Below, piece after piece: positions 1-64,000 of a DNA stretch of 64,000 bases. This DNA is from Halomarina pelagica (GTDB lineage Archaea; Halobacteriota; Halobacteria; Halobacteriales; Haloarculaceae). Under the pieces are notes generated by a model. That model had not been told where the DNA came from and ran no database searches. It saw only the letters and a list, made by a program, of their open reading frames with translations. How positions within the stretch are numbered: position 1 is the first letter of the stretch; every line of letters begins with the position of its first letter. Made by a program: the position numbers and the translations under genes. The stretch spans positions 2,790,001 to 2,854,000 of the forward strand of contig NZ_CP100454.1 of the NCBI RefSeq assembly GCF_024228315.1. Reading direction: 5' to 3'.

Positions 1-2
1 AG

Positions 3-920
3 GAACTGTGGCGGGCGGACCCCGGCATCGGGAGCGCCGTCGGGTCGGCCGGCTTCGGCACGTCCATGATCACCCGGTTCGGCGACGAGTGGATGAAGGA
101 GGAGTGGCTCCCGCAGATCACCGCGGGCGAGGCCGTCTCCTGCTCCTGCATCTCCGAGCCCGCCCACGGCTCTGACGTCGCCGGCATCGAGACCACCGCG
201 GAGCGCGACGGCGACGAGTGGGTGATCGACGGGAACAAGATGTGGATCACCAACGGGACGGTCGCCGACGTGGGCGTCGTCATGGCGAAGACCGACCCGG
301 GCGAGGGCCACAAGGGCATCAGCGCGATCCTCGTCCCCACGGACGCCGACGGCTTCGAGCCGACGAAGATCGACAACAAGCTCGGCATCCGCGCCTCCGA
401 CCTCGCGGAGATCGTCCTCGACGGCGTGCGCGTCCCCGAGGAGAACCTCATCGGCGAGGAGAACCGCGGGTTCTACCAGCTGATGAACTTCTTCGCCGGG
501 GGGCGCGCGAGCGTCGCCTCCCAGGCGGTCGGCGCGGCCCAGGGCGCGCTCGACGCGGCCATCGACTACGCGAACGAGCGCGAGCAGTTCGGCCAGAAGA
601 TCGGCGAGTTCCAGGCGCTCCGCCACAAGCTCGCCGACATGGCGACGAAGGTCGAGGCCGCCCGCTCGCTCACCTACCGCGCCGCGGGCTACGCCGAGGA
701 GGGCGACCGCGACCGCGGCATGAAGTACGCGAGCATGGCGAAGCTGTTCGCCTCGGAGAACGCGGTCGAGGTCGCGGACGACGCGCTCCAGGTGTTCGGC
801 GGCTCGGGTTACGTCACCGACTACCCCGCCGAGCGCTACTACCGCGACGCCCGCATCACGAAGATCTACGAGGGGACGAGCGAGATCCAGAAGAACATCA
901 TCGCCGACCGCATCCTCTGA
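3..920 (+). CDS. Acyl-CoA dehydrogenase (5' end outside window)
   Basis: FAD enzyme that introduces the alpha-beta double bond into acyl-CoA, the first oxidative step of beta-oxidation or branched-chain acyl-CoA breakdown. The open frame runs through the left window edge (codon phase from base 3), so the N-terminal helical domain is cut. Visible are the middle beta domain (ISEPAHGSDVAG, then KMWITNG), the C-terminal helical domain with REQFGQKIGEFQ, and the ending YEGTSEIQ, where the Glu of YEGT is the usual catalytic base. The alpha/beta hydrolase gene starts 9 nt after the stop, suggesting co-transcription. The acyl-chain specificity cannot be read from the sequence. Confidence 0.95.
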   Translation, partial: ELWRADPGIGSAVGSAGFGTSMITRFGDEWMKEEWLPQITAGEAVSCSCISEPAHGSDVAGIETTAERDGDEWVIDGNKMWITNGTVADVGVVMAKTDPGEGHKGISAILVPTDADGFEPTKIDNKLGIRASDLAEIVLDGVRVPEENLIGEENRGFYQLMNFFAGGRASVASQAVGAAQGALDAAIDYANEREQFGQKIGEFQALRHKLADMATKVEAARSLTYRAAGYAEEGDRDRGMKYASMAKLFASENAVEVADDALQVFGGSGYVTDYPAERYYRDARITKIYEGTSEIQKNIIADRIL

Positions 921-929
921 GCCCCGAAG

Positions 930-1787
930 ATGACCGACCCCGATCACACCGCGAACGGTCCCGACCACCGCGCCTGGACCGACGCCCAGGCTGAGACGAC
1001 CGTCGAGGTGGACGGCCACGAGGTGTCGATGGCCTACTACGACGAGGGCGAGGGCCACCCCGTCGTCTTCCTCCACGGCATCCCGACGTGGTCGTTCCTC
1101 TGGCGGCGGATCGCGCCCCCGCTCGCGGACGACGTTCGGACGATAGTCCCCGACCTCGTCGGCTACGGCAACAGCGACCGGCGGGACGGCTTCGACCGCT
1201 CGATCCGCGCCCAGGAGCTGGCCGTCGCCGACCTGATCGACGGGCTGGGCCTCGAGACCGTCTCGCTGGTCGCCCACGACATCGGCGGGGGCGTCGCGCT
1301 CCGCTACGCGGCCCACGAACCGGACCGGGTGGAGAGGCTCGTCCTCTCGAACGCGGTCTGCTACGACTCCTGGCCCGTCGAGTTCGTCACCACGATGGGC
1401 CTGCCGAGGACCGCGGAGATGGCCCCCGACGAATTCGAGGCGAAGCTGGATTTCGCGTTCGCCGACGGGCTCCACGGCGACGACGCGGACCCAGAGTGGC
1501 TCGACGGCATGAAGGCACCGTGGCTGGCGGAGGGCGGCCGCCGCGCGCTCGCCCGCGCCGCCGTCGCCACGAACACGAACCACACGACGGAGATCGACTA
1601 CGACGCGATCGACGCCGACGTGCTGTGCCTGTGGGGCGCTGACGACCGGATGCAGCCGCTCTCGTACGGCGAGCGCCTCGCGGCGGACCTCGGCGGCGAG
1701 GTCGTCGAACTCGAGCGCGCCTACCACTGGGTCGTCGAGGACCGCCCCGAGGCGTACCTCGAGGCCTGCCGGGAGTTCCTCGGATGA
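930..1787 (+). CDS. Alpha/beta-fold hydrolase (haloalkane dehalogenase/epoxide hydrolase-like)
   Basis: A 285-aa cytoplasmic alpha/beta hydrolase. The oxyanion-hole segment HGIPTWSFLWR lies at residues 49-59, the nucleophile elbow AHDIGGG has Asp117, the acid is Asp238/239 in WGADDR and the base is His266 in AYHWVVEDRPEAY. An Asp nucleophile points to the haloalkane dehalogenase/epoxide hydrolase branch rather than a Ser esterase. However, the halide-binding Trp that follows the nucleophile in true dehalogenases is Ile here, so dehalogenation is not supported. It begins 9 nt downstream of the acyl-CoA dehydrogenase and probably shares its transcript. The substrate is unknown. Confidence 0.88.
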   Translation: MTDPDHTANGPDHRAWTDAQAETTVEVDGHEVSMAYYDEGEGHPVVFLHGIPTWSFLWRRIAPPLADDVRTIVPDLVGYGNSDRRDGFDRSIRAQELAVADLIDGLGLETVSLVAHDIGGGVALRYAAHEPDRVERLVLSNAVCYDSWPVEFVTTMGLPRTAEMAPDEFEAKLDFAFADGLHGDDADPEWLDGMKAPWLAEGGRRALARAAVATNTNHTTEIDYDAIDADVLCLWGADDRMQPLSYGERLAADLGGEVVELERAYHWVVEDRPEAYLEACREFLG

Positions 1788-1824
1788 TCGAAAGTCTCAC
1801 GGTCGAAGACGGGGAGGCACCGCT

Positions 1825-2361
1825 ATGAGCAGCCCCGGAACGAACACCGACCCGGACGAGGCCCCCGACTGGGAGTTCAAGGAGCGGGACGTCCTCATCC
1901 TGAAGGAACTCTCGGCGGACTCACAGCTCTCCTCGCGGGAACTCGCGCGCATCCTCGAGGAGAAGTACGGCATCGAGGTCTCGCACGTCACCGTCAGCGA
2001 GTCGATCCGCGGGATGCGCGAGCAGGGCGTCTTTCGCGAGGCGATCGTCCCGAACGAGGAGTACTTCATCTTCGGCATGTTCGAGTTCAAGCTCAATCCC
2101 GAGCACTTCGCGGAGACGTGGCGCGACGCGCTCGACGCCATCTGCCAGTCGCCGAACACCCTCTTCATGTTCCTCTCCGACGGCGAGTACCAGTGGAAGT
2201 CTGTCATGATGTTCCCCAACCGCTCTGCCGAGTCGAAGTGGATCCACGAGTTCTACAAGGAACACGGCCACGCCATCCAGAACATCCGCAACTCCGTCGT
2301 CCACAACGTCCTCAAGTTCCGCACGGACCCGGCGATCTTAGAGAGCCTCTATCGGGAGTGA
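1825..2361 (+). CDS. Lrp/AsnC-like winged-helix regulator
   Basis: A 178-aa DNA-binding protein. Residues about 18-75 form a winged helix typical of Lrp/AsnC proteins (LKELSADSQLSSRELARILE, then SHVTVSESIRGM as recognition helix). The C-terminal part, about 85-175, is a haloarchaeal-type sensor domain rather than a clear RAM domain. It starts 37 nt after the hydrolase stop on the same strand, so it may be the local regulator of the acyl-CoA catabolic genes; that role is inferred from position only. The start ATG is the first in frame. Confidence 0.8.
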   Translation: MSSPGTNTDPDEAPDWEFKERDVLILKELSADSQLSSRELARILEEKYGIEVSHVTVSESIRGMREQGVFREAIVPNEEYFIFGMFEFKLNPEHFAETWRDALDAICQSPNTLFMFLSDGEYQWKSVMMFPNRSAESKWIHEFYKEHGHAIQNIRNSVVHNVLKFRTDPAILESLYRE

Positions 2362-2431
2362 GCGAGAGCGATCGAACTCCGGCGGGCGTGCGGAGCGTAG
2401 GCTTTTGGACGGGTAGCCCGTATTCCGGGGT

Positions 2432-3220
2432 ATGGTCGTTTCGTCGGGTGCCGATCGTTCGTACGCGTCCTACGTCGTCGCGGTCGTCGCCGCCGTCCTC
2501 CTGGCCGCCGTCGGTCTCGGCGTGGGCGTCGGTCTCGTTCAGGTCGCCGGTCTCACGCTCGCCACCGCCGGCGTACCGATCACCCGCGGTCTCAGCCTCG
2601 TGCTGTCGCTGCTGCTCGTCCAGGGCGTCGGCGTCCTCCTCGTCGCCGGCCTCTACCTCTGGCTGAGCGGACGGGGGCTGTCGTTCGTCGGCGTCCGCGT
2701 CCCGACGAAGCGCGATCTCGTCTGGGTGGTGAGCGGCTACGCGCTTGCGCTCGTCGCCAACTTCGCCGTCGCGATCCTCCGGATCGTCGCGGACGTTCGC
2801 TCCGCGGAGAACGACGTCATCGGCCTCGTCCGACCGGAGCCAGAACTGCTCCTCCTGCTCATCCCGGCGTCGTTCCTGCTGATCGGTCCCGGCGAGGAAC
2901 TCCTCTTTCGCGGCATCGTCCAGGGGCGGCTCCGCGAGTCGTTCGGTCCCGCGCTCGGCATCGGGCTGGCGACGCTCATCTTCGTCGTCATCCACTACCC
3001 CTCGCTCTCGGGGACGCCCGGCGGGCGGGCGGTCTACATCACCGGACTGGCGCTCCCGGCGCTCGTGTTCGCCGTCGCCTACGAGGCGACCGACAACATC
3101 GTCGTCCCGTCGCTCATCCACGGCGCGTACAACGCCACGCTGTTCGCGCTGGCCTACGTCGCGCTGAAGTACGCGCCCGAGGCGGGGGCGACGGCGGCGC
3201 TGGCGCTGCTGCCGTACTGA
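2432..3220 (+). CDS. CPBP-family intramembrane metalloprotease
   Basis: A 262-aa polytopic membrane protein of the CPBP (CAAX prenyl protease 2/bacteriocin-processing, Abi) family. Hydrophobic segments lie at about 12-45, 54-78, 96-121, 138-152, 173-188, 200-216 and 233-250. Family motifs are present: EELLFRG (Glu155, Glu156, Arg160), His188 in FVVIHYPS and His230/Asn234 in SLIHGAYN, which together form the metal-dependent active site. The physiological substrate is unknown. It converges with the MaoC gene, with the two stop codons directly abutting at 3220/3221. Confidence 0.88.
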   Translation: MVVSSGADRSYASYVVAVVAAVLLAAVGLGVGVGLVQVAGLTLATAGVPITRGLSLVLSLLLVQGVGVLLVAGLYLWLSGRGLSFVGVRVPTKRDLVWVVSGYALALVANFAVAILRIVADVRSAENDVIGLVRPEPELLLLLIPASFLLIGPGEELLFRGIVQGRLRESFGPALGIGLATLIFVVIHYPSLSGTPGGRAVYITGLALPALVFAVAYEATDNIVVPSLIHGAYNATLFALAYVALKYAPEAGATAALALLPY

Positions 3221-3679
3221 TCAGACGACGAGCGACCGCAGTTCGCAGGACAGCACGACCGTCCCCTCGCCGGTGACCACCTCGGCGTCGTAGGTGAGCA
3301 CGCCGTTGCCGACGGGGTGGTCGCGCGGCTCCTTGTCCGTCACCTCGAGTTCCACGTGGACGGTGTCGCCGATGAACGTCGGCGCGCGGAACCGGAGCCG
3401 ATCGACGCCGTAGAAGGCGACGACGGCGTCCCGCTCGGCGGTCGTCCGGGACTGCCAGAGCAGCCCCGTCATCACCGAGAAGACGAGCGCGCCGTGGACG
3501 ATCCGCTCGCCGAAGTCCGACTCGGCCATCGCCTCGGCGTCGGTGTGGAGGTGGTTGAAGTCGCCGCTGACGCCCGCGAAGTTCGTCACGTCCGCCTCGG
3601 TGATCGTACGCCCCTGCGTGGTGACGCGCTTGCCGACCGCCGTGCGCTCGAAGACGCTCTCTCCCGCCCCCTCACTCAT
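3221..3679 (-). CDS. MaoC-family (R)-specific enoyl-CoA hydratase-like protein
   Basis: A single-hotdog hydratase of 152 aa. The hydratase-2 motif is intact as SGDFNHLHTDAEA, giving Asp40 and His45 as the catalytic pair that adds water to trans-2-enoyl-CoA. I place the start at the ATG at 3679, which overlaps the upstream thioesterase stop by 8 nt; an ATG three codons earlier (3688) is also possible. It is the last gene of a tightly overlapped operon with the thioesterase and the dehydrogenase/hydratase fusion, which supports a role in acyl-CoA metabolism. Confidence 0.88.
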   Translation of the reverse strand: MSEGAGESVFERTAVGKRVTTQGRTITEADVTNFAGVSGDFNHLHTDAEAMAESDFGERIVHGALVFSVMTGLLWQSRTTAERDAVVAFYGVDRLRFRAPTFIGDTVHVELEVTDKEPRDHPVGNGVLTYDAEVVTGEGTVVLSCELRSLVV

Positions 3680-4133
3680 CGCCCTCACCCCGGAAGAGCC
3701 GGTAGGTCGTCCCGCCGGTGGCGACGGTCTTCTCAGTCCCGTCCGGCGCGGTGCTCGTGACGGTCGCCTCCGTGACGCCCATCGAGCGCCCGGCGCGGAC
3801 CACCTCGCCCACAGCGCGGACGTCGCCGCGAGCGGGCCGGACGTAGCGCACGTTGAGGTCGGTCGTCGTGAGGAAGGTCGTCTCGGGGCGCTCGAAGGTC
3901 GAACGCAGGGCGAACCCGCTCACGGTGTCGATCAGCGTCGCCGTGATCCCGCCGTGCATCGTCCCGCTCGCGAGGTTGGCGAACTTCTCGTCGAACGGGA
4001 TCGTCATGGCGACCCGCCCCGGTTCGAGCACCGCGAAGTCCAGGTCGAGCCACCGGAAGAGGCCGTGATCGCCGACCTCGGCGCGGAGACGGCGCTCGGC
4101 CGCGTCGGCGTCGCAATCGGCGTCCGCGCTCAT
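3672..4133 (-). CDS. PaaI-type hotdog thioesterase
   Basis: A 153-aa single-hotdog acyl-CoA thioesterase. The segment FANLASGTMHGGITATLID carries the family HGG motif in the central helix, and LNVRYVRPARGD follows as in PaaI/YdiI-like enzymes. The long in-frame upstream extension is antisense-type shadow; the start at 4133 is chosen because it overlaps the preceding fusion gene's stop as ATGA. Translational coupling with a beta-oxidation fusion enzyme and a MaoC hydratase suggests release of CoA from stalled or aromatic acyl-CoA intermediates. Confidence 0.88.
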   Translation of the reverse strand: MSADADCDADAAERRLRAEVGDHGLFRWLDLDFAVLEPGRVAMTIPFDEKFANLASGTMHGGITATLIDTVSGFALRSTFERPETTFLTTTDLNVRYVRPARGDVRAVGEVVRAGRSMGVTEATVTSTAPDGTEKTVATGGTTYRLFRGEGDE

Positions 4134-6085
4134 CGCCCCTCGAACTCGGGGTCGCGCTTCTCGGCGAACGCGGCGGTGCCCTCGGCCGCGTCGTCGGTGC
4201 TGATGAGGAGGCCGAAGCCCTGGCTCTCCAGCTTGAGCCCGGCGTCGAGACTCGCGTCCGCGCCCTCGTCCATGACCGACTTGGCGACCTCCAGGGCGAT
4301 CGGCGGTCCCTCGACGACGTCGTCGACGAACTCCGCGACCACGTCGTCGAACTCCTCTCCGTCCACGGCGCGGTTGATCAGCCCCCACTCCTCGGCCCGC
4401 TCCGCGTCGATGCGGTTGCCACGGAAGACGAGTTCCTTCGCCCGACACTCCGTGAGCATCCGCATCGCGCGCTGGGTGCCGCCGCCGCCGGGGATCAGCC
4501 CGAGGGTGATCTCGGGGAAGCCGAACTCCGAGTCCGCCGTGGCGATGCGGAGGTCGCAGGCGAGCGCGAGTTCGTGGCCCCCGCCCAGACAGTACCCGTC
4601 GATCTTCGCGATCGTGGGCCGCGGGAACGACGCGACGGTCTCGAACATCTCGGTCACGTCCATCGCGTCCGTGGGACGCAACTCGCCGAAGCCCCCGATG
4701 TCGGCCCCCGCCGAGAACGCCCGGTCGCCCGCGCCCTCGAACGTGACACAGCGCACCTCCTCGGCGTCCGCGTCGTTCAGGAGGTGGGTGATCTCCTCCA
4801 TGAGGTCCTGGGAGAGGGCGTTCAGCCGCTCGGGACGGTCGAGTTCGACCGCCAGCACGCCCCGGTCGTCGAGTTCGTGGTTCAGGAACTGGTAGTCGCG
4901 CCCGCCGTCGCCGCCGTAGTCGTAGAAGCCCGCGCCCGCCTCCTCGCCGGTCCGCCCCGACTCGACCAGTTCGACGAGGTAGTCGGCTGGCTCGTAGCGC
5001 GCCTCGCCCGTCTCCTCGTGGAGCGTCCTGAGCTTGTCGAGCACCGTATCGAGGCCGTACTTGTCCGCCCGTCGGCACGGTCCCTCGGGGTAGCCCCCGC
5101 CGAGGCGCATCCCGGTGTCGATCGCCTCCGCGGTCGCGACGTCGTTCCCGACGAGCTTCGCCGCCTCGTTGATCATCCGAGCCTCGACGCGCAGCGTGTC
5201 GAAGCCCTCGCCGTCGCCGGGTTCGTAGGTCGGGCCGTCTCCCTCCTCGTACTCGTAGTACCCCCGCCCGGTCTTCCGCCCGAGGTCGCCCGCGTCCACC
5301 TTCTCCTGGACGATGGGCGGGATCGGCTTGCCCGCCTCCTTGCGGACGTGGTAGCCGATGTCGATGCCCGTGAGATCCGAGAGTTCGAACGGCCCCATCG
5401 GGTACCCCTTCCGGTGGACCATCGCGGCGTCGGCCCCCTCGATCGTGGCCTCACCCTCGCTCACCATCCAGGCCGCCTCGTCGCCGAACGGCCCGAGCAC
5501 GGAGTTGACGACGAAGCCGTTGACGTCCTTCCTGACGTAGATGGGGGTCTTGTCGATCGACTCGACGAAGGCGTAGGCGAGTTCGGCGGTCTCGTCGGTG
5601 GTCCGCTCGCCGTAGATCACCTCGACGAGGTCCATCTTCACCGGCGGGTTGAAGAAGTGCATCCCGACGACCTGCTCGGGGCGGCTAGTCGCGGAGGCGA
5701 TCTCCGTGATCGACAGCGAGGAGGTGTTCGACGCCAGGATCGCGTGCTCGGGCGCGAGATCGTCGAGTTCGGCGAAGATCTCCCGCTTCAGGTCCATCCG
5801 CTCGGGGGCGACCTCGACGACGAAGTCGGCGTCCGCGACCGTCTCGCCGAGGTCGACGGCGGTGTCGATCCGGGAGAGCACCTCCTCGGGGTCCTGGTCG
5901 ATCAGGCCCTTCTCCGCGAGTTTCTCGAGGCTCCAGGCGATCGATTCGTAGCCCTCCCGGACGATGTCCTCCTCTATGTCCCGCATGCGCACGTCGTAGC
6001 CGGCGAGCGCGACGACCTCGGCGATGCCGTGGCCCATGTTGCCCGCGCCCAGTACCGCGACACGTTGTACGTCACCTAACTCCAT
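4130..6085 (-). CDS. 3-hydroxyacyl-CoA dehydrogenase / enoyl-CoA hydratase fusion
   Basis: A 651-aa bifunctional beta-oxidation enzyme. The N-terminal half is a 3-hydroxyacyl-CoA dehydrogenase: Rossmann motif GAGNMGHG at residues 13-20, catalytic His in GMHFFNPP, and two C-terminal 3HCDH domains ending near residue 390. The C-terminal crotonase domain has the oxyanion segment AFSAGADIGGF and both catalytic Glu residues, in GGGHELALACD and FPEITLGLIPGG. The order, dehydrogenase first, is the archaeal arrangement and the reverse of bacterial FadB/FadJ. It is the first gene of the three-gene operon, and its stop overlaps the thioesterase start. Confidence 0.95.
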   Translation of the reverse strand: MELGDVQRVAVLGAGNMGHGIAEVVALAGYDVRMRDIEEDIVREGYESIAWSLEKLAEKGLIDQDPEEVLSRIDTAVDLGETVADADFVVEVAPERMDLKREIFAELDDLAPEHAILASNTSSLSITEIASATSRPEQVVGMHFFNPPVKMDLVEVIYGERTTDETAELAYAFVESIDKTPIYVRKDVNGFVVNSVLGPFGDEAAWMVSEGEATIEGADAAMVHRKGYPMGPFELSDLTGIDIGYHVRKEAGKPIPPIVQEKVDAGDLGRKTGRGYYEYEEGDGPTYEPGDGEGFDTLRVEARMINEAAKLVGNDVATAEAIDTGMRLGGGYPEGPCRRADKYGLDTVLDKLRTLHEETGEARYEPADYLVELVESGRTGEEAGAGFYDYGGDGGRDYQFLNHELDDRGVLAVELDRPERLNALSQDLMEEITHLLNDADAEEVRCVTFEGAGDRAFSAGADIGGFGELRPTDAMDVTEMFETVASFPRPTIAKIDGYCLGGGHELALACDLRIATADSEFGFPEITLGLIPGGGGTQRAMRMLTECRAKELVFRGNRIDAERAEEWGLINRAVDGEEFDDVVAEFVDDVVEGPPIALEVAKSVMDEGADASLDAGLKLESQGFGLLISTDDAAEGTAAFAEKRDPEFEGR

Positions 6086-6205
6086 GGCTTCAGGCGCGTC
6101 GGAGAGGGCTTAATTCCTGCGACGACGGTTAGCATTGTTCGAGAATTCCTCCGATAACGCACCAACGATTCGTCATGAGAGAAAAGTTCGAACGATGGTA
6201 GACGA

Positions 6206-7810
6206 TCAGACGGGCTGTCCTTCCTCCCCCGTTTCCTCGTCGCGGAGCTTGAACTTCTGAACCTTCCCGCTCGGGTTCTTCGGGAGTTCGTCCACGAAGT
6301 AGTACCGCCGCGGGCGCTTGAAGTCCGCCACGTCGTCGCTCCCGAGCAGGTGCGAATCGAGCGCCTCCGCCGTCGTATCGCCCACTACGAAGGCGACGAC
6401 GCGCTCGCCCCACTCGTCGTCCGGTTCGCCGACGACCGCCGCCTCGACGACGTCCGGGTGCGAGAACAGCGCGTCCTCGACCTCCGTCGGGTAGACGTTC
6501 TCGCCGCCGGAGATGATCATGTCGTCCTTGCGGTCGACCACGTAGAGGTACCCGTCCTCGTCGCGGTAGCCCAGGTCGCCGGTGTAGTACCACGTCTTCC
6601 CGTCTGCCTCGCGCAGCGATCGGGCGGTGGCGTCCGGGCGCTTCCAGTACTCGCGCATGGTGCACGGCCCCGAGAAGAGGATCTCGCCGACCGCTCCCGC
6701 CTCGACCTCGTCGCCCGGATCGCCGTCCGGCGTGACGATCCGCAGGTCGTGGTTGAGCGCGGGCAGGCCCGCCGAGCCGAGTTTCGGGAGCTGCTCGTCG
6801 GGGTGCTGGAACGTCCCACAGGGGCCGATCTCGGTCATCCCGTAGGCCTGCAGGTAGTCCTCGCAGAACTCCTCCATACACCCCTCGAGCACGCGGCGGG
6901 GCATCGGCGACGCGCCGTAGAAGCCGATCTCGAGCGAGGAGACGTCCGCGTCCACCTCGGGGGCGACCTGCAGGAGCGCGTTCCAGGCCGTCGGCGCGGC
7001 GAACAGCTGGGTGACGCGGTGTTCCTCGATCGCCCGCAGGACCGCCGCGGGGTCGAACTCGTGGTGGACGACGGAGGTCGCGCCGACGTGGACGCGCGGG
7101 AACAGGTTGGCGTGGAGTTCCGCGCAGTGATAGAGCGGGAGGACCGACAGCCCGACGGCGTTCCTGTCGATGCCGCTCTCGGCGATGCAGACGAGGCTGT
7201 GCTCGACCATGTCGCGGTGCTCGTGGACCACGCCCTTCGGCCGGCCCGTCGTCCCCGAGGTGTAGATGAAGGCGTAGACGTCGTCTTCGGCCACGTCCGC
7301 GTCCGGCCGGGCGGCGTCGCCGCCCGCGAGCACCTCGTAGAAGTCGCGGGCGAAGTCGGGCGTCTCGCCGTCGGGAGCGTCCGACCCCTCGGCCGTCGGG
7401 GCCGCCGGGCCGTCGACGTAGAGGTACTCCTCGACCGTCTCCAGGTCCGGACGCGCTCCCGCGACGGCCTCGCGGGTGCCCGCCTCGAAGACGACGAGGC
7501 TCGACCCGGCGTCGTTCAGGATGAACTCGATCTCGCCCGCGGGGAGGCGGTAGTTGAGCGGGTTGAACACCGCCCCGAGCTTCGCGCAGGCGTAGACCGT
7601 CAGGACGAGTTCGCTCCCGTTGAACAGCACTGTCGAGACCCGATCGCCCTTCTCGACGCCGAGGTCGGCGAGGGCGTTCGCCAGGCGGTTCGCCCGCTCG
7701 TCGAACTCGGCGTACGTGAAGCGCTGGCCCCGCCGCGGGTAGACGACGGCGTCCTTCGACGGGTACTTGGCCGCCGACCGTTCGAGGGTGTCAGCTATCG
7801 TGGTAGACAT
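6206..7810 (-). CDS. AMP-forming acyl-CoA synthetase
   Basis: A 534-aa member of the ANL adenylating superfamily that activates a carboxylic acid with ATP and CoA. The P-loop-like motif YTSGTTGRPKG, the aromatic motif YGMTEIGP and the hinge YYTGDLGYRDEDGYLYVVDRK are intact, and the C-terminal Lys lies in NPSGKVQKFKLR. The frame stays open far upstream, but MSTTIADTLERSAAKYP at 7810 matches the usual family N-terminus, so I start there. It sits 120 nt upstream of the beta-oxidation operon in the same direction and probably feeds it; the acid specificity is unknown. Confidence 0.93.
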   Translation of the reverse strand: MSTTIADTLERSAAKYPSKDAVVYPRRGQRFTYAEFDERANRLANALADLGVEKGDRVSTVLFNGSELVLTVYACAKLGAVFNPLNYRLPAGEIEFILNDAGSSLVVFEAGTREAVAGARPDLETVEEYLYVDGPAAPTAEGSDAPDGETPDFARDFYEVLAGGDAARPDADVAEDDVYAFIYTSGTTGRPKGVVHEHRDMVEHSLVCIAESGIDRNAVGLSVLPLYHCAELHANLFPRVHVGATSVVHHEFDPAAVLRAIEEHRVTQLFAAPTAWNALLQVAPEVDADVSSLEIGFYGASPMPRRVLEGCMEEFCEDYLQAYGMTEIGPCGTFQHPDEQLPKLGSAGLPALNHDLRIVTPDGDPGDEVEAGAVGEILFSGPCTMREYWKRPDATARSLREADGKTWYYTGDLGYRDEDGYLYVVDRKDDMIISGGENVYPTEVEDALFSHPDVVEAAVVGEPDDEWGERVVAFVVGDTTAEALDSHLLGSDDVADFKRPRRYYFVDELPKNPSGKVQKFKLRDEETGEEGQPV

Positions 7811-7891
7811 ACACGCGGTACGCGTTGGCGAGGGTCGTAATTCTACCGTCGCCTTCGAAACGTTGAAACGCGGCTTGGCCGACCTTGAGGT

Positions 7892-8176
7892 ATGGAACTC
7901 CGGGTCATCGAGAACGAACCGACCGAACTCGCGATCGAGATCGCCGGCGAGGACCACACGTTCATGAACGTACTGAAGGGGGCGCTCCTGGAGACGGAGG
8001 GCGTCGCCGCCGCGACCTACGACGTGAACCCCGAGCAGTCGGGGGGGCAGACCGACCCCATCCTCACCGTCAAGACCGAGGGGGGCGTCGACCCGCTCGA
8101 CGCGCTCGAGGCCGCCGCGCAGAACGTGAAGGACAAGTCGACCGCCTTCCGCGAGGCCTTCGAGTCGGCGGCCTGA
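7892..8176 (+). CDS. rpoL: DNA-directed RNA polymerase subunit L (Rpo11)
   Basis: A 94-aa archaeal homologue of eukaryotic RPB11 and of the bacterial alpha-subunit N-terminal domain. The family signature [15 protein letters not shown] (residues 20-34) is followed by a segment corresponding to PxxxLxVxT in relatives (DPILTVKT). It pairs with subunit D in the assembly platform of RNA polymerase. Its length is the normal one for the family. It diverges from the acyl-CoA synthetase with an 81-nt shared promoter region. Confidence 0.97.
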
Positions 8177-8287
8177 ATCGGGGATCGAACCATCGGCGTC
8201 CTCGCCGGTCCCCTCACGGTCACCGCCGACGACGGTCTCGCCCTGTTCGTCGTCTTCGGAACGTTCGTCCTGCTCGCGGTTCGCCGC

Positions 8288-9418
8288 GTGCGCGGCTACC
8301 CGCTCGACAGGCCGACGACCGCCGCCGGCGGTGCGGTCCTCGTCCTCGCGATCGGGGCGATCTCGACCGAACGGGCGCTCGCCGCCGTCGACGCGGGGAC
8401 GCTCCTCCTGCTGTTCGGCATGATGGTCCACGTCGAGGCGCTCGCGCTGAGCGGGTTCTACGGCTGGTGCGCCGCCCGCCTCGTCGCGCTCGCCGGGACG
8501 GTCCGCCGGCTGACGCTCGGGACGCTCGTCCTCGCCTCGGTGCTGAGCGCGATCGCGCTCAACGACGCCGTCGTGCTGCTGCTCACGCCCATCCTGCTCC
8601 GGGCGCTCGCGGAGACGGACACCGAGGTGGACGTCGTCCCGACGCTCCTCGCGGTCGTCCTCGGCGCGAACGTCGGCAGCGTCGCCACGCCCCTCGGCAA
8701 CCCGCAGAACGCGTACGTCCTCTCGCGGAGCGGACTCTCGGCCGCGGAGTTCATCGCCGCGCTCGCGCCCGTCGCCGCCGTCGCGCTCGTCGTCGCCGCG
8801 CTCGCGCTGGTGCCGTTCACGCCGCGCGGTCTGACGCTCGCCCCGGTCGACGCGCCCGCGTTCGACCGGACCGGGGCGGCGGCGAGCCTCTGTTTTCTCG
8901 GAGCGACCCTCACCGTTCTCGTCGTCCGTCCCGACCTCGACCCCGGCGCGGTGGCGGCCTCGCTCGGCGTCGCGCACGTCGCCTGGCTCCAGGCGACCCG
9001 ACAGATACCGGGCGACGTCGTGCTCGACGGGATCGACTGGGGGTTGCTCGTGCTGTTCACCGGGATGTTCGTCCTCGTCGGCGCGCTGGAGGGGACCGTC
9101 GTCACCGACGCCCTCGCCCGCGTCGGCGGCGGGTTCGAACTCGCCGCGGCCACCTTCGTCCTCTCGAACCTCGTGAGCAACGTCCCCGCCGTCGTCCTGC
9201 TCTCGACGGCCGTCTCGACGCCGGACGGCTGGCTCGTCCTCGCCGCCGTGAGCACGCTCGCGGGGAACGCGACGCCGATCGCGAGCGCCGCGACGCTCAT
9301 CGTGCTCGAACAGGCAAGCGGCGCTGACGTGGAGATCCCCGTCCTCCGGGTCGTCCTCGTGGGGACGCCGGTCGCGCTCGCGACCACGCTCGTCGCCGTC
9401 CTCATGCTCTCGCCGTGA
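8288..9418 (+). CDS. ArsB/NhaD/SLC13-superfamily ion transporter
   Basis: A polytopic membrane transporter of the ion-transporter (ArsB/NhaD/CitMHS) superfamily, 376 aa from the GTG at 8288. It has about 11 hydrophobic segments and two repeat signatures, LSAIALNDAVVLLLTPIL with GANVGSVATPLGNPQNAY and, in the second half, LSNLVSNVPAVVLLS with AGNATPIASAATLI, the re-entrant substrate-binding hairpins of this fold. The 5' end is uncertain: an in-frame hydrophobic helix lies before the GTG (8234-8287), and no ATG, GTG or TTG exists between that helix and the rpoL stop. Substrate (arsenite, citrate or Na+/H+) cannot be assigned. Confidence 0.85.
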   Translation: MRGYPLDRPTTAAGGAVLVLAIGAISTERALAAVDAGTLLLLFGMMVHVEALALSGFYGWCAARLVALAGTVRRLTLGTLVLASVLSAIALNDAVVLLLTPILLRALAETDTEVDVVPTLLAVVLGANVGSVATPLGNPQNAYVLSRSGLSAAEFIAALAPVAAVALVVAALALVPFTPRGLTLAPVDAPAFDRTGAAASLCFLGATLTVLVVRPDLDPGAVAASLGVAHVAWLQATRQIPGDVVLDGIDWGLLVLFTGMFVLVGALEGTVVTDALARVGGGFELAAATFVLSNLVSNVPAVVLLSTAVSTPDGWLVLAAVSTLAGNATPIASAATLIVLEQASGADVEIPVLRVVLVGTPVALATTLVAVLMLSP

Positions 9419-9539
9419 ATGCGCGAACCGGGAGGCGAACCGTTCGCGCTCGGCCTGCAATCGCGGGCACCGCGCTGAAACGTCGCCGGGGCGAACGACT
9501 CGCCGGTCGAGGTCGACGCTCCCTCGCCTGTTGTCACCC

Positions 9540-10628
9540 ATGCTCTCGCGCACCGATTTCGACGTCGACACTCGGACGGCCGTCCTCTGGGCGCTCGGTG
9601 CGGCGATCACCGCGGCCGTCGCGTACGCGGTGTTCCAGTTCTTCGGCTCCCTGGTGTTCGCCCTCTTCGCCTACTACGCCTCGCGTCCGATCTACCGGCG
9701 ACTGGCCGCCAGGACCGACCACCCGGACCTCGCGGTGACGGCGACCGTCCTGCTGTTCACGCTGCCGGTCCTCGCCGTCGCGGGGTACGGTCTCCTCGTC
9801 GCCGTCCAGGAACTCGACCGGGCGCTGCTGGCGGCCGGGCTGGATCGGTACCGATCGCTGTTACAACCGTACCTGCACGTCGTCCGGCAGCGGGACCTGC
9901 AGGCGATCGTCGCGATGCTCCAGCGCCCGGAGCGGACGCTCGGTCCCCTGGCCCAGCGGGTCCTCAGGCGGGGGTTCGGATTCGTCGTGACGGTCGCGGG
10001 GACGGTCCTCGCCGTCCTGGGGCGGCTGTTCCTGGCGCTCGTCTACCTGTTCTACCTCCTGCGCGACGACGGGCGGATCGCCGACTGGTTCCGTCGGATC
10101 GCCGACCACGACCCGGACCTGCTGACGTTCGCCGAGGGCGTCGACGACAAGTTGGGAACGCTCTTCTTCGGGAACCTCCTCACCATCGTCACGACCGGCG
10201 CGATCGCCGCCGTCACCTACCTCCTGATCGACCGGTTCGTCCCGGCGGGCGGCATCGCGTATCCCGTCCTGCTCGGGGCGCTCATCGGGATCGGGACGCT
10301 CGTCCCCGCGGTCGGGATCAAGATCGTCTACCTCCCGTACACGGCGCTCCTCCTGTTCGACGCCCTGGCGGGCGAGACGCCGCTGTGGTTTCCCGCCCTC
10401 TTCTTCGTCGTCTCGCTGATCGTCGTCGACACCGTCCCCGACTACTTCATCCGGTCGTACCTCTCGGCGGGCGACCTCGACTTCGGGCTCGTCCTGCTCG
10501 CGTACGTCCTCGGGACGATGGTCTTCGGCTGGGTCGGGCTCTTCCTGGGGCCGATCCTGCTCGCGCTGTTCGTTCAATTCGCCCGCGGTCTCCTTCCGAA
10601 GCTGACGAGCAGGGCGCTGTCCGAGTGA
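9540..10628 (+). CDS. AI-2E family (PerM-like) transporter
   Basis: A 362-aa membrane protein of the AI-2E/UPF0118 family. Paired hydrophobic segments occur near the N-terminus, a soluble middle part (about 95-130) follows, and the C-terminal block holds LGALIGIGTLVPAVG and FVVSLIVVDTVPDYFIRSYLS, the typical conserved stretch. The family includes the E. coli PerM/TqsA proteins and some Na+ antiporters; the transported compound here is unknown. ATG at 9540 is preferred over the in-frame TTG nine bases earlier. Confidence 0.88.
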   Translation: MLSRTDFDVDTRTAVLWALGAAITAAVAYAVFQFFGSLVFALFAYYASRPIYRRLAARTDHPDLAVTATVLLFTLPVLAVAGYGLLVAVQELDRALLAAGLDRYRSLLQPYLHVVRQRDLQAIVAMLQRPERTLGPLAQRVLRRGFGFVVTVAGTVLAVLGRLFLALVYLFYLLRDDGRIADWFRRIADHDPDLLTFAEGVDDKLGTLFFGNLLTIVTTGAIAAVTYLLIDRFVPAGGIAYPVLLGALIGIGTLVPAVGIKIVYLPYTALLLFDALAGETPLWFPALFFVVSLIVVDTVPDYFIRSYLSAGDLDFGLVLLAYVLGTMVFGWVGLFLGPILLALFVQFARGLLPKLTSRALSE

Positions 10629-10651
10629 ACCGCTTCCGTCCCCGGACGGCC

Positions 10652-10669
10652 ATCAAACGACCGTTTGAT
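10652..10669. promoter_or_regulatory. 18-bp perfect palindrome, candidate operator
   Basis: ATCAAACG-AC-CGTTTGAT: two perfect 8-nt arms with a 2-nt spacer, lying 23 nt after the transporter stop and 41 nt before the lipoprotein ATG. It is much more AT-rich than its surroundings and sits at promoter distance. The regulator is unknown. Confidence 0.5.
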
Positions 10670-10710
10670 CCTAGCGCGGCCTTTTGCCCTCGTCCGCCGT
10701 CCTCCGATCC

Positions 10711-11403
10711 ATGCGACGACGAACCGCCCTCGGACTCGGTGCGACGACCCTCGCCGGCGTCCTGGCGGGGTGCCTCTCGCGGCCGTCCGGCGCGGCCGGC
10801 GGCGACGGTGGTGGCGGGGGTGACGGGAACGATTCGGGTACCCGCGACGGAACCGACGGCGAACCGTCCGGCGACGCCCCCCCGACCGACGCGCCGCGTG
10901 CCGCCGTCTCCCTCGCGGGCGTGGACGACCCGCCCGACCTCCCCGTCCGCCCCGCGGTCGAGGTGCTCCACGCCGACGCGACCGACGAGCGTCCGCCGCG
11001 GCTCCGCGTCACCCTGACGAACGAGGCGGACCACGCGGTCGAGGTGGGCGAGGGGCGGGCGGTGCTGTTCGAGTACGTCGGCTCGTCGGACCGACGCCTC
11101 GTCCTGCTCCCCGGACCGGCGGATCGGTACGAGGCGATCCGCTCGGGGTGCTGGACGCTCGCCGAACCGATCGCCGTCACCGCGGAGTATCGGCTGCTCG
11201 CGCTGGACGCCGGCGAGTCGATCTCGCGGGACCTCGGCGTGTGGGGGGCGGCGGATCGCGACGGAGGCGGAGACGCGGACGCGTGCCTCCCGACCGGCGA
11301 GTTCAGATTCGAGAGCGCGTACGCCGTCGCCCGCGACGAGCAGCGGGGGCTCGACGACCCCGAGTGGGAGGCGACGTGGGGATTCGCGCTGCGCGTCGAG
11401 TAG
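10711..11403 (+). CDS. Haloarchaeal secreted lipoprotein, function unknown
   Basis: A 230-aa exported protein. The N-terminus MRRRTALGLGATTLAGVLAGC has an Arg-rich start, a short hydrophobic stretch and a lipobox (LAGC) with Cys21, as in haloarchaeal Tat-lipoproteins. A Gly/Asp/Ser-rich linker (about 28-60) separates the anchor from a globular domain of about 160 residues that looks beta-rich (Ig-like), with a CLPTGEFRFES segment near the end. I do not recognise the domain. The ATG at 10711 is chosen because it opens the signal peptide; a candidate operator palindrome lies upstream. Confidence 0.8.
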   Translation: MRRRTALGLGATTLAGVLAGCLSRPSGAAGGDGGGGGDGNDSGTRDGTDGEPSGDAPPTDAPRAAVSLAGVDDPPDLPVRPAVEVLHADATDERPPRLRVTLTNEADHAVEVGEGRAVLFEYVGSSDRRLVLLPGPADRYEAIRSGCWTLAEPIAVTAEYRLLALDAGESISRDLGVWGAADRDGGGDADACLPTGEFRFESAYAVARDEQRGLDDPEWEATWGFALRVE

Positions 11404-11552
11404 CGAGGGGCAGCCCGCGGCGTCGCCGCGCGGTCGCCACGTCCCGTGGCCGGACACCAGTCGGGTCGACCCGGGCGTGCGCCGCTCGCGTCTCGGCTCT
11501 CCTCGGCAGTGGTGGCGCAACGTTGACCTGTCCGTGGTGTAACGAGTAACGT

Positions 11553-11720
11553 ATGGGACTCCAACTACCCCTGGGTAAGGTACTCCTCGCGCTGGGGGCG
11601 GTCGGGAGTGCCGTCACGGGCGTCGGACTCGTCGTCCAGCGGAAGACCGGCTGGCTGTTCGGGCTGACGCTGGTCCTCACCGCGCTCTTCGGCGCGCTGG
11701 CGCTCGGCCTGATTAGCTGA
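11553..11720 (+). CDS. Small two-helix membrane protein (55 aa)
   Basis: The 55-aa frame starts MGLQLPLGKVLLALGAVGSA and has two hydrophobic helices (about 7-28 and 34-54) separated by a QRKTGW turn whose positive charges would face the cytoplasm. Codons show the strong G/C third-position bias of neighbouring genes. No family is recognised. It stands alone between the lipoprotein gene and a minus-strand small-gene pair. Confidence 0.6.
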   Translation: MGLQLPLGKVLLALGAVGSAVTGVGLVVQRKTGWLFGLTLVLTALFGALALGLIS

Positions 11721-11803
11721 CGGAGGCACCTGGAGAACGAACGAGGTACGCCGGGTCAACGGCGCTCACGCCCCGAATTCGAGATCCGTTCCGAGGACCG
11801 GTA

Positions 11804-12025
11804 CTACGGTCCGTGTCCGGTCACGCGCGATCGTCGCTCTTCTCCGCGTCGTACCTCCGGACCGTCGTCGAAGTCGCGCGCGACCGTCGCGTCCGAGAGC
11901 CGTGCCGCACGACGCTCGCGATGTGAACGCGCCGACGTTCCGTCCTCGTCGGTCGGCTCGGGCGCGTCCATCGCGCGGTACACCTCGCGCCAGCCGGCGC
12001 TCGGCGAGGCGCGCTCAGCGGGCAT
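11804..12025 (-). CDS. Hypothetical small hydrophilic protein (73 aa)
   Basis: A minus-strand frame starting MPAERASPSAGWREVYRAMD whose ATG overlaps the end of the zinc-ribbon gene by 11 nt, consistent with translational coupling. It is rich in Arg, Asp and Glu, with no membrane segment. It is not recognised as any family and could be a chance frame in this GC-rich DNA; the overlap and an acidic middle part are the only support. Confidence 0.35.
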   Translation of the reverse strand: MPAERASPSAGWREVYRAMDAPEPTDEDGTSARSHRERRAARLSDATVARDFDDGPEVRRGEERRSRVTGHGP

Positions 12026-12209
12026 CGGGGCCCTCCTCGCACCGCGGACAGCCCCGTTCGAGGGTCGGGTCGGTCGCTTCGAGGCCGCACCGCTCGCAGC
12101 GCCAGTAGTAGTGGTCGAGGCGACCGTACCGGTCGTAGCCCGCGTGCGGACCGGAGACGGGCGGGACGGGACGCGTCGCTCTTCGTGGGCAGTGATCGTT
12201 CGTGGACAT
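12015..12209 (-). CDS. Small zinc-ribbon protein (64 aa)
   Basis: A 64-aa protein with two CxxC knuckles, Cys38/Cys41 (CERC) and Cys54/Cys57 (CPRC), preceded by an aromatic YDRYGRLDHYYW segment. This is a standard zinc-ribbon spacing, common among haloarchaeal small zinc-finger proteins of unknown partner. The start at 12209 (MSTNDHCPRR) is preferred to an earlier in-frame ATG because the upstream residues are Pro/Arg-rich shadow. Confidence 0.7.
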   Translation of the reverse strand: MSTNDHCPRRATRPVPPVSGPHAGYDRYGRLDHYYWRCERCGLEATDPTLERGCPRCEEGPDAR

Positions 12210-12467
12210 CGGGATTCTCCGTCGGAAACGCGGCGTCGCGGCGGGGCACCTGGGATCGGGCACCTCGGGGGAAGTCCGCCCCGACGACGCACTCGTAGCT
12301 GCGTCTCCCCGGGATACGGCGCGGCCGTCTACAACGAGTCTCGGCGGTTGCGGCGAGTCGTCTCTGGTCTCCGCGTGTGATCCGGGGGAGACAGGTAGAG
12401 AGAGGGGTTCGACCGGTAAAAGGGGGCGGCTAGCGCGGTGAAAGTGAAGGACGCGACAGGTTTCGAA
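12210..12467. other. Gap without a supported gene
   Basis: The 314 bases between the divergent zinc-ribbon and LtrA-like genes contain short frames only on shadow phases. The only structure I see is the hairpin at 12468-12490 described separately. Confidence 0.5.
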
Positions 12468-12490
12468 GGCGACCGATCCGTTCGGTCGCC
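12468..12490. promoter_or_regulatory. 9-bp perfect inverted repeat upstream of the LtrA-like gene
   Basis: GGCGACCGA-TCCGT-TCGGTCGCC, arms of 9 nt with a 5-nt loop, ending 33 nt before the ATG at 12524. It could be an operator or a structured 5' leader. No T-tract follows, so a terminator is less likely. Confidence 0.5.
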
Positions 12491-12523
12491 CAAGGCTATG
12501 CGGTGGTGTGGCATACGAACCGT

Positions 12524-13723
12524 ATGTTCCGCTCCGCCCTCGCGTCGCTCGCGTCGCCCGCGCTGCACGACGCGGAGTCCGACCCGGAGCGCCACGCCAC
12601 GTGGCTCGAACTGTTCTTCGACCTCGTGTTCGTCGTGGCGGTCGCCGAACTGGGACACCTCCTCGCGGAGAACCTCACGCCCGGCGGCATCGTCGAGTTC
12701 GCGGCGCTGTTCGTCCCCGTCTGGTGGGTCTGGATCACGCACAGCTACTACGGTGACGTCTTCGACGACGGGGACGCGGTCTACCCCCTCGCCACGCTCG
12801 CCACGATGTTCGGCGTCGTCGTCTGGTCGGTGACGTTCCACGGCGCGCTCCACGGCGGGTCGGTCGGGTACGTCCTCGTCTACCTCGCGCTCCGCGCGCT
12901 GTCGGTCGGCCTCTACCTCTTCGCCGCCAGCACCACCCCGGAGGCCCGGACGCTGGCGCGGCGGTTCGCGGCCGGCTACTCGCTCGGACTCGCCCTCTGG
13001 GTCGCCTCGCTGGCCGTCCCGGAGCCGCTGCGCTTCGGTCTCTGGGCGATCGGCCTCGCGGTCGAGGCGCTCTCCTCGCCGGTCGTCTACGTCACGCTCC
13101 CCGACGTGCCGGCGCAGGTGTCGCACATGGACGAGCGCTTCGGCCTCTTCACGATCATCGTCCTCGGGGAGGCGATCGTCGCGGTCGCCGCGGGTACCGC
13201 CGAGGTCGAGTGGGCGCTCGCGCCCGCCCTCGCCGCGACCTGTGGGTTCGTCGTCGCCGTCTGCCTGTGGTGGCTCTACTTCGAGTACTCCGACGCGACG
13301 GTGATCGACCGCGCGCTCGTGAGCGACGCCCGCGGCCTCACCAGGTCCTTCGTCTACGGATACGGCCACCTCGCGCTGTTCGCCAGCATCGTCGCCACCG
13401 GCGTCGGTATCGGCGCGGTCATCGACGCGGCGGCGGCGAGTGCGGCGCTCTCGACCAGCGCGCGCATCGTCCTCTGTGGCGGTCTCGGCGTCTTCCTGCT
13501 CGGCCTGATCGTGGTCCAGTGGGCGGCCGTACAGCCCGTCGCCGGCGCGACGGCCGCCGTCCGCCTCGGCGCGGCGGCGGCGTTCCTCCTCGTCGGGGTC
13601 GTCGGCGTCGGCCTCCCCCCGTCGATCCTGCTCGCCGGCCTCACGGCGCTGGTGCTCTGCGTCCTCGGATCGGAACTCGTCCGCGCTCGTCGGGGCGTCG
13701 CGGGCGTGGAAGCGGAGATCTGA
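12524..13723 (+). CDS. LtrA-like (low temperature requirement A) membrane protein
   Basis: A 399-aa polytopic protein of the LtrA family. The diagnostic N-terminal stretch is ATWLELFFDLVFVVAVAELG, followed by HMDERFGLFTIIVLGEAIVA in the middle; about 11 hydrophobic helices span the rest. The family is widespread, named from a Listeria cold-sensitive mutant, and its biochemical function is not established. The ATG at 12524 places the conserved WLELFFDL motif at the usual distance; a GTG 21 nt upstream is less likely. A perfect hairpin precedes the gene. Confidence 0.9.
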   Translation: MFRSALASLASPALHDAESDPERHATWLELFFDLVFVVAVAELGHLLAENLTPGGIVEFAALFVPVWWVWITHSYYGDVFDDGDAVYPLATLATMFGVVVWSVTFHGALHGGSVGYVLVYLALRALSVGLYLFAASTTPEARTLARRFAAGYSLGLALWVASLAVPEPLRFGLWAIGLAVEALSSPVVYVTLPDVPAQVSHMDERFGLFTIIVLGEAIVAVAAGTAEVEWALAPALAATCGFVVAVCLWWLYFEYSDATVIDRALVSDARGLTRSFVYGYGHLALFASIVATGVGIGAVIDAAAASAALSTSARIVLCGGLGVFLLGLIVVQWAAVQPVAGATAAVRLGAAAAFLLVGVVGVGLPPSILLAGLTALVLCVLGSELVRARRGVAGVEAEI

Positions 13724-13737
13724 TCCGCCCCGATCGA

Positions 13738-14550
13738 TCAGCGGCGGACCGGCACGCCCCGCTCCGCGAGGTACTCCTTGACCTCGCCGATGGTGTACTC
13801 CTCGAAGTGGAAGATTGAGGCGGCGAGCGCGGCGTCCGCCCCCGCCTCGGTGAACACCTCGTAGGCGTCCTCGGGGCCGCCGCAGCCGGAGGAGGCGATG
13901 ACCGGCGTCGAGACGGCCTCGCAGACCGCTCTCGTGAGCGGGACGTCGTAGCCGTCCTTCGTGCCGTCGGCGTCGATGGAGTTGACGAACAGTTCACCCG
14001 CCCCGCGCGATTCGGCCTCTCGCGCCCACTCGATCACGTCGACGCCGGTCCCCTCTCGGCCGCCCCGCTTGGTGCACTCGAACCAGCAGGACTCGCCGTC
14101 GACCCGCGCGTAGTGCTCGCCCGCCTCGTCGAAGCGTCGCCGGGCGTCGACGCTGATGACGATGCACTGGCTGCCGAACGCCCTCGCGCCCTCCGTGATG
14201 AGTTCGGGGCGCTCGAGCGCGCCCGTGGTGATGGAGACCTTGTCAGCCCCGGCGCGGAGCGTCTCCTTGATGTCCTCGCGGGTGCGGATGCCGCCGCCCA
14301 CCGTGAGGGGGATGAAGCACTCGTCGGCGACGCGCTCTACGACCGACAGCATCGTCTCTCGGCCCTCCGCGCTCGCGGTGATGTCGAGGAAGACGAACTC
14401 GTCCGCGCCCGCCTCGTTGTACTTCTTCGCCAGTTCGACCGGATCGCCGGTGTACCTGAGGTTCTCGAAGTGGACCCCCGTGTAGACCGCCGCGTTCCCG
14501 TCCTCGTCCAGGTCCACGTCGATGCACGGGATGATCCGCTTGGTCAGCAT
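13738..14550 (-). CDS. hisF: Imidazole glycerol phosphate synthase cyclase subunit HisF
   Basis: A 270-aa TIM-barrel enzyme of histidine biosynthesis. With the glutaminase HisH it converts PRFAR to imidazole glycerol phosphate and AICAR. It starts [18 protein letters not shown], with catalytic Asp11; the second catalytic Asp is at 135 in VISVDARR. Phosphate-binding loops are present as [12 protein letters not shown] and [12 protein letters not shown]. Length is slightly above the bacterial norm of about 255. No other his gene is adjacent, which is usual for the scattered his genes of haloarchaea. Confidence 0.97.
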
Positions 14551-14624
14551 CTACCCCCGCTTGGCGGGTGGCGGGTTTCACCGTTTCGACAGCGTGTCAC
14601 GCCGTGGTCCGCCCGCTGTGCTCG

Positions 14625-14816
14625 CTACTCTCGCCTCGACGCCGACTTCGACAGCAACTCGCGCACGGTCGCCTCGTCGAGCACGTCCACGAGGTCCGCG
14701 CCCGCCTCGTAGCGCCGCCGTCCCTCCTCGTCGAGTACGTCCGCCGGCTCGCGGTCTCCCAGTCGGTCGAGCAGCAGGCGGTCCAGATCTTCGGGGTCGT
14801 AACCGGGTACGGGCAT
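14625..14816 (-). CDS. Hypothetical small acidic protein (63 aa)
   Basis: A 63-aa frame, MPVPGYDPEDLDRLLLDRLG at the start, predicted to be entirely helical and acidic, ending in SKSASRRE. It is not recognised. The start at 14816 is chosen because upstream in-frame residues are shadow sequence. It lies 74 nt upstream of hisF on the same strand and could be co-transcribed with it. Confidence 0.6.
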   Translation of the reverse strand: MPVPGYDPEDLDRLLLDRLGDREPADVLDEEGRRRYEAGADLVDVLDEATVRELLSKSASRRE

Positions 14817-14913
14817 GCGTCGGCGTTCGTCACGTGGTACCAAAAACCATCGTTCGCGCGTGGCGGACTGTAACTCCGACAAGGCAAAGTACGCGCCCCG
14901 ACGAGTCGTGGAC

Positions 14914-15123
14914 ATGAGCGACAGTCCCAGCGACGCCGGCGACGTCGGCGTGGACACGGAACACGAGCACCACGAGAGCGACACGCCCGAACCGCGCCCC
15001 GACGAGCGCCAGACGGCCCCGCAGGGACCCTACACGACGGGGCAGGTGACGACCGGGTTCGTCGTCGCGCTCGTCGGGATGGCCGTCGTCTTCGGCGTCC
15101 CGATCCTGCTCACGCTGTCCTGA
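14914..15123 (+). CDS. Small single-pass membrane protein (69 aa)
   Basis: The N-terminal 45 residues are acidic and disordered (MSDSPSDAGDVGVDTEHEHH, then Pro-rich), followed by one hydrophobic helix (GFVVALVGMAVVFGVPILLTL) at the C-terminus. Such tail-anchored acidic miniproteins are common in haloarchaea. ATG at 14914 begins where the composition becomes acidic. Function unknown. Confidence 0.65.
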   Translation: MSDSPSDAGDVGVDTEHEHHESDTPEPRPDERQTAPQGPYTTGQVTTGFVVALVGMAVVFGVPILLTLS

Positions 15124-15189
15124 TCCCCGCGTCCGGCGGCCCCTCTCGGCGCTCCGTCGCCGACCGCGTAGCGGATGCGTTCGGCGGTC

Positions 15190-15229
15190 GTGACCGTCTC
15201 AATAGAACTATATCGGTCACGTTATATGT
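15190..15229 (+). promoter_or_regulatory. Inverted repeat and TATA box before the solute-binding protein gene
   Basis: GTGACCG (15190-15196) and CGGTCAC (15214-15220) form 7-nt arms 17 nt apart, flanking an AT-rich stretch (aatagaactatat); TTATATGT at 15222-15229 resembles a TATA box, leaving a leader of about 20 nt before the ATG at 15275. The symmetric arms may be an operator. Confidence 0.4.
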
Positions 15230-15274
15230 CTCGAGAAGGAGCTTCAGCAGGAGAGTTCGGGGGGACGACAGACT

Positions 15275-17050
15275 ATGGCTCGCGAATCAGCGCGCACACG
15301 AACGACGCGCAGGCGGGTGATCGGCGGAGCGGCGAGCGCCTCGCTCGCCGCCACCGCCGGCTGTCTCGAGGGCGTCTGGAACACCGCGGGGCGGGAGCGG
15401 GCGGAACAGCTCTCGCTTCGCATCAAGACGCTCCCGACCGACGCCGATCCGTACGCCGTTCGCATCGCCCGGGCGCTGGCGGGCGCGCTGGAGGCGGTCG
15501 GCGTCGACACGGAACTGCTGCCGATGGCGGAGGAGGCCCTGCTCCGCGACCTGCTCGTCAACCACGACTTCGACCTCTACGTCGCGCCCCATCCCGGTGG
15601 CCGCGATCCGGACTTCCTGCGTCCGTTCCTGCACTCGCGGTACGCGGGCGAGCGGGGCTGGCAGAACCCGCTCGGCTACACCGACCTGTCGGTGGACGAA
15701 CTGCTCGACGAACAGCGTCGCCGCGAGGGGGCGGCCCGGTCGGCGGCCCTCGCCGACCTGCAGACGGCGATCGCGGAGGCGCAACCGTTCACGGTCGTGG
15801 CGTTTCCGGACGACATCGTCGCGGCGCGGCGGGATCGGTTCACGGGGTGGACGCGGACGCCGCCGACGGGACCGCTCGGGTTCCTCGCGGTCGATCGGGC
15901 CGAAGCCACCCGTCCAACGGTCCTCCGCGCCCTGCTCCGCGACGCGCGCGCCACGAACAACCTCAACCCGCTCGCGGCGGAACACCGCGACCGGGGGACG
16001 GTCCTGGGACTGGTGTACGACTCGCTGGGTCGCCCCTACCGGGGCGAGGTCCGCCCCTGGCTCGCGCGTGAGTGGGAGTGGACCGGGGGCGACGGCGACT
16101 GTCGGGCGAGGGTCACCCTCCGGCGGGCCGACTGGCACGACGGGCGTCCCGTCACCGCCCGCGACGTGGCGTTCACCTACCGGTTCCTCGACGACACCTC
16201 GCTCGGCGAGGCGGAGGCCCCCGTTCCGGCGGGGCGGTTCCGCGGCGAGGGGTCGCTCGTTGCGGACGTGCGCGCGGTCGGCGAGCGGGTCGTCGAGTTC
16301 GACTTCGAGGCGGTCGCGCCGTCGGTCGCGGAGCGGGCGTTCACCGTCCCGGTGCTTCCGCGGCACGTCTGGCGCGAGCGAACGGACCCCGCGACGGTCG
16401 CGGGCGTGTCGGTCGGCGCGCGGACGACGGAGGCGCTCGTCTGGGGGAACTCCCGTCCGATCGGGAGCGGACCGCTCCGGGTGGACGCGGTCGAACCGAA
16501 CGAGCGCCTCGTCCTCTCGCGCGTCGGGGGGCACTTCCTCGAGCGGGTCGACGGCGACCTCGGCGCGGCCGTCGGGGGGCGCCCCGCGTTCGACCGGCTG
16601 GAGCTGTACCCCGTTCCCTCGGACTCCGTGGCGGTCGAACTGCTCGCGGAGGGACGGGCCGACGTGGTCGCCGGCGCGCTCGGCTCGTCGGTCGCACCGG
16701 AAATTGGCCGCGCGCCCGCGCTCTCACTGCTCGCCCGCCGCTCGCCGTCGTTCTACCACGTCGGCTACAACGCGCGTCGCGCGCCCCTGTCGAACGTCCG
16801 GTTCCGACGGGCGGTCGCCCGCCTGCTCGACCGGGCGGCCCTCGTCGAGTCGGTCTTCGACGGCTACGCCGCCCCCGCGGTCAGCCCGCTCGCGGCGACC
16901 GGGAGCGTCGCACCCGAGTTGGCGTGGGACGGCGAGGCCCCGATCCTCCCGTTCGTCGGGGAGGACGGCGACCTCGACGTCGAGCGGGCCAGAGCACAGT
17001 TCGTCGAAGCCGGCTACCGATACCGGGAGGGCCGCCTCCTCCATGGGTGA
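15275..17050 (+). CDS. Family-5 solute-binding lipoprotein with apparently permuted domain order
   Basis: A 591-aa exported protein with Tat-like TRRRVIGGAASASLAATAGC and lipobox Cys30. Residues about 225-591 match the N-terminal portion of SBP_bac_5 (peptide/nickel-binding) proteins: NNLNPLAAE, VLGLVYDSLGRP, WHDGRPVTARDVAFTYRFLD, then FYHVGYNARRAPLSNVRFRR, and they stop at YREGRLLHG, where a normal family member continues into its C-terminal lobe. That missing segment appears instead at residues 45-205 (LSLRIKTLPTDADPYAVRIA, DFDLYVAPHPGGRDPDFLRP). No ABC permease is nearby. The PAP2 gene starts 2 nt downstream, so no lost C-terminus can be hidden there. Ligand unknown. Confidence 0.88.
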   Translation: MARESARTRTTRRRVIGGAASASLAATAGCLEGVWNTAGRERAEQLSLRIKTLPTDADPYAVRIARALAGALEAVGVDTELLPMAEEALLRDLLVNHDFDLYVAPHPGGRDPDFLRPFLHSRYAGERGWQNPLGYTDLSVDELLDEQRRREGAARSAALADLQTAIAEAQPFTVVAFPDDIVAARRDRFTGWTRTPPTGPLGFLAVDRAEATRPTVLRALLRDARATNNLNPLAAEHRDRGTVLGLVYDSLGRPYRGEVRPWLAREWEWTGGDGDCRARVTLRRADWHDGRPVTARDVAFTYRFLDDTSLGEAEAPVPAGRFRGEGSLVADVRAVGERVVEFDFEAVAPSVAERAFTVPVLPRHVWRERTDPATVAGVSVGARTTEALVWGNSRPIGSGPLRVDAVEPNERLVLSRVGGHFLERVDGDLGAAVGGRPAFDRLELYPVPSDSVAVELLAEGRADVVAGALGSSVAPEIGRAPALSLLARRSPSFYHVGYNARRAPLSNVRFRRAVARLLDRAALVESVFDGYAAPAVSPLAATGSVAPELAWDGEAPILPFVGEDGDLDVERARAQFVEAGYRYREGRLLHG

Positions 17051-17052
17051 CG

Positions 17053-18120
17053 ATGGATCTGGGTGAGGTCCTCGCGAGCGTCGTGGTCGTCTCCGGTTCG
17101 ATGCTGGCGGTCGCCGCGCTCCTCCTCGTCGGGCCGGCGCGTCTCGTCGCGACGGCGCGCGACGCCCCCCGTCGCCTGCGCGACGCCGCGCCCGGGCTCG
17201 GTCTGCTGGTCGGGGTCCTCCTCGTGAACAAGGTCGCGCGGGACTACGGCCCCGAGGTGTCCTGGCTCATCGGGTGGAACGTGACGGGGACGATCCTCGA
17301 CGTCGAGGGGGCGTTCGTCGCCGCCGTCCAGTCGGTCGCGACGCCGGCGCTCACCGCGTACTTCTCGTTCGTCTACGTCTACGGCTACGTCTTCCTGCTC
17401 GTCTTCCCGCTCGTCGCGTACGTCGCGCTCGAACGGGTCGAGGCGCTCCAGCGGACGGCGGTCGCCTACAGCCTCAACTACGCCATCGGGCTGATCTGTT
17501 ACACGCTGTTCATCTCCTACGGTCCGCGGAACGTCATGCCCGAACTCGTCGAACCGCTGCTCTACTCGACGTACCCGAGTTCGCAACTGCTCACGAGCGA
17601 GGTGAACACGAACACCAACGTCTTCCCCTCGCTTCACACCTCGCTGTCGGTGACCGTCGCCCTGCTCGCCTGGGAGACGCGCGACCGCTACCCGCGCTGG
17701 GTCCCCGTCGCCGTCGTCCTCGCCGCGAGCGTCGTGGTCTCGACGATGTACCTCGGCATCCACTGGGGGACCGACGTCCTCGCCGGGGTCGTCCTCGCCG
17801 TCGGGAGCGTCCGGCTCTCGGGTCCCGCCGTCGCGTGGCTCCGTCGCCGTCTCGACGCGCGCACCGAGAGGGGACGCGACCGCCGCGGGGGACGCGACGG
17901 ACGGGGCGGAACCGGCGGCCGCCGACCCGACCCCGGGACCGACGAGCGGGCGAGCGAGGGGCGGGGAGCGGTGGCGAGCGCAAGCGGGGAGAGGGAGACG
18001 AGTGAGAACGAGGTGACGAATGAGAACGGGGTGACGAGCGATGACGGGGACGAGGCGACCCGGAGGGGGAAGGCGGAGGAGGGAGCCGATTCCCGCGCCG
18101 GGACGACTCGCTCGCGGTGA
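17053..18120 (+). CDS. PAP2-superfamily membrane phosphatase / phosphotransferase
   Basis: A 355-aa integral membrane protein of the PAP2 superfamily, closest in style to the inositol-phosphorylceramide-synthase/Aur1-like group. Catalytic motifs are FPSLHTSLSV (His195) and GIHWGTDVLAGV (His237, Asp241); the first PAP2 motif (KxxxxxxRP) is not clear. The last 90 residues are charged and low-complexity (Arg/Gly then Glu/Asn/Ser), probably disordered. The start is 2 nt after the solute-binding protein stop, so the two are probably translated from one transcript. Likely acts on lipid phosphates at the membrane's outer face. Confidence 0.85.
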   Translation: MDLGEVLASVVVVSGSMLAVAALLLVGPARLVATARDAPRRLRDAAPGLGLLVGVLLVNKVARDYGPEVSWLIGWNVTGTILDVEGAFVAAVQSVATPALTAYFSFVYVYGYVFLLVFPLVAYVALERVEALQRTAVAYSLNYAIGLICYTLFISYGPRNVMPELVEPLLYSTYPSSQLLTSEVNTNTNVFPSLHTSLSVTVALLAWETRDRYPRWVPVAVVLAASVVVSTMYLGIHWGTDVLAGVVLAVGSVRLSGPAVAWLRRRLDARTERGRDRRGGRDGRGGTGGRRPDPGTDERASEGRGAVASASGERETSENEVTNENGVTSDDGDEATRRGKAEEGADSRAGTTRSR

Positions 18121-18186
18121 CGGCGCGTTACGGTTCGATTTCCCCTCGATTCTCCCGTCGAGGACCCTCACCGTCACGGACAGGAG

Positions 18187-18204
18187 TTTTTGGCAAACCT
18201 AAAC
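18187..18204 (+). promoter_or_regulatory. Degenerate TTAGG-N4-CCTAA-type box before the GT2 gene
   Basis: TTTTTGG-CAAA-CCTAAAC: the right half is identical to the other three boxes in this region, the left half has one mismatch in TTAGG. It lies about 32 nt before the GT2 ATG. Interpreted as a weaker DtxR/Idr-type iron-regulator site. Confidence 0.45.
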
Positions 18205-18235
18205 ATTCAAGTTCGACCCCGGGAACCCTCGGGTA

Positions 18236-18955
18236 ATGAGTCTGACACTCGATCGCGGGCGGACCGAGACGTACACGTTCGACGACGTGAGCGTCGTCAT
18301 GGGGACGTACAACGAGGAGGCGGCGATCGGAACCGTCCTCGACGACGTTGCGCGCGTGACGGACGGTCGCGCCGAGGTCGTCTGCGTCGACGGGTCGTCG
18401 GATCGGACGCCGGAGATCGCCCGCGAGCGCGGCGCGCGCGTCGTCCAGCAGCGACCGCGGGGCTACGGCGTGGCGGTCGAGGCGGCGCTCGCGAGCGCGA
18501 CCCGGCCGGTCGTCGTCACGGTCGACTGCGACGACACCTACCCGATGGAGCGCCTCCCCGACTTCCTCGACGCGATCAACGCGGGCTACGACGTGGTCAG
18601 CGGCGACCGCCTGTACCACGGCGCGCGGGCGATGCCGCCGGTGAACCGGCTCGGGAACCGCGCGTTCGCGCTGCTGGCCAGTCTGCTCGCGGGTCGCCGC
18701 CTCCACGACGTGACGACCGGCATGCGCGCCTACCGGCGGGAGGTCGTCGACCGCATCGAGTGGACGGAGAACACGGGGCTGTCGGCCGAACTCCTCGTCA
18801 GGCCGGTCGTGCGCGGGTACGCCGTCCGCGAACTCCCCATCGAGTACGGGGAGCGGGCGGGCGAGACGACGCTCGACCCCCTCTCCGGGGGCGCGGCCAT
18901 CGCGACGTCGATCGTCCGCGTCGGCCTCGAAGAGCGCGTTCGGAAACTGCGTTGA
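18236..18955 (+). CDS. GT2 glycosyltransferase (dolichol-phosphate sugar transferase-like)
   Basis: A 239-aa GT-A enzyme that most resembles dolichol-phosphate mannose/glucose synthases. It has the nucleotide-sugar segment VVMGTYNEEAAIGTVLDDV, CVDGSSDRT, and the metal-binding DCDDTYP in place of DxD; NRLGNRAFALLASLLAGRRLHDVTTGMRAY is the acceptor-side signature of DPM-like enzymes. There is no C-terminal membrane anchor, as in the soluble DPM type. It converges with the GMC oxidoreductase. A degenerate iron-type box lies upstream, so its expression may be tied to the iron genes next door; that is inference. Confidence 0.9.
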   Translation: MSLTLDRGRTETYTFDDVSVVMGTYNEEAAIGTVLDDVARVTDGRAEVVCVDGSSDRTPEIARERGARVVQQRPRGYGVAVEAALASATRPVVVTVDCDDTYPMERLPDFLDAINAGYDVVSGDRLYHGARAMPPVNRLGNRAFALLASLLAGRRLHDVTTGMRAYRREVVDRIEWTENTGLSAELLVRPVVRGYAVRELPIEYGERAGETTLDPLSGGAAIATSIVRVGLEERVRKLR

Positions 18956-18979
18956 CCGTCGCCCGGGCGCTCTGAACGT

Positions 18980-20647
18980 TCAGAGCGTCTCGTCGACGTG
19001 GTCCGCTACGCGAAGGGCCAGCGCCGCGATCGTCAGGGTGGGGTTCATCGCGCCGCTCGTGACGAAGACGCCGCTCGACGCGATCCAGCAGTTGTCGAGG
19101 TCGTGGGTCCGAAGCGTCGAGTCGACGACGCTCTCCTCCGGATCGGTCCCCATCCGCGTCGTCCCCATGTGGTGGAAGGCGGGACCGGTGTTCTCGGGGC
19201 CGACGGTCCAGGTGATCTCGACGCCGAGTTCGGAGAGGATCGCCCGCTGGATCTCGTTGGCCCGCTCGATGGTGCGCTTCGTCCGGTCGTCGATCCGCCA
19301 GTGGATCGCCGGCACGGGGTTGCCGTGGTCGTCGGTCCGCGAGCGGTCGAGCGCGACGCGGTTCTCCCGCCGGGGGAGCTGACCGACCAGCGCCCCCATG
19401 GCGATCTCGTTCCCGTACGCCTCCCGCAGAACGGAGAGCAGGTCGTCGCCCCACTCCTCGGCCCCGAGGGCCATTTCGACCGGCGAGGGGCCGGCGTAGT
19501 TGAGGAACTCCAGTTTGATACTCCCCACGTCGGCGTCCGTTCCGGGGATCCCGCGCGTCGCGCGGCCCGGATCGTCGTAGAACTGGTGGCACTCGCTGGT
19601 GATGAACCCGACGTGGTTCTGCCGCGTCGGCTCGTCGAGCCGGCCGCCCACGCCCGCGAACAGGTGATCCATGAAGTAGCGTCCCACGAGCCCGCTGGAG
19701 TTGGCGAGGCCGTCGGGGTGCCGGTCGGACGCCGACAGGAGGAGCAGGCGGGGCGTCTCGACGCCGCCGCAGGCGACGACGAACCGGCGGGCCTCCTGTC
19801 GGTGCTCCTCGCCGTCGGGGGTGGCGTAGACGGCCGCCTCGACGACCTCGCCGGAGTCGCCGTGTTCGAGGCGCTGGACCGCCGCCCGGTCGACGACGCG
19901 AGCCCCCTCGGCCTCGGCCTCGGCGACGTGGACCTCGGCGGTGTACTTCGCCCCGGAGGGGCAGACGGGCTTGCAGGTGCCGTAGCCGACGCACGGGCCG
20001 CGCCCGTCGTAGGCCTCCGAGTTGCGGGCGTTGCCCACGGAGTGCATCGCCACGCCCAGTCGCTCGCAGGCGTCGGCGAAGAGCGAGTCGCCGTAGGAGG
20101 GCGGGAAGGCGGGCATCGGGAACGGCCCGTCCCGGGGCGGCGCGAAGGGGTCGTCGACCGCGCCGGCGACGCCGAGTTCGCGCTCGGCCCGCGCGTAGTA
20201 CGGCGCGAGGTCGTCGTACCCGATCGGCCAGTCGTCGGCCACCCCCTCGCGGGTGCGCCGCTCGAAGTCGAGTTCGTGCAGGCGCATCACCATCCCCTGC
20301 CAGTGGAGCGTCGACCCGCCGACGCCCTTCACCCGGGCGGCGTTGAGCGGGTAGCGTCGCTCCCCCGGCGAGGTGAACGCGTCGCGCGCGCCGCCCATCT
20401 CCCACACCGACCCGCCGCCGGGGCGGATGCTCCGCTCCATCTGCCGCAGGCGCTCTGCGGGGTCGAACCGCCGACCCGCCTCCAGCACGACCACGTCGCG
20501 CCCCCGCCGGGCGAGCGTCGCGGCGACGAGCGCGCCCGCCGGTCCCGACCCGATCACGCAGACGTCGACCCGTCCCGAGGGTCGGCGGTCCGCCTCCCCG
20601 CCCGTTCCCGCGCGGGTCCCGTCGCTCCCGCCGCTCCCGTCGCTCAT
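18980..20647 (-). CDS. GMC oxidoreductase, gluconate/glucose-dehydrogenase flavoprotein type
   Basis: A 555-aa FAD enzyme of the GMC family, like the large subunit of membrane gluconate or FAD-glucose dehydrogenases. FAD-binding GSGPAG is at residues 33-38, GVGGSTLHWQG near 108, catalytic His in AFHHMGTTRMG and Asn in GAMNPTLTIA near the C-terminus. Cys219, Cys225 and Cys229 (C-x5-C-x3-C, in CVGYGTCKPVC) match the spacing that holds a 3Fe-4S cluster in bacterial FAD-glucose dehydrogenase. It has no signal peptide itself; the upstream subunit-3-like gene, 19 nt away, does. No cytochrome c subunit gene is present. Substrate unknown. Confidence 0.9.
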   Translation of the reverse strand: MSDGSGGSDGTRAGTGGEADRRPSGRVDVCVIGSGPAGALVAATLARRGRDVVVLEAGRRFDPAERLRQMERSIRPGGGSVWEMGGARDAFTSPGERRYPLNAARVKGVGGSTLHWQGMVMRLHELDFERRTREGVADDWPIGYDDLAPYYARAERELGVAGAVDDPFAPPRDGPFPMPAFPPSYGDSLFADACERLGVAMHSVGNARNSEAYDGRGPCVGYGTCKPVCPSGAKYTAEVHVAEAEAEGARVVDRAAVQRLEHGDSGEVVEAAVYATPDGEEHRQEARRFVVACGGVETPRLLLLSASDRHPDGLANSSGLVGRYFMDHLFAGVGGRLDEPTRQNHVGFITSECHQFYDDPGRATRGIPGTDADVGSIKLEFLNYAGPSPVEMALGAEEWGDDLLSVLREAYGNEIAMGALVGQLPRRENRVALDRSRTDDHGNPVPAIHWRIDDRTKRTIERANEIQRAILSELGVEITWTVGPENTGPAFHHMGTTRMGTDPEESVVDSTLRTHDLDNCWIASSGVFVTSGAMNPTLTIAALALRVADHVDETL

Positions 20648-20666
20648 CGCCGCTCGCTCCCCCCGA

Positions 20667-21221
20667 TCACGACCTCGGCCCCCGTCGATAGCTCTCGAGC
20701 CCGCCGGGATACCCCTGCGGGTTCTCGATGCCGACCAGCCGCCCGCCCGTCGGCGACGCGTAGAACGCGTAGAGCAGTTCGTTCACCAGGTAGTACCGCA
20801 GGCGCTCGGCGTCCGTCCCGTCGGGGTTCGGCTCCGCGGTGGCGACGCCGAGTTCCCGGAGCAGTCCGTCCCGGTCGCCGTCGTCGAGCGTCGCGTACCG
20901 ACCGCCGTACCACGACTCGGCGGACGCGTCGAGCGTCGAGAGGACGTCCCGGACGCCCGCCGCGTACGCCGGCCGGTCGCGAATCCGCCCGACGACGTAG
21001 GTCTCGACGAACTCCGGGACGCCCGTCGCCGCCGACGGGTAGAGGACGGTCGCGACCGCGACGAGCGTCGCCACCTCCTCCCCGTCGAACGCGGCCGACT
21101 CGCCCTCCCCGTGTTCCCCGTCAGCGCGACTGAGCCGATCCCAGGTCAGCGACGCGCCGCCGGCGACGAGCGCCCCGCTCGCCGCCAGCGCGGCCAGGGC
21201 GTCGCGTCGCGTCAGTTCCAT
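20667..21221 (-). CDS. Gluconate 2-dehydrogenase subunit 3-like protein (Tat signal)
   Basis: A 184-aa small subunit of a membrane-type GMC dehydrogenase. The N-terminus MELTRRDALAALAASGALVA is a twin-arginine signal; the mature part carries the family features FDGEEVATLVAVATVLYPSA and RYYLVNELLYAFYASPTGG. In bacterial gluconate/glucose dehydrogenases this subunit helps export and anchor the flavoprotein, and the same is likely here since the flavoprotein lacks a signal. Start at 21221 is the ATG opening the Tat signal; the much longer upstream frame is shadow. An iron-type box ends 10 nt upstream. Confidence 0.87.
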   Translation of the reverse strand: MELTRRDALAALAASGALVAGGASLTWDRLSRADGEHGEGESAAFDGEEVATLVAVATVLYPSAATGVPEFVETYVVGRIRDRPAYAAGVRDVLSTLDASAESWYGGRYATLDDGDRDGLLRELGVATAEPNPDGTDAERLRYYLVNELLYAFYASPTGGRLVGIENPQGYPGGLESYRRGPRS

Positions 21222-21230
21222 CGCCGCGGG

Positions 21231-21247
21231 ATTAGGCAGACCTAAAC
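21231..21247 (-). promoter_or_regulatory. TTAGG-N4-CCTAA box (iron-type operator) before the GMC pair
   Basis: ATTAGG-CAGA-CCTAAAC, both TTAGG/CCTAA halves exact, placed between the GT39-like stop codon and the subunit-3 ATG at 21221. The position implies that the oxidoreductase pair has its own regulated promoter, or an internal one, rather than only reading through from the iron importer. Confidence 0.7.
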
Positions 21248-23473
21248 TTATGGCTTGCCATCCATCGGCACGCGCGGCGGGCTCCGAGGGCTCGGAGCGC
21301 GGGACGCGTTCGTCGCGCTGGCGTCGCTCTCGACGGCCACGCCGTCCACGTACTCCCCGTCGGGTCCGACGTACGTCCCCTCGGTCCCGCACTCGGTGAC
21401 CAGCGCGCAGACCCGCGTCTCCGGCGGCCAGACGGCGCGGACGCCCTCGTCCGTGGCCTCGACGGTGAGTTCCTGACGGTAGGTGAGCGTCCCCCCCGCG
21501 CGGTCGGCGAACGTCACGACCAGATCGACCTCGCTCGCGCCGTCGGGGAGACGGATCGCCGGTGCCCCCCCGTTTCCGTCCGACGCGAGGCCGCTCCCGG
21601 CGACGAAGGGATGGTTCGTCGCCCGCGCCCCCTCCGGTCCGACGGTCCACCGGACGGTCACCGCGTCGCCCGGGTCGTCCACCGCGTAGCGGGCGTAGCC
21701 CGACGCCGTCTCGACGCGGACCCACGCGCGTTCCATCCCCTCGGGCGCGCCGACGGTCGTCGTCGCCTCGACGCGCTCCCCGCGGAGCACCGTCAGCCGA
21801 CGGAGTTCCGGTTCGACGGGCGTCACCGCGCCCGTCCACCCCCCGCGGTAGGTGAACCGGTAGAGCGTGCGGTTCTCGACGGCGTCGATCGTCGCCAGGT
21901 CGCGCGCCGGGCCGCGGTCCTGGGCGTATATCACCGGTCCGTCGAACCCGGGGTCGTTGCGGAGGTGCTGGAACGGGTGGGCGCTCCAGGGTCCGTACGG
22001 CGTGGGGACGAACACGAGCGCGCGGTCGAACTCGGCGCGCTCGATCGGCTCGTACGTCGCCTCGAAATTCTCGGTTCGGAGCCGGTTCTCGGCCACGGGG
22101 TCGGCGAGCGCCCCCCGCTCCGCCGCGGCGACGACGGGCGCGCCGACGAGCAGGACGACGAGCACGACCGCGTGCGCCGCGGACGGCGAGAGTCGATCGG
22201 CCGTCGCCCGTCGGAGGGCCCGCAGGCCGCGGACCGCGCCCGCCGCGGCGAACGCCGACAGCGGGACGAGGGCGTCGAAGTGGTAGTACGGACCCAGCAG
22301 GTCGAACAGCCCGCTCAGGAGGCCGTTGTACGTCCCCCAGAAGAAGAAATTGCCGGCGATCACGGAGACGAACACCCCGACGAGGACGAGGCCGACCTCG
22401 CGGTCGGTCATGCCGCTCGTCGAGGGGCGGACCGGCGGCCCGCGGAGATCCAGGGCGAACAGTCCGAGGCCGACCGCCGCGAGCGCCGTCCCGACGGGAC
22501 CGGCGGCCGTCCACTCGCCGAGCAGGCGGGCGACGACCGCGACCGTCGTCGCGAGCGCGACCCCGGCCGTGTAGTTCACCTCGTGGCCGAGGATCTCCCG
22601 CCGCCCCAGTCCCAGCCCGTCGTTCGGGGCGAACGCCTCGTAGGGAAAGAGGAGCGGGTCGCCGGTCACCAGGGCGTTGTACCCGAGCGTGACCCCGACG
22701 AACGCGAGGCCGGGGACGGCGATCGCGGCGTACCGACGCAGCACGGACGGGAACGCCCCGGTTCGCCGCGCCCGCCACAGCACGGCGAGGGCGTGGGCGA
22801 CGAACGGGAGCGCGAACAGCAGCGCGGTGTACGGTCGAGAGAAGAACGCGACGCCGATCGCCGCTCCCGCCGCGAGCGCGTAGCCGAGCCGCCCCGTCCG
22901 GGCCGCCCGGACGTAGCAGACGGCGAACGCCAGGTCGAAGAGCGTCGTCGGCGCGTACGCGAGGAACACCGAGGAGGTCAGGAGGAAGAGCGGCGACCCC
23001 GCGAGCGCGACGACGGCGACGAGGCCGACCCTGCGGTCGAACGCCTGCGACGCCAGCGCGTACGTCAGCGCCGCGTTGCCGGCGGCGACGGCGGCGAGGG
23101 CGACGCGGTAGTCGCCGGCGACGGCCCTCCCGAGCGCGAAGACGGCCGGCGCGACGGGGGCGTACTTCGAGTACATCCGGACCGCCCCGCCCGGTCCCCG
23201 GTCCACGACGAAGAACCAGGGTCGGACCGCGCCCGCGAGGTCGCCGGGATAGAGGAACACCTGCCCGTCGAGGAGCATCGCGGCCTGCAGGAGGTAGACG
23301 CCCTCGTCGTCGTTGACGCTGTGGTACGCGAAGAGGTCGGTCGCGAGGTACCAGACGACGGCACCGGTGGCGAGCGCGAGCGCCGCGGCGAGGAACCGCT
23401 CCGGGGCGTCGAGGCCGAGGCGGTGCACGACGGCCCGGACTCCCCGCACGATCCGGCGGTCGGCCCGGCGCAT
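21248..23473 (-). CDS. GT39/PMT-like membrane glycosyltransferase with C-terminal extracellular domain
   Basis: A 741-aa protein. Residues about 25-450 hold about a dozen hydrophobic helices of the GT-C (PMT/ArnT-like) fold, with NDDEGVYLLQAAMLL at 54-68 as the acidic first loop and MYSKYAPVAP (near 100) like the lysine-proline motif of ArnT/PMT relatives. Residues about 460-741 are a soluble beta-rich domain that I do not recognise, rich in Thr/Glu and probably outside the cell. It is encoded 3 nt downstream of the ABC ATPase, so it is in the iron-import operon. It probably transfers a lipid-linked sugar; donor and acceptor are unknown. Confidence 0.8.
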   Translation of the reverse strand: MRRADRRIVRGVRAVVHRLGLDAPERFLAAALALATGAVVWYLATDLFAYHSVNDDEGVYLLQAAMLLDGQVFLYPGDLAGAVRPWFFVVDRGPGGAVRMYSKYAPVAPAVFALGRAVAGDYRVALAAVAAGNAALTYALASQAFDRRVGLVAVVALAGSPLFLLTSSVFLAYAPTTLFDLAFAVCYVRAARTGRLGYALAAGAAIGVAFFSRPYTALLFALPFVAHALAVLWRARRTGAFPSVLRRYAAIAVPGLAFVGVTLGYNALVTGDPLLFPYEAFAPNDGLGLGRREILGHEVNYTAGVALATTVAVVARLLGEWTAAGPVGTALAAVGLGLFALDLRGPPVRPSTSGMTDREVGLVLVGVFVSVIAGNFFFWGTYNGLLSGLFDLLGPYYHFDALVPLSAFAAAGAVRGLRALRRATADRLSPSAAHAVVLVVLLVGAPVVAAAERGALADPVAENRLRTENFEATYEPIERAEFDRALVFVPTPYGPWSAHPFQHLRNDPGFDGPVIYAQDRGPARDLATIDAVENRTLYRFTYRGGWTGAVTPVEPELRRLTVLRGERVEATTTVGAPEGMERAWVRVETASGYARYAVDDPGDAVTVRWTVGPEGARATNHPFVAGSGLASDGNGGAPAIRLPDGASEVDLVVTFADRAGGTLTYRQELTVEATDEGVRAVWPPETRVCALVTECGTEGTYVGPDGEYVDGVAVESDASATNASRAPSPRSPPRVPMDGKP

Positions 23474-23476
23474 GCG

Positions 23477-24619
23477 TCAGTCGCCCGCGGTCCCGGCGAC
23501 GTCGGCCCCCCGGGGGAACCACGACAGCTCGTGGTCCGCCTCGAGCACCACCGCCACCCGCTCGTCGAGGTCGATCCGGTCGTCGTGGTTGTGCATGCAG
23601 CCGACGCGCTCGCCGGTGTCGAGTTCGACCTCGTACAGCACCGTCGGCCCGAGGTACCGGCGGGAGACGACCCGTCCGTTCGCCTCCGGCGCTGTCTCGT
23701 CCGCCCGCACGTCGTCGGGGCGGACGAGGACCTCGATCGTCGATCCCTCGTACTCGGCGGCGAGGCCGTGGATGCGCTCGCGGGCGACGGGGCCGACGCC
23801 CGTCTCGACCGCGTCCGCGCCGACGCGCCCGGAGAGGAAGCTCGCGTGCCCGAGGAAGCCCGCGACGAACCGCGACTCGGGGTGCTGGAACACCCGATCC
23901 GGGCGGCCGATCTGCTCGATCCGCCCGTCGTTGACGACGGCGACCCGATCGCTGATCGACATCGCCTCCTCCTGGTCGTGCGTGACCGAGACGGCAGTCA
24001 CCCCGGCGCGCTTTACGATCTGCCGGACCTCCTCGCGCATCTCGACCCGGAGGTCCACGTCGAGGTTCGAGAACGGCTCGTCGAGGAGGAGGATCGCCGG
24101 CTCCGGGGCGATCGAGCGGGCGAGCGCGACCCGCTGTCGCTGGCCGCCGGAGAGTTCGCTCGGGTAGCTCTCGCCCTGCGGCCCGAGCCCCACGAGGTCG
24201 AGCAGTTCGTCCACCCGCCGCTCGCGGTCGGCGCGGTCCCACCCCTTCAGTCCGAAGGCGACGTTCTCGCGGGCCGTCAGGTGCGGGAAGAGGGCGAACT
24301 CCTGGAAGACGACGCCGATCCCGCGATCCTCGGGCGGGACGAACGCGTCCGGTCCCGAGACGACCGCGCCGTTCAGCCGGATCTCCCCCTCGTCCGGGCG
24401 GTCGAGCCCCGCGATCAGCCGGAGCGTCGTCGTCTTGCCGCACCCCGAGGGGCCGAGCAGCGTCAGGATCTCGCCCTCGCGCACCGACAGCGAGAGGTCG
24501 CGGATGACCGACTCCGACCCGAAGCGCTTCGACACGCCGGCGAGTTCGAGCACCGCCTCGACCGCGGCGTCGTTCGGTGCGTCCGTCCGGTTCACGGTTC
24601 GCGTCGTACTATCTGACAT
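23477..24619 (-). CDS. Fe(III)-type ABC importer ATP-binding protein
   Basis: A 380-aa ABC ATPase: Walker A GPSGCGKTT (near residue 57), signature LSGGQRQRVALARS, Walker B AILLLDEPFSNLD, and a C-terminal TOBE-like regulatory domain (about 245-375) as in FbpC/PotA/CysA importers. It overlaps the permease gene's end by 11 nt. Operon order binding protein, double permease, ATPase is the FbpABC arrangement, which together with the binding protein's family supports ferric iron import; thiamine or another anion is less likely. Confidence 0.93.
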   Translation of the reverse strand: MSDSTTRTVNRTDAPNDAAVEAVLELAGVSKRFGSESVIRDLSLSVREGEILTLLGPSGCGKTTTLRLIAGLDRPDEGEIRLNGAVVSGPDAFVPPEDRGIGVVFQEFALFPHLTARENVAFGLKGWDRADRERRVDELLDLVGLGPQGESYPSELSGGQRQRVALARSIAPEPAILLLDEPFSNLDVDLRVEMREEVRQIVKRAGVTAVSVTHDQEEAMSISDRVAVVNDGRIEQIGRPDRVFQHPESRFVAGFLGHASFLSGRVGADAVETGVGPVARERIHGLAAEYEGSTIEVLVRPDDVRADETAPEANGRVVSRRYLGPTVLYEVELDTGERVGCMHNHDDRIDLDERVAVVLEADHELSWFPRGADVAGTAGD

Positions 24620-26279
24620 CGTACCCCTCTTGCGATATGATCACGAGCATCGACAGCGCGGAGACCCCGAGCAGGATGAGCGCGGGGACGACGGCGTAGC
24701 CGAAGTACCCCTGGCCGTAGGCCGACCAGATCCGCGTCACGAGCGTGTCGAACCCCGTGGGCGCGAGCAGCAGCGTCGCCGGGAGTTCCTTCATCGTGGT
24801 CAGGAACACGAGCGCCGCACCCCCGAGCAGTCCCGGCGCGACGAGCGGGAGCGTCACCGCGCGGAACGCGCCGGCCGAGGTCCGCCCGAGCGTCCGCGCC
24901 GCCTCCGGCAGCGCGGGGTCCACCCGGAGGAACGACGCCCGCAGCGAGCCGACCGCCTGGGGCAGGAAGCGGACCACGTAGGCGAACACCAGGAGGTACA
25001 GCGTCTGGTAGATCGGCGTCGCGTAGGAGGTGCCGAGGTAGACCAGCGCGAGGCCGAGGACGACCCCGGGGACCGCGTAGCCGACGTAGGTGGCCCGCTC
25101 GAACGACGCCGTCAGCGGCGATCGGTACCACGCCGCCAGGTAGGCGACGGGGAGCGCCGCCGCGGTCGCGGCGAGCGCCGCCGCCCCCGAGACGCCGACG
25201 GAGTTGAACACGTACGCCGCCCTGAACGCGAGCGCGGTCCCCCCCGCGCCGCTCGCGTTGACGAACCAGACGCCGAGGATGGCGAGCGGCACGACGAGCG
25301 CCAGCGCCGGGACGGCCGCGCAGAACAGCACCGCCGGGGCGGTCCACCTGCCGAGCGGGACCGTGTCGTGGTGGTGGCCGCCCCCGGTGTAGAGCGGTCC
25401 GCTCCCCCGGACGCGCGATTCGAGCGCGAGGATCAGCAGCGTGACCGCCACCAGCAGCAGCGACAGGAGCGCCGCCAGGTCGCGGCCGAAGGTGGTGAAC
25501 TCGACGTAGATGACGCGCGTGAACGCGTCGAAGCGCATGATCGCGGGGGTCCCGAAGTCAGAGAGCGTGTACAGCGCGACGAGCAGGCTTCCCGCGGCGA
25601 CCGCCGGGCGGATCTGCGGGACGGTCACGCGCCTGAACGCCTCCCACCGCGAGTGCTCGAGCGTCCGCGCCGCGTCGACGAGGCGCGTGTCGAGCGACGT
25701 GAGCGCGGCGCGCGTCGTGATGTAGACGTACGGGTAGGTGTACAGCGTGAGCACGAGCGTCGCGCCGGCGAAGCCGTAGATGGTCGGGAGCGACTCGACG
25801 CCGAGCGGTTCGAGGAGCCGCTGGAACGCCCCCTTCGGGCCGAACGCCGAGACGAAGGCGAACGCACCGATGTAGCTCGGGACGACGAGCGGTAGCGAGA
25901 CGGCGACCGTAAACAGCCGGCGCAGCGGGAGATCGGTGCGGACCGTCAGGTACGCGAGCGGGACGCCGACGAGGATCGACGCGCCGGTGACGGCCGCGAC
26001 GAGCGCCGCGCTGTTGAGGAACACGCGGACGGTCTCCGGCCGCGTGAGCAGCGCGACGGCCTCCGCCGGACCGCCCGCGAGCGCCGTCCGGACGAGCCAG
26101 AGCAGCGGCAGCAGCACGAGGGCGGCGACGGCGGCGCTCGCGGCCGTCGGCGCGAGGGGCGGTCGGTCGCGCCGGCGGGCCGCCCCGGTCGCGCCTCGTC
26201 CGCCCGCGGTTCCTCGCCCCCCGGTTCCCCGATCGCCGGTCGCGCCCCGCTCGTCGGTCGTCGGTCCCCCCGCCGTCAT
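24609..26279 (-). CDS. Fe(III)-type ABC importer permease, fused double domain
   Basis: A 556-aa permease with two tandem BPD_transp_1 halves (about 65-265 and 340-550), 12 predicted helices, as in FbpB/SfuB. EAA-type coupling loops are LVDAARTLEHSRWEAFRRVTVP and ALPEAARTLGRTSAGAFRAVTL. The first 45 residues are Gly/Arg/Thr-rich and probably disordered. The stop overlaps the ATPase start, and the binding-protein gene ends 13 nt upstream. It forms the membrane channel of the importer. Confidence 0.93.
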   Translation of the reverse strand: MTAGGPTTDERGATGDRGTGGRGTAGGRGATGAARRRDRPPLAPTAASAAVAALVLLPLLWLVRTALAGGPAEAVALLTRPETVRVFLNSAALVAAVTGASILVGVPLAYLTVRTDLPLRRLFTVAVSLPLVVPSYIGAFAFVSAFGPKGAFQRLLEPLGVESLPTIYGFAGATLVLTLYTYPYVYITTRAALTSLDTRLVDAARTLEHSRWEAFRRVTVPQIRPAVAAGSLLVALYTLSDFGTPAIMRFDAFTRVIYVEFTTFGRDLAALLSLLLVAVTLLILALESRVRGSGPLYTGGGHHHDTVPLGRWTAPAVLFCAAVPALALVVPLAILGVWFVNASGAGGTALAFRAAYVFNSVGVSGAAALAATAAALPVAYLAAWYRSPLTASFERATYVGYAVPGVVLGLALVYLGTSYATPIYQTLYLLVFAYVVRFLPQAVGSLRASFLRVDPALPEAARTLGRTSAGAFRAVTLPLVAPGLLGGAALVFLTTMKELPATLLLAPTGFDTLVTRIWSAYGQGYFGYAVVPALILLGVSALSMLVIISQEGYDVR

Positions 26280-26292
26280 CGTTCGCTCGACC

Positions 26293-27456
26293 TCACAGCA
26301 CGCCGACGTCGCGCATGAGGCGGATGGTACCCTCGAAGTCCGACAGCTGCGTGAGGTCCAGCCCCTTCGGCGGGTTCAGTTCGTCGATCGTGGGGAGCCG
26401 TCCGATCGGCTCGACCCCCGGGACGAGCGGGTACTCGAAGGTCTCCCGCGCGAAGTAGTCCTGCGCCTCGGCCGAGAGGAGGTGGCGCACGAAGTTCGCA
26501 GCCAGCGTCCCGTCGGCGGCGGTCTTCAGCACGCAGGCTCCAGCGACGTTGAACATCGCGCCCGCGTCGCCCTTCGTGAACGCGGTGGCGATGGGGGCGT
26601 CGCCGCCGCGGCCGGCGAGCACGCGCTGGATGTAGTAGTGGTTCGCGAAGCCGACGGCGATCTCCCCGTCGGCGATCGCCTCGGCGACGCGGAACTCGTC
26701 GCTGTACTCGCGGACGCCGAGGTCCAGGATCCCCCGGAGCCACTTCTTCGTCGCCGCGTCCCCCTCGAGCACGCGCATCGCGGTGACGAACGACTGGAAC
26801 GAGCTGTACGTCGGTGCCCACCCGATCTTCCCGGCGAACGCCCGTTTCTCCGGGAAGACCATGATGTCGTTCGGGATGGCAGACTTCTCGAACTGCTCGG
26901 TGTTGTACGGCACGGTCCGCGCGCGTCCCGAGGTCCCCGTCCACTGCCCGTCGGGGTCGCGGAACTCCTCGCGGACGAGATCGAGGACGTCCGTCGGGAG
27001 CTTCGTCGTGAACCCGTCCTTCTTCAGTTCGCCGAGCGAACTGGCGTCGACCGTGAAGAACACCTCCGCGGGGCTGTTCTTGCCCTCGGTCTCGATCTGG
27101 TTCACCAGCTCCGCCGCCGAGTTGTACCGCACCCGAACGTCGAGGTCGGGGTAGAGGTCCTCGATGAACGAGATCAGCTCACCGACGAGCACCTCGCCGC
27201 GGGCGGAGTAGACCGTGAGCGTCCCGCTCATCTCCGGCATCTCCGCCATCGACGTCCCGCCGGTTATCTCGCGGTCACCGAAGGGCGACCGCCCGGACCC
27301 GATCTGTCCGATCGGCTTCGAACCCTTCTCTCCGTTCTCGTTCGATCCGCCGAACAACCCGGAACAGCCGGCGAGCCCGGCGACGCCCGCGACCGCACCC
27401 GCCCCGAGGAGCCGGCGACGAGTGATCACTCGTCCCGATGAACCCTCCGTCGTCAT
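26293..27456 (-). CDS. Fe(III)-type ABC importer substrate-binding lipoprotein
   Basis: A 387-aa lipoprotein, first gene of the importer operon. Tat-like RRRLLGAGAVAGVAGLAGC with lipobox Cys31, then a linker to about residue 75 and a two-lobed class-II binding domain (GTLTVYSARGEVLVGELISF onward). Paired tyrosines Tyr274-Tyr275 (GFANHYYIQR) are placed as in FbpA/FutA ferric-binding proteins. The ATG at 27456 lies 28 nt from a clear TATA box with an iron-type box between them, so the transcript is probably leaderless and repressed by iron. Confidence 0.93.
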   Translation of the reverse strand: MTTEGSSGRVITRRRLLGAGAVAGVAGLAGCSGLFGGSNENGEKGSKPIGQIGSGRSPFGDREITGGTSMAEMPEMSGTLTVYSARGEVLVGELISFIEDLYPDLDVRVRYNSAAELVNQIETEGKNSPAEVFFTVDASSLGELKKDGFTTKLPTDVLDLVREEFRDPDGQWTGTSGRARTVPYNTEQFEKSAIPNDIMVFPEKRAFAGKIGWAPTYSSFQSFVTAMRVLEGDAATKKWLRGILDLGVREYSDEFRVAEAIADGEIAVGFANHYYIQRVLAGRGGDAPIATAFTKGDAGAMFNVAGACVLKTAADGTLAANFVRHLLSAEAQDYFARETFEYPLVPGVEPIGRLPTIDELNPPKGLDLTQLSDFEGTIRLMRDVGVL

Positions 27457-27461
27457 ACTGG

Positions 27462-27488
27462 TTTAGGTGGACCTAAAGACCATATACC
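27462..27488 (-). promoter_or_regulatory. TATA box and iron-type operator of the ABC importer operon
   Basis: On the minus strand, GGTATATG (27481-27488) is a good TATA box about 28 nt from the ATG. Between it and the start is TTTAGG-TGGA-CCTAAA (27462-27477), a perfect 6+6 inverted repeat with 4-nt spacer. A protein bound there would cover the transcription start, fitting a DtxR/Idr-type repressor. Confidence 0.78.
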
Positions 27489-27548
27489 TGCCGGTTCTCT
27501 CGAGAACGGGTCGCCGACGCGACGGTTCGGGATTCGAGTACCGTCGGG

Positions 27549-28709
27549 TCAGTCGTCGGCGGTGACCGGGGCGGTGCGGGCCGCCGCGAGTCGGTCGAGG
27601 CAGTCGAGCCAGTCGCGCATGTACTCGCCGACGTGGTTGAGGAACGCGCCGTTTTCGTACGCGGACCAGTCGCCGTCGGCGAGGGCGTCTGCCATCGCGG
27701 CGAACGCCCCGGCGTAGGAGCCGGCCGACGGCTCGACGCCGTCGACGATCTCCCAGAGGTGTTCGTTCAGTTCCAGCCCCGGCACCTCGGCGTTGAGATC
27801 GTCGAACGTGGAGCGCGGGGCCTTGTTGTGCTCGCAGAGCGGGTAGCCGGTGACGATCTCGGCGTCGAGGAGGTCCGTCGCGCGCTTGAGGAACACGCCG
27901 CTCCAGATGTCGTCGAACCGGCCGACGTTCCACTCGTTGTCGTCCATCGGAAGCTGGTAGAAGGCGGGGACGACCTCCCGCTCGAACGCGAGGTTCATCG
28001 AGCAGACGGTGAGGTACTGCCCGCGCTCGGCGACGAAGTTCCCGGCGAAGTCGTCGGCCGTCGTCCGCGTCCGCGCCTGCCCCCGCAGGTCGCCGTCCAT
28101 CAGGATGCGGACGGCGTCGAGGTCGGGCACGTTCGTCCACAGCCCCTGCGAGGCGACGACGTTCGTCACGCGCGTCGTCCCCGTCTCGACCGTCTCGCCC
28201 ATCGCGGCGTAGGGGTACCCCCGGGGGTAGAGCCCGTGCTCGTCGGCGTTCTGGTAGAGGACGTTCACCCACCGCTCGTCGGAGCGGACCGACTCGATCG
28301 GCCCCTCGTACGCGAGGTTCGCGAAGTGCGTCCCGAAGAAGTCGAAGTCGGGGTGGGGCAGCGTGTCGTCGTCGATGAAGAACCCGTAGTCAAAGCGCTC
28401 GTCCGCCCACATGTACATGAGGCCGAAGCTCGTCTCGGCGTGGCTCGCCGCCGGGATCAGGCCCGCGTACTCCTCGACGCCGTGGCGGGCGTACCACTCC
28501 TCGCGGCGCGTCCCGTCGAACACCTCCCCGGAGACGCCCTCCTCGCGGAGCATCGCGCGCATCTCGTCGGTCGCGCAGAAGTCCTCGGTGACGAGCAGCA
28601 CGTGCAGTCGATCGAGGTCGAACCCGTGCCGGCGCGCGTTCTCGAAGTACGCCCGGAGGCACTCGAACTCGCGGATCGTCGGGACGATTACGCACGTGTC
28701 TGGAGCCAT
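27549..28709 (-). CDS. GT75 / reversibly glycosylated polypeptide-like protein
   Basis: A 386-aa protein resembling plant RGP/UDP-arabinopyranose mutase and its prokaryotic relatives (UPTG family). Shared landmarks are VIVPTIREFECLRAY at the start, GFFIDDDTLP (Asp113-115, metal/nucleotide-sugar site), YPRGYPYAAMGE with Arg163 in the position of the Arg that is reversibly glycosylated in RGPs, VVASQGLWTNVPDLDA, and CSMNLAFEREV followed by VGRFDDIWSGVFLKRA. There is no signal or membrane segment. It is preceded by the best iron-type box in the window. Either a nucleotide-sugar mutase or a glycosyltransferase. Confidence 0.82.
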   Translation of the reverse strand: MAPDTCVIVPTIREFECLRAYFENARRHGFDLDRLHVLLVTEDFCATDEMRAMLREEGVSGEVFDGTRREEWYARHGVEEYAGLIPAASHAETSFGLMYMWADERFDYGFFIDDDTLPHPDFDFFGTHFANLAYEGPIESVRSDERWVNVLYQNADEHGLYPRGYPYAAMGETVETGTTRVTNVVASQGLWTNVPDLDAVRILMDGDLRGQARTRTTADDFAGNFVAERGQYLTVCSMNLAFEREVVPAFYQLPMDDNEWNVGRFDDIWSGVFLKRATDLLDAEIVTGYPLCEHNKAPRSTFDDLNAEVPGLELNEHLWEIVDGVEPSAGSYAGAFAAMADALADGDWSAYENGAFLNHVGEYMRDWLDCLDRLAAARTAPVTADD

Positions 28710-28724
28710 CGGTTACCTCCCCGA

Positions 28725-28744
28725 TTTTTAGGATGGCCTAAAAA
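28725..28744 (-). promoter_or_regulatory. Perfect 8+8 iron-type inverted repeat before the GT75-like gene
   Basis: TTTTTAGG-ATGG-CCTAAAAA, a perfect 20-bp inverted repeat with 4-nt spacer, 15 nt before the ATG at 28709. It overlaps the expected TATA position. It has the same TTAGG/CCTAA core and spacing as the sites at 21231 and 27462. Confidence 0.75.
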
Positions 28745-28775
28745 CTTGTCGTTCCGACGCAGCCGCGGCGACCTG

Positions 28776-30962
28776 TCACTCCAGTTCCCGGGCGATGACG
28801 TCCCGGAGCGCGGCGATCTCGCCCGCGTCGTAGGCGAGCGTCTCGCCGCCGACGCGGAGCGTCAGCGTTCCCGTCGAGTTCGCCTCGCCGAGGTCCGTCA
28901 CCGGGGCGACGCCGTCGAAGCGCTCGCGAACCGCCTCGGGGTCGGTCGTCTCCACGACCGCGCGCCCGGGCGTCTCGTCGAACAGCGCCCGGGCGTCCCC
29001 GACGGTCGCGGTCGCGCCCGCCGCCTCCGTCACCATCTCCGCGAGCGTCGCGGCGAGGCCGCCGTGGCTCGCGTCGTGGACCGCGAGCGTCGCGGGGTGG
29101 TCCGCCACGTCGGCGAGCGCGGAGAGCGCGTCCGCGGGGGCCTCGGGCAGCGCGGGGAACCGGTCGCTCCCGCCGAACCGCGCGAGGTACTCCGACCCGC
29201 CGAGGCGCGCCTCGCCGCGGGCCAGCGGCCCGTCGCCGACGACGAGGAGGGCACCCTCCCCGGCGAGCGACGCGGGCGGCGCGTCGTACCCCGCCCTCGT
29301 CCCCACCATCGCCAGCGTCGGCGTGGGCGGGATCGGCCCCGAGGCGGAGTCGTTGTACAGCGAGACGTTCCCGCCGACGACCGGGACGGAGAGATCGCGA
29401 CACATGTCCGCGAGTCCGTCCACGATCGCGCGGAAGCCGCCGTACACCTCCGGCTTCTCCGGGTTACCGCCGTTCAGGCAGTCGACGGCGGCGAGCGGGT
29501 GCGCGCCCTTCGCCGCGAGGTTCGTCGCGTTCTCCAGCGCGACCGCGCGCGCCCCCTCGTAGGGGTCGGCGCTCGTCCAGTTGGGGTCCGCGCCCGCCGA
29601 GATCGCGAGGCCCGTCTCGCGGGCCTCCGGCCCGCTCGCCCCCTCCGCGGCGCGTGGCTCCGCGCCCACTTCACGAACGGCCAGCACCGCCGCGTCGTCG
29701 CCCGGCCGGACGACCGTCCGCGCGCCCACCTCGTGGTCGTACTGGCGGTAGACCCAGCGCTTGCTCGCCGTGTTGGGGCTCCCGACGACCGCCTCGAACG
29801 CCTCTCGCAACGGTGCGTCGGGCAGGTCGCGCTCGGGGGGCGCGGGCGCGACGGCGTCGAGGTCGTTCGTCGGCGCGCCGTCGGCCAGGTACTCGGCGGG
29901 CACGTCGACGACCGTCTCGCGGTCTCCTCCCCCGTCGGCGAACGTACAAACGTAGTTACCCTCGGTCACCTCGCCGATGACCGAGCAGCCGAGGTCGAAC
30001 CGCCCCGCGAGTTCGCGGACGCGCTCGACGTCGTCCGGGCGCACCTCGTAGCACATGCGCTCCTGGGACTCCGCGAGGAGGATCTCGAGCGGGCGCATGT
30101 CCGGCTCGCGCTGGTGGACCGCGTCGAGGTCGATGCGCGCGCCGAGGCCGCCCTTCGCGACCATCTCGCTCGACGCGCCGCCGAGTCCGGCCGCGCCGAG
30201 GTCGCGGGCGGCGACGACCAGCCCCTCGTCGAGCAGCGCCTCGTTACACTCGATCAGCAGCTTCTCCGTGTAGGGGTCGCCCACCTGCACCGCCGGGCGG
30301 TCCTCCGTCTCCGCGTCCTCGCTCAGGTCCTCGCTGGCGAAGGAGGCCCCGCCGAGGCCGTCGCGGCCGGTCGCGTTGCCGACGAGCACGAGCGCGTTCC
30401 CCGATTCCTGCGCCCGGGCGGTGACGAGGCGGTCGGCGCGCAGCAGGCCGACGCAGGCGACGTTCACCAGCGGGTTCCCCTCGTAGTCGGGGTGGAAGGC
30501 GACGCTCCCGCCGACGGTGGGCACGCCGATGGAGTTGCCGTAGTCGGCGATCCCCTCCACGACGCCCTCGAAGAGGTACCGCGAGTGCTCGCGGTCGAAC
30601 GCGCCGAAGTAGAGCGAGTCGGTGAGCGCGATCGGGTACGCCCCCATCGAGAGCGTGTCGCGGACGATCCCGCCGACGCCCGTCGCCGCGCCGTCGTAGG
30701 GATCGACGTAGGAGGGGTGGTTGTGGCTCTCGATGCCCAGCGTGATATACCAGTCCTCCGCCAGTTCGACCACGGCGGCGTCGTCGCCCGGCCCCACGAC
30801 GACCTGTCCACCCCGACTGTCGAACGCCGACAGCAGGGGACGCGAGGAGCGGTACGCGCAGTGTTCGCTCCAGAGGTTCTCGAAGAGCGCTTCCTCCGCC
30901 GGCGTCGGGTCGCGGCCGAGTTCCTCGACGACGAGTTCGCGGTCCGAGGGGGTGAGCGGCAT
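28776..30962 (-). CDS. purL: Phosphoribosylformylglycinamidine synthase subunit PurL
   Basis: A 728-aa ATP-dependent synthetase subunit of purine biosynthesis; with PurQ and PurS it converts FGAR to FGAM. Landmarks are [13 protein letters not shown] (His acting in ammonia transfer), [30 protein letters not shown], and two AIRS-type halves (about 60-390 and 410-720) including [10 protein letters not shown]. Length matches the archaeal/Gram-positive small PurL. The gene starts just right of the iron-regulated region, and its stop lies 31 nt from the GT75 box. No purQ or purS lies in the window. Confidence 0.96.
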
Positions 30963-31137
30963 TCACCTGTCTGGTGATTTCGGCGGGACAAAGGGGTTTC
31001 TATGTGCACGAACGTGGTGTCCGACCACTATTATACAATCCATATGTGTTTATAATAAGTTATTCGATAACGTTTATTTCCTGGCAGCATGAACGTTTGC
31101 CGTATCATGTTAGACGAGCATGGGGGTGCGTAACCGA
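30963..31137. other. AT-rich intergenic segment between purL and the cas6 remnant
   Basis: A 175-nt stretch with runs such as actattatacaatcc and gtttataataagttattcg, far richer in A/T than the flanks. It probably contains the divergent promoters of purL and of the former cas operon. No gene seen. Confidence 0.5.
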
Positions 31138-31320
31138 ATGCGCGTTCTGGTCCACCTCTCCGCCCGGGCGGACGCGGCGTACGACAACGCGTACCACCAC
31201 AAGCTTCGGGGGCGCATCTGGCGCGCCCTCGACGGCACCGAGTACGACGCGCTGCACGACTCGGACGATCAGCCTCGAACGCCGCGACGACACGCTCCTC
31301 GGTCAGACAGTCTATTGTGA
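31138..31320 (+). pseudogene. cas6: Truncated CRISPR endoribonuclease cas6 (N-terminal fragment)
   Basis: The 60-codon frame starts MRVLVHLSARADAAYDNAYH and continues HKLRGRIWRALDGTEYDALH, which matches the N-terminus of haloarchaeal type I-B Cas6 as I know it. After about residue 46 the similarity ends, with an unrelated RTPRRHAPRSDSLL tail and a stop. Full-length Cas6 is about 270 aa, so the RAMP catalytic and RNA-binding parts are gone. No other cas gene follows; a two-repeat CRISPR relic lies 138 nt downstream. An alternative ATG 18 nt upstream (31120) is in frame. Confidence 0.7.
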
Positions 31321-31457
31321 AGACTCGACTGAACGTCGTTGGTTTCTCTGAATAGCCTCGCTTCCGTCGACCTCCCCGAGTGACGGATGCAGTAACGGTC
31401 GACAGAAACAATAAGTGAGTGACTCCTGATAGAGGGCTGTGTTCCGAATGGGACACC
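31321..31457. other. Deletion scar between the cas6 fragment and the CRISPR relic
   Basis: These 137 nt contain no gene I can support. The frame ending ERRDDTLLGQTVYCEDSTER and its stop near 31351 looks like the tail of some other protein but is unassigned. In an intact type I-B locus, cas8b, 7, 5, 3, 4, 1 and 2 would lie here. Confidence 0.4.
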
Positions 31458-31553
31458 GATCCAGATGAACCCTGTGTAGTTGAAGCCCGTAGGAGATCAG
31501 GCTGTTGACCTCGTTCGGCTGCTGTTTCAGACGAACCCTTGTGGGATTGAAGC
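31458..31553 (+). CRISPR. Relic CRISPR array: two repeats, one spacer
   Basis: The second repeat (31524-31553, 30 nt) starts GTTTCAGACG and ends GATTGAAGC, matching the common haloarchaeal type I-B repeat. The first copy (31458-31486, 29 nt) differs by about six substitutions and one deleted T but keeps CAG, GAACCC and TTGAAGC. The 37-nt spacer between them (31487-31523) is of normal length. The array stops 2 nt before the end of the disulfide-reductase gene on the other strand. With no effector genes left, it is probably inactive unless Cas proteins act from elsewhere. Confidence 0.8.
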
Positions 31554-31555
31554 CA

Positions 31556-32926
31556 TCACACGTCCGTGTCCTCGAACGCTTCGAGGACGACCTTGCTCAG
31601 CGCCGGGTGGACGTGGATGGCGTTCGTGACGTCAAAGACCGTGCCCGAACCGCTCGTGATCGCGACGATCACCTCGTGGATCAGCGTCGACGCCTCGGGA
31701 CCGACGATGTGACAGCCCAGGACGGTCCCGTCGTCGGGGTCGGCGAGCACCTTTACGAAGCCGTCCTCCGCCTTCAGCGCCCGTCCCATCACCGTGTCGT
31801 CGTACGCCCGTCGGCCGACGACGTACGCCCGCCCCCGCTCCTCGAGTTCCTGTTCGGTCAATCCGGTGGCGGCGATCTGCGGCGAGGTGAAGATCGCGTG
31901 CGCCATGCCCGTGTAGTCCACCGGGGTCTGCTCGCCGCGGAGGGCGTTCTCGACGACGTACTTCGCCTCGTGGTCGGCGGCGTGTTTGAACTGGAAGTTG
32001 CCGGCGATGTCGCCCTGCGCCCAGACGTTCGGCGCGCTCGTCTCCAGGTACTCGTTCGTCTCGACGAACCCCCGCTCGTCCGTCTCTATCCCGGCCGCTT
32101 CGACGTCGAGCAGGTCGGTGTTCGGCCGGCGGCCCGCGGCGACGAGCAGGTCGTCGCCCTCGATCTCGATCTCCTCGCCCCCGTCGTTCCGCTCGGCGTG
32201 GACGGTGATCCCGTCGCCGGTTCGCTCGACCGCCGTCGCGGTGTAGCCGGTGCGGACGGTGTGCCGTCGCCGCGCGAGGTCGGTGAAGGTCTCGGCGACC
32301 TCGCGGTCCTCGCGCCCGACGAGCACGTCGTCCCGACCGACGATCGTCACGTGCGTGCCGAGCGCCCCGTAGAAGTGGCCGAGTTCCGCGGCGATGTAGC
32401 CGCCGCCGATGACCACGAGGCGCTCGGGTTGCGTCTCGAGCCGCAACGCCTCCCGGTTCGTGAGGTAGTCCACCTCGTCGATCCCCTCGATCGGCGGGAC
32501 GACCGGCCGCGCGCCGGCGGCCACGACCACCTTCTCGCCGGTCACCTCCCGGCCGTCGATCTCCAGGGTCCGGTCGTCCACGAAGCGCGCCTGCTCACGG
32601 AACAGCGTCAGGCGGTCGCGCTCGCGGTCGGCGCGTTCCATGCGGTCCGACTTCCCGTCGACCGACGCGGTCACCTCCCGAACGATCGCCCCGTAGTCGA
32701 TCCCCTCGATCCGCGCGTCGATCCCGAACTCGCCGGCGCGCCGGATCGACTCGACGAGATCCGCACGCTGAATGAGCGTCTTCGAGGGATTACAACCGCG
32801 GTTCACGCACGTCCCGCCGATCGGTCCGCGCTCTATCAGTGCGGTTTCGAGGCCCGCGTCCGCCGCCGCGTTCGCCACCTTGTTTCCGGTTCCACCGCCG
32901 ATCACGAGTACGTCGAAGTCAGCCAT
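31556..32926 (-). CDS. Class I flavin disulfide reductase (dihydrolipoyl dehydrogenase / bis-gamma-glutamylcystine reductase-like)
   Basis: A 456-aa FAD/NAD(P)H enzyme. FAD motif VIGGGTGNKVANAA, redox pair Cys40/Cys45 in CVNRGCNPSK, second nucleotide-binding motif VVIGGGYIAAELG, FAD motif VWAQGDIAG and the dimer-face catalytic His in HVHPALSKVV are all present. The redox loop (VNRGCNPSK instead of LNVGCIPSK) differs from lipoamide dehydrogenases. Haloarchaea use gamma-glutamylcysteine, and their bis-gamma-glutamylcystine reductase belongs to this group, so that is a serious alternative. It is encoded next to a rhodanese. Its 3' end abuts the CRISPR relic. Confidence 0.85.
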   Translation of the reverse strand: MADFDVLVIGGGTGNKVANAAADAGLETALIERGPIGGTCVNRGCNPSKTLIQRADLVESIRRAGEFGIDARIEGIDYGAIVREVTASVDGKSDRMERADRERDRLTLFREQARFVDDRTLEIDGREVTGEKVVVAAGARPVVPPIEGIDEVDYLTNREALRLETQPERLVVIGGGYIAAELGHFYGALGTHVTIVGRDDVLVGREDREVAETFTDLARRRHTVRTGYTATAVERTGDGITVHAERNDGGEEIEIEGDDLLVAAGRRPNTDLLDVEAAGIETDERGFVETNEYLETSAPNVWAQGDIAGNFQFKHAADHEAKYVVENALRGEQTPVDYTGMAHAIFTSPQIAATGLTEQELEERGRAYVVGRRAYDDTVMGRALKAEDGFVKVLADPDDGTVLGCHIVGPEASTLIHEVIVAITSGSGTVFDVTNAIHVHPALSKVVLEAFEDTDV

Positions 32927-33063
32927 CCCCGGTCACCACGTCTCGCCGATAGGGTAGACGGACGTATCCCGCTTTTCCGTATCGACGGGAACGGTCGGCG
33001 GGGACGGAATGTCGCACGGGACCGTACGGACGACGATCCCGAGGACCGAGGGCGCGAAGACGC

Positions 33064-33957
33064 TCAGTCCGGTTCCCCCGTCTCGATGGGCGTGCGGACG
33101 GTGCTCCCCCACTCGGTCCACGACCCGTCGTAGTTCCTGACGTCGTCGTAGCCGAGTAACTCCGTGAGTGCGAACCAGGCGATCGAGGAGCGTTCGCCGA
33201 CGCGACAGTAGGTCACCACCGACTCGTCGCCGTCGACGCCGTGGTCCGCGTAGAGCGATTCGAGGTCGTCGCGGTCCTTGAAGGTCCCGTCCTCGTCGAG
33301 GTTCTCCTTGACCGGCACGTTCTCCGCGCCGGGGATGTGACCGCCGCGCTGGGCCGTCTCCCTGAGGCCGGGCGGCGCGATCACCTCGCCGGAGAACTCC
33401 TCCGGCGAGCGCACGTCGACGAGGGGGACCCCCGTATCGAGGATCATCTCGACGTCGTCCCGGTACGCCCGGATCCCCTCGAACGGTCCCCTGGCGCGGT
33501 ACTCGACCTCGGGGAACTCCGGTACCTCGTCGGTCAGCGGGTAGTCGTTGTTCACCCAGTAGTCCTTCCCGCCGTCGAGCACGCGGGCGTCCTCGTGGCC
33601 GTAGTACTTGAACTCCCAGTAGGCGAACAGGGCGAACCAGTTCGGGATCCAGCCGTCGCCGTAGAAGACCACCGTCGAGTCCGGTGCGATGCCGCGGCTT
33701 CCGGCCAACGCCTCGAAGTCGCCCTTGGTCAGGATGTCCCGCTGGGTCCGATCGGACAGGTCCTCGTCCCACTGGAGGCCGATCGCCCCCGGAACGTGGC
33801 CCTGGTCGTACCGCGAGGGGAAGTCGGTGTCCGGCGACTCGGGGCTGTTCACCTCGACCAGTCGATAGTCGGGGTCGTCGCTCCGGAAGTCGTCGAGGTG
33901 CTCCTCCAGCCAGTCCGCGGAGACGAGCACGTCTCTCGCGTATTCGGTGTCACTCAT
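33064..33957 (-). CDS. Tandem-rhodanese sulfurtransferase
   Basis: A 297-aa thiosulfate or 3-mercaptopyruvate sulfurtransferase with two rhodanese domains. The N-terminal one lacks the active cysteine (VVFYGDGW at the loop) and the C-terminal one has Cys251 in the loop YCRVGERS. CRVGERS has the charged character seen in thiosulfate-type enzymes rather than the CGSGVTA loop of mercaptopyruvate enzymes. I place the start at 33957 (MSDTEYARD), 17 codons after an upstream in-frame ATG at 34008. It lies upstream of the disulfide reductase on the same strand. Confidence 0.9.
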   Translation of the reverse strand: MSDTEYARDVLVSADWLEEHLDDFRSDDPDYRLVEVNSPESPDTDFPSRYDQGHVPGAIGLQWDEDLSDRTQRDILTKGDFEALAGSRGIAPDSTVVFYGDGWIPNWFALFAYWEFKYYGHEDARVLDGGKDYWVNNDYPLTDEVPEFPEVEYRARGPFEGIRAYRDDVEMILDTGVPLVDVRSPEEFSGEVIAPPGLRETAQRGGHIPGAENVPVKENLDEDGTFKDRDDLESLYADHGVDGDESVVTYCRVGERSSIAWFALTELLGYDDVRNYDGSWTEWGSTVRTPIETGEPD

Positions 33958-34105
33958 GCGTTCCTCGAACACCGTGGTACGCGTGGGCAGGGCATAATCG
34001 TTAGTCACCCTCCGCCCGACTGTTCGCGTTTTCGGGGCGAGGTGGTCGCCGGGTCGTCGTCCCGAATCGGCTCGCCGTCGCGGATCGGCGCGTCGTCTCG
34101 GCCGG

Positions 34106-35605
34106 TCACCTGACCGCCTCGTGGGCGGTCCGAACGATGTCGCCCATGCCGTAGTCGAACCGGTGTTCGATCCCGAGCATCACCAGCGCGTAGAGCAGGA
34201 CGCCCGTCGCGACGAGCAGGGCGAACGTCGCGAGCGGCGAGTCGAGGGGGACGCTCGCCCGGACGAGGAACACCCCCGCGCCCATGATCGCGCTGCCGAT
34301 CGCGGGGTAGCCGAGGACGCGGAGGAACTCGGCGGGTCGGCCGTCGACGACGCGCAGCGAGAGGTACGCGGCGATGGGGGTCGTCACGAACTCGTTTGCC
34401 GCGATCACGAGCGCGGTCCCGGCGAGCCCCCACTCCGCGGTCGCCGGGTAGATGAACGCGACGATCAGGGCGAGCTTCAGCGTCTTGATCTTGGTCTGGT
34501 AGTCCGGCCGCCCGACCGCCCGGAACAGCGGCGTCGTCGGCGACCTGATCGACCGCAGGAGACCGTAGACGGCGAGCAACTGCATGGGGAGGATCATCGG
34601 GAGCCACTCGTCGCCGAGGAACGCGACGAACGACGGGGTGACGAGGGCGATCCCGACCGCCATCGGGAACGACGCGAACGCGACGAGCTGGATCGTGCGC
34701 AGGAACCCCGTGCGGAGCTGTGCGACGTCGTTCTGGAGCTTCGAGAAGGTCGGAAACGTCACCTGCGAGAGGGTCTGGGAGATCTCGGTCGCGGGCGCGT
34801 TCGAGAACCGGTACGCCGGCTGGTAGAGGCCGAGCGCGGACGCGCCGAGGAACCAGCCGACGAACGCGTCGTCGCCCTGTCCGTGGAGGAAGCCGACGAC
34901 CGACGAGCCGAAGATCCACTTGCCGTACCCGAGCATCTCGCGCGCGGCGTCGACGCGAAACGCCGGCCACGGGCGGTAGTCGTGGAGCAGGTACGACGAG
35001 AACACGAGGGCCGTCTGTCCGGCGACGAACCCGACCGCGAGCGCCCACACAGACGGGGAGACGAGGGCGTAGCCGAGCGTCACGACGACGCGGACGACGG
35101 TGCTGCTGAGCGTGTACCCGAACTGTCTGTGGAACTCGAGGCCCTTCTGGAAGTAGAGGACGCCCGGGTTGACGAGCCCCGAGAGCAGCGGCGTGAGCGC
35201 GACGAACCGGATGATCGCCGTCGCCTGCGGCGCGTCGAAGAACGCTGCGGCCCACGGGGCGAGCAGGTAGGCGACGGTCGCGAGCGCGACCCCCCGGGCG
35301 ATGTTCAGGCACCACGCCGTGTTCAGGTACGCGTCGACGTTCGACTCCTCGCGCTGGACGAGCGCGGCGTCGACGCCGAGGTGCGAGAACTGCTTGAGCC
35401 CCGCGAGCACCAGCATCGCGATCCCCATCAACCCGATCTCGGTGGGGCTGAGCAGCAGGAGCAGCGCGACCTGCATGCCGAGCAGGAGCGCCCGATCGAC
35501 GACGTTGATCAGCGCGACCCAGATGCCGCTCTTGACCGCACGCTCGGTCACGTCCCCGCTCGGGACGAACCGTCGGAGGGCTCGGACGAGAGTCTTGATC
35601 GACAC
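34106..35605 (-). CDS. Oligosaccharide flippase (MATE/MVF-type, Wzx-like)
   Basis: A 499-aa membrane protein with about 14 predicted helices. VKSGIWVALINVVDRALLLG at the start and GIAMLVLAGLKQFSHLGVDAALVQRE, followed by YLNTAWCLNIARG, are typical of Wzx/RfbX lipopolysaccharide-repeat flippases and of haloarchaeal AglR-like proteins. It would flip a lipid-linked glycan across the membrane. It diverges from an FkbM methyltransferase gene through a 207-nt AT-rich region and is part of the surface-glycan cluster. Confidence 0.88.
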   Translation of the reverse strand: MSIKTLVRALRRFVPSGDVTERAVKSGIWVALINVVDRALLLGMQVALLLLLSPTEIGLMGIAMLVLAGLKQFSHLGVDAALVQREESNVDAYLNTAWCLNIARGVALATVAYLLAPWAAAFFDAPQATAIIRFVALTPLLSGLVNPGVLYFQKGLEFHRQFGYTLSSTVVRVVVTLGYALVSPSVWALAVGFVAGQTALVFSSYLLHDYRPWPAFRVDAAREMLGYGKWIFGSSVVGFLHGQGDDAFVGWFLGASALGLYQPAYRFSNAPATEISQTLSQVTFPTFSKLQNDVAQLRTGFLRTIQLVAFASFPMAVGIALVTPSFVAFLGDEWLPMILPMQLLAVYGLLRSIRSPTTPLFRAVGRPDYQTKIKTLKLALIVAFIYPATAEWGLAGTALVIAANEFVTTPIAAYLSLRVVDGRPAEFLRVLGYPAIGSAIMGAGVFLVRASVPLDSPLATFALLVATGVLLYALVMLGIEHRFDYGMGDIVRTAHEAVR

Positions 35606-35764
35606 GATAGATGCCCTTTCCCGTACACCATCGCCTTATTTAGTAGTTTTCCGCCACGAGATATACTGTCGACCCTCAGCCCGAGGATCGCTGCGGGACG
35701 ATCGAGCGGGGTACGCACCGACGGCACGGACCCCCTCGAACTCACCCTCGACCCCCACAACTTC

Positions 35765-35789
35765 TTAAATAAATAGTAGTACTTATTAA
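35765..35789 (+). promoter_or_regulatory. Promoter of the FkbM methyltransferase gene
   Basis: TTAAATAAAT (35765-35774) and TTATTAA (35783-35789) lie in an AT-rich run; the second is about 24-30 nt from the ATG at 35813, as expected for a TATA box of a leaderless haloarchaeal transcript. Confidence 0.45.
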
Positions 35790-35812
35790 CCAATACGTTG
35801 GGCTGAGATACT

Positions 35813-36886
35813 ATGGTCTCTGTATCACTCGGTACCGGAACGTACACGCTCGCGTCAGCGATCGACGCGCTCGCCGGCGTTCCCGCGTCGGCGCGGATGG
35901 TGGGCGCGAAGGCGGCGCGGTTGCTGCGGGAGCGGCGGTTCGGGCAGTTCGTCGGCTACGTCGGGGAGGTCGTCACCCGGCGGAACCCGTACTACCGGTC
36001 GGTCGCGCGTCGGAGTTCCTCGCGGTTCGTGCGCCGCGAGGTACAGGGGAACGAGATGTACCTCGACCTCGAAGACGAGGGGATCTCCCGGACGCTCATC
36101 GCCTACGGCGTCCACGAACAGCTCTCGACTGACGCGTTCGAGGACGAACTTCGCCGGCTCGGGGAGCGGGTCGACGGCGAGGTCACGGTGCTCGAGATCG
36201 GGGCGAACATCGGCTACTTCTGCCTGCTCGAAGCGGGCATCCTCGGGGAGGACGCGCACATCTACGCGATCGAGCCGGAGCCGGGCAACCTGGATCTGTT
36301 CGAGCGGAACCTCGAACTCAACGGCTACGAGGACCGCGTCGAGATCGAACGGTGCGCCATCGGCGACCGCACCGGTCCGGCCGAACTGGAGCTGAGCGAG
36401 CAGTCGAACCGACACGCGATACGGGTGGCCGAGACCGTCCGGACGACTGACACCGTCACGGACGGCGGGCGGGCGGGGGACGCGGTCGCGACCGAGCGCA
36501 TCCCGGTCCGCCAGGAGACCGTCGAGGGGTTCCTCGCGGAGCGGGAGTGTTCGCCCGAGGCCGTCAACGTCGTTCGAATGGACGTCGAGGGGTACGAGGC
36601 GAACGTCTTCGACGGGATGGGGGGCGTCCTCGCCGCCCCCGGTCCGACGGTCGTGCACGTCGAACTACACCCGATCTACCTCACCGAGATCGAGATCGAC
36701 CGGATCCTCTCGGCGCTCGACGAGAACGGGTTCGAGATCGCGTCGGTCGTCACGAGCGAGGGTGTCGCCAACGTCCACAGACAGTGTCGGTGGCACGGGA
36801 AGGCGCTCGACGTCGACGACTTCGACGAACTGCGCCGGACCATGCTCGAGCGGGAGTACTGGATCGAACTCGTCGTTCGGAAGTGA
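35813..36886 (+). CDS. FkbM-family SAM-dependent methyltransferase
   Basis: A 357-aa methyltransferase. SAM motif I is VTVLEIGANIGYFCLLEAGIL, followed by YAIEPEPGNLDLFERNLELN and the FkbM signature VVRMDVEGYEANVFDGMGGVL. An N-terminal 85-residue extension precedes the domain, as in other haloarchaeal glycan-cluster FkbM proteins. Such enzymes O-methylate sugars of glycans or glycolipids. The promoter region is strikingly AT-rich. It converges with the nucleotidyltransferase-like gene, only 9 nt between stops. Confidence 0.9.
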   Translation: MVSVSLGTGTYTLASAIDALAGVPASARMVGAKAARLLRERRFGQFVGYVGEVVTRRNPYYRSVARRSSSRFVRREVQGNEMYLDLEDEGISRTLIAYGVHEQLSTDAFEDELRRLGERVDGEVTVLEIGANIGYFCLLEAGILGEDAHIYAIEPEPGNLDLFERNLELNGYEDRVEIERCAIGDRTGPAELELSEQSNRHAIRVAETVRTTDTVTDGGRAGDAVATERIPVRQETVEGFLAERECSPEAVNVVRMDVEGYEANVFDGMGGVLAAPGPTVVHVELHPIYLTEIEIDRILSALDENGFEIASVVTSEGVANVHRQCRWHGKALDVDDFDELRRTMLEREYWIELVVRK

Positions 36887-36895
36887 GCCGTCGCG

Positions 36896-37774
36896 TCAGT
36901 ACTCGTCGAACCGGAAGAGCTTCGACCTGATCGCGTCGTATCTGCCTTCGGTCACCGAGTCGTAGACGAGTTCGTCCGCGCCGTAGAACACGTCCGACAG
37001 TAGCTCCCTGAACGCCTCGTCCTTGCGCTGGTCGGCGGTCACCTCCTCGACGAGCGCGTCGCACCGATCGACGTAGTACCCGGAGAACACCCCGTGTTTG
37101 TCGAACACGCAGTGGGCGACCAGATGGGTCAGTTCGTCTGCCGCCATCGGGACGTAGAAGCCCTCGTGTAACCGGCGACGGTCGAACAGCCGTCGCTCGA
37201 CGCTCGGATCGACCCGGATCTGAGATCCGTCCGAGGTCGAGGTGTACGCCAGGTGGTTCCGCAGATCGAGCTTGACTCCCCCGCCCTGCAGTTTCCGGTT
37301 CACGTACCCCTGCTTGTGCGACGTGTTCGGGCGGACGAGTTGCACGACGCGCTCGGGCGCTCGGAGCAGCGTGGCCGCCGCCTCGGTCGGCGATCGGACC
37401 GCGTGCTCCAGCAGCTCCGCCGCGTTCGACACGATCGGCTGGAGGGTCGACTGACGCGCCGTCGTCGGCGTCTCGAATCCCAGCCGCTCGCAGACGTCGA
37501 TCGCCGTCTCGAACTCGGCCGCGTCGACGTAGATGTCGACGTCGCCGCGCGGCGTCTCCGGCAGCAGGTCGTACTTTCGAGGAACGACGTAGCGGACGTC
37601 CCGCTCGTTGAACTCGTCGAACAGCCGTTCGAGGATCGCTCCCTCCGTTCGGCGCTTCGCGCTCGCTCCGTTCTCCCGCACGGTGCGGCGCTCCGCCGTC
37701 GTCGCCGCTCCCGGTCCGGTCCCCCGCTCGATCACGGTTCCGCCCCTCTCGTTCCGTTCGGTCTCTGTCACCAT
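36896..37774 (-). CDS. Nucleotidyltransferase-fold protein
   Basis: A 292-aa protein. After a disordered N-terminus (about 1-45), residues 46-84 give GAILERLFDEFNERDVRYVV and PRGDVDIYVD, the GDxD metal-binding pattern (Asp78, Asp80) of minimal nucleotidyltransferases. The remaining 200 residues include KLQGGGVKLDLRNHLAY, a possible third acidic position. This resembles the uncharacterised nucleotidyltransferase family found in glycan and natural-product clusters. Its start overlaps the upstream small gene by 7 nt. The transferred group and substrate are unknown. Confidence 0.72.
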   Translation of the reverse strand: MVTETERNERGGTVIERGTGPGAATTAERRTVRENGASAKRRTEGAILERLFDEFNERDVRYVVPRKYDLLPETPRGDVDIYVDAAEFETAIDVCERLGFETPTTARQSTLQPIVSNAAELLEHAVRSPTEAAATLLRAPERVVQLVRPNTSHKQGYVNRKLQGGGVKLDLRNHLAYTSTSDGSQIRVDPSVERRLFDRRRLHEGFYVPMAADELTHLVAHCVFDKHGVFSGYYVDRCDALVEEVTADQRKDEAFRELLSDVFYGADELVYDSVTEGRYDAIRSKLFRFDEY

Positions 37775-37965
37775 CCTTTCCTCTCGTGAAGTTCCCGCTG
37801 TGCCCGCGCGATGACGTCGACGAAGTGATCGAACTCGTCGACCGACATGTCCAGTCGCAGGTTGCCCGCGTGCACGTGGATCGTCTCGCCCTTGTTCAGT
37901 TCGATGCGGTACTCCTGTCCGGTCGAGATCTCGAATTCCGCGAGTTCCTCCTCAACGATCCCCAT
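37768..37965 (-). CDS. IHVH-motif small protein, copy 2 (65 aa)
   Basis: A 65-aa acidic protein, starting MGIVEEELAEFEISTGQEYR. Its second half, GETIHVHAGNLRLDMSVDEF followed by a C-terminal amphipathic helix, is a paralogue of the 69-aa protein encoded just upstream (14-nt overlap). It overlaps the nucleotidyltransferase gene by 7 nt downstream, so all three are likely translated together. No known family is recognised; the conserved His-Val-His suggests a metal or phosphate site but this is a guess. Confidence 0.75.
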   Translation of the reverse strand: MGIVEEELAEFEISTGQEYRIELNKGETIHVHAGNLRLDMSVDEFDHFVDVIARAQRELHERKGW

Positions 37966-38161
37966 CGTGAAGCTCCTCCCTGGCGTCTCGTAGTTGGCTG
38001 GCGAACGTGTCGAAGTCGCGGACGCCCATCTCGAGGCGCAGGTTCCGCAGGTGGACGTGGATCGACTCCCCGACGTTGTCGTCGACGACGAACTTCGTGC
38101 TGGTCTTGTCCGGCGCTGGATCGACCTCGTCCTCCGCTAGCACGTACACGAATACGTTCAT
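37952..38161 (-). CDS. IHVH-motif small protein, copy 1 (69 aa)
   Basis: A 69-aa acidic protein, first gene of the three-gene unit. After MNVFVYVLAEDEVDPAPDKT comes the segment GESIHVHLRNLRLEMGVRDF and a helical tail ending REELHDGDR. It aligns with the downstream paralogue: both share GExIHVHxxNLRLxM, then FDxF, then xAxxELH. The promoter lies in the AT-rich run 38195-38260. Function unknown; co-encoded with a nucleotidyltransferase-fold protein. Confidence 0.75.
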   Translation of the reverse strand: MNVFVYVLAEDEVDPAPDKTSTKFVVDDNVGESIHVHLRNLRLEMGVRDFDTFASQLRDAREELHDGDR

Positions 38162-38467
38162 CGCGGGGGACCTCCCCCTGACGTAGTCATTCCCATACCA
38201 TCGTATATCGAGTTATCTTTACTAAAAATTTTACTACATATTTATATTTATTTTAGAATCGTCCAGTGAGTGTCAGAATGTCGGTAACGAAGGCGGACGC
38301 TCTCCCGACCGGCTTCGGCTCTCTGCGGGTCGACGTCGCGCTCGTCGGTCGCCGATCCGGTGGCACGTCGACGTGCGACGGGCGCATCCGACGTCTGTGC
38401 GAATCGGGCGCACGCGACGGTCCGGAGACCGGATACCTTTTTCTCCTTCGCCCTCCCACCTCTCGCT
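38162..38467. other. Divergent AT-rich promoter gap
   Basis: 306 nt between the IHVH operon and the PHP gene. Bases 38205-38260 are extremely AT-rich (for example ctaaaaattttactacat), so this is probably the promoter of the minus-strand operon. The remaining part is ordinary GC-rich DNA with shadow frames only. Confidence 0.5.
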
Positions 38468-39151
38468 GTGCTGTCGGTCGAGCTTCACACGCACTCCGAA
38501 CTCTCGTACGACGGCCGGGATCCCGTCGAACTGATCCTCCAGCAGGCCGAAGCCGTCGGTCTCGACGCCGTCGCCGTCACGGATCACGACGAGATCGACG
38601 CCAGCTTGGAGATGGCGGAGGTCGCCTCGGAGTACGGCCTCGTCGGCATCCCCGGGATGGAGATCACGAGCCAGGCGGGACACGTCCTCGGTCTGGGGCT
38701 TCGGGAGCGGGTTCCGGCCGGACTCCCGTTCTCGGAGACGCTCGACCGCATCCGCGAACAGGGCGGCGTCTCGATCGTCCCGCACCCCTTCCAGAAGTCG
38801 CGCCACGGCGTCGCCCCCCACATCTCCCGCGACGAGTTAGCGAGCGCGGACGCCATCGAGGTGTACAACTCCCGGCTCCTCACCGGGCGCTCCAACCGGC
38901 AGGCCGAGCGCTTCGCCGAGCGCCGCGGGCTGCCGATGACCGCGGGCAGCGACGCGCACATCGCCGAGATGATCGGCCAGGCGGTCACGCACGTGGCGAC
39001 GGAAGACCGCACCGTCGAGGGGATCCTCGACGCCGTCGTCGCGGGCGAGACGACCGTCGTCGGCAAGCGCACGCCCTGGCGCATCAGCTTCCGACAGGCC
39101 GGCGGCGCGGTCAAACGCCGGGCGGTACTCGCGATGACCTCGCTGTTCTAG
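38468..39151 (+). CDS. PHP-domain phosphoesterase
   Basis: A 227-aa metal-dependent phosphoesterase with the four PHP motifs: HTHSELSYDG at the N-terminus, TDHDEI, SIVPHPF, and TAGSDAH near residue 160. The metal-binding His/Asp set appears complete. GTG at 38468 is the likely start, because it places the first motif at residue 7 as in relatives and no in-frame ATG precedes it sensibly. PHP proteins hydrolyse phosphoesters of nucleotides or sugars; the substrate here is unknown. Its stop overlaps that of the convergent NUDIX gene. Confidence 0.88.
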   Translation: MLSVELHTHSELSYDGRDPVELILQQAEAVGLDAVAVTDHDEIDASLEMAEVASEYGLVGIPGMEITSQAGHVLGLGLRERVPAGLPFSETLDRIREQGGVSIVPHPFQKSRHGVAPHISRDELASADAIEVYNSRLLTGRSNRQAERFAERRGLPMTAGSDAHIAEMIGQAVTHVATEDRTVEGILDAVVAGETTVVGKRTPWRISFRQAGGAVKRRAVLAMTSLF

Positions 39152-39717
39152 CGATCCCCCTCTGCCCGCTCCGCGTCGTCCTCGCTCCCGGTCACGTCCA
39201 CCCGCTCCGTCTCGCCCGTCTCGTCCACTCTCTTCGCCCCGGCCGCCTCGACCGCCTCGATGGCCCGCTGTCCGACCTCCACGACGTCGGGTTCCAGGCG
39301 GTGGGCGTTCTCCCGTAGGTCGGCCGGCGTGAACCACTCCCAGCGGGCGGGCGCGGCCTCGTCGTCGCCGGCCGGCCGAACGTCCCGCGAGTCGACCGCC
39401 CCGTAGTAGACGAAGTCGACGTGCTGATGGCCGACCTCGCCCGTCGGGTGGACGTCGATGTCCTCGAGCAGGAACTGCCGGGGCATCGCGAGGGAGCGGA
39501 CCGTCTCCGAGGACACGTCCCCCGCGGGGGCGACGAGGTCAACGTCGAGGCCGGTCTCCTCGCGCACCTCCCTGATCGCCGCCTCGTGCGGGAGTTCGTC
39601 GCGGTCGAGGTGTCCGCCGGGCGGGAGCCACATGCCCAGTCTCTCGTGGTCGTGCAGCGCCGTCGCGCCCTCGTTGACGATGTACACCGTGGCGACGAAG
39701 TGCCGGGTCGTCTCCAT
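39148..39717 (-). CDS. NUDIX hydrolase
   Basis: A 189-aa pyrophosphohydrolase with a perfect NUDIX box: GHLDRDELPHEAAIREVREE then TGL, i.e. G-x5-E-x7-RE-U-x-EE-x-G-U. It hydrolyses nucleoside diphosphates linked to another moiety. The C-terminal 40 residues are acidic and variable. Start at 39717 (METTRHFVATVYIV) is chosen over an upstream ATG whose residues look like shadow. Confidence 0.9.
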   Translation of the reverse strand: METTRHFVATVYIVNEGATALHDHERLGMWLPPGGHLDRDELPHEAAIREVREETGLDVDLVAPAGDVSSETVRSLAMPRQFLLEDIDVHPTGEVGHQHVDFVYYGAVDSRDVRPAGDDEAAPARWEWFTPADLRENAHRLEPDVVEVGQRAIEAVEAAGAKRVDETGETERVDVTGSEDDAERAEGDR

Positions 39718-39810
39718 GCCCGGCGGTCCGGGCGGTCGCCGCTTGGCGCTTCTGATCGCTCCGCGCGCGACGCTCACGGTCGAACGGTCGAACGGCGGTT
39801 CGCGTGCGAC

Positions 39811-39892
39811 GGACGAGCGACGGAAGAACGAGCGACGAGAGAACGAGCGACGGAAGGACGAGCGGCGAACGAGCGGCGGAGAAACGAGCGGG
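39811..39892. repeat. Imperfect 15-bp tandem repeats
   Basis: Three consecutive 15-nt units (GGACGAGCGACGGAA, GAACGAGCGACGAGA, GAACGAGCGACGGAA from 39811) followed by shorter degenerate ones built on GACGAGCGGC, between the NUDIX start and the TFB stop. Non-coding as far as I can see. Confidence 0.7.
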
Positions 39893-39915
39893 CCGGCGAC
39901 GGGCGACCCGGTCTC

Positions 39916-40896
39916 TCAGTACGAGGTGGCGTTCCCCTCGGCTTCGAGGAGTTCGTGGTACCGGTTGCGGATGGTGACCTCGGAGATGTTGGCGACGTCG
40001 GAGACCTGGCTCTGGGTGACCTTCTCGTTCGAGAGCAGCGCCGCCGCGTAGATCGCCGCCGCCGCCAGCCCCACCGGCGACTTGCCGGAGTGGATGCCCT
40101 GCTCCTTCGCGTTCCGGAGCAGTTCGCGGGCGCGGCGTTCGACCTCGTCGGAGAGGTCGAGGTCGCTGGCGAAGCGCGGGACGTAGCTCTCCGGATCCGC
40201 CGGCTTGATCTCCAGGTTCAACTGGCGGACGACGTAGCGGTAGGTGCGGGCGATCTCGTCCTTGTCGACGCGCGAGACGGCCGTGATCTCGTCGAGGCTG
40301 CGCGGGGTGCCGGCCTGGCGGGCGGCGGCGTAGAGCGCGCTGGTGGCGACGCCCTCGATGGAGCGACCGGGCAGGAGGTCCTCGTTGAGCGCCCGACGGT
40401 AGATCACGCTGGCGGTCTCGCGGACGTTCTCGGGGAGGCCGAGGGCGCTGGCCATGCGGTCGATCTCGCCGAGCGCCTGCTTGAGGTTGCGCTCCTTCGA
40501 GTCGCGCGTGCGGAAGCGCTCGTTCCAGGTGCGCAACCGCTGCATCTTCGCCCGCTGGCGCGAGGAGAGCGAGTTGCCGTAGGCGTCTTTGTCCTGCCAG
40601 CCGATGTTGGTCGAGAGGCCCTTGTCGTGCATCATGTTGGTGGTGGGCGCGCCGACGCGGGATTTCTGGTCGCGTTCGGCGGAGTCGAAGGCGCGCCACT
40701 CGGGGCCGCGGTCGATGCTGTCCTCCTCGACGACGAGACCGCAGTCCGCGCAGACCGTCTCGCCGTGCTCCGTGTCCGACTCCAACCGACCGCCGCACTC
40801 GGGACAGAGGAGTTCCCCCTCGTCCGCCTCGCGCTCACCCTCCTCTCGTTCACGCTCGCGCTCGCTCGTTTCCCGCCGGATAGTGGTATCTGTCAT
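39916..40896 (-). CDS. tfb: Transcription initiation factor IIB (TFB)
   Basis: A 326-aa general transcription factor that bridges TBP and RNA polymerase. The zinc ribbon is CPECGGRL with CADCG, followed by the B-reader/linker region DRGPEWRAFDSAERDQKSRV and two cyclin-like repeats (about 125-215 and 220-320), including IHSGKSPVGLAAAAIYAAAL. The N-terminus has an unusual Arg/Glu-rich run before the ribbon. Haloarchaea carry several TFB paralogues; which one this is cannot be decided here. It diverges from gatC. Confidence 0.95.
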   Translation of the reverse strand: MTDTTIRRETSEREREREEGEREADEGELLCPECGGRLESDTEHGETVCADCGLVVEEDSIDRGPEWRAFDSAERDQKSRVGAPTTNMMHDKGLSTNIGWQDKDAYGNSLSSRQRAKMQRLRTWNERFRTRDSKERNLKQALGEIDRMASALGLPENVRETASVIYRRALNEDLLPGRSIEGVATSALYAAARQAGTPRSLDEITAVSRVDKDEIARTYRYVVRQLNLEIKPADPESYVPRFASDLDLSDEVERRARELLRNAKEQGIHSGKSPVGLAAAAIYAAALLSNEKVTQSQVSDVANISEVTIRNRYHELLEAEGNATSY

Positions 40897-41058
40897 CGTG
40901 TGGGCTCGGGGTGGGTCGCTCGACCCAGAATCGTCTGTACACTACTGTTGTGAACCGAGCGACTTAAATCTGTTGACCGAGAGACGGCCTCTCACGCCCC
41001 GAGGCCGTCGAATCCGGGCATTCGAAACCCTTAGTGTCGGGCCGTTGCAGGTGCCAGT

Positions 41059-41337
41059 ATGAGCGACGCATCGGTCGACCCCGATGAGGTCCGTCACGTC
41101 GCGGACCTCGCGCGGGTCGCGCTGGACGAGGAGGAGGTGACGCGCTTCGCCGAGCAGTTCGTCGAGATTCTCGCGCACTTCGACTCCCTCGACGAGGTGC
41201 CGGAGGTGGACCGCGAGCGCGAACTGGTCAACGTCATGCGGCCCGACGAGACCCGAGCGTGTCTCTCGCAGGAGGAGGCGCTCGCCAACGCGCCCGAGAC
41301 GGAGGACGGCTACTTCAAGGGACCGCGGGTGTCGTAG
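41059..41337 (+). CDS. gatC: Glutamyl/aspartyl-tRNA amidotransferase subunit C
   Basis: A 92-aa GatC, with VDPDEVRHVADLARVALDEE and FVEILAHFDSLDEVPEVDRE matching the family. It wraps around GatA in the GatCAB complex, which amidates Asp-tRNA(Asn)/Glu-tRNA(Gln). gatA follows with the start codon directly after the stop (TAGATG), so the two are coupled. gatB is not in the window, which is common in archaea. Confidence 0.95.
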   Translation: MSDASVDPDEVRHVADLARVALDEEEVTRFAEQFVEILAHFDSLDEVPEVDRERELVNVMRPDETRACLSQEEALANAPETEDGYFKGPRVS

Positions 41338-42693
41338 ATGGGCGATCTGAACGCCTTCATCACCGAGGAGACGATCGAGGGCGCGGACGACGGGCCCCTC
41401 GCGGGGCGGACCGTCGCCGTCAAGGACAACATCTCGACCGCGGGCGTCAGGACGACCTGCGGGTCGGCGATGCTCGAGGACTACGTCCCGCCCTACGACG
41501 CGACGGTCGTCGAGCGCCTGACGGCGGCCGGCGCGACCGTCGTCGGCAAGACCAACATGGACGAGTTCGGGATGGGCTCGACCACCGAGACCTCCGCCTA
41601 CGGCCCGACCGAGAACCCCGCCGCGCCGGGGCGCGTCCCGGGCGGCTCCTCGGGCGGTTCCGCCGCCGCCGTGGCCGCGGGCGAGGCCGACCTCGCGCTC
41701 GGGACCGACACGGGCGGATCGATCCGCAACCCCGCCGCCTTCTGCGGCGTCGTCGGCATCAAGCCCACCTACGGTCTCGTCTCGCGCTACGGCCTCGTCG
41801 CGTACGCCAACTCGCTCGAGCAGATCGGTCCGCTCGCGCCGACGGTCGAGGAGGCGGCGGAACTGCTCGACGTGATCGCCGGCCCGGACGAGCGCGACGC
41901 GACGACCCGCGACGCGAGCGAGGCACGCGACGACCCGGACGGGCGGGCGGCCGCCGACTACGCGAGCGCCGCCGACGGCGACGTGTCGGGGACGACGATC
42001 GGCGTCCCGACCGAACTCGTCGAGGGGGCAGACGGGGGCGTCGTCGAGGCGTTCGAGGCCGCGCTGGACGACCTCCGGGCGCAGGGCGCGGAGACGGTCG
42101 ACGTGTCTCTCCCCTCCGTCGAGCGGGCGGTCGCCGCCTACTACGTCATCGCGATGTCCGAGGCGTCCTCGAACCTGGCGCGCTTCGACGGCGTCCGCTA
42201 CGGCGTCTCCGCGAGCAGCGCGAGCGGTGGTTCGGAGGACGAGCGGAGCGAGTCCTCCGCCGTCTCTGGCGGCTACGAGGGCAACTGGAACGACGCCTTC
42301 GCCCGGTCTCGCGAGGCGGGCTTCGGCGAGGAGGTGAAGCGCCGCGTCCTCCTCGGGACCTACGCCCTCTCGGCCGGCTACCACGACAAGTACTACGCCA
42401 AGGCCCAGGACGCCCGCGCGTGGGTCGCCCGGGACTTCGACGCGGCGCTGTCGGAGGCGGACGTCCTCGCCTCCCCCACGATGCCCGTCCCGCCGTTCGA
42501 GCGGGGCGAGAGCCTCGACGACCCGCTCCAGATGTACCTCGCGGACGTGAACACCGTCCCGATCAACCTCGCCGACCTCCCCGCGATCTCCGTCCCGGCG
42601 GGCGAGACGGACGGTCTCCCCGTCGGCGTCCAGTTCGTCGGCCCCGCCTTCGGCGAGCGCGAGATCGTCCGCGTCGGGAGCGCGCTGGCCTGA
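41338..42693 (+). CDS. gatA: Glutamyl/aspartyl-tRNA amidotransferase subunit A
   Basis: A 451-aa amidase. The catalytic Lys is in TVAVKDNIST (Lys29) and the Ser-cisSer pair lies in PGGSSGGSAAAV and GTDTGGSIRNPA. It releases ammonia from Gln or Asn for tRNA amidation. A short Ser/Glu-rich insert (about residues 295-313, EDERSES) is encoded partly by a GGAGGAC...GTCCTCC inverted repeat at 42234-42258 and replaces the usual linker before RSREAGFGEEVKRR. It directly follows gatC. Confidence 0.96.
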   Translation: MGDLNAFITEETIEGADDGPLAGRTVAVKDNISTAGVRTTCGSAMLEDYVPPYDATVVERLTAAGATVVGKTNMDEFGMGSTTETSAYGPTENPAAPGRVPGGSSGGSAAAVAAGEADLALGTDTGGSIRNPAAFCGVVGIKPTYGLVSRYGLVAYANSLEQIGPLAPTVEEAAELLDVIAGPDERDATTRDASEARDDPDGRAAADYASAADGDVSGTTIGVPTELVEGADGGVVEAFEAALDDLRAQGAETVDVSLPSVERAVAAYYVIAMSEASSNLARFDGVRYGVSASSASGGSEDERSESSAVSGGYEGNWNDAFARSREAGFGEEVKRRVLLGTYALSAGYHDKYYAKAQDARAWVARDFDAALSEADVLASPTMPVPPFERGESLDDPLQMYLADVNTVPINLADLPAISVPAGETDGLPVGVQFVGPAFGEREIVRVGSALA

Positions 42694-42897
42694 GCGGGTG
42701 TCACTGCGCTCCCGGTTCCGCCGCCGAGCACCGTCGGCCTCGTCGACGTACCGTCGATCCACCGACTTCGGCGGAGCGTCCGAACTCGAAACAGGTCACT
42801 CACGAACGACAAGTCGGACGTGACTAACGCAGCTGCGTTTGTGCTGAGGTGGCGAAAACCATTAGCCAACGCCGTCGAAACACCCGTTCGATAGTTC

Positions 42898-44490
42898 ATG
42901 AAGGTTCAGATGCTGACGCTCGACTTCCTCGACCGGGCGCTCGATCTCTACGACGACGTGGTCGGGGTGGTCGCCCACGACGGCACGGAGTACACCTACG
43001 CCGAGTTCGGCGAGCGGGTGAACCGTCTCTCGAACGCGCTCGCCGATCTCGGCGTGGAACAGGGCTCCCGGGTCGCGCTCCTCGCGCCGAACACGCACTA
43101 CTTCCTCGAGACGCTCTACGCGACCAACCAGCTCGGCGCGGTGTTCGTCCCGATGAACTACCGCCTCGTCCCGGAGGACTTCGAGTACATCCTCTCGGAC
43201 TGCGAGGCGAACACGGTCATCGCGGACTACGACTACGCCGAGAACGTCGAGTCCGTTCGGGACTCGATACCGGCGGACAACTACGTCGGCTACCGGGCCG
43301 ACGAGATCGAGGGCGACTGGCTCGACTACGAGGACCTGCTCGCCGACGCCTCCGTCGAGGCCCCCGAACGCCCCGACATCGTCGAGGACGACGACGCCTC
43401 GATCAACTACACCTCCGGGACGACCGGCGACCCGAAGGGCGTCGTGCGGACCCACCGCACCGAGCACTGGCACGCGCTCGTGCTCAACCAGCACATGGAG
43501 ATCCGCGACGACGACACGTACCTCTGGACGCTGCCGATGTTCCACTGCAACGGCTGGGGGCACACCTACGCCATCACGGGCACCGGGGGGACGCACATCT
43601 GTCAGCGCACGTTCGATCCCGAGGGGACGCTCCGGCGCATCCGTGACCACGACGTGTCGTTCATGTGCGGCGCGCCGACGGTCCTCAACCGGATCATCGC
43701 CTACCACGAGGAGCACCCCGACGAGCCGACGACGGGCGACCGGGAACTCCGCATCGCCACCGCGGGCAGCGCCCCGCCGAAGGCGACCATCGAGACCGTC
43801 GAGGACGAGGTCGGCTGGCGCATCATCCACATCTACGGCCTCACCGAGACCGCGCCCATCATCACCACCTCGAACTCCCCCCGGCGCATCGCCCAGCGCG
43901 GCCGGGAGATCAAGTCCTTCCAGGGGTTCGAGACGCTCGCCACCGACGTGCGGGTCGTCGACGACGACGGCGAGGACGTGCCCCGCGACGGCCGGACGAT
44001 GGGCGAGATCGTCGTGAAGGGCAACCAGGTGATGGACCGCTACCTCAACAAGGAGGAGGCGACCCACGAGGCGTTCAACGCGAAGAAGCCCGGCTACTTC
44101 CACACCGGCGACCTCGCGAGCTGGAACGAGGACGGGATGATCTCGATCAAGGACCGCGAGAAGGACATCATCATCTCCGGCGGGGAGAACGTCTCCTCGC
44201 TCCAGGTCGAGGACGTGCTCTACGACCACCCCGCGATCGCCAAGGCGGCGGTCATCCCCACGCCGAGCGACGAGTGGGGCGAGATGGTCACGGCGCTCGT
44301 CGTCACGAAACCCGGCGAGGACCTCACCGCCGACGAGGTGACCGAGTTCGCCCGCGAACACCTCGCGGGCTACAAGATCCCCCGGCGCGTCGAGTTCGTC
44401 GACGACCTCCCCGAGACGGCCACCGGCAAGGTCCAGAAGTACCAGCTCCGCCAGGAGTACTGGGAGGGCGAGGAGCGACTGATCGGGTAG
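42898..44490 (+). CDS. AMP-forming acyl-CoA synthetase (long-chain type)
   Basis: A 530-aa ANL-superfamily ligase. Motifs INYTSGTTGDPKGVVRTHRT, IYGLTETAPI, YFHTGDLASWNEDGMISIKD and a C-terminal TATGKVQKYQLR with the catalytic Lys are intact. It is only moderately similar to the ligase at 6.2-7.8 kb and is not next to other beta-oxidation genes. It probably activates medium or long fatty acids; specificity cannot be read. The ATG at 42898 opens the expected N-terminus. Confidence 0.93.
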   Translation: MKVQMLTLDFLDRALDLYDDVVGVVAHDGTEYTYAEFGERVNRLSNALADLGVEQGSRVALLAPNTHYFLETLYATNQLGAVFVPMNYRLVPEDFEYILSDCEANTVIADYDYAENVESVRDSIPADNYVGYRADEIEGDWLDYEDLLADASVEAPERPDIVEDDDASINYTSGTTGDPKGVVRTHRTEHWHALVLNQHMEIRDDDTYLWTLPMFHCNGWGHTYAITGTGGTHICQRTFDPEGTLRRIRDHDVSFMCGAPTVLNRIIAYHEEHPDEPTTGDRELRIATAGSAPPKATIETVEDEVGWRIIHIYGLTETAPIITTSNSPRRIAQRGREIKSFQGFETLATDVRVVDDDGEDVPRDGRTMGEIVVKGNQVMDRYLNKEEATHEAFNAKKPGYFHTGDLASWNEDGMISIKDREKDIIISGGENVSSLQVEDVLYDHPAIAKAAVIPTPSDEWGEMVTALVVTKPGEDLTADEVTEFAREHLAGYKIPRRVEFVDDLPETATGKVQKYQLRQEYWEGEERLIG

Positions 44491-44568
44491 GGCCGAGAGA
44501 GCGGGACGTTCTATACTCTGCGGAGAACGGACGTGATTATTATTGATGACCGGACAGTGACTCCCGTC

Positions 44569-44754
44569 ATGGGAACCTTCGAGAAGATCGCCGTTCTCGA
44601 TATGAAACTCAGGGTCGTCGTCGTCGTGGCAGTACTGACGTTTCTCGTCGTGGCAATTCCGATTCTCACCGTTTTCTCCCTCGACGCCGGGGTCGTAACC
44701 GGAGCGGTGGCCGCGATCGTGGCGGCGTACCTCACCGCCAAACGGCTCTCTTGA
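44569..44754 (+). CDS. Small two-helix membrane protein (61 aa)
   Basis: A 61-aa frame starting MGTFEKIAVLDMKLR, with two hydrophobic helices (about 16-36 and 39-56) and a positively charged end (AKRLS). It is not recognised. ATG at 44569 is preferred over a GTG 36 nt upstream because the hydrophobic content begins after it and the upstream residues are charged. It lies alone between the ligase and the PIN/UPF0175 pair. Confidence 0.55.
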   Translation: MGTFEKIAVLDMKLRVVVVVAVLTFLVVAIPILTVFSLDAGVVTGAVAAIVAAYLTAKRLS

Positions 44755-44836
44755 TGCGACCGGTCGAGTACCGAGTACTCCGTGTGCGTGACTTACTCCG
44801 TTTTCTCTCTGTCGGGCAATTTCACTAGTACAGCGA

Positions 44837-45343
44837 TCAGCGGTATTCCTCGATGTCCCGATACGGAACGTAGTATCCGAAATCGTCGATCCAGGTTTTA
44901 AGCCACGCGTCTGCGGTCGGTCTGTCGACTCGACCGGCGTCGATAGCCGCGAGCAAGATGCCGACAGAGCCGACTACTGAGATACCTTGGTTCTTGGCGA
45001 ACGTACGAGCGTCACCGTCATCGGTCAGGAGGCGGCCATCGTGAGCGTCGGCAAGGGCGAACGCCTGTGCCTCACCGGGGTCGAGATGCCCGCGGACGAC
45101 TGCCTCACGGTTTGCTACGGTGTCCGAAACCGAAGCGACGGGAACAGTTTCATCGAGCGCATCGAGCGCTGGACGGAGGTACGGATGACTGTCGACTCCG
45201 TTCTCGAGTTCTTCGCGAACGACCGGAACGGTACAAATATTCGCGAGAGCCGCCAGCAAGTCTACGCGATCGATAAACGAGAAGTTGGAGAGGACTGTGG
45301 TATCCAATACGCTCGGATTTGGCGGGACATCGTTCGTCGTCAT
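44837..45343 (-). CDS. PIN-like toxin (DUF3368 type)
   Basis: A 168-aa PIN-fold ribonuclease-like protein. Acidic PIN residues are seen in VLDTTVLSNFSF, EELENGV, DPGEAQAFALA and RLLTDDGDARTFA; the closing GISVVGSVGILLAAIDAGRV is characteristic of the DUF3368/UPF0175-partner toxins. It is co-encoded with the antitoxin-like gene through an ATGA overlap. The proposed role is RNA cleavage when the antitoxin is lost. Confidence 0.85.
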   Translation of the reverse strand: MTTNDVPPNPSVLDTTVLSNFSFIDRVDLLAALANICTVPVVREELENGVDSHPYLRPALDALDETVPVASVSDTVANREAVVRGHLDPGEAQAFALADAHDGRLLTDDGDARTFAKNQGISVVGSVGILLAAIDAGRVDRPTADAWLKTWIDDFGYYVPYRDIEEYR

Positions 45344-45723
45344 TCAGATGGTGAATCGTTACCGCCAGCGGCCGACTGCTCGTCGTCTCTGTCGGTAAAT
45401 TCGAGTTCGGTGGCGGCCCCCGCTTCGTACTCAGCGTCGGCTTCGTCCGCGAGCCCGAGTCGGAGTTCGACGCCGTGCTCACGAAGGATATCGCGCATCG
45501 TCCAGCGGTCGACGGCTGCGAGTCGGGCAGCATCTCCGAGGGTAATCACCTCTCGTTCGTAGAGGGCGACGGCGGCGGCAATGCGTTCGTTTTCGTGGTC
45601 CTCGAAGTATTCACGAGCGAACTCCCGGAGGGCATCGCTCTTACCGCCGAACACGCCGGCTTCGACCGTCCCCTCGATGAGCAGTTCTAAGTCGTCGGGG
45701 TAGGAGCCAGTGATTCGCGCCAT
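45340..45723 (-). CDS. UPF0175-type antitoxin
   Basis: A 127-aa protein: the N-terminal ribbon-helix-helix-like part (MARITGSYPDDLELLIEGTV, then SDALREFAREYF) and the central helix-turn-helix-like stretch VITLGDAARLAAVDRWTMRD are typical of UPF0175 proteins, which pair with DUF3368 PIN toxins. The C-terminus is Glu/Ser-rich and disordered, the part likely to bind and block the toxin. Encoded immediately upstream of the toxin. Confidence 0.85.
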   Translation of the reverse strand: MARITGSYPDDLELLIEGTVEAGVFGGKSDALREFAREYFEDHENERIAAAVALYEREVITLGDAARLAAVDRWTMRDILREHGVELRLGLADEADAEYEAGAATELEFTDRDDEQSAAGGNDSPSE

Positions 45724-45866
45724 CGTTCTACCTCCGCCTAGGCTTTCATACTATTTATGAACTCGGCTCGACGGTGTGATCAGCTATCGCGTGGGCCCTC
45801 AACTGTCGTCACGGACGCTTTTGTTGTCCGCTGAGGATGCCGCTCCTGGGAGTTACGCTACAAAGG

Positions 45867-45901
45867 CCGCTCGCTCACTCACTGCGTTCGTTCGCTTGCG
45901 G
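45867..45901. repeat. GAGCGCAGTGAGCGAGC-type intergenic element, copy 1
   Basis: On the minus strand the core reads CGCAGTGAGTGAGCGAGCGG. It shares this core with a second copy at 47126-47152 (GCGCAGTGAGCGAGCGG). Both lie in the gaps flanking the TrpRS-like gene. Motifs of this kind recur in haloarchaeal intergenic DNA. Confidence 0.55.
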
Positions 45902-45962
45902 CACTACGCACGAGCACGAGCGAAGGCCGCCATCGAGGCGCTCAGTAGCTCCATCGCGGTCG

Positions 45963-47036
45963 TCACCCCCACGCCGCCGCGGCGTCGGCGAGGAAGTCCG
46001 CGTACGCTCTCTTCGCCGCCGTCCACTCGTCGCCGCCGCGCTCGTACGCCCCGCGCACCTCCTCGAACTCGGCCGTCGAGTACGGCGAGGCGACCCGCAT
46101 CATCTCGAAGATCACGGCGTCGGGGAGGCGGTCGTCCGCGAGCACCCGATCCCGCACCGTCGCGGGGTCGTCGTCGAGCGAGACGTGCGACCGGGGCAGG
46201 CTCTTCGACATCTTCGGGTAGCCCGCGAGCCCGGGCACGAGCCGGGTGTAGAGGCCGGCGACGGTGCCCGAGTAGGGCGACGCGTCGAGCAGTCCCCGGA
46301 CGAACGATGACAGCCCGTGGTTGTCGCTCCCGCCGACGAAGCAGACGTGCTCGTACCCGCCGCGGACGAGGGGGTGGAGCGTGTCGGCGGCGAGCAGGAG
46401 GCCGGTCTGCGCACCGGCGAACCGGGGCGTCTCGCCCCCGGGCGTCTCGGCAGACTCGTACGCCGCCGCCAGTTCGGACTCGAAGGCCGTCGGCTCCGGT
46501 TCCGACTCTCGGGCGCTCCCGTCGCCCTCCCCTGCCTCCCCCGGGTCGTCGGAGCCGTCGGCCGCCTCGCCGTCCGGGTCGTAGTACCGCGAGAGGAGCA
46601 TCGCCGTCCGGAGCACCCCGGGCGCGTCGAGTTGCGTGCGGAGGGTGCCCGCCCGCTCGTCGAAGCCGAGGTCGAGCGCGAACGAGCGGTAGCGCCCCGC
46701 GAGCGCCCGCACCTCGTTCAACCCGCGCCCCGCGGCGAGGTAGGCGGGGAGGTCCGCGAGGACGAGTTGCACGTCGAGCCCCGCCTCCTGTAACCGGATC
46801 GCCGTCAGTAGCTGGCCGAGGGTGCCGACGTGCGGCGGGCCGGTCATCGAGACGCCGGACGTGACGAGCGCCGGCTCGCCCGCGTCCACCCGCGACGCGA
46901 ACGCTCGCCCCCGGTCGGCGACCGCGAAGGTCCGTCCGATCTCGGGAGCCGACACTCCACCGACCGCGAAGTCCGCGCGTTCGAATCCCCGATCCTCGAC
47001 GAGCGTCCGGTAGTGGTCGCGGAGCAGTTTCGACAT
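45963..47036 (-). CDS. Tryptophanyl-tRNA synthetase-like class I aaRS
   Basis: A 357-aa class I aminoacyl-tRNA synthetase core of the TrpRS/TyrRS subgroup. The HIGH-type signature is PPHVGTLGQ (His in PHVG) and the KMSKS loop is intact as YPKMSKSLP. An internal acidic Glu/Asp/Gly/Ser-rich insert (about residues 157-185) is likely an extra loop. It is shorter than typical archaeal TrpRS proteins. Haloarchaea often have two TrpRS-like genes, so this may be the second paralogue. Whether it charges tRNA(Trp) is not proven by sequence. Confidence 0.85.
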   Translation of the reverse strand: MSKLLRDHYRTLVEDRGFERADFAVGGVSAPEIGRTFAVADRGRAFASRVDAGEPALVTSGVSMTGPPHVGTLGQLLTAIRLQEAGLDVQLVLADLPAYLAAGRGLNEVRALAGRYRSFALDLGFDERAGTLRTQLDAPGVLRTAMLLSRYYDPDGEAADGSDDPGEAGEGDGSARESEPEPTAFESELAAAYESAETPGGETPRFAGAQTGLLLAADTLHPLVRGGYEHVCFVGGSDNHGLSSFVRGLLDASPYSGTVAGLYTRLVPGLAGYPKMSKSLPRSHVSLDDDPATVRDRVLADDRLPDAVIFEMMRVASPYSTAEFEEVRGAYERGGDEWTAAKRAYADFLADAAAAWG

Positions 47037-47125
47037 ACGTGACGGTTCTCGGGACGCGACAAAGTGTTAACTCGGCACGCGGTACCGAGCAGCACTCGCT
47101 CTCGGAGGGGACGCTACGCGTCGCA

Positions 47126-47152
47126 CCGCGAGCGAGCGCAGTGAGCGAGCGG
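47126..47152. repeat. GAGCGCAGTGAGCGAGC-type intergenic element, copy 2
   Basis: CCGCGAGCGAGC then GCAGTGAGCGAGCGGG; shares its core with the copy at 45867-45901 in inverted orientation. Located between the HTH gene and the TrpRS-like gene. Confidence 0.55.
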
Positions 47153-47195
47153 GCGCAAGCGCGACCGCAGGGAGCGCGCCGCGTTTTTGGTCCAG

Positions 47196-47257
47196 CTTTT
47201 GCCAGGGAGGCGGGAGCGACCGCGAAGCGTGTCGCTCCCGCCCGACCGCAGCAAAAG
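47196..47257. terminator. Nested perfect hairpin between HTH gene and TrpRS-like gene
   Basis: Inner arms GGCGGGAGCGAC (47209-47220) and GTCGCTCCCGCC (47231-47242) pair over 12 bp, and the loop CGC-GAA-GCG-T extends the stem by three pairs. Outer arms CTTTTGC and GCAAAAG flank it. It lies 42 nt past the HTH stop, where a terminator or processing signal would be; alternatively it is a mobile palindromic element. Confidence 0.5.
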
Positions 47258-47298
47258 GTGGCGGAGCAAGAGGTGGCAGTTCGAAGGGTGGTGGTTGC

Positions 47299-47646
47299 CT
47301 ATTGGTAGGCGAGTCGCATGATCCACTGCGAGAAGGCGTCGCTGCTGGTGTCGAGTTCGTCGTCCGCGACGAACGGCGAGAGCATGTCGCCGGCCATCAG
47401 CAGCGAGAAGTCGAGGTCCTTCGCCGTCGGCGTGAGGTAGTAGGTGTTGTGCCCCTCGTAGACCGTCTCCTCGCGGTCGATGAGGTCCTTCTCGACCAGC
47501 GACTCGACGATGCGACTCCCCTTGCGCGAGGAGACGTCGAGTTCCTTCCAGAACTCGCTCTGGTGAATCCCACCGCTCTCGCGCACGAGTTCGAGGCCCG
47601 CTAACTCGTCGTCAGACAGGTCCTCCTCCGAGGATGCAGCGCTCAT
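47299..47646 (-). CDS. MarR-like winged-helix regulator
   Basis: A 115-aa haloarchaeal HTH protein. GLELVRESGGIHQSEFWKEL with SSRKGSRIVESLVEKDLIDR is a MarR-type winged helix; the C-terminal 45 residues (DFSLLMAGDMLSPF onward) form a helical extension. There is no effector domain. Targets are unknown. A nested hairpin lies downstream. Confidence 0.8.
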   Translation of the reverse strand: MSAASSEEDLSDDELAGLELVRESGGIHQSEFWKELDVSSRKGSRIVESLVEKDLIDREETVYEGHNTYYLTPTAKDLDFSLLMAGDMLSPFVADDELDTSSDAFSQWIMRLAYQ

Positions 47647-47670
47647 ACGGACTAGAGGGAGGTCGGTGGA

Positions 47671-48414
47671 TTAAATCTGACTGTCCACGGGTCCGTACTC
47701 GGTCACGCACGGCGGGCCGTCGGCGAACAGGTACGACCCCCGCCCCTCCGCGTCGACGGCGATGAGCGACGAGGACTTCGTCCCGAACTGCCCCGCGTGA
47801 ATACAGACGCCGTGCTCGTGATCTCCGAGGTAGGTGGCCGCCCGGTCGCGCCAGTCGAGCGCGGTCTCGCCCCCGCGCGGGGCGAGCTTCCGTAACAACC
47901 GCTCGCCGTTCTCCGCCTGCTGGCGACCGAGGTCAGGACGGAACTCGGGGGCGAAGTACGTGGCGTCGTAGCCGACGTTCATCACGACGTGGACGCCGGG
48001 GTCGAAGCGGGTCGCGGTCGGATCGCCGTCGTTCGCGACGAGGACGGCGTCGTCGGCGTCCGCGAGCAGGAGGTAGAACCCCTCGTAGTCGCGGGTCGCG
48101 AGTTCGTCCTCGACGACGGCGAGCGCGTCGTCGGCGCTCCGCTGTCGCAGCGCGTCCCGGACGAGCAGGCCGCGCGAGCGCTCGCCGGTCAGCCCTCGGA
48201 CCCAGAGGTTGGTGACGGCGACGACGACGCCCGCGTCGTTGTACCCGATCCACGTTCCGCCCGCCTCCTCGTCGGTCGGGGCGACGATCCGCCGATCGCC
48301 GTCCGCGAACTCACGCGGCGAGGACGAGGGGCGGTCGAGGCGCTCGTCGCGGTTCGCGGCGACGACGACCGGGTGCGACTCGAAGACCTGCCAGGCGACG
48401 GTGAGGGTGCACAC
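47671..48414 (-). CDS. NRDE-family (TANGO2-like) protein
   Basis: A 247-aa protein of the NRDE/TANGO2 family. I start at the GTG at 48414, giving MCTLTVAWQVFESHPVVVAA and the signature ANRDE; Cys2 after the initiator Met is the nucleophile position of N-terminal-nucleophile hydrolases. Other conserved parts are GGTWIGYNDAGVVVAVTN and HAGQFGTKSSSLIAV near the end. The long in-frame upstream extension is shadow. In eukaryotes TANGO2 affects lipid/heme handling; no function is known in archaea. It lies downstream of the menaquinone menE gene. Confidence 0.88.
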   Translation of the reverse strand: MCTLTVAWQVFESHPVVVAANRDERLDRPSSSPREFADGDRRIVAPTDEEAGGTWIGYNDAGVVVAVTNLWVRGLTGERSRGLLVRDALRQRSADDALAVVEDELATRDYEGFYLLLADADDAVLVANDGDPTATRFDPGVHVVMNVGYDATYFAPEFRPDLGRQQAENGERLLRKLAPRGGETALDWRDRAATYLGDHEHGVCIHAGQFGTKSSSLIAVDAEGRGSYLFADGPPCVTEYGPVDSQI

Positions 48415-48440
48415 GGGTATCCCTAGGTGCGGAGCGGACG

Positions 48441-49952
48441 TTAAACTCGTTTCTCCTGAAGGCGCTCGCGCACGGCCGCCCGGTCGACCGTCCCCGATTC
48501 GGTCCGGGGCAACTCGCCGAACGCGACGACGCGCGGGAGTTTGTACCCCGCGAGCGACTCGCGGCAGTGCGCCTCGACCGCGGCCGCGTCGATGCGATCC
48601 GGGTCGGCGTCCGTCTCGCGCTCGATCAGCGCGGCCACCCGCTCGCCCCACTCCTGGTCGGGGAGGCCGACGACCGTCGCGTCGCGGACTCCGTCGAAGT
48701 CGCACAGGACCGCCACGACCTCCCGGGGATCGACGTTCTGTCCCCCCGTGATGATGCGGTCCGCCTTCCGATCGCCGATCCACAGGCGGCCGTCCTCGTC
48801 CACGCGGCCGACGTCGCCCGTCAGCAGTCCGTGCGGGCAGAAGGCGTCGGCGGTCGCCTCCGGATCGTCGTAGTACCCCGGGGTGACGGTCGGTCCAGCG
48901 ACGACGAGTTCGCCCGCGTCCCCCGGCGGGAGCGGATCGCCGTGCTCGTCGATCACCGTCACCTCGGTGAACAGGAGCGGTCGCCCGACGGTGCCCACGT
49001 GGGCCACGGCCTCCTCCGGACGGGCGGTGGCGACCTGCGAGGCCGTCTCGGTCATGCCGTAGGTCGGGCAGACGGGGACGCCGCGCTCGCCGCACTCGCG
49101 GACGAGGTCGTCCGGGGCCGGCGCGCCGCCCAGCAGGACGAACCGGAGCGAGTCGGGGAGGTCGCCCGCGTCGAGCAGTCGCCGGAGGAGCGTCGGGACG
49201 AGCGAGATCCCCGTCGGGCGGTGCTCACGGAGCGCGTCGAGCAGATCCTCGGCGTCGGTCGGGCAGAGCACGACGGCCGAGCCGTAGAGCGTCGAACGCA
49301 GGACGGGCGCGAGTCCGCCCATCGAACTCGGCGACAGCGGCGAGGCCCACCGGTCGTCGGGGAGGGTCCCGAGGCGAAACGCGCTGGCGCTGGCGCTCGT
49401 GAGCAGGTTCTTCAGCGTGAGTACGACTAACTTCGGCCGGCCCGTCGTCCCGGAGGTGTAGAGCATCACCTGCGGGTCCTCGGGGTCCCACTCGGGCAGG
49501 TCGAACGGACGGGGCGTCGTCGCCGCGATGGGCGTCGCCTGGCCGTCCGCGTCGACCGACCGTACCGGCACGCCGTCCGCGGCGGCGAGCACCCGATCCT
49601 CGGTTTCGGCGTCGCAGAGGAGCAGGTCGAGGTCGGCGCGCTCGATTCGCGGTTCGAGTTCGGCGGTGGTCGATCGCGTCGATAGCGGGACGAGCACGCC
49701 GCCGACGCGCATCGCGGCGTGGACGGCCTCGACGGCGCGCGTGCGCGTCTCGATGAGCACGCCGACGTGGTCGTCGACGCAGATCCCCTCGGCCGCGATG
49801 CGTCCCGCGAGCAACTCGACCGCCGAGTCGAGTTCTGCGTAGGTGCGGGACGCGCCGCTTCCGGCATCGACGAGCGCCGTTGCGTCCGGCGTCACGCGCG
49901 AACGCTGGGCCAGCCAGTCACGCACCTGTCGAACCAGCGCGCGCTGGTACAT
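48441..49952 (-). CDS. menE: o-Succinylbenzoate-CoA ligase MenE
   Basis: A 503-aa ANL ligase that activates o-succinylbenzoate for menaquinone synthesis. VMLYTSGTTGRPKLVVLT, CPTYGMTETASQVAT, LTGDVGRVDEDGRLWIGDRK and ITGGQNVDP are in place, with the C-terminal Lys position in SGTVDRAAVRE replaced as in some MenE proteins. Identity is mainly fixed by context: its start overlaps menC by 35 nt, and menA, menB, menD and menF are nearby on the same strand. Confidence 0.9.
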   Translation of the reverse strand: MYQRALVRQVRDWLAQRSRVTPDATALVDAGSGASRTYAELDSAVELLAGRIAAEGICVDDHVGVLIETRTRAVEAVHAAMRVGGVLVPLSTRSTTAELEPRIERADLDLLLCDAETEDRVLAAADGVPVRSVDADGQATPIAATTPRPFDLPEWDPEDPQVMLYTSGTTGRPKLVVLTLKNLLTSASASAFRLGTLPDDRWASPLSPSSMGGLAPVLRSTLYGSAVVLCPTDAEDLLDALREHRPTGISLVPTLLRRLLDAGDLPDSLRFVLLGGAPAPDDLVRECGERGVPVCPTYGMTETASQVATARPEEAVAHVGTVGRPLLFTEVTVIDEHGDPLPPGDAGELVVAGPTVTPGYYDDPEATADAFCPHGLLTGDVGRVDEDGRLWIGDRKADRIITGGQNVDPREVVAVLCDFDGVRDATVVGLPDQEWGERVAALIERETDADPDRIDAAAVEAHCRESLAGYKLPRVVAFGELPRTESGTVDRAAVRERLQEKRV

Positions 49953-50979
49953 TTCCTTTTCTTTCCGGGACGGTGAGTGCCCCCCCCTCGAGACGACACG
50001 GGTCGGGCGCGAGGTCCTCGGCGAGCATCGACGCGGTCGCCAGCCCGCACGCCGGAACGTCGCCGAGGCTGGCGGCGAGGTGGACCGCCGCCGTCCGGGC
50101 GTACACCGCGTCGACGGTGGTGGTCACGACCGTACGGACGCCGAGCGACCGCGCCCGGCACGCGATTCGCCGCGTCCGGTCCGGGCCGCCGAGTGCCATC
50201 GGTTTCAGGACGAGGAGATCGGCGGCGTCGGCGTCGAGGACGGTCGCGGCACCGTGTTCGACGAGCGACTCGTCGAGCGCGACGCCGACGGGACCGCCGC
50301 GGAGCGCGGCGTGCCCGGCGAGGTCGTCGGCCGCGAGCGGTTGCTCGACGTAGGCGACGGCGAGGTCGGGACCGGCGACCGCCTCGACCGCCTCGCGCGC
50401 CTGCTCGCGCGTCCACGCGGCGTTCGCGTCGGCGCGGAGTTCGACGCCGCCCCCGACCGCCTCGCGGACCGCGCGCAGTCGGGCGACGTCCTCCTCGACG
50501 GCCCGCGCGCCGACTTTCACCTTGATCGCGTCGAATCCCTCCTCGACGGCCGCCAGCGCGGCTGCGGCCGTCTCGTCGGTCGGGCCGTCGCCGACGGTCG
50601 CGTTGACGGGAACCGCAGTGACGCGCTTCGTCCCACCGAGATGTCGGTGGAGGGGGACGCCGGCGCGTCGGCTGCGGGCGTCGGCGAGCGCCAGCGCGAG
50701 GCCGTGACGCGCGGCGGGCGTCCCGCGGGGGGAGAGCGCGTCGAGCGCCGCGTCGACGCCGTCCCCGTCGGCGACGGCTCGCGCCCGCTCCAGCGCGGCC
50801 TCGCACGCGCTTCTCGACTCCGTCCAGCCCGGGAGGGGCGTCGCTTCGCCGACGCCCCGCTCGCCCCGCCGCTCGACGGCGACGACGAACCCCTCTCGTC
50901 GGTCGATCGTCCCGTTCGCGGTGGTGAGCGGACGGTCGAGCGGGAGCGAGAACGGTTCGAGGGTCACGGTCGCGCTCAT
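49918..50979 (-). CDS. menC: o-Succinylbenzoate synthase MenC
   Basis: A 353-aa enolase-superfamily dehydratase. Catalytic Lys in DAIKVKVGAR, metal ligands in LRADANAAWT, VEQPLAADDL and VALDES, and the second Lys in LLVLKPMALGG are present. It converts SHCHC to o-succinylbenzoate. It overlaps menE (35 nt) and menA (ATGA, 4 nt). The C-terminus (about 335-353) extends beyond the usual end, within the overlap. Confidence 0.92.
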   Translation of the reverse strand: MSATVTLEPFSLPLDRPLTTANGTIDRREGFVVAVERRGERGVGEATPLPGWTESRSACEAALERARAVADGDGVDAALDALSPRGTPAARHGLALALADARSRRAGVPLHRHLGGTKRVTAVPVNATVGDGPTDETAAAALAAVEEGFDAIKVKVGARAVEEDVARLRAVREAVGGGVELRADANAAWTREQAREAVEAVAGPDLAVAYVEQPLAADDLAGHAALRGGPVGVALDESLVEHGAATVLDADAADLLVLKPMALGGPDRTRRIACRARSLGVRTVVTTTVDAVYARTAAVHLAASLGDVPACGLATASMLAEDLAPDPCRLEGGALTVPERKGNVPARAGSTGA

Positions 50980-51920
50980 GCGAGCGTCGGCGCGGCGAGT
51001 CCGATCGCGAACAGCACCGAGTGAGCCGCGAGGAGCTTCCCCGTCGTCTCGAGCGCGGGGTTGAGCGCCTCACCGCTCGTCTGCGTGAGTACCGTCCGCG
51101 AGAGCGAGACGGCGAGCGGGAGCGTGAGCAGCGGAAGCAGCGCGGGGAGTCCGTAGCCGGTGAGCGCGAAGATCGGGGGGACGGCGTAGGCCATCCCGAG
51201 CAGGAGGAGGAACTCGGCTCGGCTGAACCGGTAGCCGAGCGCGACCGCGAGCGTGCGCTTTCCGGTCGCGGCGTCGGTCTCCCGATCGCGGACGTTGTTC
51301 ACGACGAGGATGCAGGTCGAGAGCCCCGCGGCGGGGAGGCTCGCGACGACGGCCGCGAGCGTGACCGTCCCGTCGGGGATCCACAGCGGGAACGGCTCCG
51401 CGAGGAGGGCCGCGGCCTGAACGTAGTACGTTCCGACGACGGCGACGAGGCCGAAGAAGACGAAGACGAAGAGGTCGCCCAGCCCGCGGTAGCCGTAGGG
51501 GTACGGCCCGCCGGTGTAGGCGATGCCGGCCGCGACGCTCGACAGCCCCACGACGAGGATGGGGACGCCGCCGACGTACACCAGGTACGTCCCGAGGGCG
51601 ACGGCCGCGAGGAACGTGAGGTACATCGCGCGCTTCACCTCCCGCGGCGGGATGAGGCCGGACTGCGTGACGCGGGTGAAGCCCTCCCGGTCGTCCGTGT
51701 CCGCGCCGCGGACCGCGTCGTAGTAGTCGTTGGCGAAGTTCGTCCCGATCTGGAGGAGGAGCGCGCCGATCAGCGCCGCGACGGCTGGCAGGGCAGAGAA
51801 CACCCCGTCGTGGACCGCCAGGCCCGTCCCGACGACGACGGGCGACGCCCCTGCCGGGAGCGTCTGCGGCCGCGCGGCCATCAGCCACGCCTTCGTCCGC
51901 GAGACGTTCTGCGTACTCAT
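50976..51920 (-). CDS. menA: 1,4-Dihydroxy-2-naphthoate polyprenyltransferase MenA
   Basis: A 314-aa UbiA-superfamily membrane prenyltransferase with about nine helices. The two Asp-rich prenyl-diphosphate/Mg sites are NFANDYYDAVRGADTDDREG and NNVRDRETDAATGKRTL. It attaches the isoprenoid tail to DHNA to give demethylmenaquinone. Its stop overlaps the menC start. It is divergent from the MFS gene at 52.1 kb. Confidence 0.94.
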   Translation of the reverse strand: MSTQNVSRTKAWLMAARPQTLPAGASPVVVGTGLAVHDGVFSALPAVAALIGALLLQIGTNFANDYYDAVRGADTDDREGFTRVTQSGLIPPREVKRAMYLTFLAAVALGTYLVYVGGVPILVVGLSSVAAGIAYTGGPYPYGYRGLGDLFVFVFFGLVAVVGTYYVQAAALLAEPFPLWIPDGTVTLAAVVASLPAAGLSTCILVVNNVRDRETDAATGKRTLAVALGYRFSRAEFLLLLGMAYAVPPIFALTGYGLPALLPLLTLPLAVSLSRTVLTQTSGEALNPALETTGKLLAAHSVLFAIGLAAPTLA

Positions 51921-52062
51921 TGCCGGGGTGTGGGGCCGCCGGGAGGGTGAAGGTTCGGATTCGAGATAGCCAGCGTGGCGGCCCGGCCCCGGAGCGCCGG
52001 AGCCCGGCGCGGCTCTCCGGGACCGGTAACTACTCCCATGCGCTTCGCGTCACGCTCGGTCG

Positions 52063-53361
52063 GTGCGCTCCCTTCGACGCTCCGCGGCCGAGGTACCCCG
52101 CGGGACCGCCCTCGTCGTCGGTCTCGTCAGCGGGTCGCACGCCGTGAACCACATGTACCTCGTGCTGCTGCCGCCGGTGCTGCCGACGCTCGCCCGCGAG
52201 TTCGAGGTCAGCCTCGCGGCGCTCGGCGTCGCCATGGGTGCCCAGGCGTTCGTCAACACGGTCTGTCAGCTCCCCTACGGCTACCTCGCCGACGAGCGCG
52301 ACCGGACGCTGACGCTGGGCCTCTGTCTGACGCTGGGGTCGATCGGCGCTCTGATCCTGGCGCTCGCCCCGACGTTCGAGTGGCTACTCGTCGGGCAGGT
52401 CGTCGTCGGGCTCGGCGTCGCCGGCCACCACCCCGCCCACTTCCCGCTCCTCGCCGACGCGACCGCCGAGCGCAACCGCGCGCGGGCGTTCAGCGTCCAC
52501 GGCTTCGCCGGCAACCTCGGCTTCGCGGCACCGCCCGTGCTCATCACCGCGATCGCCGCCCACCCGGCGCTGACGTGGCGGCACGCGTTCGGGCTGATCG
52601 GCGGCGTCGGCCTCCTGTACGCGGCGGTCGCGGTCGTGACCCTCCTGCGCGGCGTCGACCCGGAGATCCGGCGGTCGAACGCGGACGCGGACGTGGACGC
52701 GCCCCCCGGGCGGGAACCGCGGTCGGTCGGCGACCGGCTTCGCGCCGGGATCCGCTCGATCGCGTCGGCCCCCGGCATCCTCGGACTGGGGCTGTTCGCG
52801 CTCGTCGCCTCGACGGTGATGTGGGGCGTCACCTCGTTCGTCGTCGTGCTCCTCACCGAGGGGTACGGGCTGGACTCCGGGACGGCGAACCTCGCGCTGT
52901 CGTCGGCGTTCGTCGTCGGTGCCGGACTCATCCTGATCGGCGGGGACCTCGCCGACCGGGTCGGCCCCGGTCCCGTCCTCGTCGGCAGCTACCTCCTCGT
53001 CGCGGCGTTCGTGTTCGCGCTCGCGTCGTTCGCCGTCCCGCCGCTCGTCGCCGCCGTCTGTGCGGTGTGCGCCGGGAGCGTCGGGAGCCTCAGCCTCCCC
53101 GCCCGCGACAAGTTGGCGGACGCGCTCTCCGCCCGCGGCGACGTCGGGAAGAACTTCGCCGTGATCACGGTCGGCATCATGATCGGCAACGCCGTCGCGC
53201 CGCCGGTCTTCGGCGCGCTCATCGAGTCGAGCGGCCTCAGCCCGGCGTTCGCGGCCATCGCCGCGGTCGCCCTCCTCGCCGTGGCGCTCGTCGGAACCAT
53301 CGTCCGCCGCGTCGACGGCGCCGGGGTCGGGGCGAAGGGGGCGGGGACCGGCGGCGACTGA
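52063..53361 (+). CDS. MFS transporter
   Basis: A 432-aa major-facilitator protein with 12 predicted helices. Motif-A-like loops are YGYLADERDRTLTLG and GDLADRVGPGPVLVG. The SGSHAVNHMYLVLLPPVLPT start resembles Fsr/fosmidomycin-resistance-type permeases. GTG at 52063 is used, since no in-frame ATG precedes the first helix. It lies between menA and menB together with an AbrB/PIN pair, breaking the men cluster; the transported substrate is unknown. Confidence 0.87.
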   Translation: MRSLRRSAAEVPRGTALVVGLVSGSHAVNHMYLVLLPPVLPTLAREFEVSLAALGVAMGAQAFVNTVCQLPYGYLADERDRTLTLGLCLTLGSIGALILALAPTFEWLLVGQVVVGLGVAGHHPAHFPLLADATAERNRARAFSVHGFAGNLGFAAPPVLITAIAAHPALTWRHAFGLIGGVGLLYAAVAVVTLLRGVDPEIRRSNADADVDAPPGREPRSVGDRLRAGIRSIASAPGILGLGLFALVASTVMWGVTSFVVVLLTEGYGLDSGTANLALSSAFVVGAGLILIGGDLADRVGPGPVLVGSYLLVAAFVFALASFAVPPLVAAVCAVCAGSVGSLSLPARDKLADALSARGDVGKNFAVITVGIMIGNAVAPPVFGALIESSGLSPAFAAIAAVALLAVALVGTIVRRVDGAGVGAKGAGTGGD

Positions 53362-53444
53362 GTGAACGTCGTCTCGCTCGGAGGTGCGTGACGATTCGAC
53401 TCTCCGTGGGAAAGATACAAAATCATCCCAAACATAGCGATCCC

Positions 53445-53690
53445 ATGGGGACGGCACGCACGGACGACCGAGGCAGGCTCTACCTCCCGCGCGAACTCCG
53501 GGACCGCTACGGAACGGAGTTTCACGTCGTGAGGTACCAGGATCACGTTCGGCTCATACCGATCCCCGACGACCCGGCGGCCGTCATCCGGGACGAAGTC
53601 GGGGACGCGTTCGACGGGAAGTCGATCGACGAACTACGCGACGAAGCGCGGCAGCAGGCGATCGAGGATGCCGAAGAACACCTACGTTGA
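53445..53690 (+). CDS. AbrB/SpoVT-type antitoxin
   Basis: An 81-aa swapped-hairpin DNA-binding protein: TARTDDRGRLYLPRELRDRY is the AbrB fold, and the C-terminal helix KSIDELRDEARQQAIEDAEE would bind the toxin. A TATA-like agatacaaaat at 53412 is about 30 nt from the ATG at 53445, leaving almost no leader. The PIN gene starts 23 nt before this stop, typical of VapB-VapC pairs. Confidence 0.85.
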   Translation: MGTARTDDRGRLYLPRELRDRYGTEFHVVRYQDHVRLIPIPDDPAAVIRDEVGDAFDGKSIDELRDEARQQAIEDAEEHLR

Positions 53691-54072
53691 GACGGACGTT
53701 CTGCTCGCGCTGGCGAAGAACACAGATTGGCTGAAAGAGCGCGCCGAGCGTGCCGCCGACGGTGACGAGTTCGAACTCGAAACGTCGGCGTACGCGTACC
53801 TGGAATTTCTCATGCTCGGGGAGCGATACGACTTCGATCAGGGCCGCGTCGCGGTCGCCCTCATGAGTATGATTCCGATACGACCCGACTCGGATCAGGA
53901 ACTGGTGCTCAAAGCGATCGAGTACCAGGACGAACACGGCGCGACCGCGTTCGACGCGTTCCACGCCGCCGTCGCCGAGATGCGAGGGCTTCCCGTCCTC
54001 GCCTCGGACAAGGCGTACGACGACTTCGAAGTGGAGAGGTTCCCGCTCGATCCCGGCGAAGAAGACGAGTGA
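53668..54072 (+). CDS. PIN-domain toxin (VapC-like)
   Basis: A 134-aa PIN ribonuclease-like protein. The four acidic positions appear at YVETDVLLA, SAYAYLEFLM, ATAFDAFHAAVA and LASDKAYDDF. It overlaps the AbrB antitoxin gene by 23 nt, supporting a toxin-antitoxin pair. The target RNA is unknown. It sits between menA/MFS and menB. Confidence 0.87.
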   Translation: MPKNTYVETDVLLALAKNTDWLKERAERAADGDEFELETSAYAYLEFLMLGERYDFDQGRVAVALMSMIPIRPDSDQELVLKAIEYQDEHGATAFDAFHAAVAEMRGLPVLASDKAYDDFEVERFPLDPGEEDE

Positions 54073-54196
54073 CGCCCGAGGGTATCGCGACGCGGAGAAT
54101 CTCACCTCGCGTCCGGGCGGGCGCGACAGACGCCGATCGGCGCGCACCGTTCGGCATCGACGAAGCCCCGTGAGCGCCCCCGAGTGGCGGGAAACG

Positions 54197-55108
54197 TCAG
54201 TAGTGCCAGGGGAACCGCGAGAAGTCCGGCTCGCGCTTCTCCAGGAACGCGTCGCGACCCTCCTGGGCCTCATCGGTCATGTACCCGAGGCGCGTCGCCT
54301 CGCCCGCGAACACCTGCTGGCCGACCATCCCGTCGTCTGCCATGTTGAACGCGAACTTGAGCATCCGGATCGCCGTCGGGCTCTTCTTCGTGATCTCCTC
54401 GGCCCACTCCAGCGCGACGCGCTCTAACTCCTCGTGAGGGATCGCCTCGTTCGCCATGCCCATGTCGACCGCCTCGGCGGCGGAGTAGGTCTTCCCGCGG
54501 AAGAACACTTCGCGGGCCCTCTTCTGGCCGATCTGCCGGGCGAGGTACGCGGAACCGAACCCGGCGTCGAAGGAGGCGACGTCGGGGTCCGTCTGGAGGA
54601 ACTTCGCGTGCTCCTCCGAGGCGAGCGTCAGGTCGCAGACGACGTGCAGCGAGTGGCCGCCGCCGACGGCCCACCCCGGGACGACCGCGACGACCGGCTT
54701 CGGCATGAAGCGTATCAGTCGCTGGACCTCGAGGATGTGGAGGCGGCCGGCTCTCGCCTCGCGGACGGCGGGGTCGTCGTCGGCCGCCGCCTCGTCGTCG
54801 CCGCGGTACTCGTAGCCGGAGCCGCCGCGGACCGACTGGTCGCCGCCGGCGCAGAACGCCCAGCCGCCGTCCTTCGGGGAGGGACCGTTACCCGTGAGCA
54901 GCACGCAGCCCACGTCGGCCCGTTTGCGGGCGTGGTCGAGCGCGGCGTACAGCTCGTCGACCGTGCCGGGACGGAAGGCGTTCCGGACCGCGGGCCGGTC
55001 GAAGGCGATGCGGACGGCCGGTACGTCCACCGCCCGGTGGTAGGTGACGTCCTCGAACTCCCCCGTGACCTCCTCCCAGCGGTCGGGGTCCATGATCTCC
55101 GAAGCCAT
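54197..55108 (-). CDS. menB: 1,4-Dihydroxy-2-naphthoyl-CoA synthase MenB
   Basis: A 303-aa crotonase-fold enzyme that cyclises o-succinylbenzoyl-CoA. The MenB-specific features are GDQSVRGGSGYEYRG, GWAVGGGHSLHVVCDLTLAS, QTDPDVASFDAGFGSAYLAR and the C-terminal FLEKREPDFSRFPWHY. Its length is typical. It ends the menF-menD-menB unit, 96 nt after the menD stop. Confidence 0.95.
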   Translation of the reverse strand: MASEIMDPDRWEEVTGEFEDVTYHRAVDVPAVRIAFDRPAVRNAFRPGTVDELYAALDHARKRADVGCVLLTGNGPSPKDGGWAFCAGGDQSVRGGSGYEYRGDDEAAADDDPAVREARAGRLHILEVQRLIRFMPKPVVAVVPGWAVGGGHSLHVVCDLTLASEEHAKFLQTDPDVASFDAGFGSAYLARQIGQKRAREVFFRGKTYSAAEAVDMGMANEAIPHEELERVALEWAEEITKKSPTAIRMLKFAFNMADDGMVGQQVFAGEATRLGYMTDEAQEGRDAFLEKREPDFSRFPWHY

Positions 55109-55204
55109 GTGCGAGAGCGGGAGGCGGCGCGCAAAAAGATTCCCGTCGACCGGCCGCGAGCGGAGGACGGGGATCCGGTCGTCGCTCGCGCCCTCGACTT
55201 CGGC

Positions 55205-56974
55205 CTACGCGGCGTCCGAGCGGTCCGATAGTTCCGACGCGACGCGCTCGTGGAGCACCTCGCGGTGGCGGTGTGACGCCTCGCTATCGACGCGCACCTC
55301 GATCACCTGCGTCCCCGCCCGTTCGAGCGAATCGCGGTACGCCTCGCGGAACCCCTCCCGCGTCTCGACGCGCGAGAACTCCAACCCGTAGAGGTCGGCG
55401 GTGGGTTCGAAGTCGAGGCCGTGGGGCGTCCTGAAGAACTCGGTGAACGGCGGGTCGTGGGACTCGATGGGGAGCATGCGGAAGATGCCCCCGCCGTCGT
55501 TGTTCACGAGGACGATCGTGGCGTCCACGCCGCAGCGCCCGACCGCGAGCAGGCCGTTCGAGTCGTGGTAGTAGGCGAGGTCGCCGGTCACGAGCACGAG
55601 CGGGTCGTCCGCGGCGCTGCCCGCCCCGAGCGCGCTGCTCGTGATGCCGTCGATGCCCGACGCGCCCCGGTTGCCGAGCGCGGTGACGGCCGCCTCGCGG
55701 GGCCGCCCGAACCGGTCGAGGTCGCGGACGGGCATGCTGTTCGAGACGAACAGCGTCGAGGGGTCGGGCGCGAGCGCGGCCGCGTCGGCGAGGATCGCCC
55801 CCTCGAAGAACGTCCAATCGCCTTCGACGAGGGACCAGTAGTCCCGTTCGAGCGCGGCGAACCGCTCGCGCCACGCCGGATCGCCCCCTCCCTCGATCCG
55901 GCCGGCGAGCGCCCGGGCGAGGCGCGTCGGGTCGGCCACCGCGAGGTCCGTCGCGGTGAACGTCGCCTCGCGCCACCCGCCCGCCGGGTCCACGACGACC
56001 TGCCTCGCGTCCGCGCTCGCGGTAGTCGCGTCGCGCAGGTACTCCCGGAGGGTCTTCGAGGTGGGCGACGCGCCGAAGCGGAGCGCGAGGTCGGGCGGCG
56101 CGTCGAGGGCGTCGAGGTAGGAGTCGTACCCGCCGCAGACGGTCGCGTCGGCCACGTGCGGACCGAACCGGAGCCCCGAGAGCGGGTCCGCGAGCACCGG
56201 GAAGCCCGTCGCGGCGGCCAGGGCGGCCAGCGCCTCGGGCGCGAGGTCGGCCGTCGGTCCGGCGACGATCAGGCCGCGCTCGGCGCGCTCGACCGCCTCG
56301 ACGAGGTCGCGCAGGTCGGCCTCGGATAGCTCGGGAGCGCCGGGCGCGACCGAGACGAAGGGTCCGTCCCGCCCCTCGACGGCCTCGCGGTGAGATGCGG
56401 CGAACCCCTCCGGGACGTCGCCCGGGACGGGCGTCGGCTCCAGCGGCTTCTCGAAGGGGACGTTCAGGTGGACCGGTCCGGGTTCGACGCCCGTCGCGGT
56501 GGCGACGGCGCGGTCGAGGGCCGTCCGGAGCGCCCTGAGCTTCCGCCCGTCGGCTTCCGGTTCCGGGAGGGTGCGGTAGTGGCGGACGGCGTCACCGTAG
56601 AGCCCCTCCTGGTCGACCGTCTGGTTCGCGCCGCTGTGCTGGAGGACGCGCGGCCGGTCGGCCGTGAGCAGGAGCATCGGCGCGCGCGACTGGTGGGCCT
56701 CGATCACCGCCGGGTGGACGTTCGCCGCCGCCGTCCCGGAGGTGCACACGACGGGGGTGGGCCTGCCGGTGCGCTTCGCCCGGCCGAGCGCGAAGAAGGC
56801 CGCGGCGCGCTCGTCGAGGTGCGAGTACGTCTCGATCCCGGGGTGCTCCGCGAACGCGACGGTCAGCGGCGTACAGCGGCTCCCGGGCGCGAGACAGACC
56901 GCGTCGACGCCCGCCTTCGCGAGTTCGTCGGCGACGACCGACCCCCAGAGCGCGTTTCGGTTCTCGAACCTCAT
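55205..56974 (-). CDS. menD: SEPHCHC synthase MenD
   Basis: A 589-aa thiamine-diphosphate enzyme that joins isochorismate and 2-oxoglutarate. Landmarks are LAPGSRCTPLTVAFAEHPG, SHLDERAAAFFALG with the ThDP-activating Glu, TADRPRVLQHSGANQTVDQ and, in the Pyr/PP domain, NRGASGIDG and VNNDGGGIFRMLP. The start at 56974 overlaps the menF stop as ATGA; upstream in-frame codons are shadow. Followed by menB. Confidence 0.95.
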   Translation of the reverse strand: MRFENRNALWGSVVADELAKAGVDAVCLAPGSRCTPLTVAFAEHPGIETYSHLDERAAAFFALGRAKRTGRPTPVVCTSGTAAANVHPAVIEAHQSRAPMLLLTADRPRVLQHSGANQTVDQEGLYGDAVRHYRTLPEPEADGRKLRALRTALDRAVATATGVEPGPVHLNVPFEKPLEPTPVPGDVPEGFAASHREAVEGRDGPFVSVAPGAPELSEADLRDLVEAVERAERGLIVAGPTADLAPEALAALAAATGFPVLADPLSGLRFGPHVADATVCGGYDSYLDALDAPPDLALRFGASPTSKTLREYLRDATTASADARQVVVDPAGGWREATFTATDLAVADPTRLARALAGRIEGGGDPAWRERFAALERDYWSLVEGDWTFFEGAILADAAALAPDPSTLFVSNSMPVRDLDRFGRPREAAVTALGNRGASGIDGITSSALGAGSAADDPLVLVTGDLAYYHDSNGLLAVGRCGVDATIVLVNNDGGGIFRMLPIESHDPPFTEFFRTPHGLDFEPTADLYGLEFSRVETREGFREAYRDSLERAGTQVIEVRVDSEASHRHREVLHERVASELSDRSDAA

Positions 56975-58317
56975 CTCCGTTTCAACTCGTCGAGGATGGG
57001 CCGGTACTTCAGCTGTACCTCCTCCCACTCGGACGCGGGGTCGCTGTCGCCGACGATGCCGTTGCCCGCGAACAGGGTCGCGCGCCGACCGCCGGCGACG
57101 CCCGAGCGGATGGCGACGGCGAACTCGCCGTCCCCCTCGGCGTCGAACCAGCCGACCGGGGAGGCGTACCAGCCCCGCTCGAAGGTCTCCGTCTCGCGGA
57201 TGGTGCGGGCCGCCTCCTCCGGGGGGAGACCGCCGACGGCGGGCGTCGGGTGGAGCGCCTCGACGATCGAGAGGACGTGCTCGTCGGCCGCGAGGTCGGC
57301 CGTGATGGGCGTACGGAGGTGCTGGATGGTCGCGAGTCGGTGGATCTCCTGTCCGCCGACGGTCACCTCGCCGAGCGGGTCGAGCAGGTCGCGGATGGCC
57401 TCGGCGACGAGGCCCTGCTCGTGCTGGATCTTCTCGCTACCCACGAGCGCGGCGGCGAGTTCGGCGTCCTCCTCGGGGGTCGCGCCGCGTGCGACGGAAC
57501 CGGCGAGCGCCTCCGTCTCGACGCGTCGACCGTCCAGACGGACGAGGCGTTCGGGCGGCGCGCCGAAGAAGCCGGCCGCCTCCGTCGGCTGGACGAGGAA
57601 GCGATAGCACTGCGGGTACGTCCGGCGGAGGCGTTCGAGGACGCTCGGCACGTCCACCTCGGCGTCGAGGTCGACGTCGAGCGCGAGCGCGAGGACGACC
57701 TTCCGCAGCGACCCCTCGCGGATGCGCTCGGCCGCCTCCCCGACCTGCGCCTGCCACTGTCCGGCGTCGGTGCGGTGGCGCGTCTCGCGCACGCCCGGCG
57801 GATCGCCGCTCGGCACCATCGCCGGGAGGTCGGCGATGCGGTCGCGGACTTCGTCGAGGTCCGCCTCGACGGCGTCGGGGTCCGCGTCGGGCGCGAACCG
57901 GGAGACCGTCAGGTAGGTCGTGTCGGCCCCCCGCGTGAGCTGAACCGCCGGGAGGACGAACGACGCGCCCGCGAACCCCTCCCACGGCGGGGCGGGGTCG
58001 TGGTCGTCGGTGAACGCGATGCCGCCGAGCATCCGGGGGCGGGTCACGGCCGGCCCCTCGTGGTCCACGTCCGCGAAGATTGCTCGTGCACCCGCGCGGA
58101 GCGCGTCGAAGCGATCGGGACCGGCCGCGGTCAGACGCGCGGCGGCGCGCCCCCCGGCGAGTTCCAGTCCGTCCGGGGCGAACCAGTGGATTCGCGGGAC
58201 CGCCTGGTCGGTCAGAAAGGCTCGAAAGGAGACGTCCGGTACCGCACAGGACCGGCTGACGAGCACGCCGCGCTCGCGCGCATCCGCCGCCACGCCTCCG
58301 CTGCGCGCCGATTCCAT
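56971..58317 (-). CDS. menF: Isochorismate synthase MenF
   Basis: A 448-aa chorismate-binding enzyme, first step of menaquinone synthesis. The C-terminal chorismate domain has [70 protein letters not shown] and the closing [16 protein letters not shown]. The N-terminal 200 residues are variable, as in isochorismate synthases. It heads the menF-menD-menB operon. Confidence 0.93.
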
Positions 58318-58416
58318 TACCGAAAACTCGGGGTTCCTGACTCTTGAGGCTATCCTTCCGGGACGGGGCCGGGGGCGAGGGCGAACGTTCAACCGTCACC
58401 GCCGCGGCCCGGCGGC

Positions 58417-59013
58417 TCAACTGTACCGCTCTTCGTTCCAGGGGTTCGCCGTGTCGGAGTAGCCGCGCTTCTCCCAGTAGCCGAGTTCGCGTTCCGTGAG
58501 GAACTCCACGCCGTCGACCCACTTCGCGCCCTTGTAGGCGTACTTGTGCGGGGTGACGACGCGGACGGGGCCGCCGTGGTCGTCGGGCAGCGGTTCGCCG
58601 TCGAGTTCCCACGCGAACAGCACCTCCTCGCGCATGCACTCCGACAGGGGGAGATCCGTCGCGTAGCCGTCGAAGCCGTGGAACATGACGTGCGTGGCGT
58701 CGTCCCGGACCCCCGCGCGCTCGGCCAGCGCCGGGAACGGAACGCCGGTGAACTCGTTGTCGAACCGACTCCACCCGGTGACGCAGTGGAAGTCCTGTCG
58801 CTGTCGCTCGTGAGGGAGGCGTTTGAACTCCTCGAGCGAGAACGAGCGGTCGTCCTCGACCGCACCCCACACCTCGAACGTCCACGTCTCCGGCGACCAC
58901 GAGGGCGTCCCGCTCTTCGAGAGCACGGGGAACCGAGCCGTCTCGCGCTGCCCCGGCGGGAGGCGCTCACCGCCGAACTCCTCGTAGAGGTCGGTCACGT
59001 CACGTACGCTCAT
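58417..59013 (-). CDS. Sulfite oxidase-type molybdopterin oxidoreductase
   Basis: A 198-aa molybdenum-cofactor domain of the sulfite-oxidase/YedY fold. Cys77 in DFHCVTGWSRFDN is the Mo ligand; VMFHGFDGYATDLPLSECM and HGGPVRVVTPHKYAYKGAKW are also conserved. It lacks a signal peptide and a dimerisation domain, like other minimal haloarchaeal proteins of this group. The start at 59013 is the ATG of MSVRDVTDLYEEF. Substrate unknown. Confidence 0.87.
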   Translation of the reverse strand: MSVRDVTDLYEEFGGERLPPGQRETARFPVLSKSGTPSWSPETWTFEVWGAVEDDRSFSLEEFKRLPHERQRQDFHCVTGWSRFDNEFTGVPFPALAERAGVRDDATHVMFHGFDGYATDLPLSECMREEVLFAWELDGEPLPDDHGGPVRVVTPHKYAYKGAKWVDGVEFLTERELGYWEKRGYSDTANPWNEERYS

Positions 59014-59167
59014 GCTCGCGCTACCGACGCCACGAAGGTAGGTGCATCGAATCCGCCGCGCTCGGGGACGTGTTTGTATCATTATGAAATAGACTGAGAG
59101 GATGGAGAAGATTATTTCCCTCTTCGTGAGCGTAGTTTTGCGCTACCGCCAAGATTCCCCGCAGGAA

Positions 59168-59175
59168 TTATATAC
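59168..59175 (+). promoter_or_regulatory. TATA box of the RHH gene
   Basis: TTATATAC centred about 29 nt before the ATG at 59201, in an AT-rich context (gaattatatac), as expected for a leaderless transcript. Confidence 0.6.
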
Positions 59176-59200
59176 CCGACTCTCAAAGCCACGAGTGACA

Positions 59201-59416
59201 ATGCCCAAGGTGGAAATCACGATTCCGGAGCATCTGGAGATGCAGATCGCGCAGATGATCGAACAGGGCGAGTTCGTCAACCGCGAGGAAGCGATCGAAG
59301 ACCTGCTGGCGGCGGGCCTGCGGGCGTACAAGACCAGCGGTCCCATCGAGGAGGACGAACCGGGAGCCTTCGAGGACGACGGGATGATGGGACACGAAGA
59401 CGAGTACGTCTTCTAG
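59201..59416 (+). CDS. Ribbon-helix-helix (CopG-like) protein
   Basis: A 71-aa acidic protein: MPKVEITIPEHLEMQIAQMI and then EQGEFVNREEAIEDLLAAGL form a ribbon-helix-helix domain, followed by an acidic tail ending EDEYVF. It probably dimerises and binds DNA as a regulator. A good TATA box precedes the ATG at 59201. No adjacent toxin gene is seen. Confidence 0.85.
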   Translation: MPKVEITIPEHLEMQIAQMIEQGEFVNREEAIEDLLAAGLRAYKTSGPIEEDEPGAFEDDGMMGHEDEYVF

Positions 59417-59688
59417 CCCCACTCATGTGCGCATCGCGATCTACCCCGCGCACCCCGCACACCCCTCTCTTCTAACCGACTCGGTCCGCCCGTTAGCTTC
59501 ATGTCCCTGCTCGTTGACTCGCCACCCGAAATGTCAGCAATTAGTCATAATTGGGTACATTCCCGGCGGCTACAGCGTCAGCACATCGAACGGGAGATCG
59601 CGCGGTGGCGGGGGAGCGACGGCCGTTCGGCGGAACGCGCTCCGCTGGAGACGGACGGCGGCGGTGCGGGAGACGGGGGGGAGGGACG

Positions 59689-60510
59689 ATGAGCGCCAGC
59701 GGACTCCTCCTTCGGGCGAAGGACGCCGTCCACACCGAGCGGGTCGATCGCCTGCTCGATCGCCTGGGGGTGCGCAGTGCGCTCGCGGTCGCCTATCGGA
59801 CCGCGGTGCTCGCGACGACCGACACGCGAACCCTCTCCATGGGTGGCGCGACGGCGACCTTCCACATGGACACGGTCGAGGAGTTCCGCGACCTCCACGG
59901 GTTCGACGAGCGGGCGGTCGCGGCGGACCTCGTCTCGCGCCTCCGCCCGGACGACGTGGTCTACGACGTGGGCGCGAACCTCGGCATCTACACCTGTCTC
60001 GCCGCCGACGTCGTCGACACCGTCATCGCGTTCGAACCGCACCCCGAGAACGCCGCGCGCCTCGCGGACAACGTCGACCTGAACGACGCGTCGGTCGTCG
60101 TCTCCCGGTACGCGCTGTCGGACGCGGCGGGGGTCGCGGAACTCGCCATCACGCTCGAAGGGCTCGGATCCGCCGGCCACACGCTGTTGACGGCGGCGAA
60201 CCCCGACGCGCGGACCGTGAGCGTCGAGACCCGCCGCGGCGACGACCTCGTGGCCGCGGGCGAGATCCCCCCGCCGACGGTCGTCAAGGTCGACGCCGAG
60301 GGGGCGGAGCTGTCGGTGCTGCGCGGACTGCGGGAGACGCTGAGCCGGCCCGCGTGTCGACTCGTCTACTGTGAGGTCCACGAGTCGCGCCTGGAGATCG
60401 ACGGTGCCTCCGTGACCGCGGTCCGCGACCTCCTCCGGGAGTCCGGGTTCGACGTCTCGGAGGAGTCGGTCGACGCCGGACAGCGCTTCCTCGTCGGCCG
60501 GAAGGAGTGA
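59689..60510 (+). CDS. FkbM-family SAM-dependent methyltransferase (second copy)
   Basis: A 273-aa methyltransferase. SAM motif I is VVYDVGANLGIYTCLAADVV, then VIAFEPHPENAARLADNVDL and the FkbM signature VVKVDAEGAELSVLRGLRET. It is not closely related to the copy at 35.8 kb and has a shorter N-terminus. The start at 59689 is favoured because the frame upstream is Gly/Arg-rich shadow. Likely methylates a glycan or glycolipid sugar. Confidence 0.87.
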   Translation: MSASGLLLRAKDAVHTERVDRLLDRLGVRSALAVAYRTAVLATTDTRTLSMGGATATFHMDTVEEFRDLHGFDERAVAADLVSRLRPDDVVYDVGANLGIYTCLAADVVDTVIAFEPHPENAARLADNVDLNDASVVVSRYALSDAAGVAELAITLEGLGSAGHTLLTAANPDARTVSVETRRGDDLVAAGEIPPPTVVKVDAEGAELSVLRGLRETLSRPACRLVYCEVHESRLEIDGASVTAVRDLLRESGFDVSEESVDAGQRFLVGRKE

Positions 60511-60650
60511 TACGCCGTCTGCCGTGACTGTGTGGCGTTCCTCGGTTTCACGGGGTGCCGACAGTCCTCGCTGACCTGTCGGCCGACAGTACACCGCTCG
60601 TCACCCGTTGGCTCGTTATGTTTAAACCGCCCTCGCAGTTACCGTAGGGT

Positions 60651-60929
60651 ATGCACAAGGACGAACTCCTCGAACTCCACGAACAGATGGTGACGATCAT
60701 GGAGTACTTCCGCGCGCAGGAGGACGTGGACGACTCGCTGTTCGAGGCGTACGACCAGATCGACGTCTCGCCCGGTGACGTTCACAAGTCGAAGAGCGAA
60801 CACAAACACGCGGTCTTCGTCCTCGGCAACGCGCTGGCGAGCGCCATGAGCGAGGACGAGTTCTCCGACGCCGGGCGTATCAGCAAGCGTATGCAGGAAC
60901 TCGCGGACGACGCCGAACGAAAGCTGTAG
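60651..60929 (+). CDS. UPF0058 family protein
   Basis: A 92-aa all-helical protein, MHKDELLELHEQMVTIMEYF at the start, matching the archaeal UPF0058 family (metal-related functions have been proposed but are not established). It has a helical-hairpin pattern with many Glu/Asp/His positions. A TATA-like tatgtttaaac near 60617 is about 30 nt upstream. Function unknown. Confidence 0.85.
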   Translation: MHKDELLELHEQMVTIMEYFRAQEDVDDSLFEAYDQIDVSPGDVHKSKSEHKHAVFVLGNALASAMSEDEFSDAGRISKRMQELADDAERKL

Positions 60930-61005
60930 CCCGACTCGCCCCCGATCGCTCCTGTCGGAATCCCGGAGCGTCAAAGTATATCACCCTTCGGACGCATCGC
61001 GGAGT

Positions 61006-62889
61006 ATGGACGCACGGACCGTCGAACGGATACGCGAGTGGCAGTCTCACCCGTTCTCGGGGGACGACCTCCCCGCCCTGGCGGACACCTCGTTCACGGG
61101 CGCACTCGAGACCGACGACGCGTGGTTGTTCGTGCTCAACGGTCGCGCGATCGGCGTCTACGGGGGTACCGTCGGGGACGTCGCGGACGGCGAGGGGACG
61201 GCCTACGCCGCGCCGGACCCCGCCTTCCCGCTCCTGTTCACCATGCTCGAACGCGAGGGCGAGGAACGCGGCCGCTACTACACCGCCAAGACCCCGCTCG
61301 AGGAGGTCGACCGGACGCTCCGTGACGGCGGTTTCACCGGCTACGTCGAACTCGCCGAGAACGTCCTCAGCGGCGACTACTACGTCGTCTACTACGGGGG
61401 CGACGCGATGCAGGCCGCCTTCGTCGGGGAGAGCGGTCGCCCGATCGCCGGCCAGGAGGCGTTCGACCGGGCCGCGGACGAGGTCGGCATCTACAGCGTC
61501 GTCTCGACGGACGTTCCCGTACTCGACCTCCCCGGCACCGCCGCTCCCTCGGAGGACGATCCGTCCCACGAGACCGACGGACCCGACGCGACCGTCGCAG
61601 TCGATACGACGGGCGCACCCGACGCGTCGGGGCCGATCGAGGAGGACGACGCGCCCACGGAGGCCGTAGCGAGCGCCGAGGGGGAGTCCGCGTCCGCTGC
61701 CGATTCACCCCCCGCAGGTCGGGCCGACGGGGAGGCGTCCCTCGCCGAGGGGCGCTCGCTCGACGCGACGGCTCTCTCGCCGGACGCCGCGGCGTCCGGC
61801 GCTGGAGGCGACGACCGCGCCTCCCACGACGAGGGGCGCGGCGACGATACGGGGGAGCGCGACGACCTCCGATCCGACGATTTCCGAGCCGACGATTTCC
61901 GAGCGGACGATTTCCGAGCGGACGACCGCCGAGCCGACGACCTCCGAGCGACGCTTCGCGCGCGAGAGACGGAGGTCCAGCGCCTCCAACGGCGGGTCCG
62001 ATCGCTCGCCGACGAGCGCGACGAGTTACGGGCGGCAAACGAGTCGCTCAGAGACGAGCGCGACGCCCTGGACGAGCGCCGCGAGCGGCTCGAGGCGTCC
62101 GTCAGGGAACTCGAAGCGCGGATCGACGACCTGGAGTCGCGGGCGGGCGACGCCGGGGACGGGATCGAGCGCGACGTCGAGGTGTCGCCGGGGGAGGCGC
62201 TCGCCGGAACGAACCTGTTCGTGCGCTATCGCTCGCGCGGCGCGACGACGCTCGACGACGTGCTCGACGGCCACGACGACTGCGAGGGGCTTCGGAGGAA
62301 CCTCGATCTCGAGGAGCACACGCGCTTCGACGCCGAGGCGGCGCGGGTCGACGGGAGGCCGTTCGAAGCGTTCCTCGGGGACACCCTCGAACGCGAGTTC
62401 GTCTCGTGGCTGGTCCTCGACCTCGCCTTCGAGGTCGTCGACACGGGATACGCGGACGCGCTGTCGTCGCTCTACGAGGCGCTCCCCGAGATCGACCGCG
62501 CGGAACTGCACGGCACCGTCGACGCGGGCGAGGCGTCGTTCACGTTCGACGTGGTCTGTCGCGACCGCCTCGGCAACCCCCTCGTCGTCGCGAACCTCCA
62601 CGATTCGCGCGAGCCGGTGGAGGGGACCGGGATGGAGGCGCTCCTGTCGGGGGCGGAGCGCGTCGCGGCCGCCTACGACACGCTCGCCGGGGCGTTCGTC
62701 GTCACGGCCAGCTTCTTCGATCCGAAGGCGCTCGAACTCGCGAGCGAGGCCACGGCCAGCGGCGGGTTGTTCGGCGGCGGGAGGCGCGCGAGCTTCGTGC
62801 GCCTCTCGAGAAAACGCGGCTTCCACCTCTGTCTGGTGGAGGCGCGGGATCGGCGCTTCCACCTGACGGTGCCGGAACTGCGGGGTTAG
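61006..62889 (+). CDS. Haloarchaeal coiled-coil protein with central pentapeptide repeat
   Basis: A 627-aa protein in three parts. The N-terminal domain (about 1-165) begins MDARTVERIREWQSHPFSGD; an acidic low-complexity linker follows (about 185-285); a repeat RADDF/RSDDF (about 286-315) leads into a coiled coil (TLRARETEVQRLQRRVRSLA onward to about 385). The C-terminal domain (about 390-627), FVRYRSRGATTLDDVLDGHD onward, resembles a nuclease-like or restriction-enzyme-like fold seen in haloarchaeal homologues, but I cannot identify it. No membrane segment. The whole looks like a conserved haloarchaeal protein of unknown function. Confidence 0.75.
   Translation: MDARTVERIREWQSHPFSGDDLPALADTSFTGALETDDAWLFVLNGRAIGVYGGTVGDVADGEGTAYAAPDPAFPLLFTMLEREGEERGRYYTAKTPLEEVDRTLRDGGFTGYVELAENVLSGDYYVVYYGGDAMQAAFVGESGRPIAGQEAFDRAADEVGIYSVVSTDVPVLDLPGTAAPSEDDPSHETDGPDATVAVDTTGAPDASGPIEEDDAPTEAVASAEGESASAADSPPAGRADGEASLAEGRSLDATALSPDAAASGAGGDDRASHDEGRGDDTGERDDLRSDDFRADDFRADDFRADDRRADDLRATLRARETEVQRLQRRVRSLADERDELRAANESLRDERDALDERRERLEASVRELEARIDDLESRAGDAGDGIERDVEVSPGEALAGTNLFVRYRSRGATTLDDVLDGHDDCEGLRRNLDLEEHTRFDAEAARVDGRPFEAFLGDTLEREFVSWLVLDLAFEVVDTGYADALSSLYEALPEIDRAELHGTVDAGEASFTFDVVCRDRLGNPLVVANLHDSREPVEGTGMEALLSGAERVAAAYDTLAGAFVVTASFFDPKALELASEATASGGLFGGGRRASFVRLSRKRGFHLCLVEARDRRFHLTVPELRG
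61861..61950 (+). repeat. Six 15-bp tandem repeats inside the coiled-coil gene
   Basis: Six consecutive 15-nt units of GACGA(Y)(Y)TCCGAGC(C/G) type run without gaps from 61861 to 61950 and encode the (R/S)ADD(F/L/R)R pentapeptide repeat. Middle units (61876-61920) are nearly identical. Confidence 0.9.
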
Positions 62890-63191
62890 CTCTCGATCTC
62901 GGCCATCTCGTCGATCTTCATCCCCTCGAGCTTGTCGATGATGTCGTCGACCTTGTCGTCGAGTTCGGAGACGAAGTCCGCGGTGTGGTCGGTCGTGATG
63001 GCCCCCTGGCTCGACGGCTCGATGAGGTCTTCCTCCTCGAGAACGCGCAAGGAGTAGCGGACCTTGTGGTGCGGGTATCCCGTCTCGTTGGACATCTTCA
63101 CGATGCCGATCGGTTCGTTCTCGATGACCATCCGGAGGACCTGTAGATGGCGTTCGAGCATATCGACTTCCTTCTCAAGTCGGTCTATCAT
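62886..63191 (-). CDS. Small winged-helix regulator (101 aa)
   Basis: A 101-aa protein: an N-terminal helix (MIDRLEKEVDMLERHLQVLR), then a winged helix with EPIGIVKMSNETGYPHHKVR and LRVLEEEDLIEPSSQGAITT, ending in a Asp/Glu-rich helix. This architecture is common in haloarchaeal HTH regulators. The stop overlaps the preceding gene's stop by 4 nt on the other strand. CCTTTAAAGG at 63217-63226 gives a TATA-like box about 30 nt from the ATG at 63191. Target unknown, possibly purA across the shared promoter region. Confidence 0.8.
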   Translation of the reverse strand: MIDRLEKEVDMLERHLQVLRMVIENEPIGIVKMSNETGYPHHKVRYSLRVLEEEDLIEPSSQGAITTDHTADFVSELDDKVDDIIDKLEGMKIDEMAEIES

Positions 63192-63388
63192 GGCACTTGT
63201 TAACTTGTGTTTACAGCCTTTAAAGGTTGCTGTCCGTCCCGACAAAAGCCTGCGATTGGTAACAAGTACCCCGGGGGACTGTATAACCATTGTGGCTCGC
63301 GACGCGGGATGCGTCCCAGTTCTGGCACGGACGGCGAGCACCTCGCGGATCGTAACCGGTTTAGCGCGTCCTCTGAAACCTCCGCGCG

Positions 63389-64000
63389 ATGACTGTCACT
63401 ATCGTCGGGTCGCAACTCGGCGACGAAGGCAAGGGCGGTGTCGTCGATCTCTACGGCGAGGACGTCGACGTCGTGGCCCGCTATCAGGGCGGGGACAACG
63501 CCGGCCACACCGTCGTTCACGACGGTACGACGTACAAGCTCTCGCTCGTCCCGAGCGGCGCGGTCAGGGGCAATATCGGCGTGCTCGGCAACGGCTGCGT
63601 CGTCAACCCCGAGACGCTGTTCGAGGAGATCGACGCGCTCCGCGAGCGCGGGCTCGACCCCGACGTGCGCGTCGCCGAGCGCGCGCACGTGATCACGCCG
63701 TACCACCGCGTGCTGGACGGCATCGAGGAGAAGGCCAAGGACGACCTCGCGGCGGGCACGACGGGTCGCGGCATCGGCCCCGCCTACGAGGACAAGGTCG
63801 GCCGGCGCGGCGTCCGCGTCGGCGATCTCCTCGACCCCGACGTGCTCCGCGAGCGACTGGAGTACGTCGTCCCCCAGAAGCGCGCCATCGCGACGGAGGT
63901 CTACGGGCTGGAGCCGGACGAGGCGTTCGACGTCGAACACCTCTTCGCTACCTACCGCGCCTACGGCGAGCGCCTCGCCGACGAGGACATGACCGTCAAC
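63389..64000 (+). CDS. purA: Adenylosuccinate synthetase PurA (3' end outside window)
   Basis: The first 204 codons of PurA, which condenses IMP and aspartate with GTP hydrolysis. MTVTIVGSQLGDEGKGGVVD at the start carries the P-loop GDEGKG and the catalytic Asp; GGDNAGHTVV and TGRGIGPAYEDKVGRRGVRV follow. The frame is open to the window end. Confidence 0.97.
   Translation, partial: MTVTIVGSQLGDEGKGGVVDLYGEDVDVVARYQGGDNAGHTVVHDGTTYKLSLVPSGAVRGNIGVLGNGCVVNPETLFEEIDALRERGLDPDVRVAERAHVITPYHRVLDGIEEKAKDDLAAGTTGRGIGPAYEDKVGRRGVRVGDLLDPDVLRERLEYVVPQKRAIATEVYGLEPDEAFDVEHLFATYRAYGERLADEDMTVN

Follow-up and report, generated by a model that had tools for sequence, protein, structure and literature searches.

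A naturally circularly permuted family-5 solute-binding protein of Halomarina pelagica, encoded directly 5' of a conserved PAP2-type gene

P0001, as the protein considered here is designated, is a naturally circularly permuted solute-binding protein (SBP) of family 5, i.e., of cluster C. The order of its segments is read from sequence, with the completion of the fold in three dimensions being predicted. The gene lies within a 64,000-nucleotide stretch of Halomarina pelagica DNA, which is referred to in its entirety as the window. Directly 3' of this gene is a conserved PAP2 gene, and that neighbour is the best clue to what P0001 does. Positions of the features discussed, along with the loci of permuted relatives, are collected in Table 1.

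Table 1. Features of the P0001 locus, in window coordinates, and loci encoding other permuted SBPs
Feature	Position or loci	Strand	Basis
Family-5 (cluster C) solute-binding lipoprotein (predicted lipidation), circularly permuted, 591 aa, P0001	15275..17050	+	
Tat signal (predicted; R12 R13), followed by a lipobox whose last residue is Cys30	15275..15364	+	Motif-based
Segment B, residues 45-205, homologous to canonical family-5 SBPs over their C-terminal third	15407..15889	+	Pfam, PDB C-termini, HMM order test
Linker, residues 206-213, joining old C-terminus to old N-terminus; lengths vary among homologues	15890..15913	+	Alignment
Segment A, residues 214-591, homologous to canonical SBPs over their N-terminal and middle parts	15914..17047	+	Pfam 1-283/368, structure alignment
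Partner gene, for a PAP2_3 integral membrane protein, phosphatase or phosphotransferase, resembling Aur1 and IPC synthase	17053..18120	+	Pfam PF14378, E 3e-19
Haloarchaeal permuted paralogues	L121-L124, L126, L127, L161, L163, L164, L166, L169-L173 and others		
Alphaproteobacterial permuted SBPs	Nitratireductor L201, Roseomonas L202, Maritalea L203, Ketogulonicigenium L204, Microvirga L207		

Segment order and predicted fold

The term canonical is used here to describe the linear segment order A-B; the order in P0001 is instead B-A. In its natural order the protein matches the Pfam profile SBP_bac_5 (PF00496) with 148 bits, the curated cut-off being 32.4, and that match takes in residues 258-586 and positions 1-283 only of the 368 in the profile. 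Residues 45-210, searched alone, match positions 290-364 (E 4e-4). Rotation of the sequence, as a preliminary description of this DNA had proposed, gives rise to one continuous match in place of two, that is, a single unbroken stretch from position 1 to position 364 of 368, lacking only the last 4 positions of the profile and scoring 161 rather than 148 bits. Solved structures indicate the same arrangement. A profile of the N-terminal segment, as made from 19 homologues, matches within the PDB the C-terminal parts of AppA (1xoc, residues 372-497, E 2e-6) and DppA (358-486), with the main part of P0001 instead matching N-terminal and middle parts of solved family-5 SBPs. Every Pfam and PDB sequence match of P0001, and every top match by structure, is to family 5 / cluster C. 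No permuted SBP was seen among the PDB sequence matches obtained, and one may still exist there.

Segment order was assessed as well with hidden Markov models (HMMs) of segments A and B, built from the P0001 family and then applied to paralogues. With significant E-values, these same models find A-B in canonical SBPs, both from this genome and from others, and B-A in permuted paralogues. After refinement, the paralogue loci consisted of 31 that are B-A, 23 that are A-B, and 1 that is undetermined, with the 23 A-B controls being canonical SBPs of archaea, haloarchaeal and other. As the HMMs pick up both orders, the segment order is not a profile artefact. The preliminary description thus read the protein correctly in placing the start and middle of an SBP_bac_5 domain at residues 225-591, in locating the missing C-terminal segment at residues 45-205, and in viewing the whole as a natural circular permutation; besides the rotated Pfam and PDB searches and the order test with its canonical controls, the last of these claims finds support in same-order homologues and in close pairs of canonical and permuted proteins, as considered below. 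Annotation by profile, by contrast, takes permuted SBPs for truncated ones.

Given the natural P0001 chain, AlphaFold returns a confident model, with a mean pLDDT of 84.1 and a pTM of 0.83, with segment B mostly at a pLDDT of about 90 or above. Under sequential structure alignment (VIA-align), only model residues 209-591 align, doing so with residues 1 to approximately 356 of a canonical SBP (Z of about 22), a limitation which is expected of a rotated chain. The permutation cut site is a loop between helix and strand in the C-terminal half, and the new C-terminus, i.e., the end of segment A, is REGRLLHG. What had been described as circularly permuted lobes is therefore permuted indeed, but not by the swapping of a whole lobe; it is the last third of the chain which has moved to the front. 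P0001 is predicted, from motifs, to be exported by Tat and lipid-anchored, as was claimed previously, with R12, R13, G29 and C30 all invariant in an alignment of 19 homologues.

Taken by itself, one locus could not rule out that this order is an assembly error, a frameshift product or a decaying gene. The probability of that is now negligible. Homologues at E < 1e-40 are present in 34 of 59 related genomes, most of them full-length and in the same order, with a few (as counted from the match table) split into two in-order pieces; same-order homologues are found in 78 named loci. By the HMM order test, moreover, the order is B-A in 121 of 121 PAP2-type SBPs from many haloarchaeal genera, which answers the survey of haloarchaeal homologues that had been proposed. 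These 121 come from the loci of both homologue searches, with tandem copies and duplicate loci counted. The P0001 reading frame is open throughout, the frames of its homologues are uninterrupted, and comparison of the window gene with a 78% identical relative gives a dN of 0.146, a dS of 0.445 and a dN/dS of about 0.33, which is indicative of purifying selection. Error and truncation are excluded, that is, because all 121 homologues share the B-A order. The preliminary description had reached this same conclusion, which stands, but by way of a weak argument, namely that the next gene begins (with its ATG at 17053) 2 nt past the P0001 stop.

Distribution and repeated origin of the permuted form

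Permuted paralogues, at 25-30% identity, occur in many haloarchaea directly 5' of genes for BPD_transp_1 permeases, usually accompanied by ABC ATPases. Permeases and ATPases adjoin, for example, L121-L124 and L127, and permeases are found with L126. In a scan of the phylum, the listed matches from outside the order cover the canonical part only, leaving the impression that permutation is confined to haloarchaea. That impression is ruled out by a tblastn search of plasmids, which finds single-piece B-A matches in Alphaproteobacteria, beside ABC permeases. The canonical order is seen in Cytobacillus (L205) and Cetobacterium (L206), whose plasmid matches are in two pieces.

The alphaproteobacterial operons have features of their own. 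In the Nitratireductor operon, the second permease (L201:7544-9277, + strand) carries an insert of about 290 residues between its first helix and its permease domain, and within that insert are repeated motifs resembling propeller blades. The permuted SBP operons of Roseomonas, Ketogulonicigenium and Microvirga (L202, L204 and L207) adjoin M28-type peptidases, with hydantoinase/oxoprolinase genes present in addition at L204, neighbours which hint at peptide or amide ligands.

Trees were built on rotated sequences. PAP2-type SBPs, including P0001, form one clade (support 100). Among the other permuted proteins are some with close canonical relatives: L192 residues 252-661 match residues 106-508 of canonical L197 with 52% identity (E 4e-146), and its residues 65-246 match L197 residues 514-695 with 44% identity (E 3e-55). 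L127, similarly, matches canonical L224 in two halves, of 45% and 36% identity, in swapped order. The L192 form is established in its genus, since end-to-end matches are given by roughly one in three of 39 genomes of that genus. Break points differ among the three groups, though all fall within about 30 residues. In the main lineage, that of P0001, the break follows a helix and hairpin, with proteins ending EAGYRYREGRLLHG and starting LSLRIKT; in L192 it follows the helix, with the protein ending AEELLEQVAADN and starting near FPLDVQLE; and in L127 it precedes the helix, with the protein ending DEYVRQN (EEYVRQN-like) and starting near AEKLIKAG.

At least three independent permutation events in family-5 SBPs are supported by these sequences, because break points differ and because close canonical relatives exist for both L192 and L127. 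The alternative is that all permuted family-5 SBPs descend from one event, with nested canonical proteins representing reversals or else tree error. Consistent with that, 41 of 43 permuted rows are found on one side of a branch, but the support of that branch is only 76, and both segments of L192 and of L127 have their close relatives among canonical proteins, with cut positions that are not shared across groups. Forcing all permuted proteins into one clade is rejected as well (delta lnL 328, AU p 1e-46; LG+G4, quick tree), and a single origin is accordingly held to be very improbable. For P0001, the probable route to permutation is a tandem duplication from which the outer ends were then lost, feasible in that the two termini of such folds presumably lie near one another. 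Natural circular permutations are seldom caught along with close unpermuted relatives, and here there are several within one family. With canonical and permuted counterparts being 36-52% identical, both the cause and the cost of permutation become directly testable.

The PAP2 partner gene

In 97 of 98 loci, a relative of this PAP2_3 gene adjoins, or is near, the permuted SBP. It runs in the same direction, with the two genes mostly sharing 1 or 4 nt or else spaced by no more than 30 nt (start codons having been chosen by rule). Across 59 genomes, 33 have both SBP and PAP2, 25 have neither, and 1 has the SBP only (Fisher p 9e-16, phylogeny ignored), the latter being an incomplete genome (G048; 76%). 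In two genomes, G055 and G058, both genes are present but not adjacent. The FPSLH motif (residues 191-195), H237 and D241 of the partner are invariant in 22 sequences, corresponding to the catalytic His, His and Asp motifs of PAP2 enzymes. Its predicted structure has a pLDDT of 83.6, and the best Foldseek matches are IPC synthase and Aur1, at a weak E of about 1e-3, followed by PAP2-type PGP phosphatase, PgpB and LpxE, their E-values being weak too.

Variations on this arrangement are seen. At L116 and L118 (genomes G056 and G040), two permuted SBP genes surround one PAP2 gene, i.e., SBP-PAP2-SBP. One PAP2 partner (G034:C1:517238-518026) has a single in-frame TGA inside the match, possibly reflecting decay or a sequencing error. 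Just 5' of the pair, in 26 of 78 loci, is a membrane protein without a Pfam match (e.g., L021:6672-7868, + strand), of which a relative was searched for, but not found, in the window's genome (G000). Upstream of the SBP gene of the window, at 14860-15120 (+), is a small DUF7550 protein that is kept within the genus. Neighbouring HisF, GT2, GMC and ArnT genes are not kept outside the genus, except for two weak GT2 matches.

No permease genes adjoin P0001, as the preliminary description had stated, and the locus lacks the adjacent BPD_transp_1 permeases and ATPases by which a Dpp/Opp ABC importer is recognized. A sensory or scavenging role, which that description had suggested on this ground, may or may not apply; the conserved PAP2 gene directly 3' had been overlooked there. 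Around the named PAP2-type loci, genes for permeases and ATPases are seldom found, with few exceptions. From one perspective P0001 could be an orphan, that is, an ABC SBP serving permeases encoded elsewhere, its PAP2 neighbour being incidental. SBPs which share permeases are known, and permuted paralogues do reside in full Dpp/Opp operons in many haloarchaea, including in the window's own genome (L121, G000:C2). Yet PAP2 persists as the neighbour throughout many genera, the presence and absence of SBP and PAP2 match nearly perfectly, and permeases are seldom near the P0001 clade, all of which makes the orphan possibility unlikely. The best explanation, and one that is probably correct, is instead that P0001 is a permuted SBP whose clade left ABC transport and is now paired, as a two-gene unit, with an Aur1-like membrane enzyme of PAP2 type. 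That this unit is closely coupled follows from the conservation of both neighbourhood and co-occurrence, though gene linkage can also mean co-regulation without physical interaction. So tight a pairing is a pointer to a hitherto undescribed envelope system, common to many haloarchaeal families.

How such a unit might operate can be modeled on OppA-like LpqW, which functions in mycobacterial lipoglycan synthesis. The anchored SBP would capture, at the outer face, a solute or lipid head group, closing upon it, and would then either hand over what it has captured to the outward-facing active site of PAP2 or else regulate PAP2. By analogy this is credible, if with slightly less than even confidence. 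More narrowly, the role could be one of substrate delivery rather than regulation, with the SBP scavenging a phosphorylated solute which PAP2 then dephosphorylates outside of the cell. Sugar phosphates and phosphodiesters are ligands of close structural relatives, AccA among them, the catalytic His and Asp of PAP2 are invariant, and the two genes are closely coupled, but the partner is nearest to lipid phosphotransferases (IPC synthase, Aur1) and not to soluble acid phosphatases, such that delivery alone appears rather unlikely. The broadest picture, in which cluster C SBPs of archaea and bacteria alike have been permuted repeatedly at one hot spot, with one lineage recruited as solute-binding subunit to a lipid-phosphate enzyme of PAP2 type, in a non-ABC surface enzyme system that depends on the SBP and is widespread in Halobacteria, is offered tentatively.

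Comparison with known systems

In the open full-text literature searched, the only natural SBP permutation found is TpMglB-2, and none was found in cluster C. Cluster C permutation, its recurrence, its occurrence in archaea and Alphaproteobacteria, and a PAP2-coupled lineage were likewise not found there. With canonical cluster C SBPs, i.e., AppA, DppA, NikZ and AccA, P0001 is significantly homologous in sequence over both segments and is predicted to share the same fold elements, differing in that its chain is rotated and its clade is without a cognate permease. The PAP2 partner shares with IPC synthase, Aur1 and PgpB the PAP2_3 domain, the fold and the catalytic His-His-Asp, although similarity is weak.

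LpqW is an OppA-like mycobacterial lipoprotein which acts in membrane lipid glycosylation rather than in transport (PMC3229680, PMC12421883). It is a lipoprotein of family-5 fold, as P0001 is predicted to be, and its own function is in membrane lipoglycan synthesis. LpqW (PDB 2grv) is among the matches of the segment B profile, and the likeness in fold is seen in structure alignment too. It differs in having the canonical order and in having as partners mannosyltransferases instead of PAP2; the likeness is treated as one of analogy only.

TpMglB-2 (Tp0684) of Treponema is a natural circular permutation of a cluster B SBP, for which the names 'Cluster Bc' and 'Type Ic' were proposed, and it retains ligand binding despite being permuted (PMC4990184). 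Natural permutation, a lipid anchor (predicted in P0001) and many relatives having the same form are common to both proteins. TpMglB-2, however, has the cluster B (sugar, type I) fold, in it the canonical N-terminus has its counterpart in the permuted C-terminal part, and its ABC operon is kept, whereas P0001 is of cluster C and, having neither the cluster B fold nor homology to MglB, is outside of Cluster Bc. The authors of that work suggest that tethering may have favoured permutation (PMC4990184). Among haloarchaeal SBPs lipoboxes are carried by canonical as well as by permuted forms, and at least 4 of the 5 alphaproteobacterial permuted SBPs have no Cys in the signal region, so that tethering does not by itself account for permutation and is unlikely as its general cause. 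It is these alphaproteobacterial proteins, permuted and without a lipobox, which provide a test of the published tethering idea.

Follow-up and report, generated by a model that had tools for sequence, protein, structure and literature searches.

Two very small, similar open reading frames overlap each other and a nucleotidyltransferase-fold gene in a glycan cluster of Halomarina pelagica, which raises the question of whether the three genes form one functional unit and what the small proteins contribute to it. The window analyzed here is a 64,000-nucleotide stretch of contig NZ_CP100454.1 (positions 2,790,001 to 2,854,000), and the three genes lie on its minus strand. The copy 1 gene (37952-38161) encodes 69 aa (MNVF...VDDNVGESIHVHLRNLRLEMGVRDFDTF...) and its translation carries the motif GESIHVHLRNLRLEM...FDTF. 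The copy 2 gene (37768-37965) encodes 65 aa (MGIVEEELAEFEIS...IELNKGETIHVHAGNLRLDMSVDEFDHF...) with the corresponding motif GETIHVHAGNLRLDM...FDHF, and the nucleotidyltransferase (NTase) gene (36896-37774) encodes 292 aa including GDVDIYV. The order copy 1, copy 2, NTase and the overlaps of 14 and 7 nt described in the initial annotation were reproduced exactly, as was the GDxD motif of the transferase, present as GDVD. In the first overlap (37952-37965, minus strand), the two frames read DGDR-stop and MGIVE; the second (37768-37774, minus strand) is shared by copy 2 and the NTase gene and is likewise 7 nt long in G001 (locus L010). A GGAGG ribosome-binding-like sequence (37975-37979, minus strand) lies within copy 1, 9 nt upstream of the copy 2 ATG, and purine-rich GGAGG or AGGAGG sequences also occur at this junction in L011, L045 and L048. 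The exact 14-nt overlap is kept in 14 of 16 haloarchaeal loci. The window trio is thus a set of adjacent, translationally coupled genes. The proposed similarity of the two miniproteins was also borne out, with 39% identity across 59 aligned residues (E = 6e-14), a resemblance beyond chance.

The distribution of the genes was then surveyed. Miniproteins were detected in 3 of 97 relatives, and the NTase in those same three genomes. A profile search of 391 Halobacteria genomes returned strong miniprotein matches in ten, with E-values down to 1e-35; all ten contain both copies in tandem together with an adjacent NTase homolog, which indicates that the small open reading frames are real genes. Weaker matches (18 of 28 Halobacteria genomes, E 5.6e-5 to 0.0087) covered only part of the profile, and 17 were dropped as chance; the one in G180 was upheld because an NTase was found adjoining it. 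Conversely, among the Halobacteria genomes with a full-length NTase match (E < 1e-50), 11 of 12 contain miniproteins. Weak NTase matches in 29 of 43 genomes (approximately 4e-7 to 7e-6, profile residues 5-71) were classed as other NTases, and those in G152 (7e-9, three stops) and G356 (fragments) as NTase remnants.

Beyond the Halobacteria, approximately 85,000 species were scanned with the pattern [VI][ED]DN[IV]GE[ASG][IV], derived from copy 1 alone, which yielded 41 loci, 30 of them non-haloarchaeal and 29 of these bacterial. An NTase is adjacent in 40 of the 41 loci and copy 2 is present in 39, counts that rest on pattern-selected loci; in the missing cases, the contig breaks off at the module. 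Locus L044 differs in having a divergently transcribed NTase. Miniproteins occurring at random in other genomes, or apart from the transferase, would have spoken against a module; the ten strong haloarchaeal genomes and the 40 of 41 pattern loci with an adjoining NTase speak in its favor. The pairwise distance matrices of the three parts also correlate (r = 0.77, 0.70 and 0.77; 0 of 2000 permutations as high), with lower values of 0.41-0.68 within haloarchaea. A full-length NTase in G299, another Halobacteria genome, is miniprotein-free within 12 kb, and G340 (L098) has a further, partial NTase that likewise lacks miniproteins; the dependence on the partners is thus not strict. Among 196 genomes of the class to which Herbinix belongs, the only strong match was the seed itself, indicating that the module is rare. 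A viral or phage origin was rejected, since viral contigs gave no match with copy 2 or with the NTase alignment and phage proteins gave none to a bacterial copy 1 protein. The PHROGs database returned only three matches, to unknown families (E 0.0065-0.087), and none for the window proteins. On plasmids, no match to a bacterial copy 1 protein was found, and the window NTase matched one haloarchaeal plasmid, the source of a copy 2-NTase fusion.

The His-x-His motif is invariant in copy 1 across all 42 loci (the window plus 41), including the five left out of the copy 1 alignment (L054, L058, L076, L077 and L083). Because the residues of the scan pattern were fixed by the selection of loci, their conservation is uninformative; the His-x-His and a later Arg lie outside the pattern. 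The initial annotation regarded the His-x-His as shared by both copies, which holds in the window and for copy 1. It is not a fixed feature of copy 2, whose bacterial members usually have Gln in place of the second His; this Gln occurs in at least 25 of the 40 rows of a copy 2 alignment that leaves out L070 and L086, where copy 2 is absent. In a copy 1-copy 2 fusion (L096), ICIC replaces IHIH. For the His-x-His of copy 1, metal coordination, ligand binding and subunit contact are all possible roles. Searches of Pfam and NCBIfam with the miniproteins returned only a chance-level match to TrmI-like_N (E = 0.13). In the predicted structure of a bacterial copy 1 protein (mean pLDDT 93.8), the miniprotein domain comprises four strands (residues 6-13, 19-25, 29-34 and 37-41) followed by a helix (43-61). 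Its structural matches are weak, namely PURA (Z 4.7), SP_0782 (Z 3.5), EF_3132 (Z 3.5) and, in Foldseek, MoSub1 (probability 0.51), and look-alikes at Z < 8 were not taken as family evidence.

Natural fusions connect these small domains to larger proteins. In 28 of the 30 non-haloarchaeal loci, copy 1 is an N-terminal domain within a longer protein, and the bacterial proteins are usually 210-300 aa long with a second, ParB/sulfiredoxin-like domain of their own, here called DGQHR after the DG[QGW]HR motif found in 23 of the 28 longer proteins. In L056, copy 1 and DGQHR are continued by GT9, GT2 and GT2 domains, and in Haladaptatus sp. DYSN1 (L090), copy 2 is fused to the NTase. The predicted fold of the DGQHR domain weakly resembles the ParB/sulfiredoxin (Srx) fold: its seven best VIA matches, all below the Z = 8 level (6.0-6.8), are all ParB or sulfiredoxin (ParB-N 6.8, Srx 6.5), with lower values for SbnI (5.2) and SerK (4.3). 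The sole PDB sequence match of the bacterial copy 1 protein was SbnI, at E = 0.79. Ten bacterial copy 1 proteins scanned against PF02195 gave no match at E ≤ 0.1, so surveys built on that family (PMC12704722) would miss the domain. DGQHR belongs to the bacterial copy 1 proteins, in contrast to haloarchaeal loci; it was not found in the window, in 14 haloarchaeal loci searched with the DGQHR model alone or in the Haladaptatus locus. Literature retrieved under this name concerns, by title and the start of the abstract, DNA phosphorothioation or unrelated work.

The third component was assigned, on its GxDxD motif and predicted fold, to the Pol-beta-type nucleotidyltransferase superfamily. Its GDVD lies at residue 77, and among 38 module NTases, the first Asp of GxDxD is present in 37 and the second in 36. 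The alignment leaves out L058 and L077 (broken), L070 (none), L086 (truncated) and the second NTase-like genes of L080 and L084; at these last two loci, a catalytic Asp is lost and the adjoining second gene has an intact GDxD. A third acidic position is Asp in 28 proteins, including that of the window, His in nine and Ile in one, substitutions that may indicate altered or lost activity. The window NTase matches NTP_transf_5 (PF14907) with E = 1e-5, but its 25.7 bits fall short of the gathering score (31.2), placing it outside the curated family. At E ≤ 0.01, the family is matched by 23 of the 38 module NTases, the best of them at 1.1e-8. In its AlphaFold2 model (mean pLDDT 86.4), approximately 40 N-terminal residues that are missing in homologs have low confidence. 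The closest solved fold is MenT1 (Z 13.1, rmsd 3.2, 163 residues aligned), followed by ANT(2'')-Ia (Z 10.7, 155 aligned), MenT3 (Z 9.3) and LnuA (Z 9.0); Foldseek alone gave no match at E ≤ 0.001. Two of the 38 NTases weakly match the Lnu(C) model (best 7.8e-6).

The genes around the module point to surface glycans. In the window, the neighbors are a MOP-type polysaccharide flippase (34106-35605, minus strand; PF13440, E = 4.5e-75), whose homolog (cluster c1) recurs in seven of nine comparison loci, and an FkbM-family methyltransferase (35813-36886, plus strand; PF05050, E = 3.8e-18); L010 and L042 likewise have FkbM genes. Across the module loci, at which alone this context was read, the neighbors comprise flippases, glycosyltransferases, sugar-nucleotide enzymes, AglB/STT3, FkbM and Asn synthase-like proteins, together with several adjoining bacterial genes without a Pfam match. 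FkbM and flippase neighbors do not in themselves identify the substrate. The trio is very probably a functional glycan module, and the initial annotation's view of an undescribed three-gene unit in a glycan setting was upheld in the libraries (Pfam, NCBIfam) and literature searched, in which neither the module nor the IHxH family is described. Queries for PF14907 or NTP_transf_5 found nothing, and the trio is likewise undescribed among the papers listed under HprK/PqqD/NTase combinations, haloarchaeal glycosylation NTases, PsmN, and small proteins with NTases.

In archaea and bacteria alike, the module consists of homologous parts that lie side by side, are inherited together and occur in several fused combinations. 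We therefore favor, with a probability of roughly 55%, a single multi-subunit nucleotidyltransferase for surface-glycan assembly in which the IHxH proteins serve as partner subunits. A physical interaction between the miniproteins and the NTase is probable. The NTase would be the catalytic subunit, and we tentatively propose that the two Asp residues of GxDxD direct a nucleotide-derived phosphoryl group to a hydroxyl of a sugar in a glycan precursor, the transferred group being either an NMP or a phospho-sugar out of an NDP-sugar. The IHxH proteins, as paralogous beta-beta-beta-beta-alpha domains, would pair with each other and act as dedicated partners linking the NTase with a glycan enzyme, with copy 2 as the holder of the NTase. 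The invariant H-x-H...R patch of copy 1 could bind the donor or acceptor phosphate, or be the site through which the complex docks to the glycan enzyme that follows. Bacterial copy 1 would usually bear that next module itself, in the form of a ParB/sulfiredoxin-like domain that binds NTP, joined in one case by GT9 and GT2 domains; in haloarchaea, this module may have been lost or never present, leaving copy 1 alone. A more ambitious extension is conceivable, though somewhat doubtful: a cross-domain machine in which the IHxH heterodimer links the NTase, a ParB/sulfiredoxin-type kinase or switch and glycosyltransferases, placing a nucleotide-derived phosphoryl group or phospho-sugar on glycans of the surface or the flagella; the copy 1 H-x-H...R would then belong to an active or ligand site.

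Several other readings were weighed against the multi-subunit enzyme. The miniproteins might be acceptors that receive a nucleotidyl or glycosyl-phosphoryl group from the NTase, at the conserved His for instance, and carry the activated group, as their small size, tight coupling and invariant copy 1 His-x-His would allow. A parallel exists in PsmN of the pseudomycoidin lasso-peptide cluster, an annotated nucleotidyltransferase adjoining the kinase gene psmK, which is reported (PMC9266682) to work as an accessory modifier adding hexose groups to its phosphorylated peptide. The likeness lies in the accessory role of the NTase; PsmN acts on a peptide, whereas here IHxH domains and a ParB/Srx-like domain are the partners. 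PsmN-type systems involve an HprK-type kinase and PqqD-type partners. Neither family was matched by the three window proteins at E ≤ 1 (Pfam, NCBIfam) or by ten bacterial copy 1 proteins at E ≤ 0.1 (for the L056 protein, among the best 25 of 31 NCBIfam matches). Since copy 1 is usually one domain of a longer two-domain protein, an enzyme subunit fits better than a carrier, and the Gln in most copy 2 proteins and the loss of both His to Cys in one copy 1 also argue against modification of this site, making the acceptor reading unlikely. A LicD/FKRP-like phosphotransferase, moving phospho-X from CDP-X to a glycan with the miniproteins merely stabilizing it, would share superfamily and phosphoryl transfer to glycans with the module: LicD-family enzymes belong to the NTase superfamily and use CDP conjugates in capsule synthesis, according to PMC11666461. 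FKRP appears among the structural matches at only Z ~6, however, none of the 38 NTases matches PF04991 at E ≤ 0.01, and the nearest folds are of the compact MenT1/ANT/Lnu type, so that this explanation is quite improbable.

The proximity to MenT1, whose structure with its antitoxin is solved (8an5, in the structural match listing), raises the alternative of a MenT/MenA- or MNT-type toxin-antitoxin system located by chance in surface-gene islands, for which small partners, translational coupling and sporadic distribution are all typical. A MenT1-like fold on its own nevertheless shows no function, and antibiotic NTases are almost as close, although ANT(2'')-Ia and Lnu differ in gene setting and the module has two partner proteins. 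The glycan-gene setting in both domains of life, the two paralogous partners and the fusion of copy 1 with a ParB/Srx-like domain and glycosyltransferases all depart from MenT1 and MenT3, and neither Pfam, NCBIfam nor PADLOC gave an antitoxin-naming match for the miniproteins. The window proteins had no PADLOC match at all, and a defense system was likewise rejected as a candidate, a bacterial copy 1 protein returning only a weak match to MTase_II (E = 0.015). We consider a toxin-antitoxin role very unlikely. A regulator of glycan genes, with the ParB-like domain and a PC4/PUR-like miniprotein binding nucleic acid or NTP and the NTase modifying RNA or a messenger nucleotide, would draw on the weak likenesses to PURA, SP_0782 and ParB-N. 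These all lie below Z = 8 and may reflect a mere common arrangement; ParB/Srx folds also act as ATP-binding modules of the small-molecule kinases SerK and SbnI, as PMC12704722 describes, and the GT9-GT2-GT2 fusion points to an enzymatic role in glycan assembly. Regulation is accordingly a highly improbable account. Relative to PF14907 itself, the multi-subunit enzyme shares the GxDxD core, but IHxH partners were found described in no PF14907 setting.

NTase-fold genes of unclear function are common in surface-glycan clusters, and few have an assigned donor or acceptor. The module described here provides a defined unit, with two near-constant partner domains and one invariant H-x-H...R site, and its four kinds of natural fusion suggest which parts touch. 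Two of its domains, the IHxH domain and the divergent ParB/Srx-like DGQHR domain, are unnamed in the libraries searched. A pair of tiny haloarchaeal open reading frames annotated as hypothetical is the stripped form of a protein spread over bacterial phyla.

The module occupies positions 36896-38161 on the minus strand of the window, part of a haloarchaeal chromosome (genome G000, contig C1), and comprises copy 1 (69 aa), copy 2 (65 aa) and a Pol-beta-type nucleotidyltransferase (NTase; 292 aa) with a GDVD motif. The reading frames bear out the gene overlaps of 14 and 7 nt reported in the initial annotation, and the similarity it claimed for the two IHxH miniproteins holds: they are paralogues with 39% identity over 59 residues (E = 6e-14). 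Neither received a family assignment in Pfam, NCBIfam, PHROGs or PADLOC, and the NTase matched NTP_transf_5 (PF14907) at E = 1e-5, under the curated cut-off. The NTase model (mean pLDDT 86.4) clearly adopts a nucleotidyltransferase fold, matching MenT1 (Z 13.1), ANT(2'')-Ia (10.7), TM1012 (10.4) and LnuA (9.0). Near-side neighbours encode an FkbM methyltransferase and a MOP-type flippase. Directly upstream of copy 1, a tract (38212-38258) that by eye is very AT-rich in this GC-rich genome, with a TATA-like sequence on the minus strand, is probably the module's promoter. Elsewhere in the window (44837-45723, minus strand), a UPF0175 protein (PF03683, E = 8e-11) and, after it, a PIN-like protein (E = 0.006, under the cut-off), with genes overlapping by 4 nt, probably form a toxin-antitoxin pair.

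Copy 2 was found in 3 of 97 related genomes, and the NTase in the same three. A profile built from six miniproteins matched 28 of 391 Halobacteria genomes at E <= 0.01, ten of them strongly; all ten carry two tandem copies with an adjoining NTase homologue, so that the miniproteins are indeed tied to the transferase, as first proposed. The remaining 18 matches were partial and weak, and 17 were put down to chance. Full-length NTase matches (E < 1e-50) occurred in 12 of the 391 genomes: the ten above together with G180 and G299. Both miniprotein domains of G180 lie in one 139-aa frame immediately ahead of the NTase, and no miniprotein was found within 12 kb of the NTase in G299. The commonest haloarchaeal order is copy 1-copy 2-NTase; G039 has NTase-copy 1-copy 2, and the NTase gene is divergent in G258 (locus L044). 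The overlap between copies 1 and 2 is exactly 14 nt in 14 of 16 haloarchaeal loci, and in four of six junctions inspected copy 1 contains a GGAGG-like stretch ahead of the start of copy 2; together these features point to coupled translation of both partners.

Outside the haloarchaea, about 85,000 species were scanned with one short copy 1 pattern, independent of the NTase and copy 2. The 41 confirmed loci comprised 11 haloarchaeal, 29 bacterial and one from Candidatus ainarchaeum, the bacterial ones spanning, by lineages and titles, eight phyla (Bacillota, Bacteroidota, Pseudomonadota, Campylobacterota, Planctomycetota, Omnitrophota, Spirochaetota and Myxococcota). Among these pattern-selected loci, an NTase homologue lies beside copy 1 in 40 and a second miniprotein is present in 39; L070 lacks both and L086 lacks copy 2, the contig ending at the module in each. 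In nearly all loci, profiles trained on haloarchaeal sequences alone already recovered the bacterial NTase (about 1e-8 to 1e-28) and copy 2 (about 1e-4 to 1e-13); before retraining they found no NTase in L080 or L070. Two modules are broken: the NTase frame is split in L058 (8255-9138), and both the NTase frame and the DGQHR part of copy 1 are split in L077 (7046-8607). Searching 196 genomes from the class that includes Herbinix gave a strong NTase match in the seed alone, and the module is therefore rare. In the NTase tree, all 11 haloarchaeal sequences form a single clade (100/99) adjoining L083 (98/89), a placement compatible with a single origin in haloarchaea. The three sets of pairwise distances (copy 1, copy 2 and NTase) correlate with one another (r = 0.77, 0.70 and 0.77; 0 of 2000 permutations as high; 0.41, 0.42 and 0.68 inside haloarchaea), the pattern expected of co-inherited parts.

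All 37 aligned copy 1 rows keep both His residues of H-x-H and the Arg that follows, residues that lie outside the search pattern, and H-x-H is present in all five rows outside that alignment. Copy 2 retains the first His at the aligned column in 39 of 40 sequences; at the second position, at least 25 have Gln and at least 13 have His. The G180 fusion (L096, 5503-5919) reads ICIC in place of IHIH; in this single case, Cys in place of both His residues would be consistent with a metal site. The first and second Asp of the NTase GxDxD pair are retained in 37 and 36 of 38 sequences, and the third carboxylate is replaced by His or Ile in ten. In L080 (6613-7146) and L084 (8800-9492), the module NTase lacks GDxD, and a second, divergent NTase-like gene with intact GDVD or GDID adjoins the module; these second genes had no Pfam match at E <= 0.01. 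Each pair is possibly a pseudoenzyme with an active enzyme, and because an intact motif lies near each lost one, the arrangement suggests that the module needs an active NTase.

In 28 of 30 non-haloarchaeal loci, copy 1 forms the N-terminal domain of a protein of more than 200 aa, and 23 of these 28 proteins have a DG[QGW]HR motif in their second half; in L083 copy 1 is free-standing, in haloarchaeal style. The Herbinix copy 1 protein (L088; mean pLDDT 93.8) is modelled with four strands and one helix in residues 1-61, and its second domain resembles ParB-N (Z 6.8), sulfiredoxin (6.5), SbnI (5.2) and SerK (4.3). Since all scores fall below 8, a ParB/sulfiredoxin-like identity stays a lead, backed by the DGxHR motif, which we take to belong to that fold. 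For the miniprotein domain itself, structural resemblance to the PUR/PC4 arrangement is weak (Z 3.5 to 4.7). In L076 (7998-8690), copy 1 is joined to a different C-terminal half without DGxHR, which by eye resembles a Rossmann sugar- or nucleotide-binding domain. Natural fusions link copy 2 to NTase (Haladaptatus sp. DYSN1, WP_277506213.1, 340 aa, annotated hypothetical), copy 1 to copy 2 (G180), copy 1 to the DGQHR domain (bacteria) and, within a single Sedimentisphaerales protein of 1211 aa, copy 1 to DGQHR, GT9, GT2 and GT2. Read as a chain NTase - copy 2 - copy 1 - DGQHR - glycosyltransferase, they suggest physical interaction of the parts.

Haloarchaeal modules neighbour flippase genes (homology cluster c1, seven of nine comparison loci) and AglB/STT3, FkbM, GT2 and Asn synthase-like genes. 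Around the 30 non-haloarchaeal modules, with cluster names assigned by reading, the Pfam families of 50 and of 51 neighbours tallied and module loci alone counted, epimerase/dehydratase-type genes recur in 10, GT2-type in 9, GT9-type in 9, GT4-type in 7, and nucleotide-sugar dehydrogenases and ABC exporter pairs in 5 each. Three Selenomonadaceae carry the module inside a flagellar operon (L068, 6986-8606; L069, 3984-5610; L072, 292-1912), flanked by a CheC/FliM-FliY-type gene and FliO/FliP/FlhB/FlhA; its role there may be in glycosylating the flagellum or in some part of flagellar assembly.

Related enzymes offer analogies. One study describes PsmN, annotated as a lasso-peptide-cluster nucleotidyltransferase, as working alongside a kinase and adding hexose to a peptide that carries a phosphate (PMC9266682); LicD-family enzymes, of the same superfamily as the NTase, transfer polyol phosphates onto capsules (PMC11666461). 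The ParB-CTPase fold can act as an ATP-binding module of kinases, according to a survey built on PF02195 (PMC12704722), a profile that does not match the DGQHR domain in the copy 1 proteins scanned. By analogy, pairing of the bacterial NTase with a kinase or switch is plausible. No DGQHR domain was found near the haloarchaeal modules searched, so it cannot be the module's core.

Against the reading of a catalytic NTase with partner subunits stand the orphan NTase of G299, the divergent NTase gene of L044 and the variable third carboxylate. A toxin-antitoxin system, miniproteins serving as acceptor proteins of the NTase, or a regulatory module are less likely than partner subunits. The NTase superfamily and the glycan setting belong to known kinds. 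Searches of Pfam, NCBIfam, PHROGs, PADLOC and an open-access literature library yielded no description of the two-partner arrangement, of the IHxH domain family or of its occurrence in both archaea and bacteria. We consider it highly probable (about 0.9) that the three genes make up a conserved unit with a function in glycan assembly, in which the NTase is most likely the catalytic subunit and the IHxH pair its partner subunits, with copy 2, as we propose, attached to the NTase and copy 1 to what would be the next glycan enzyme.
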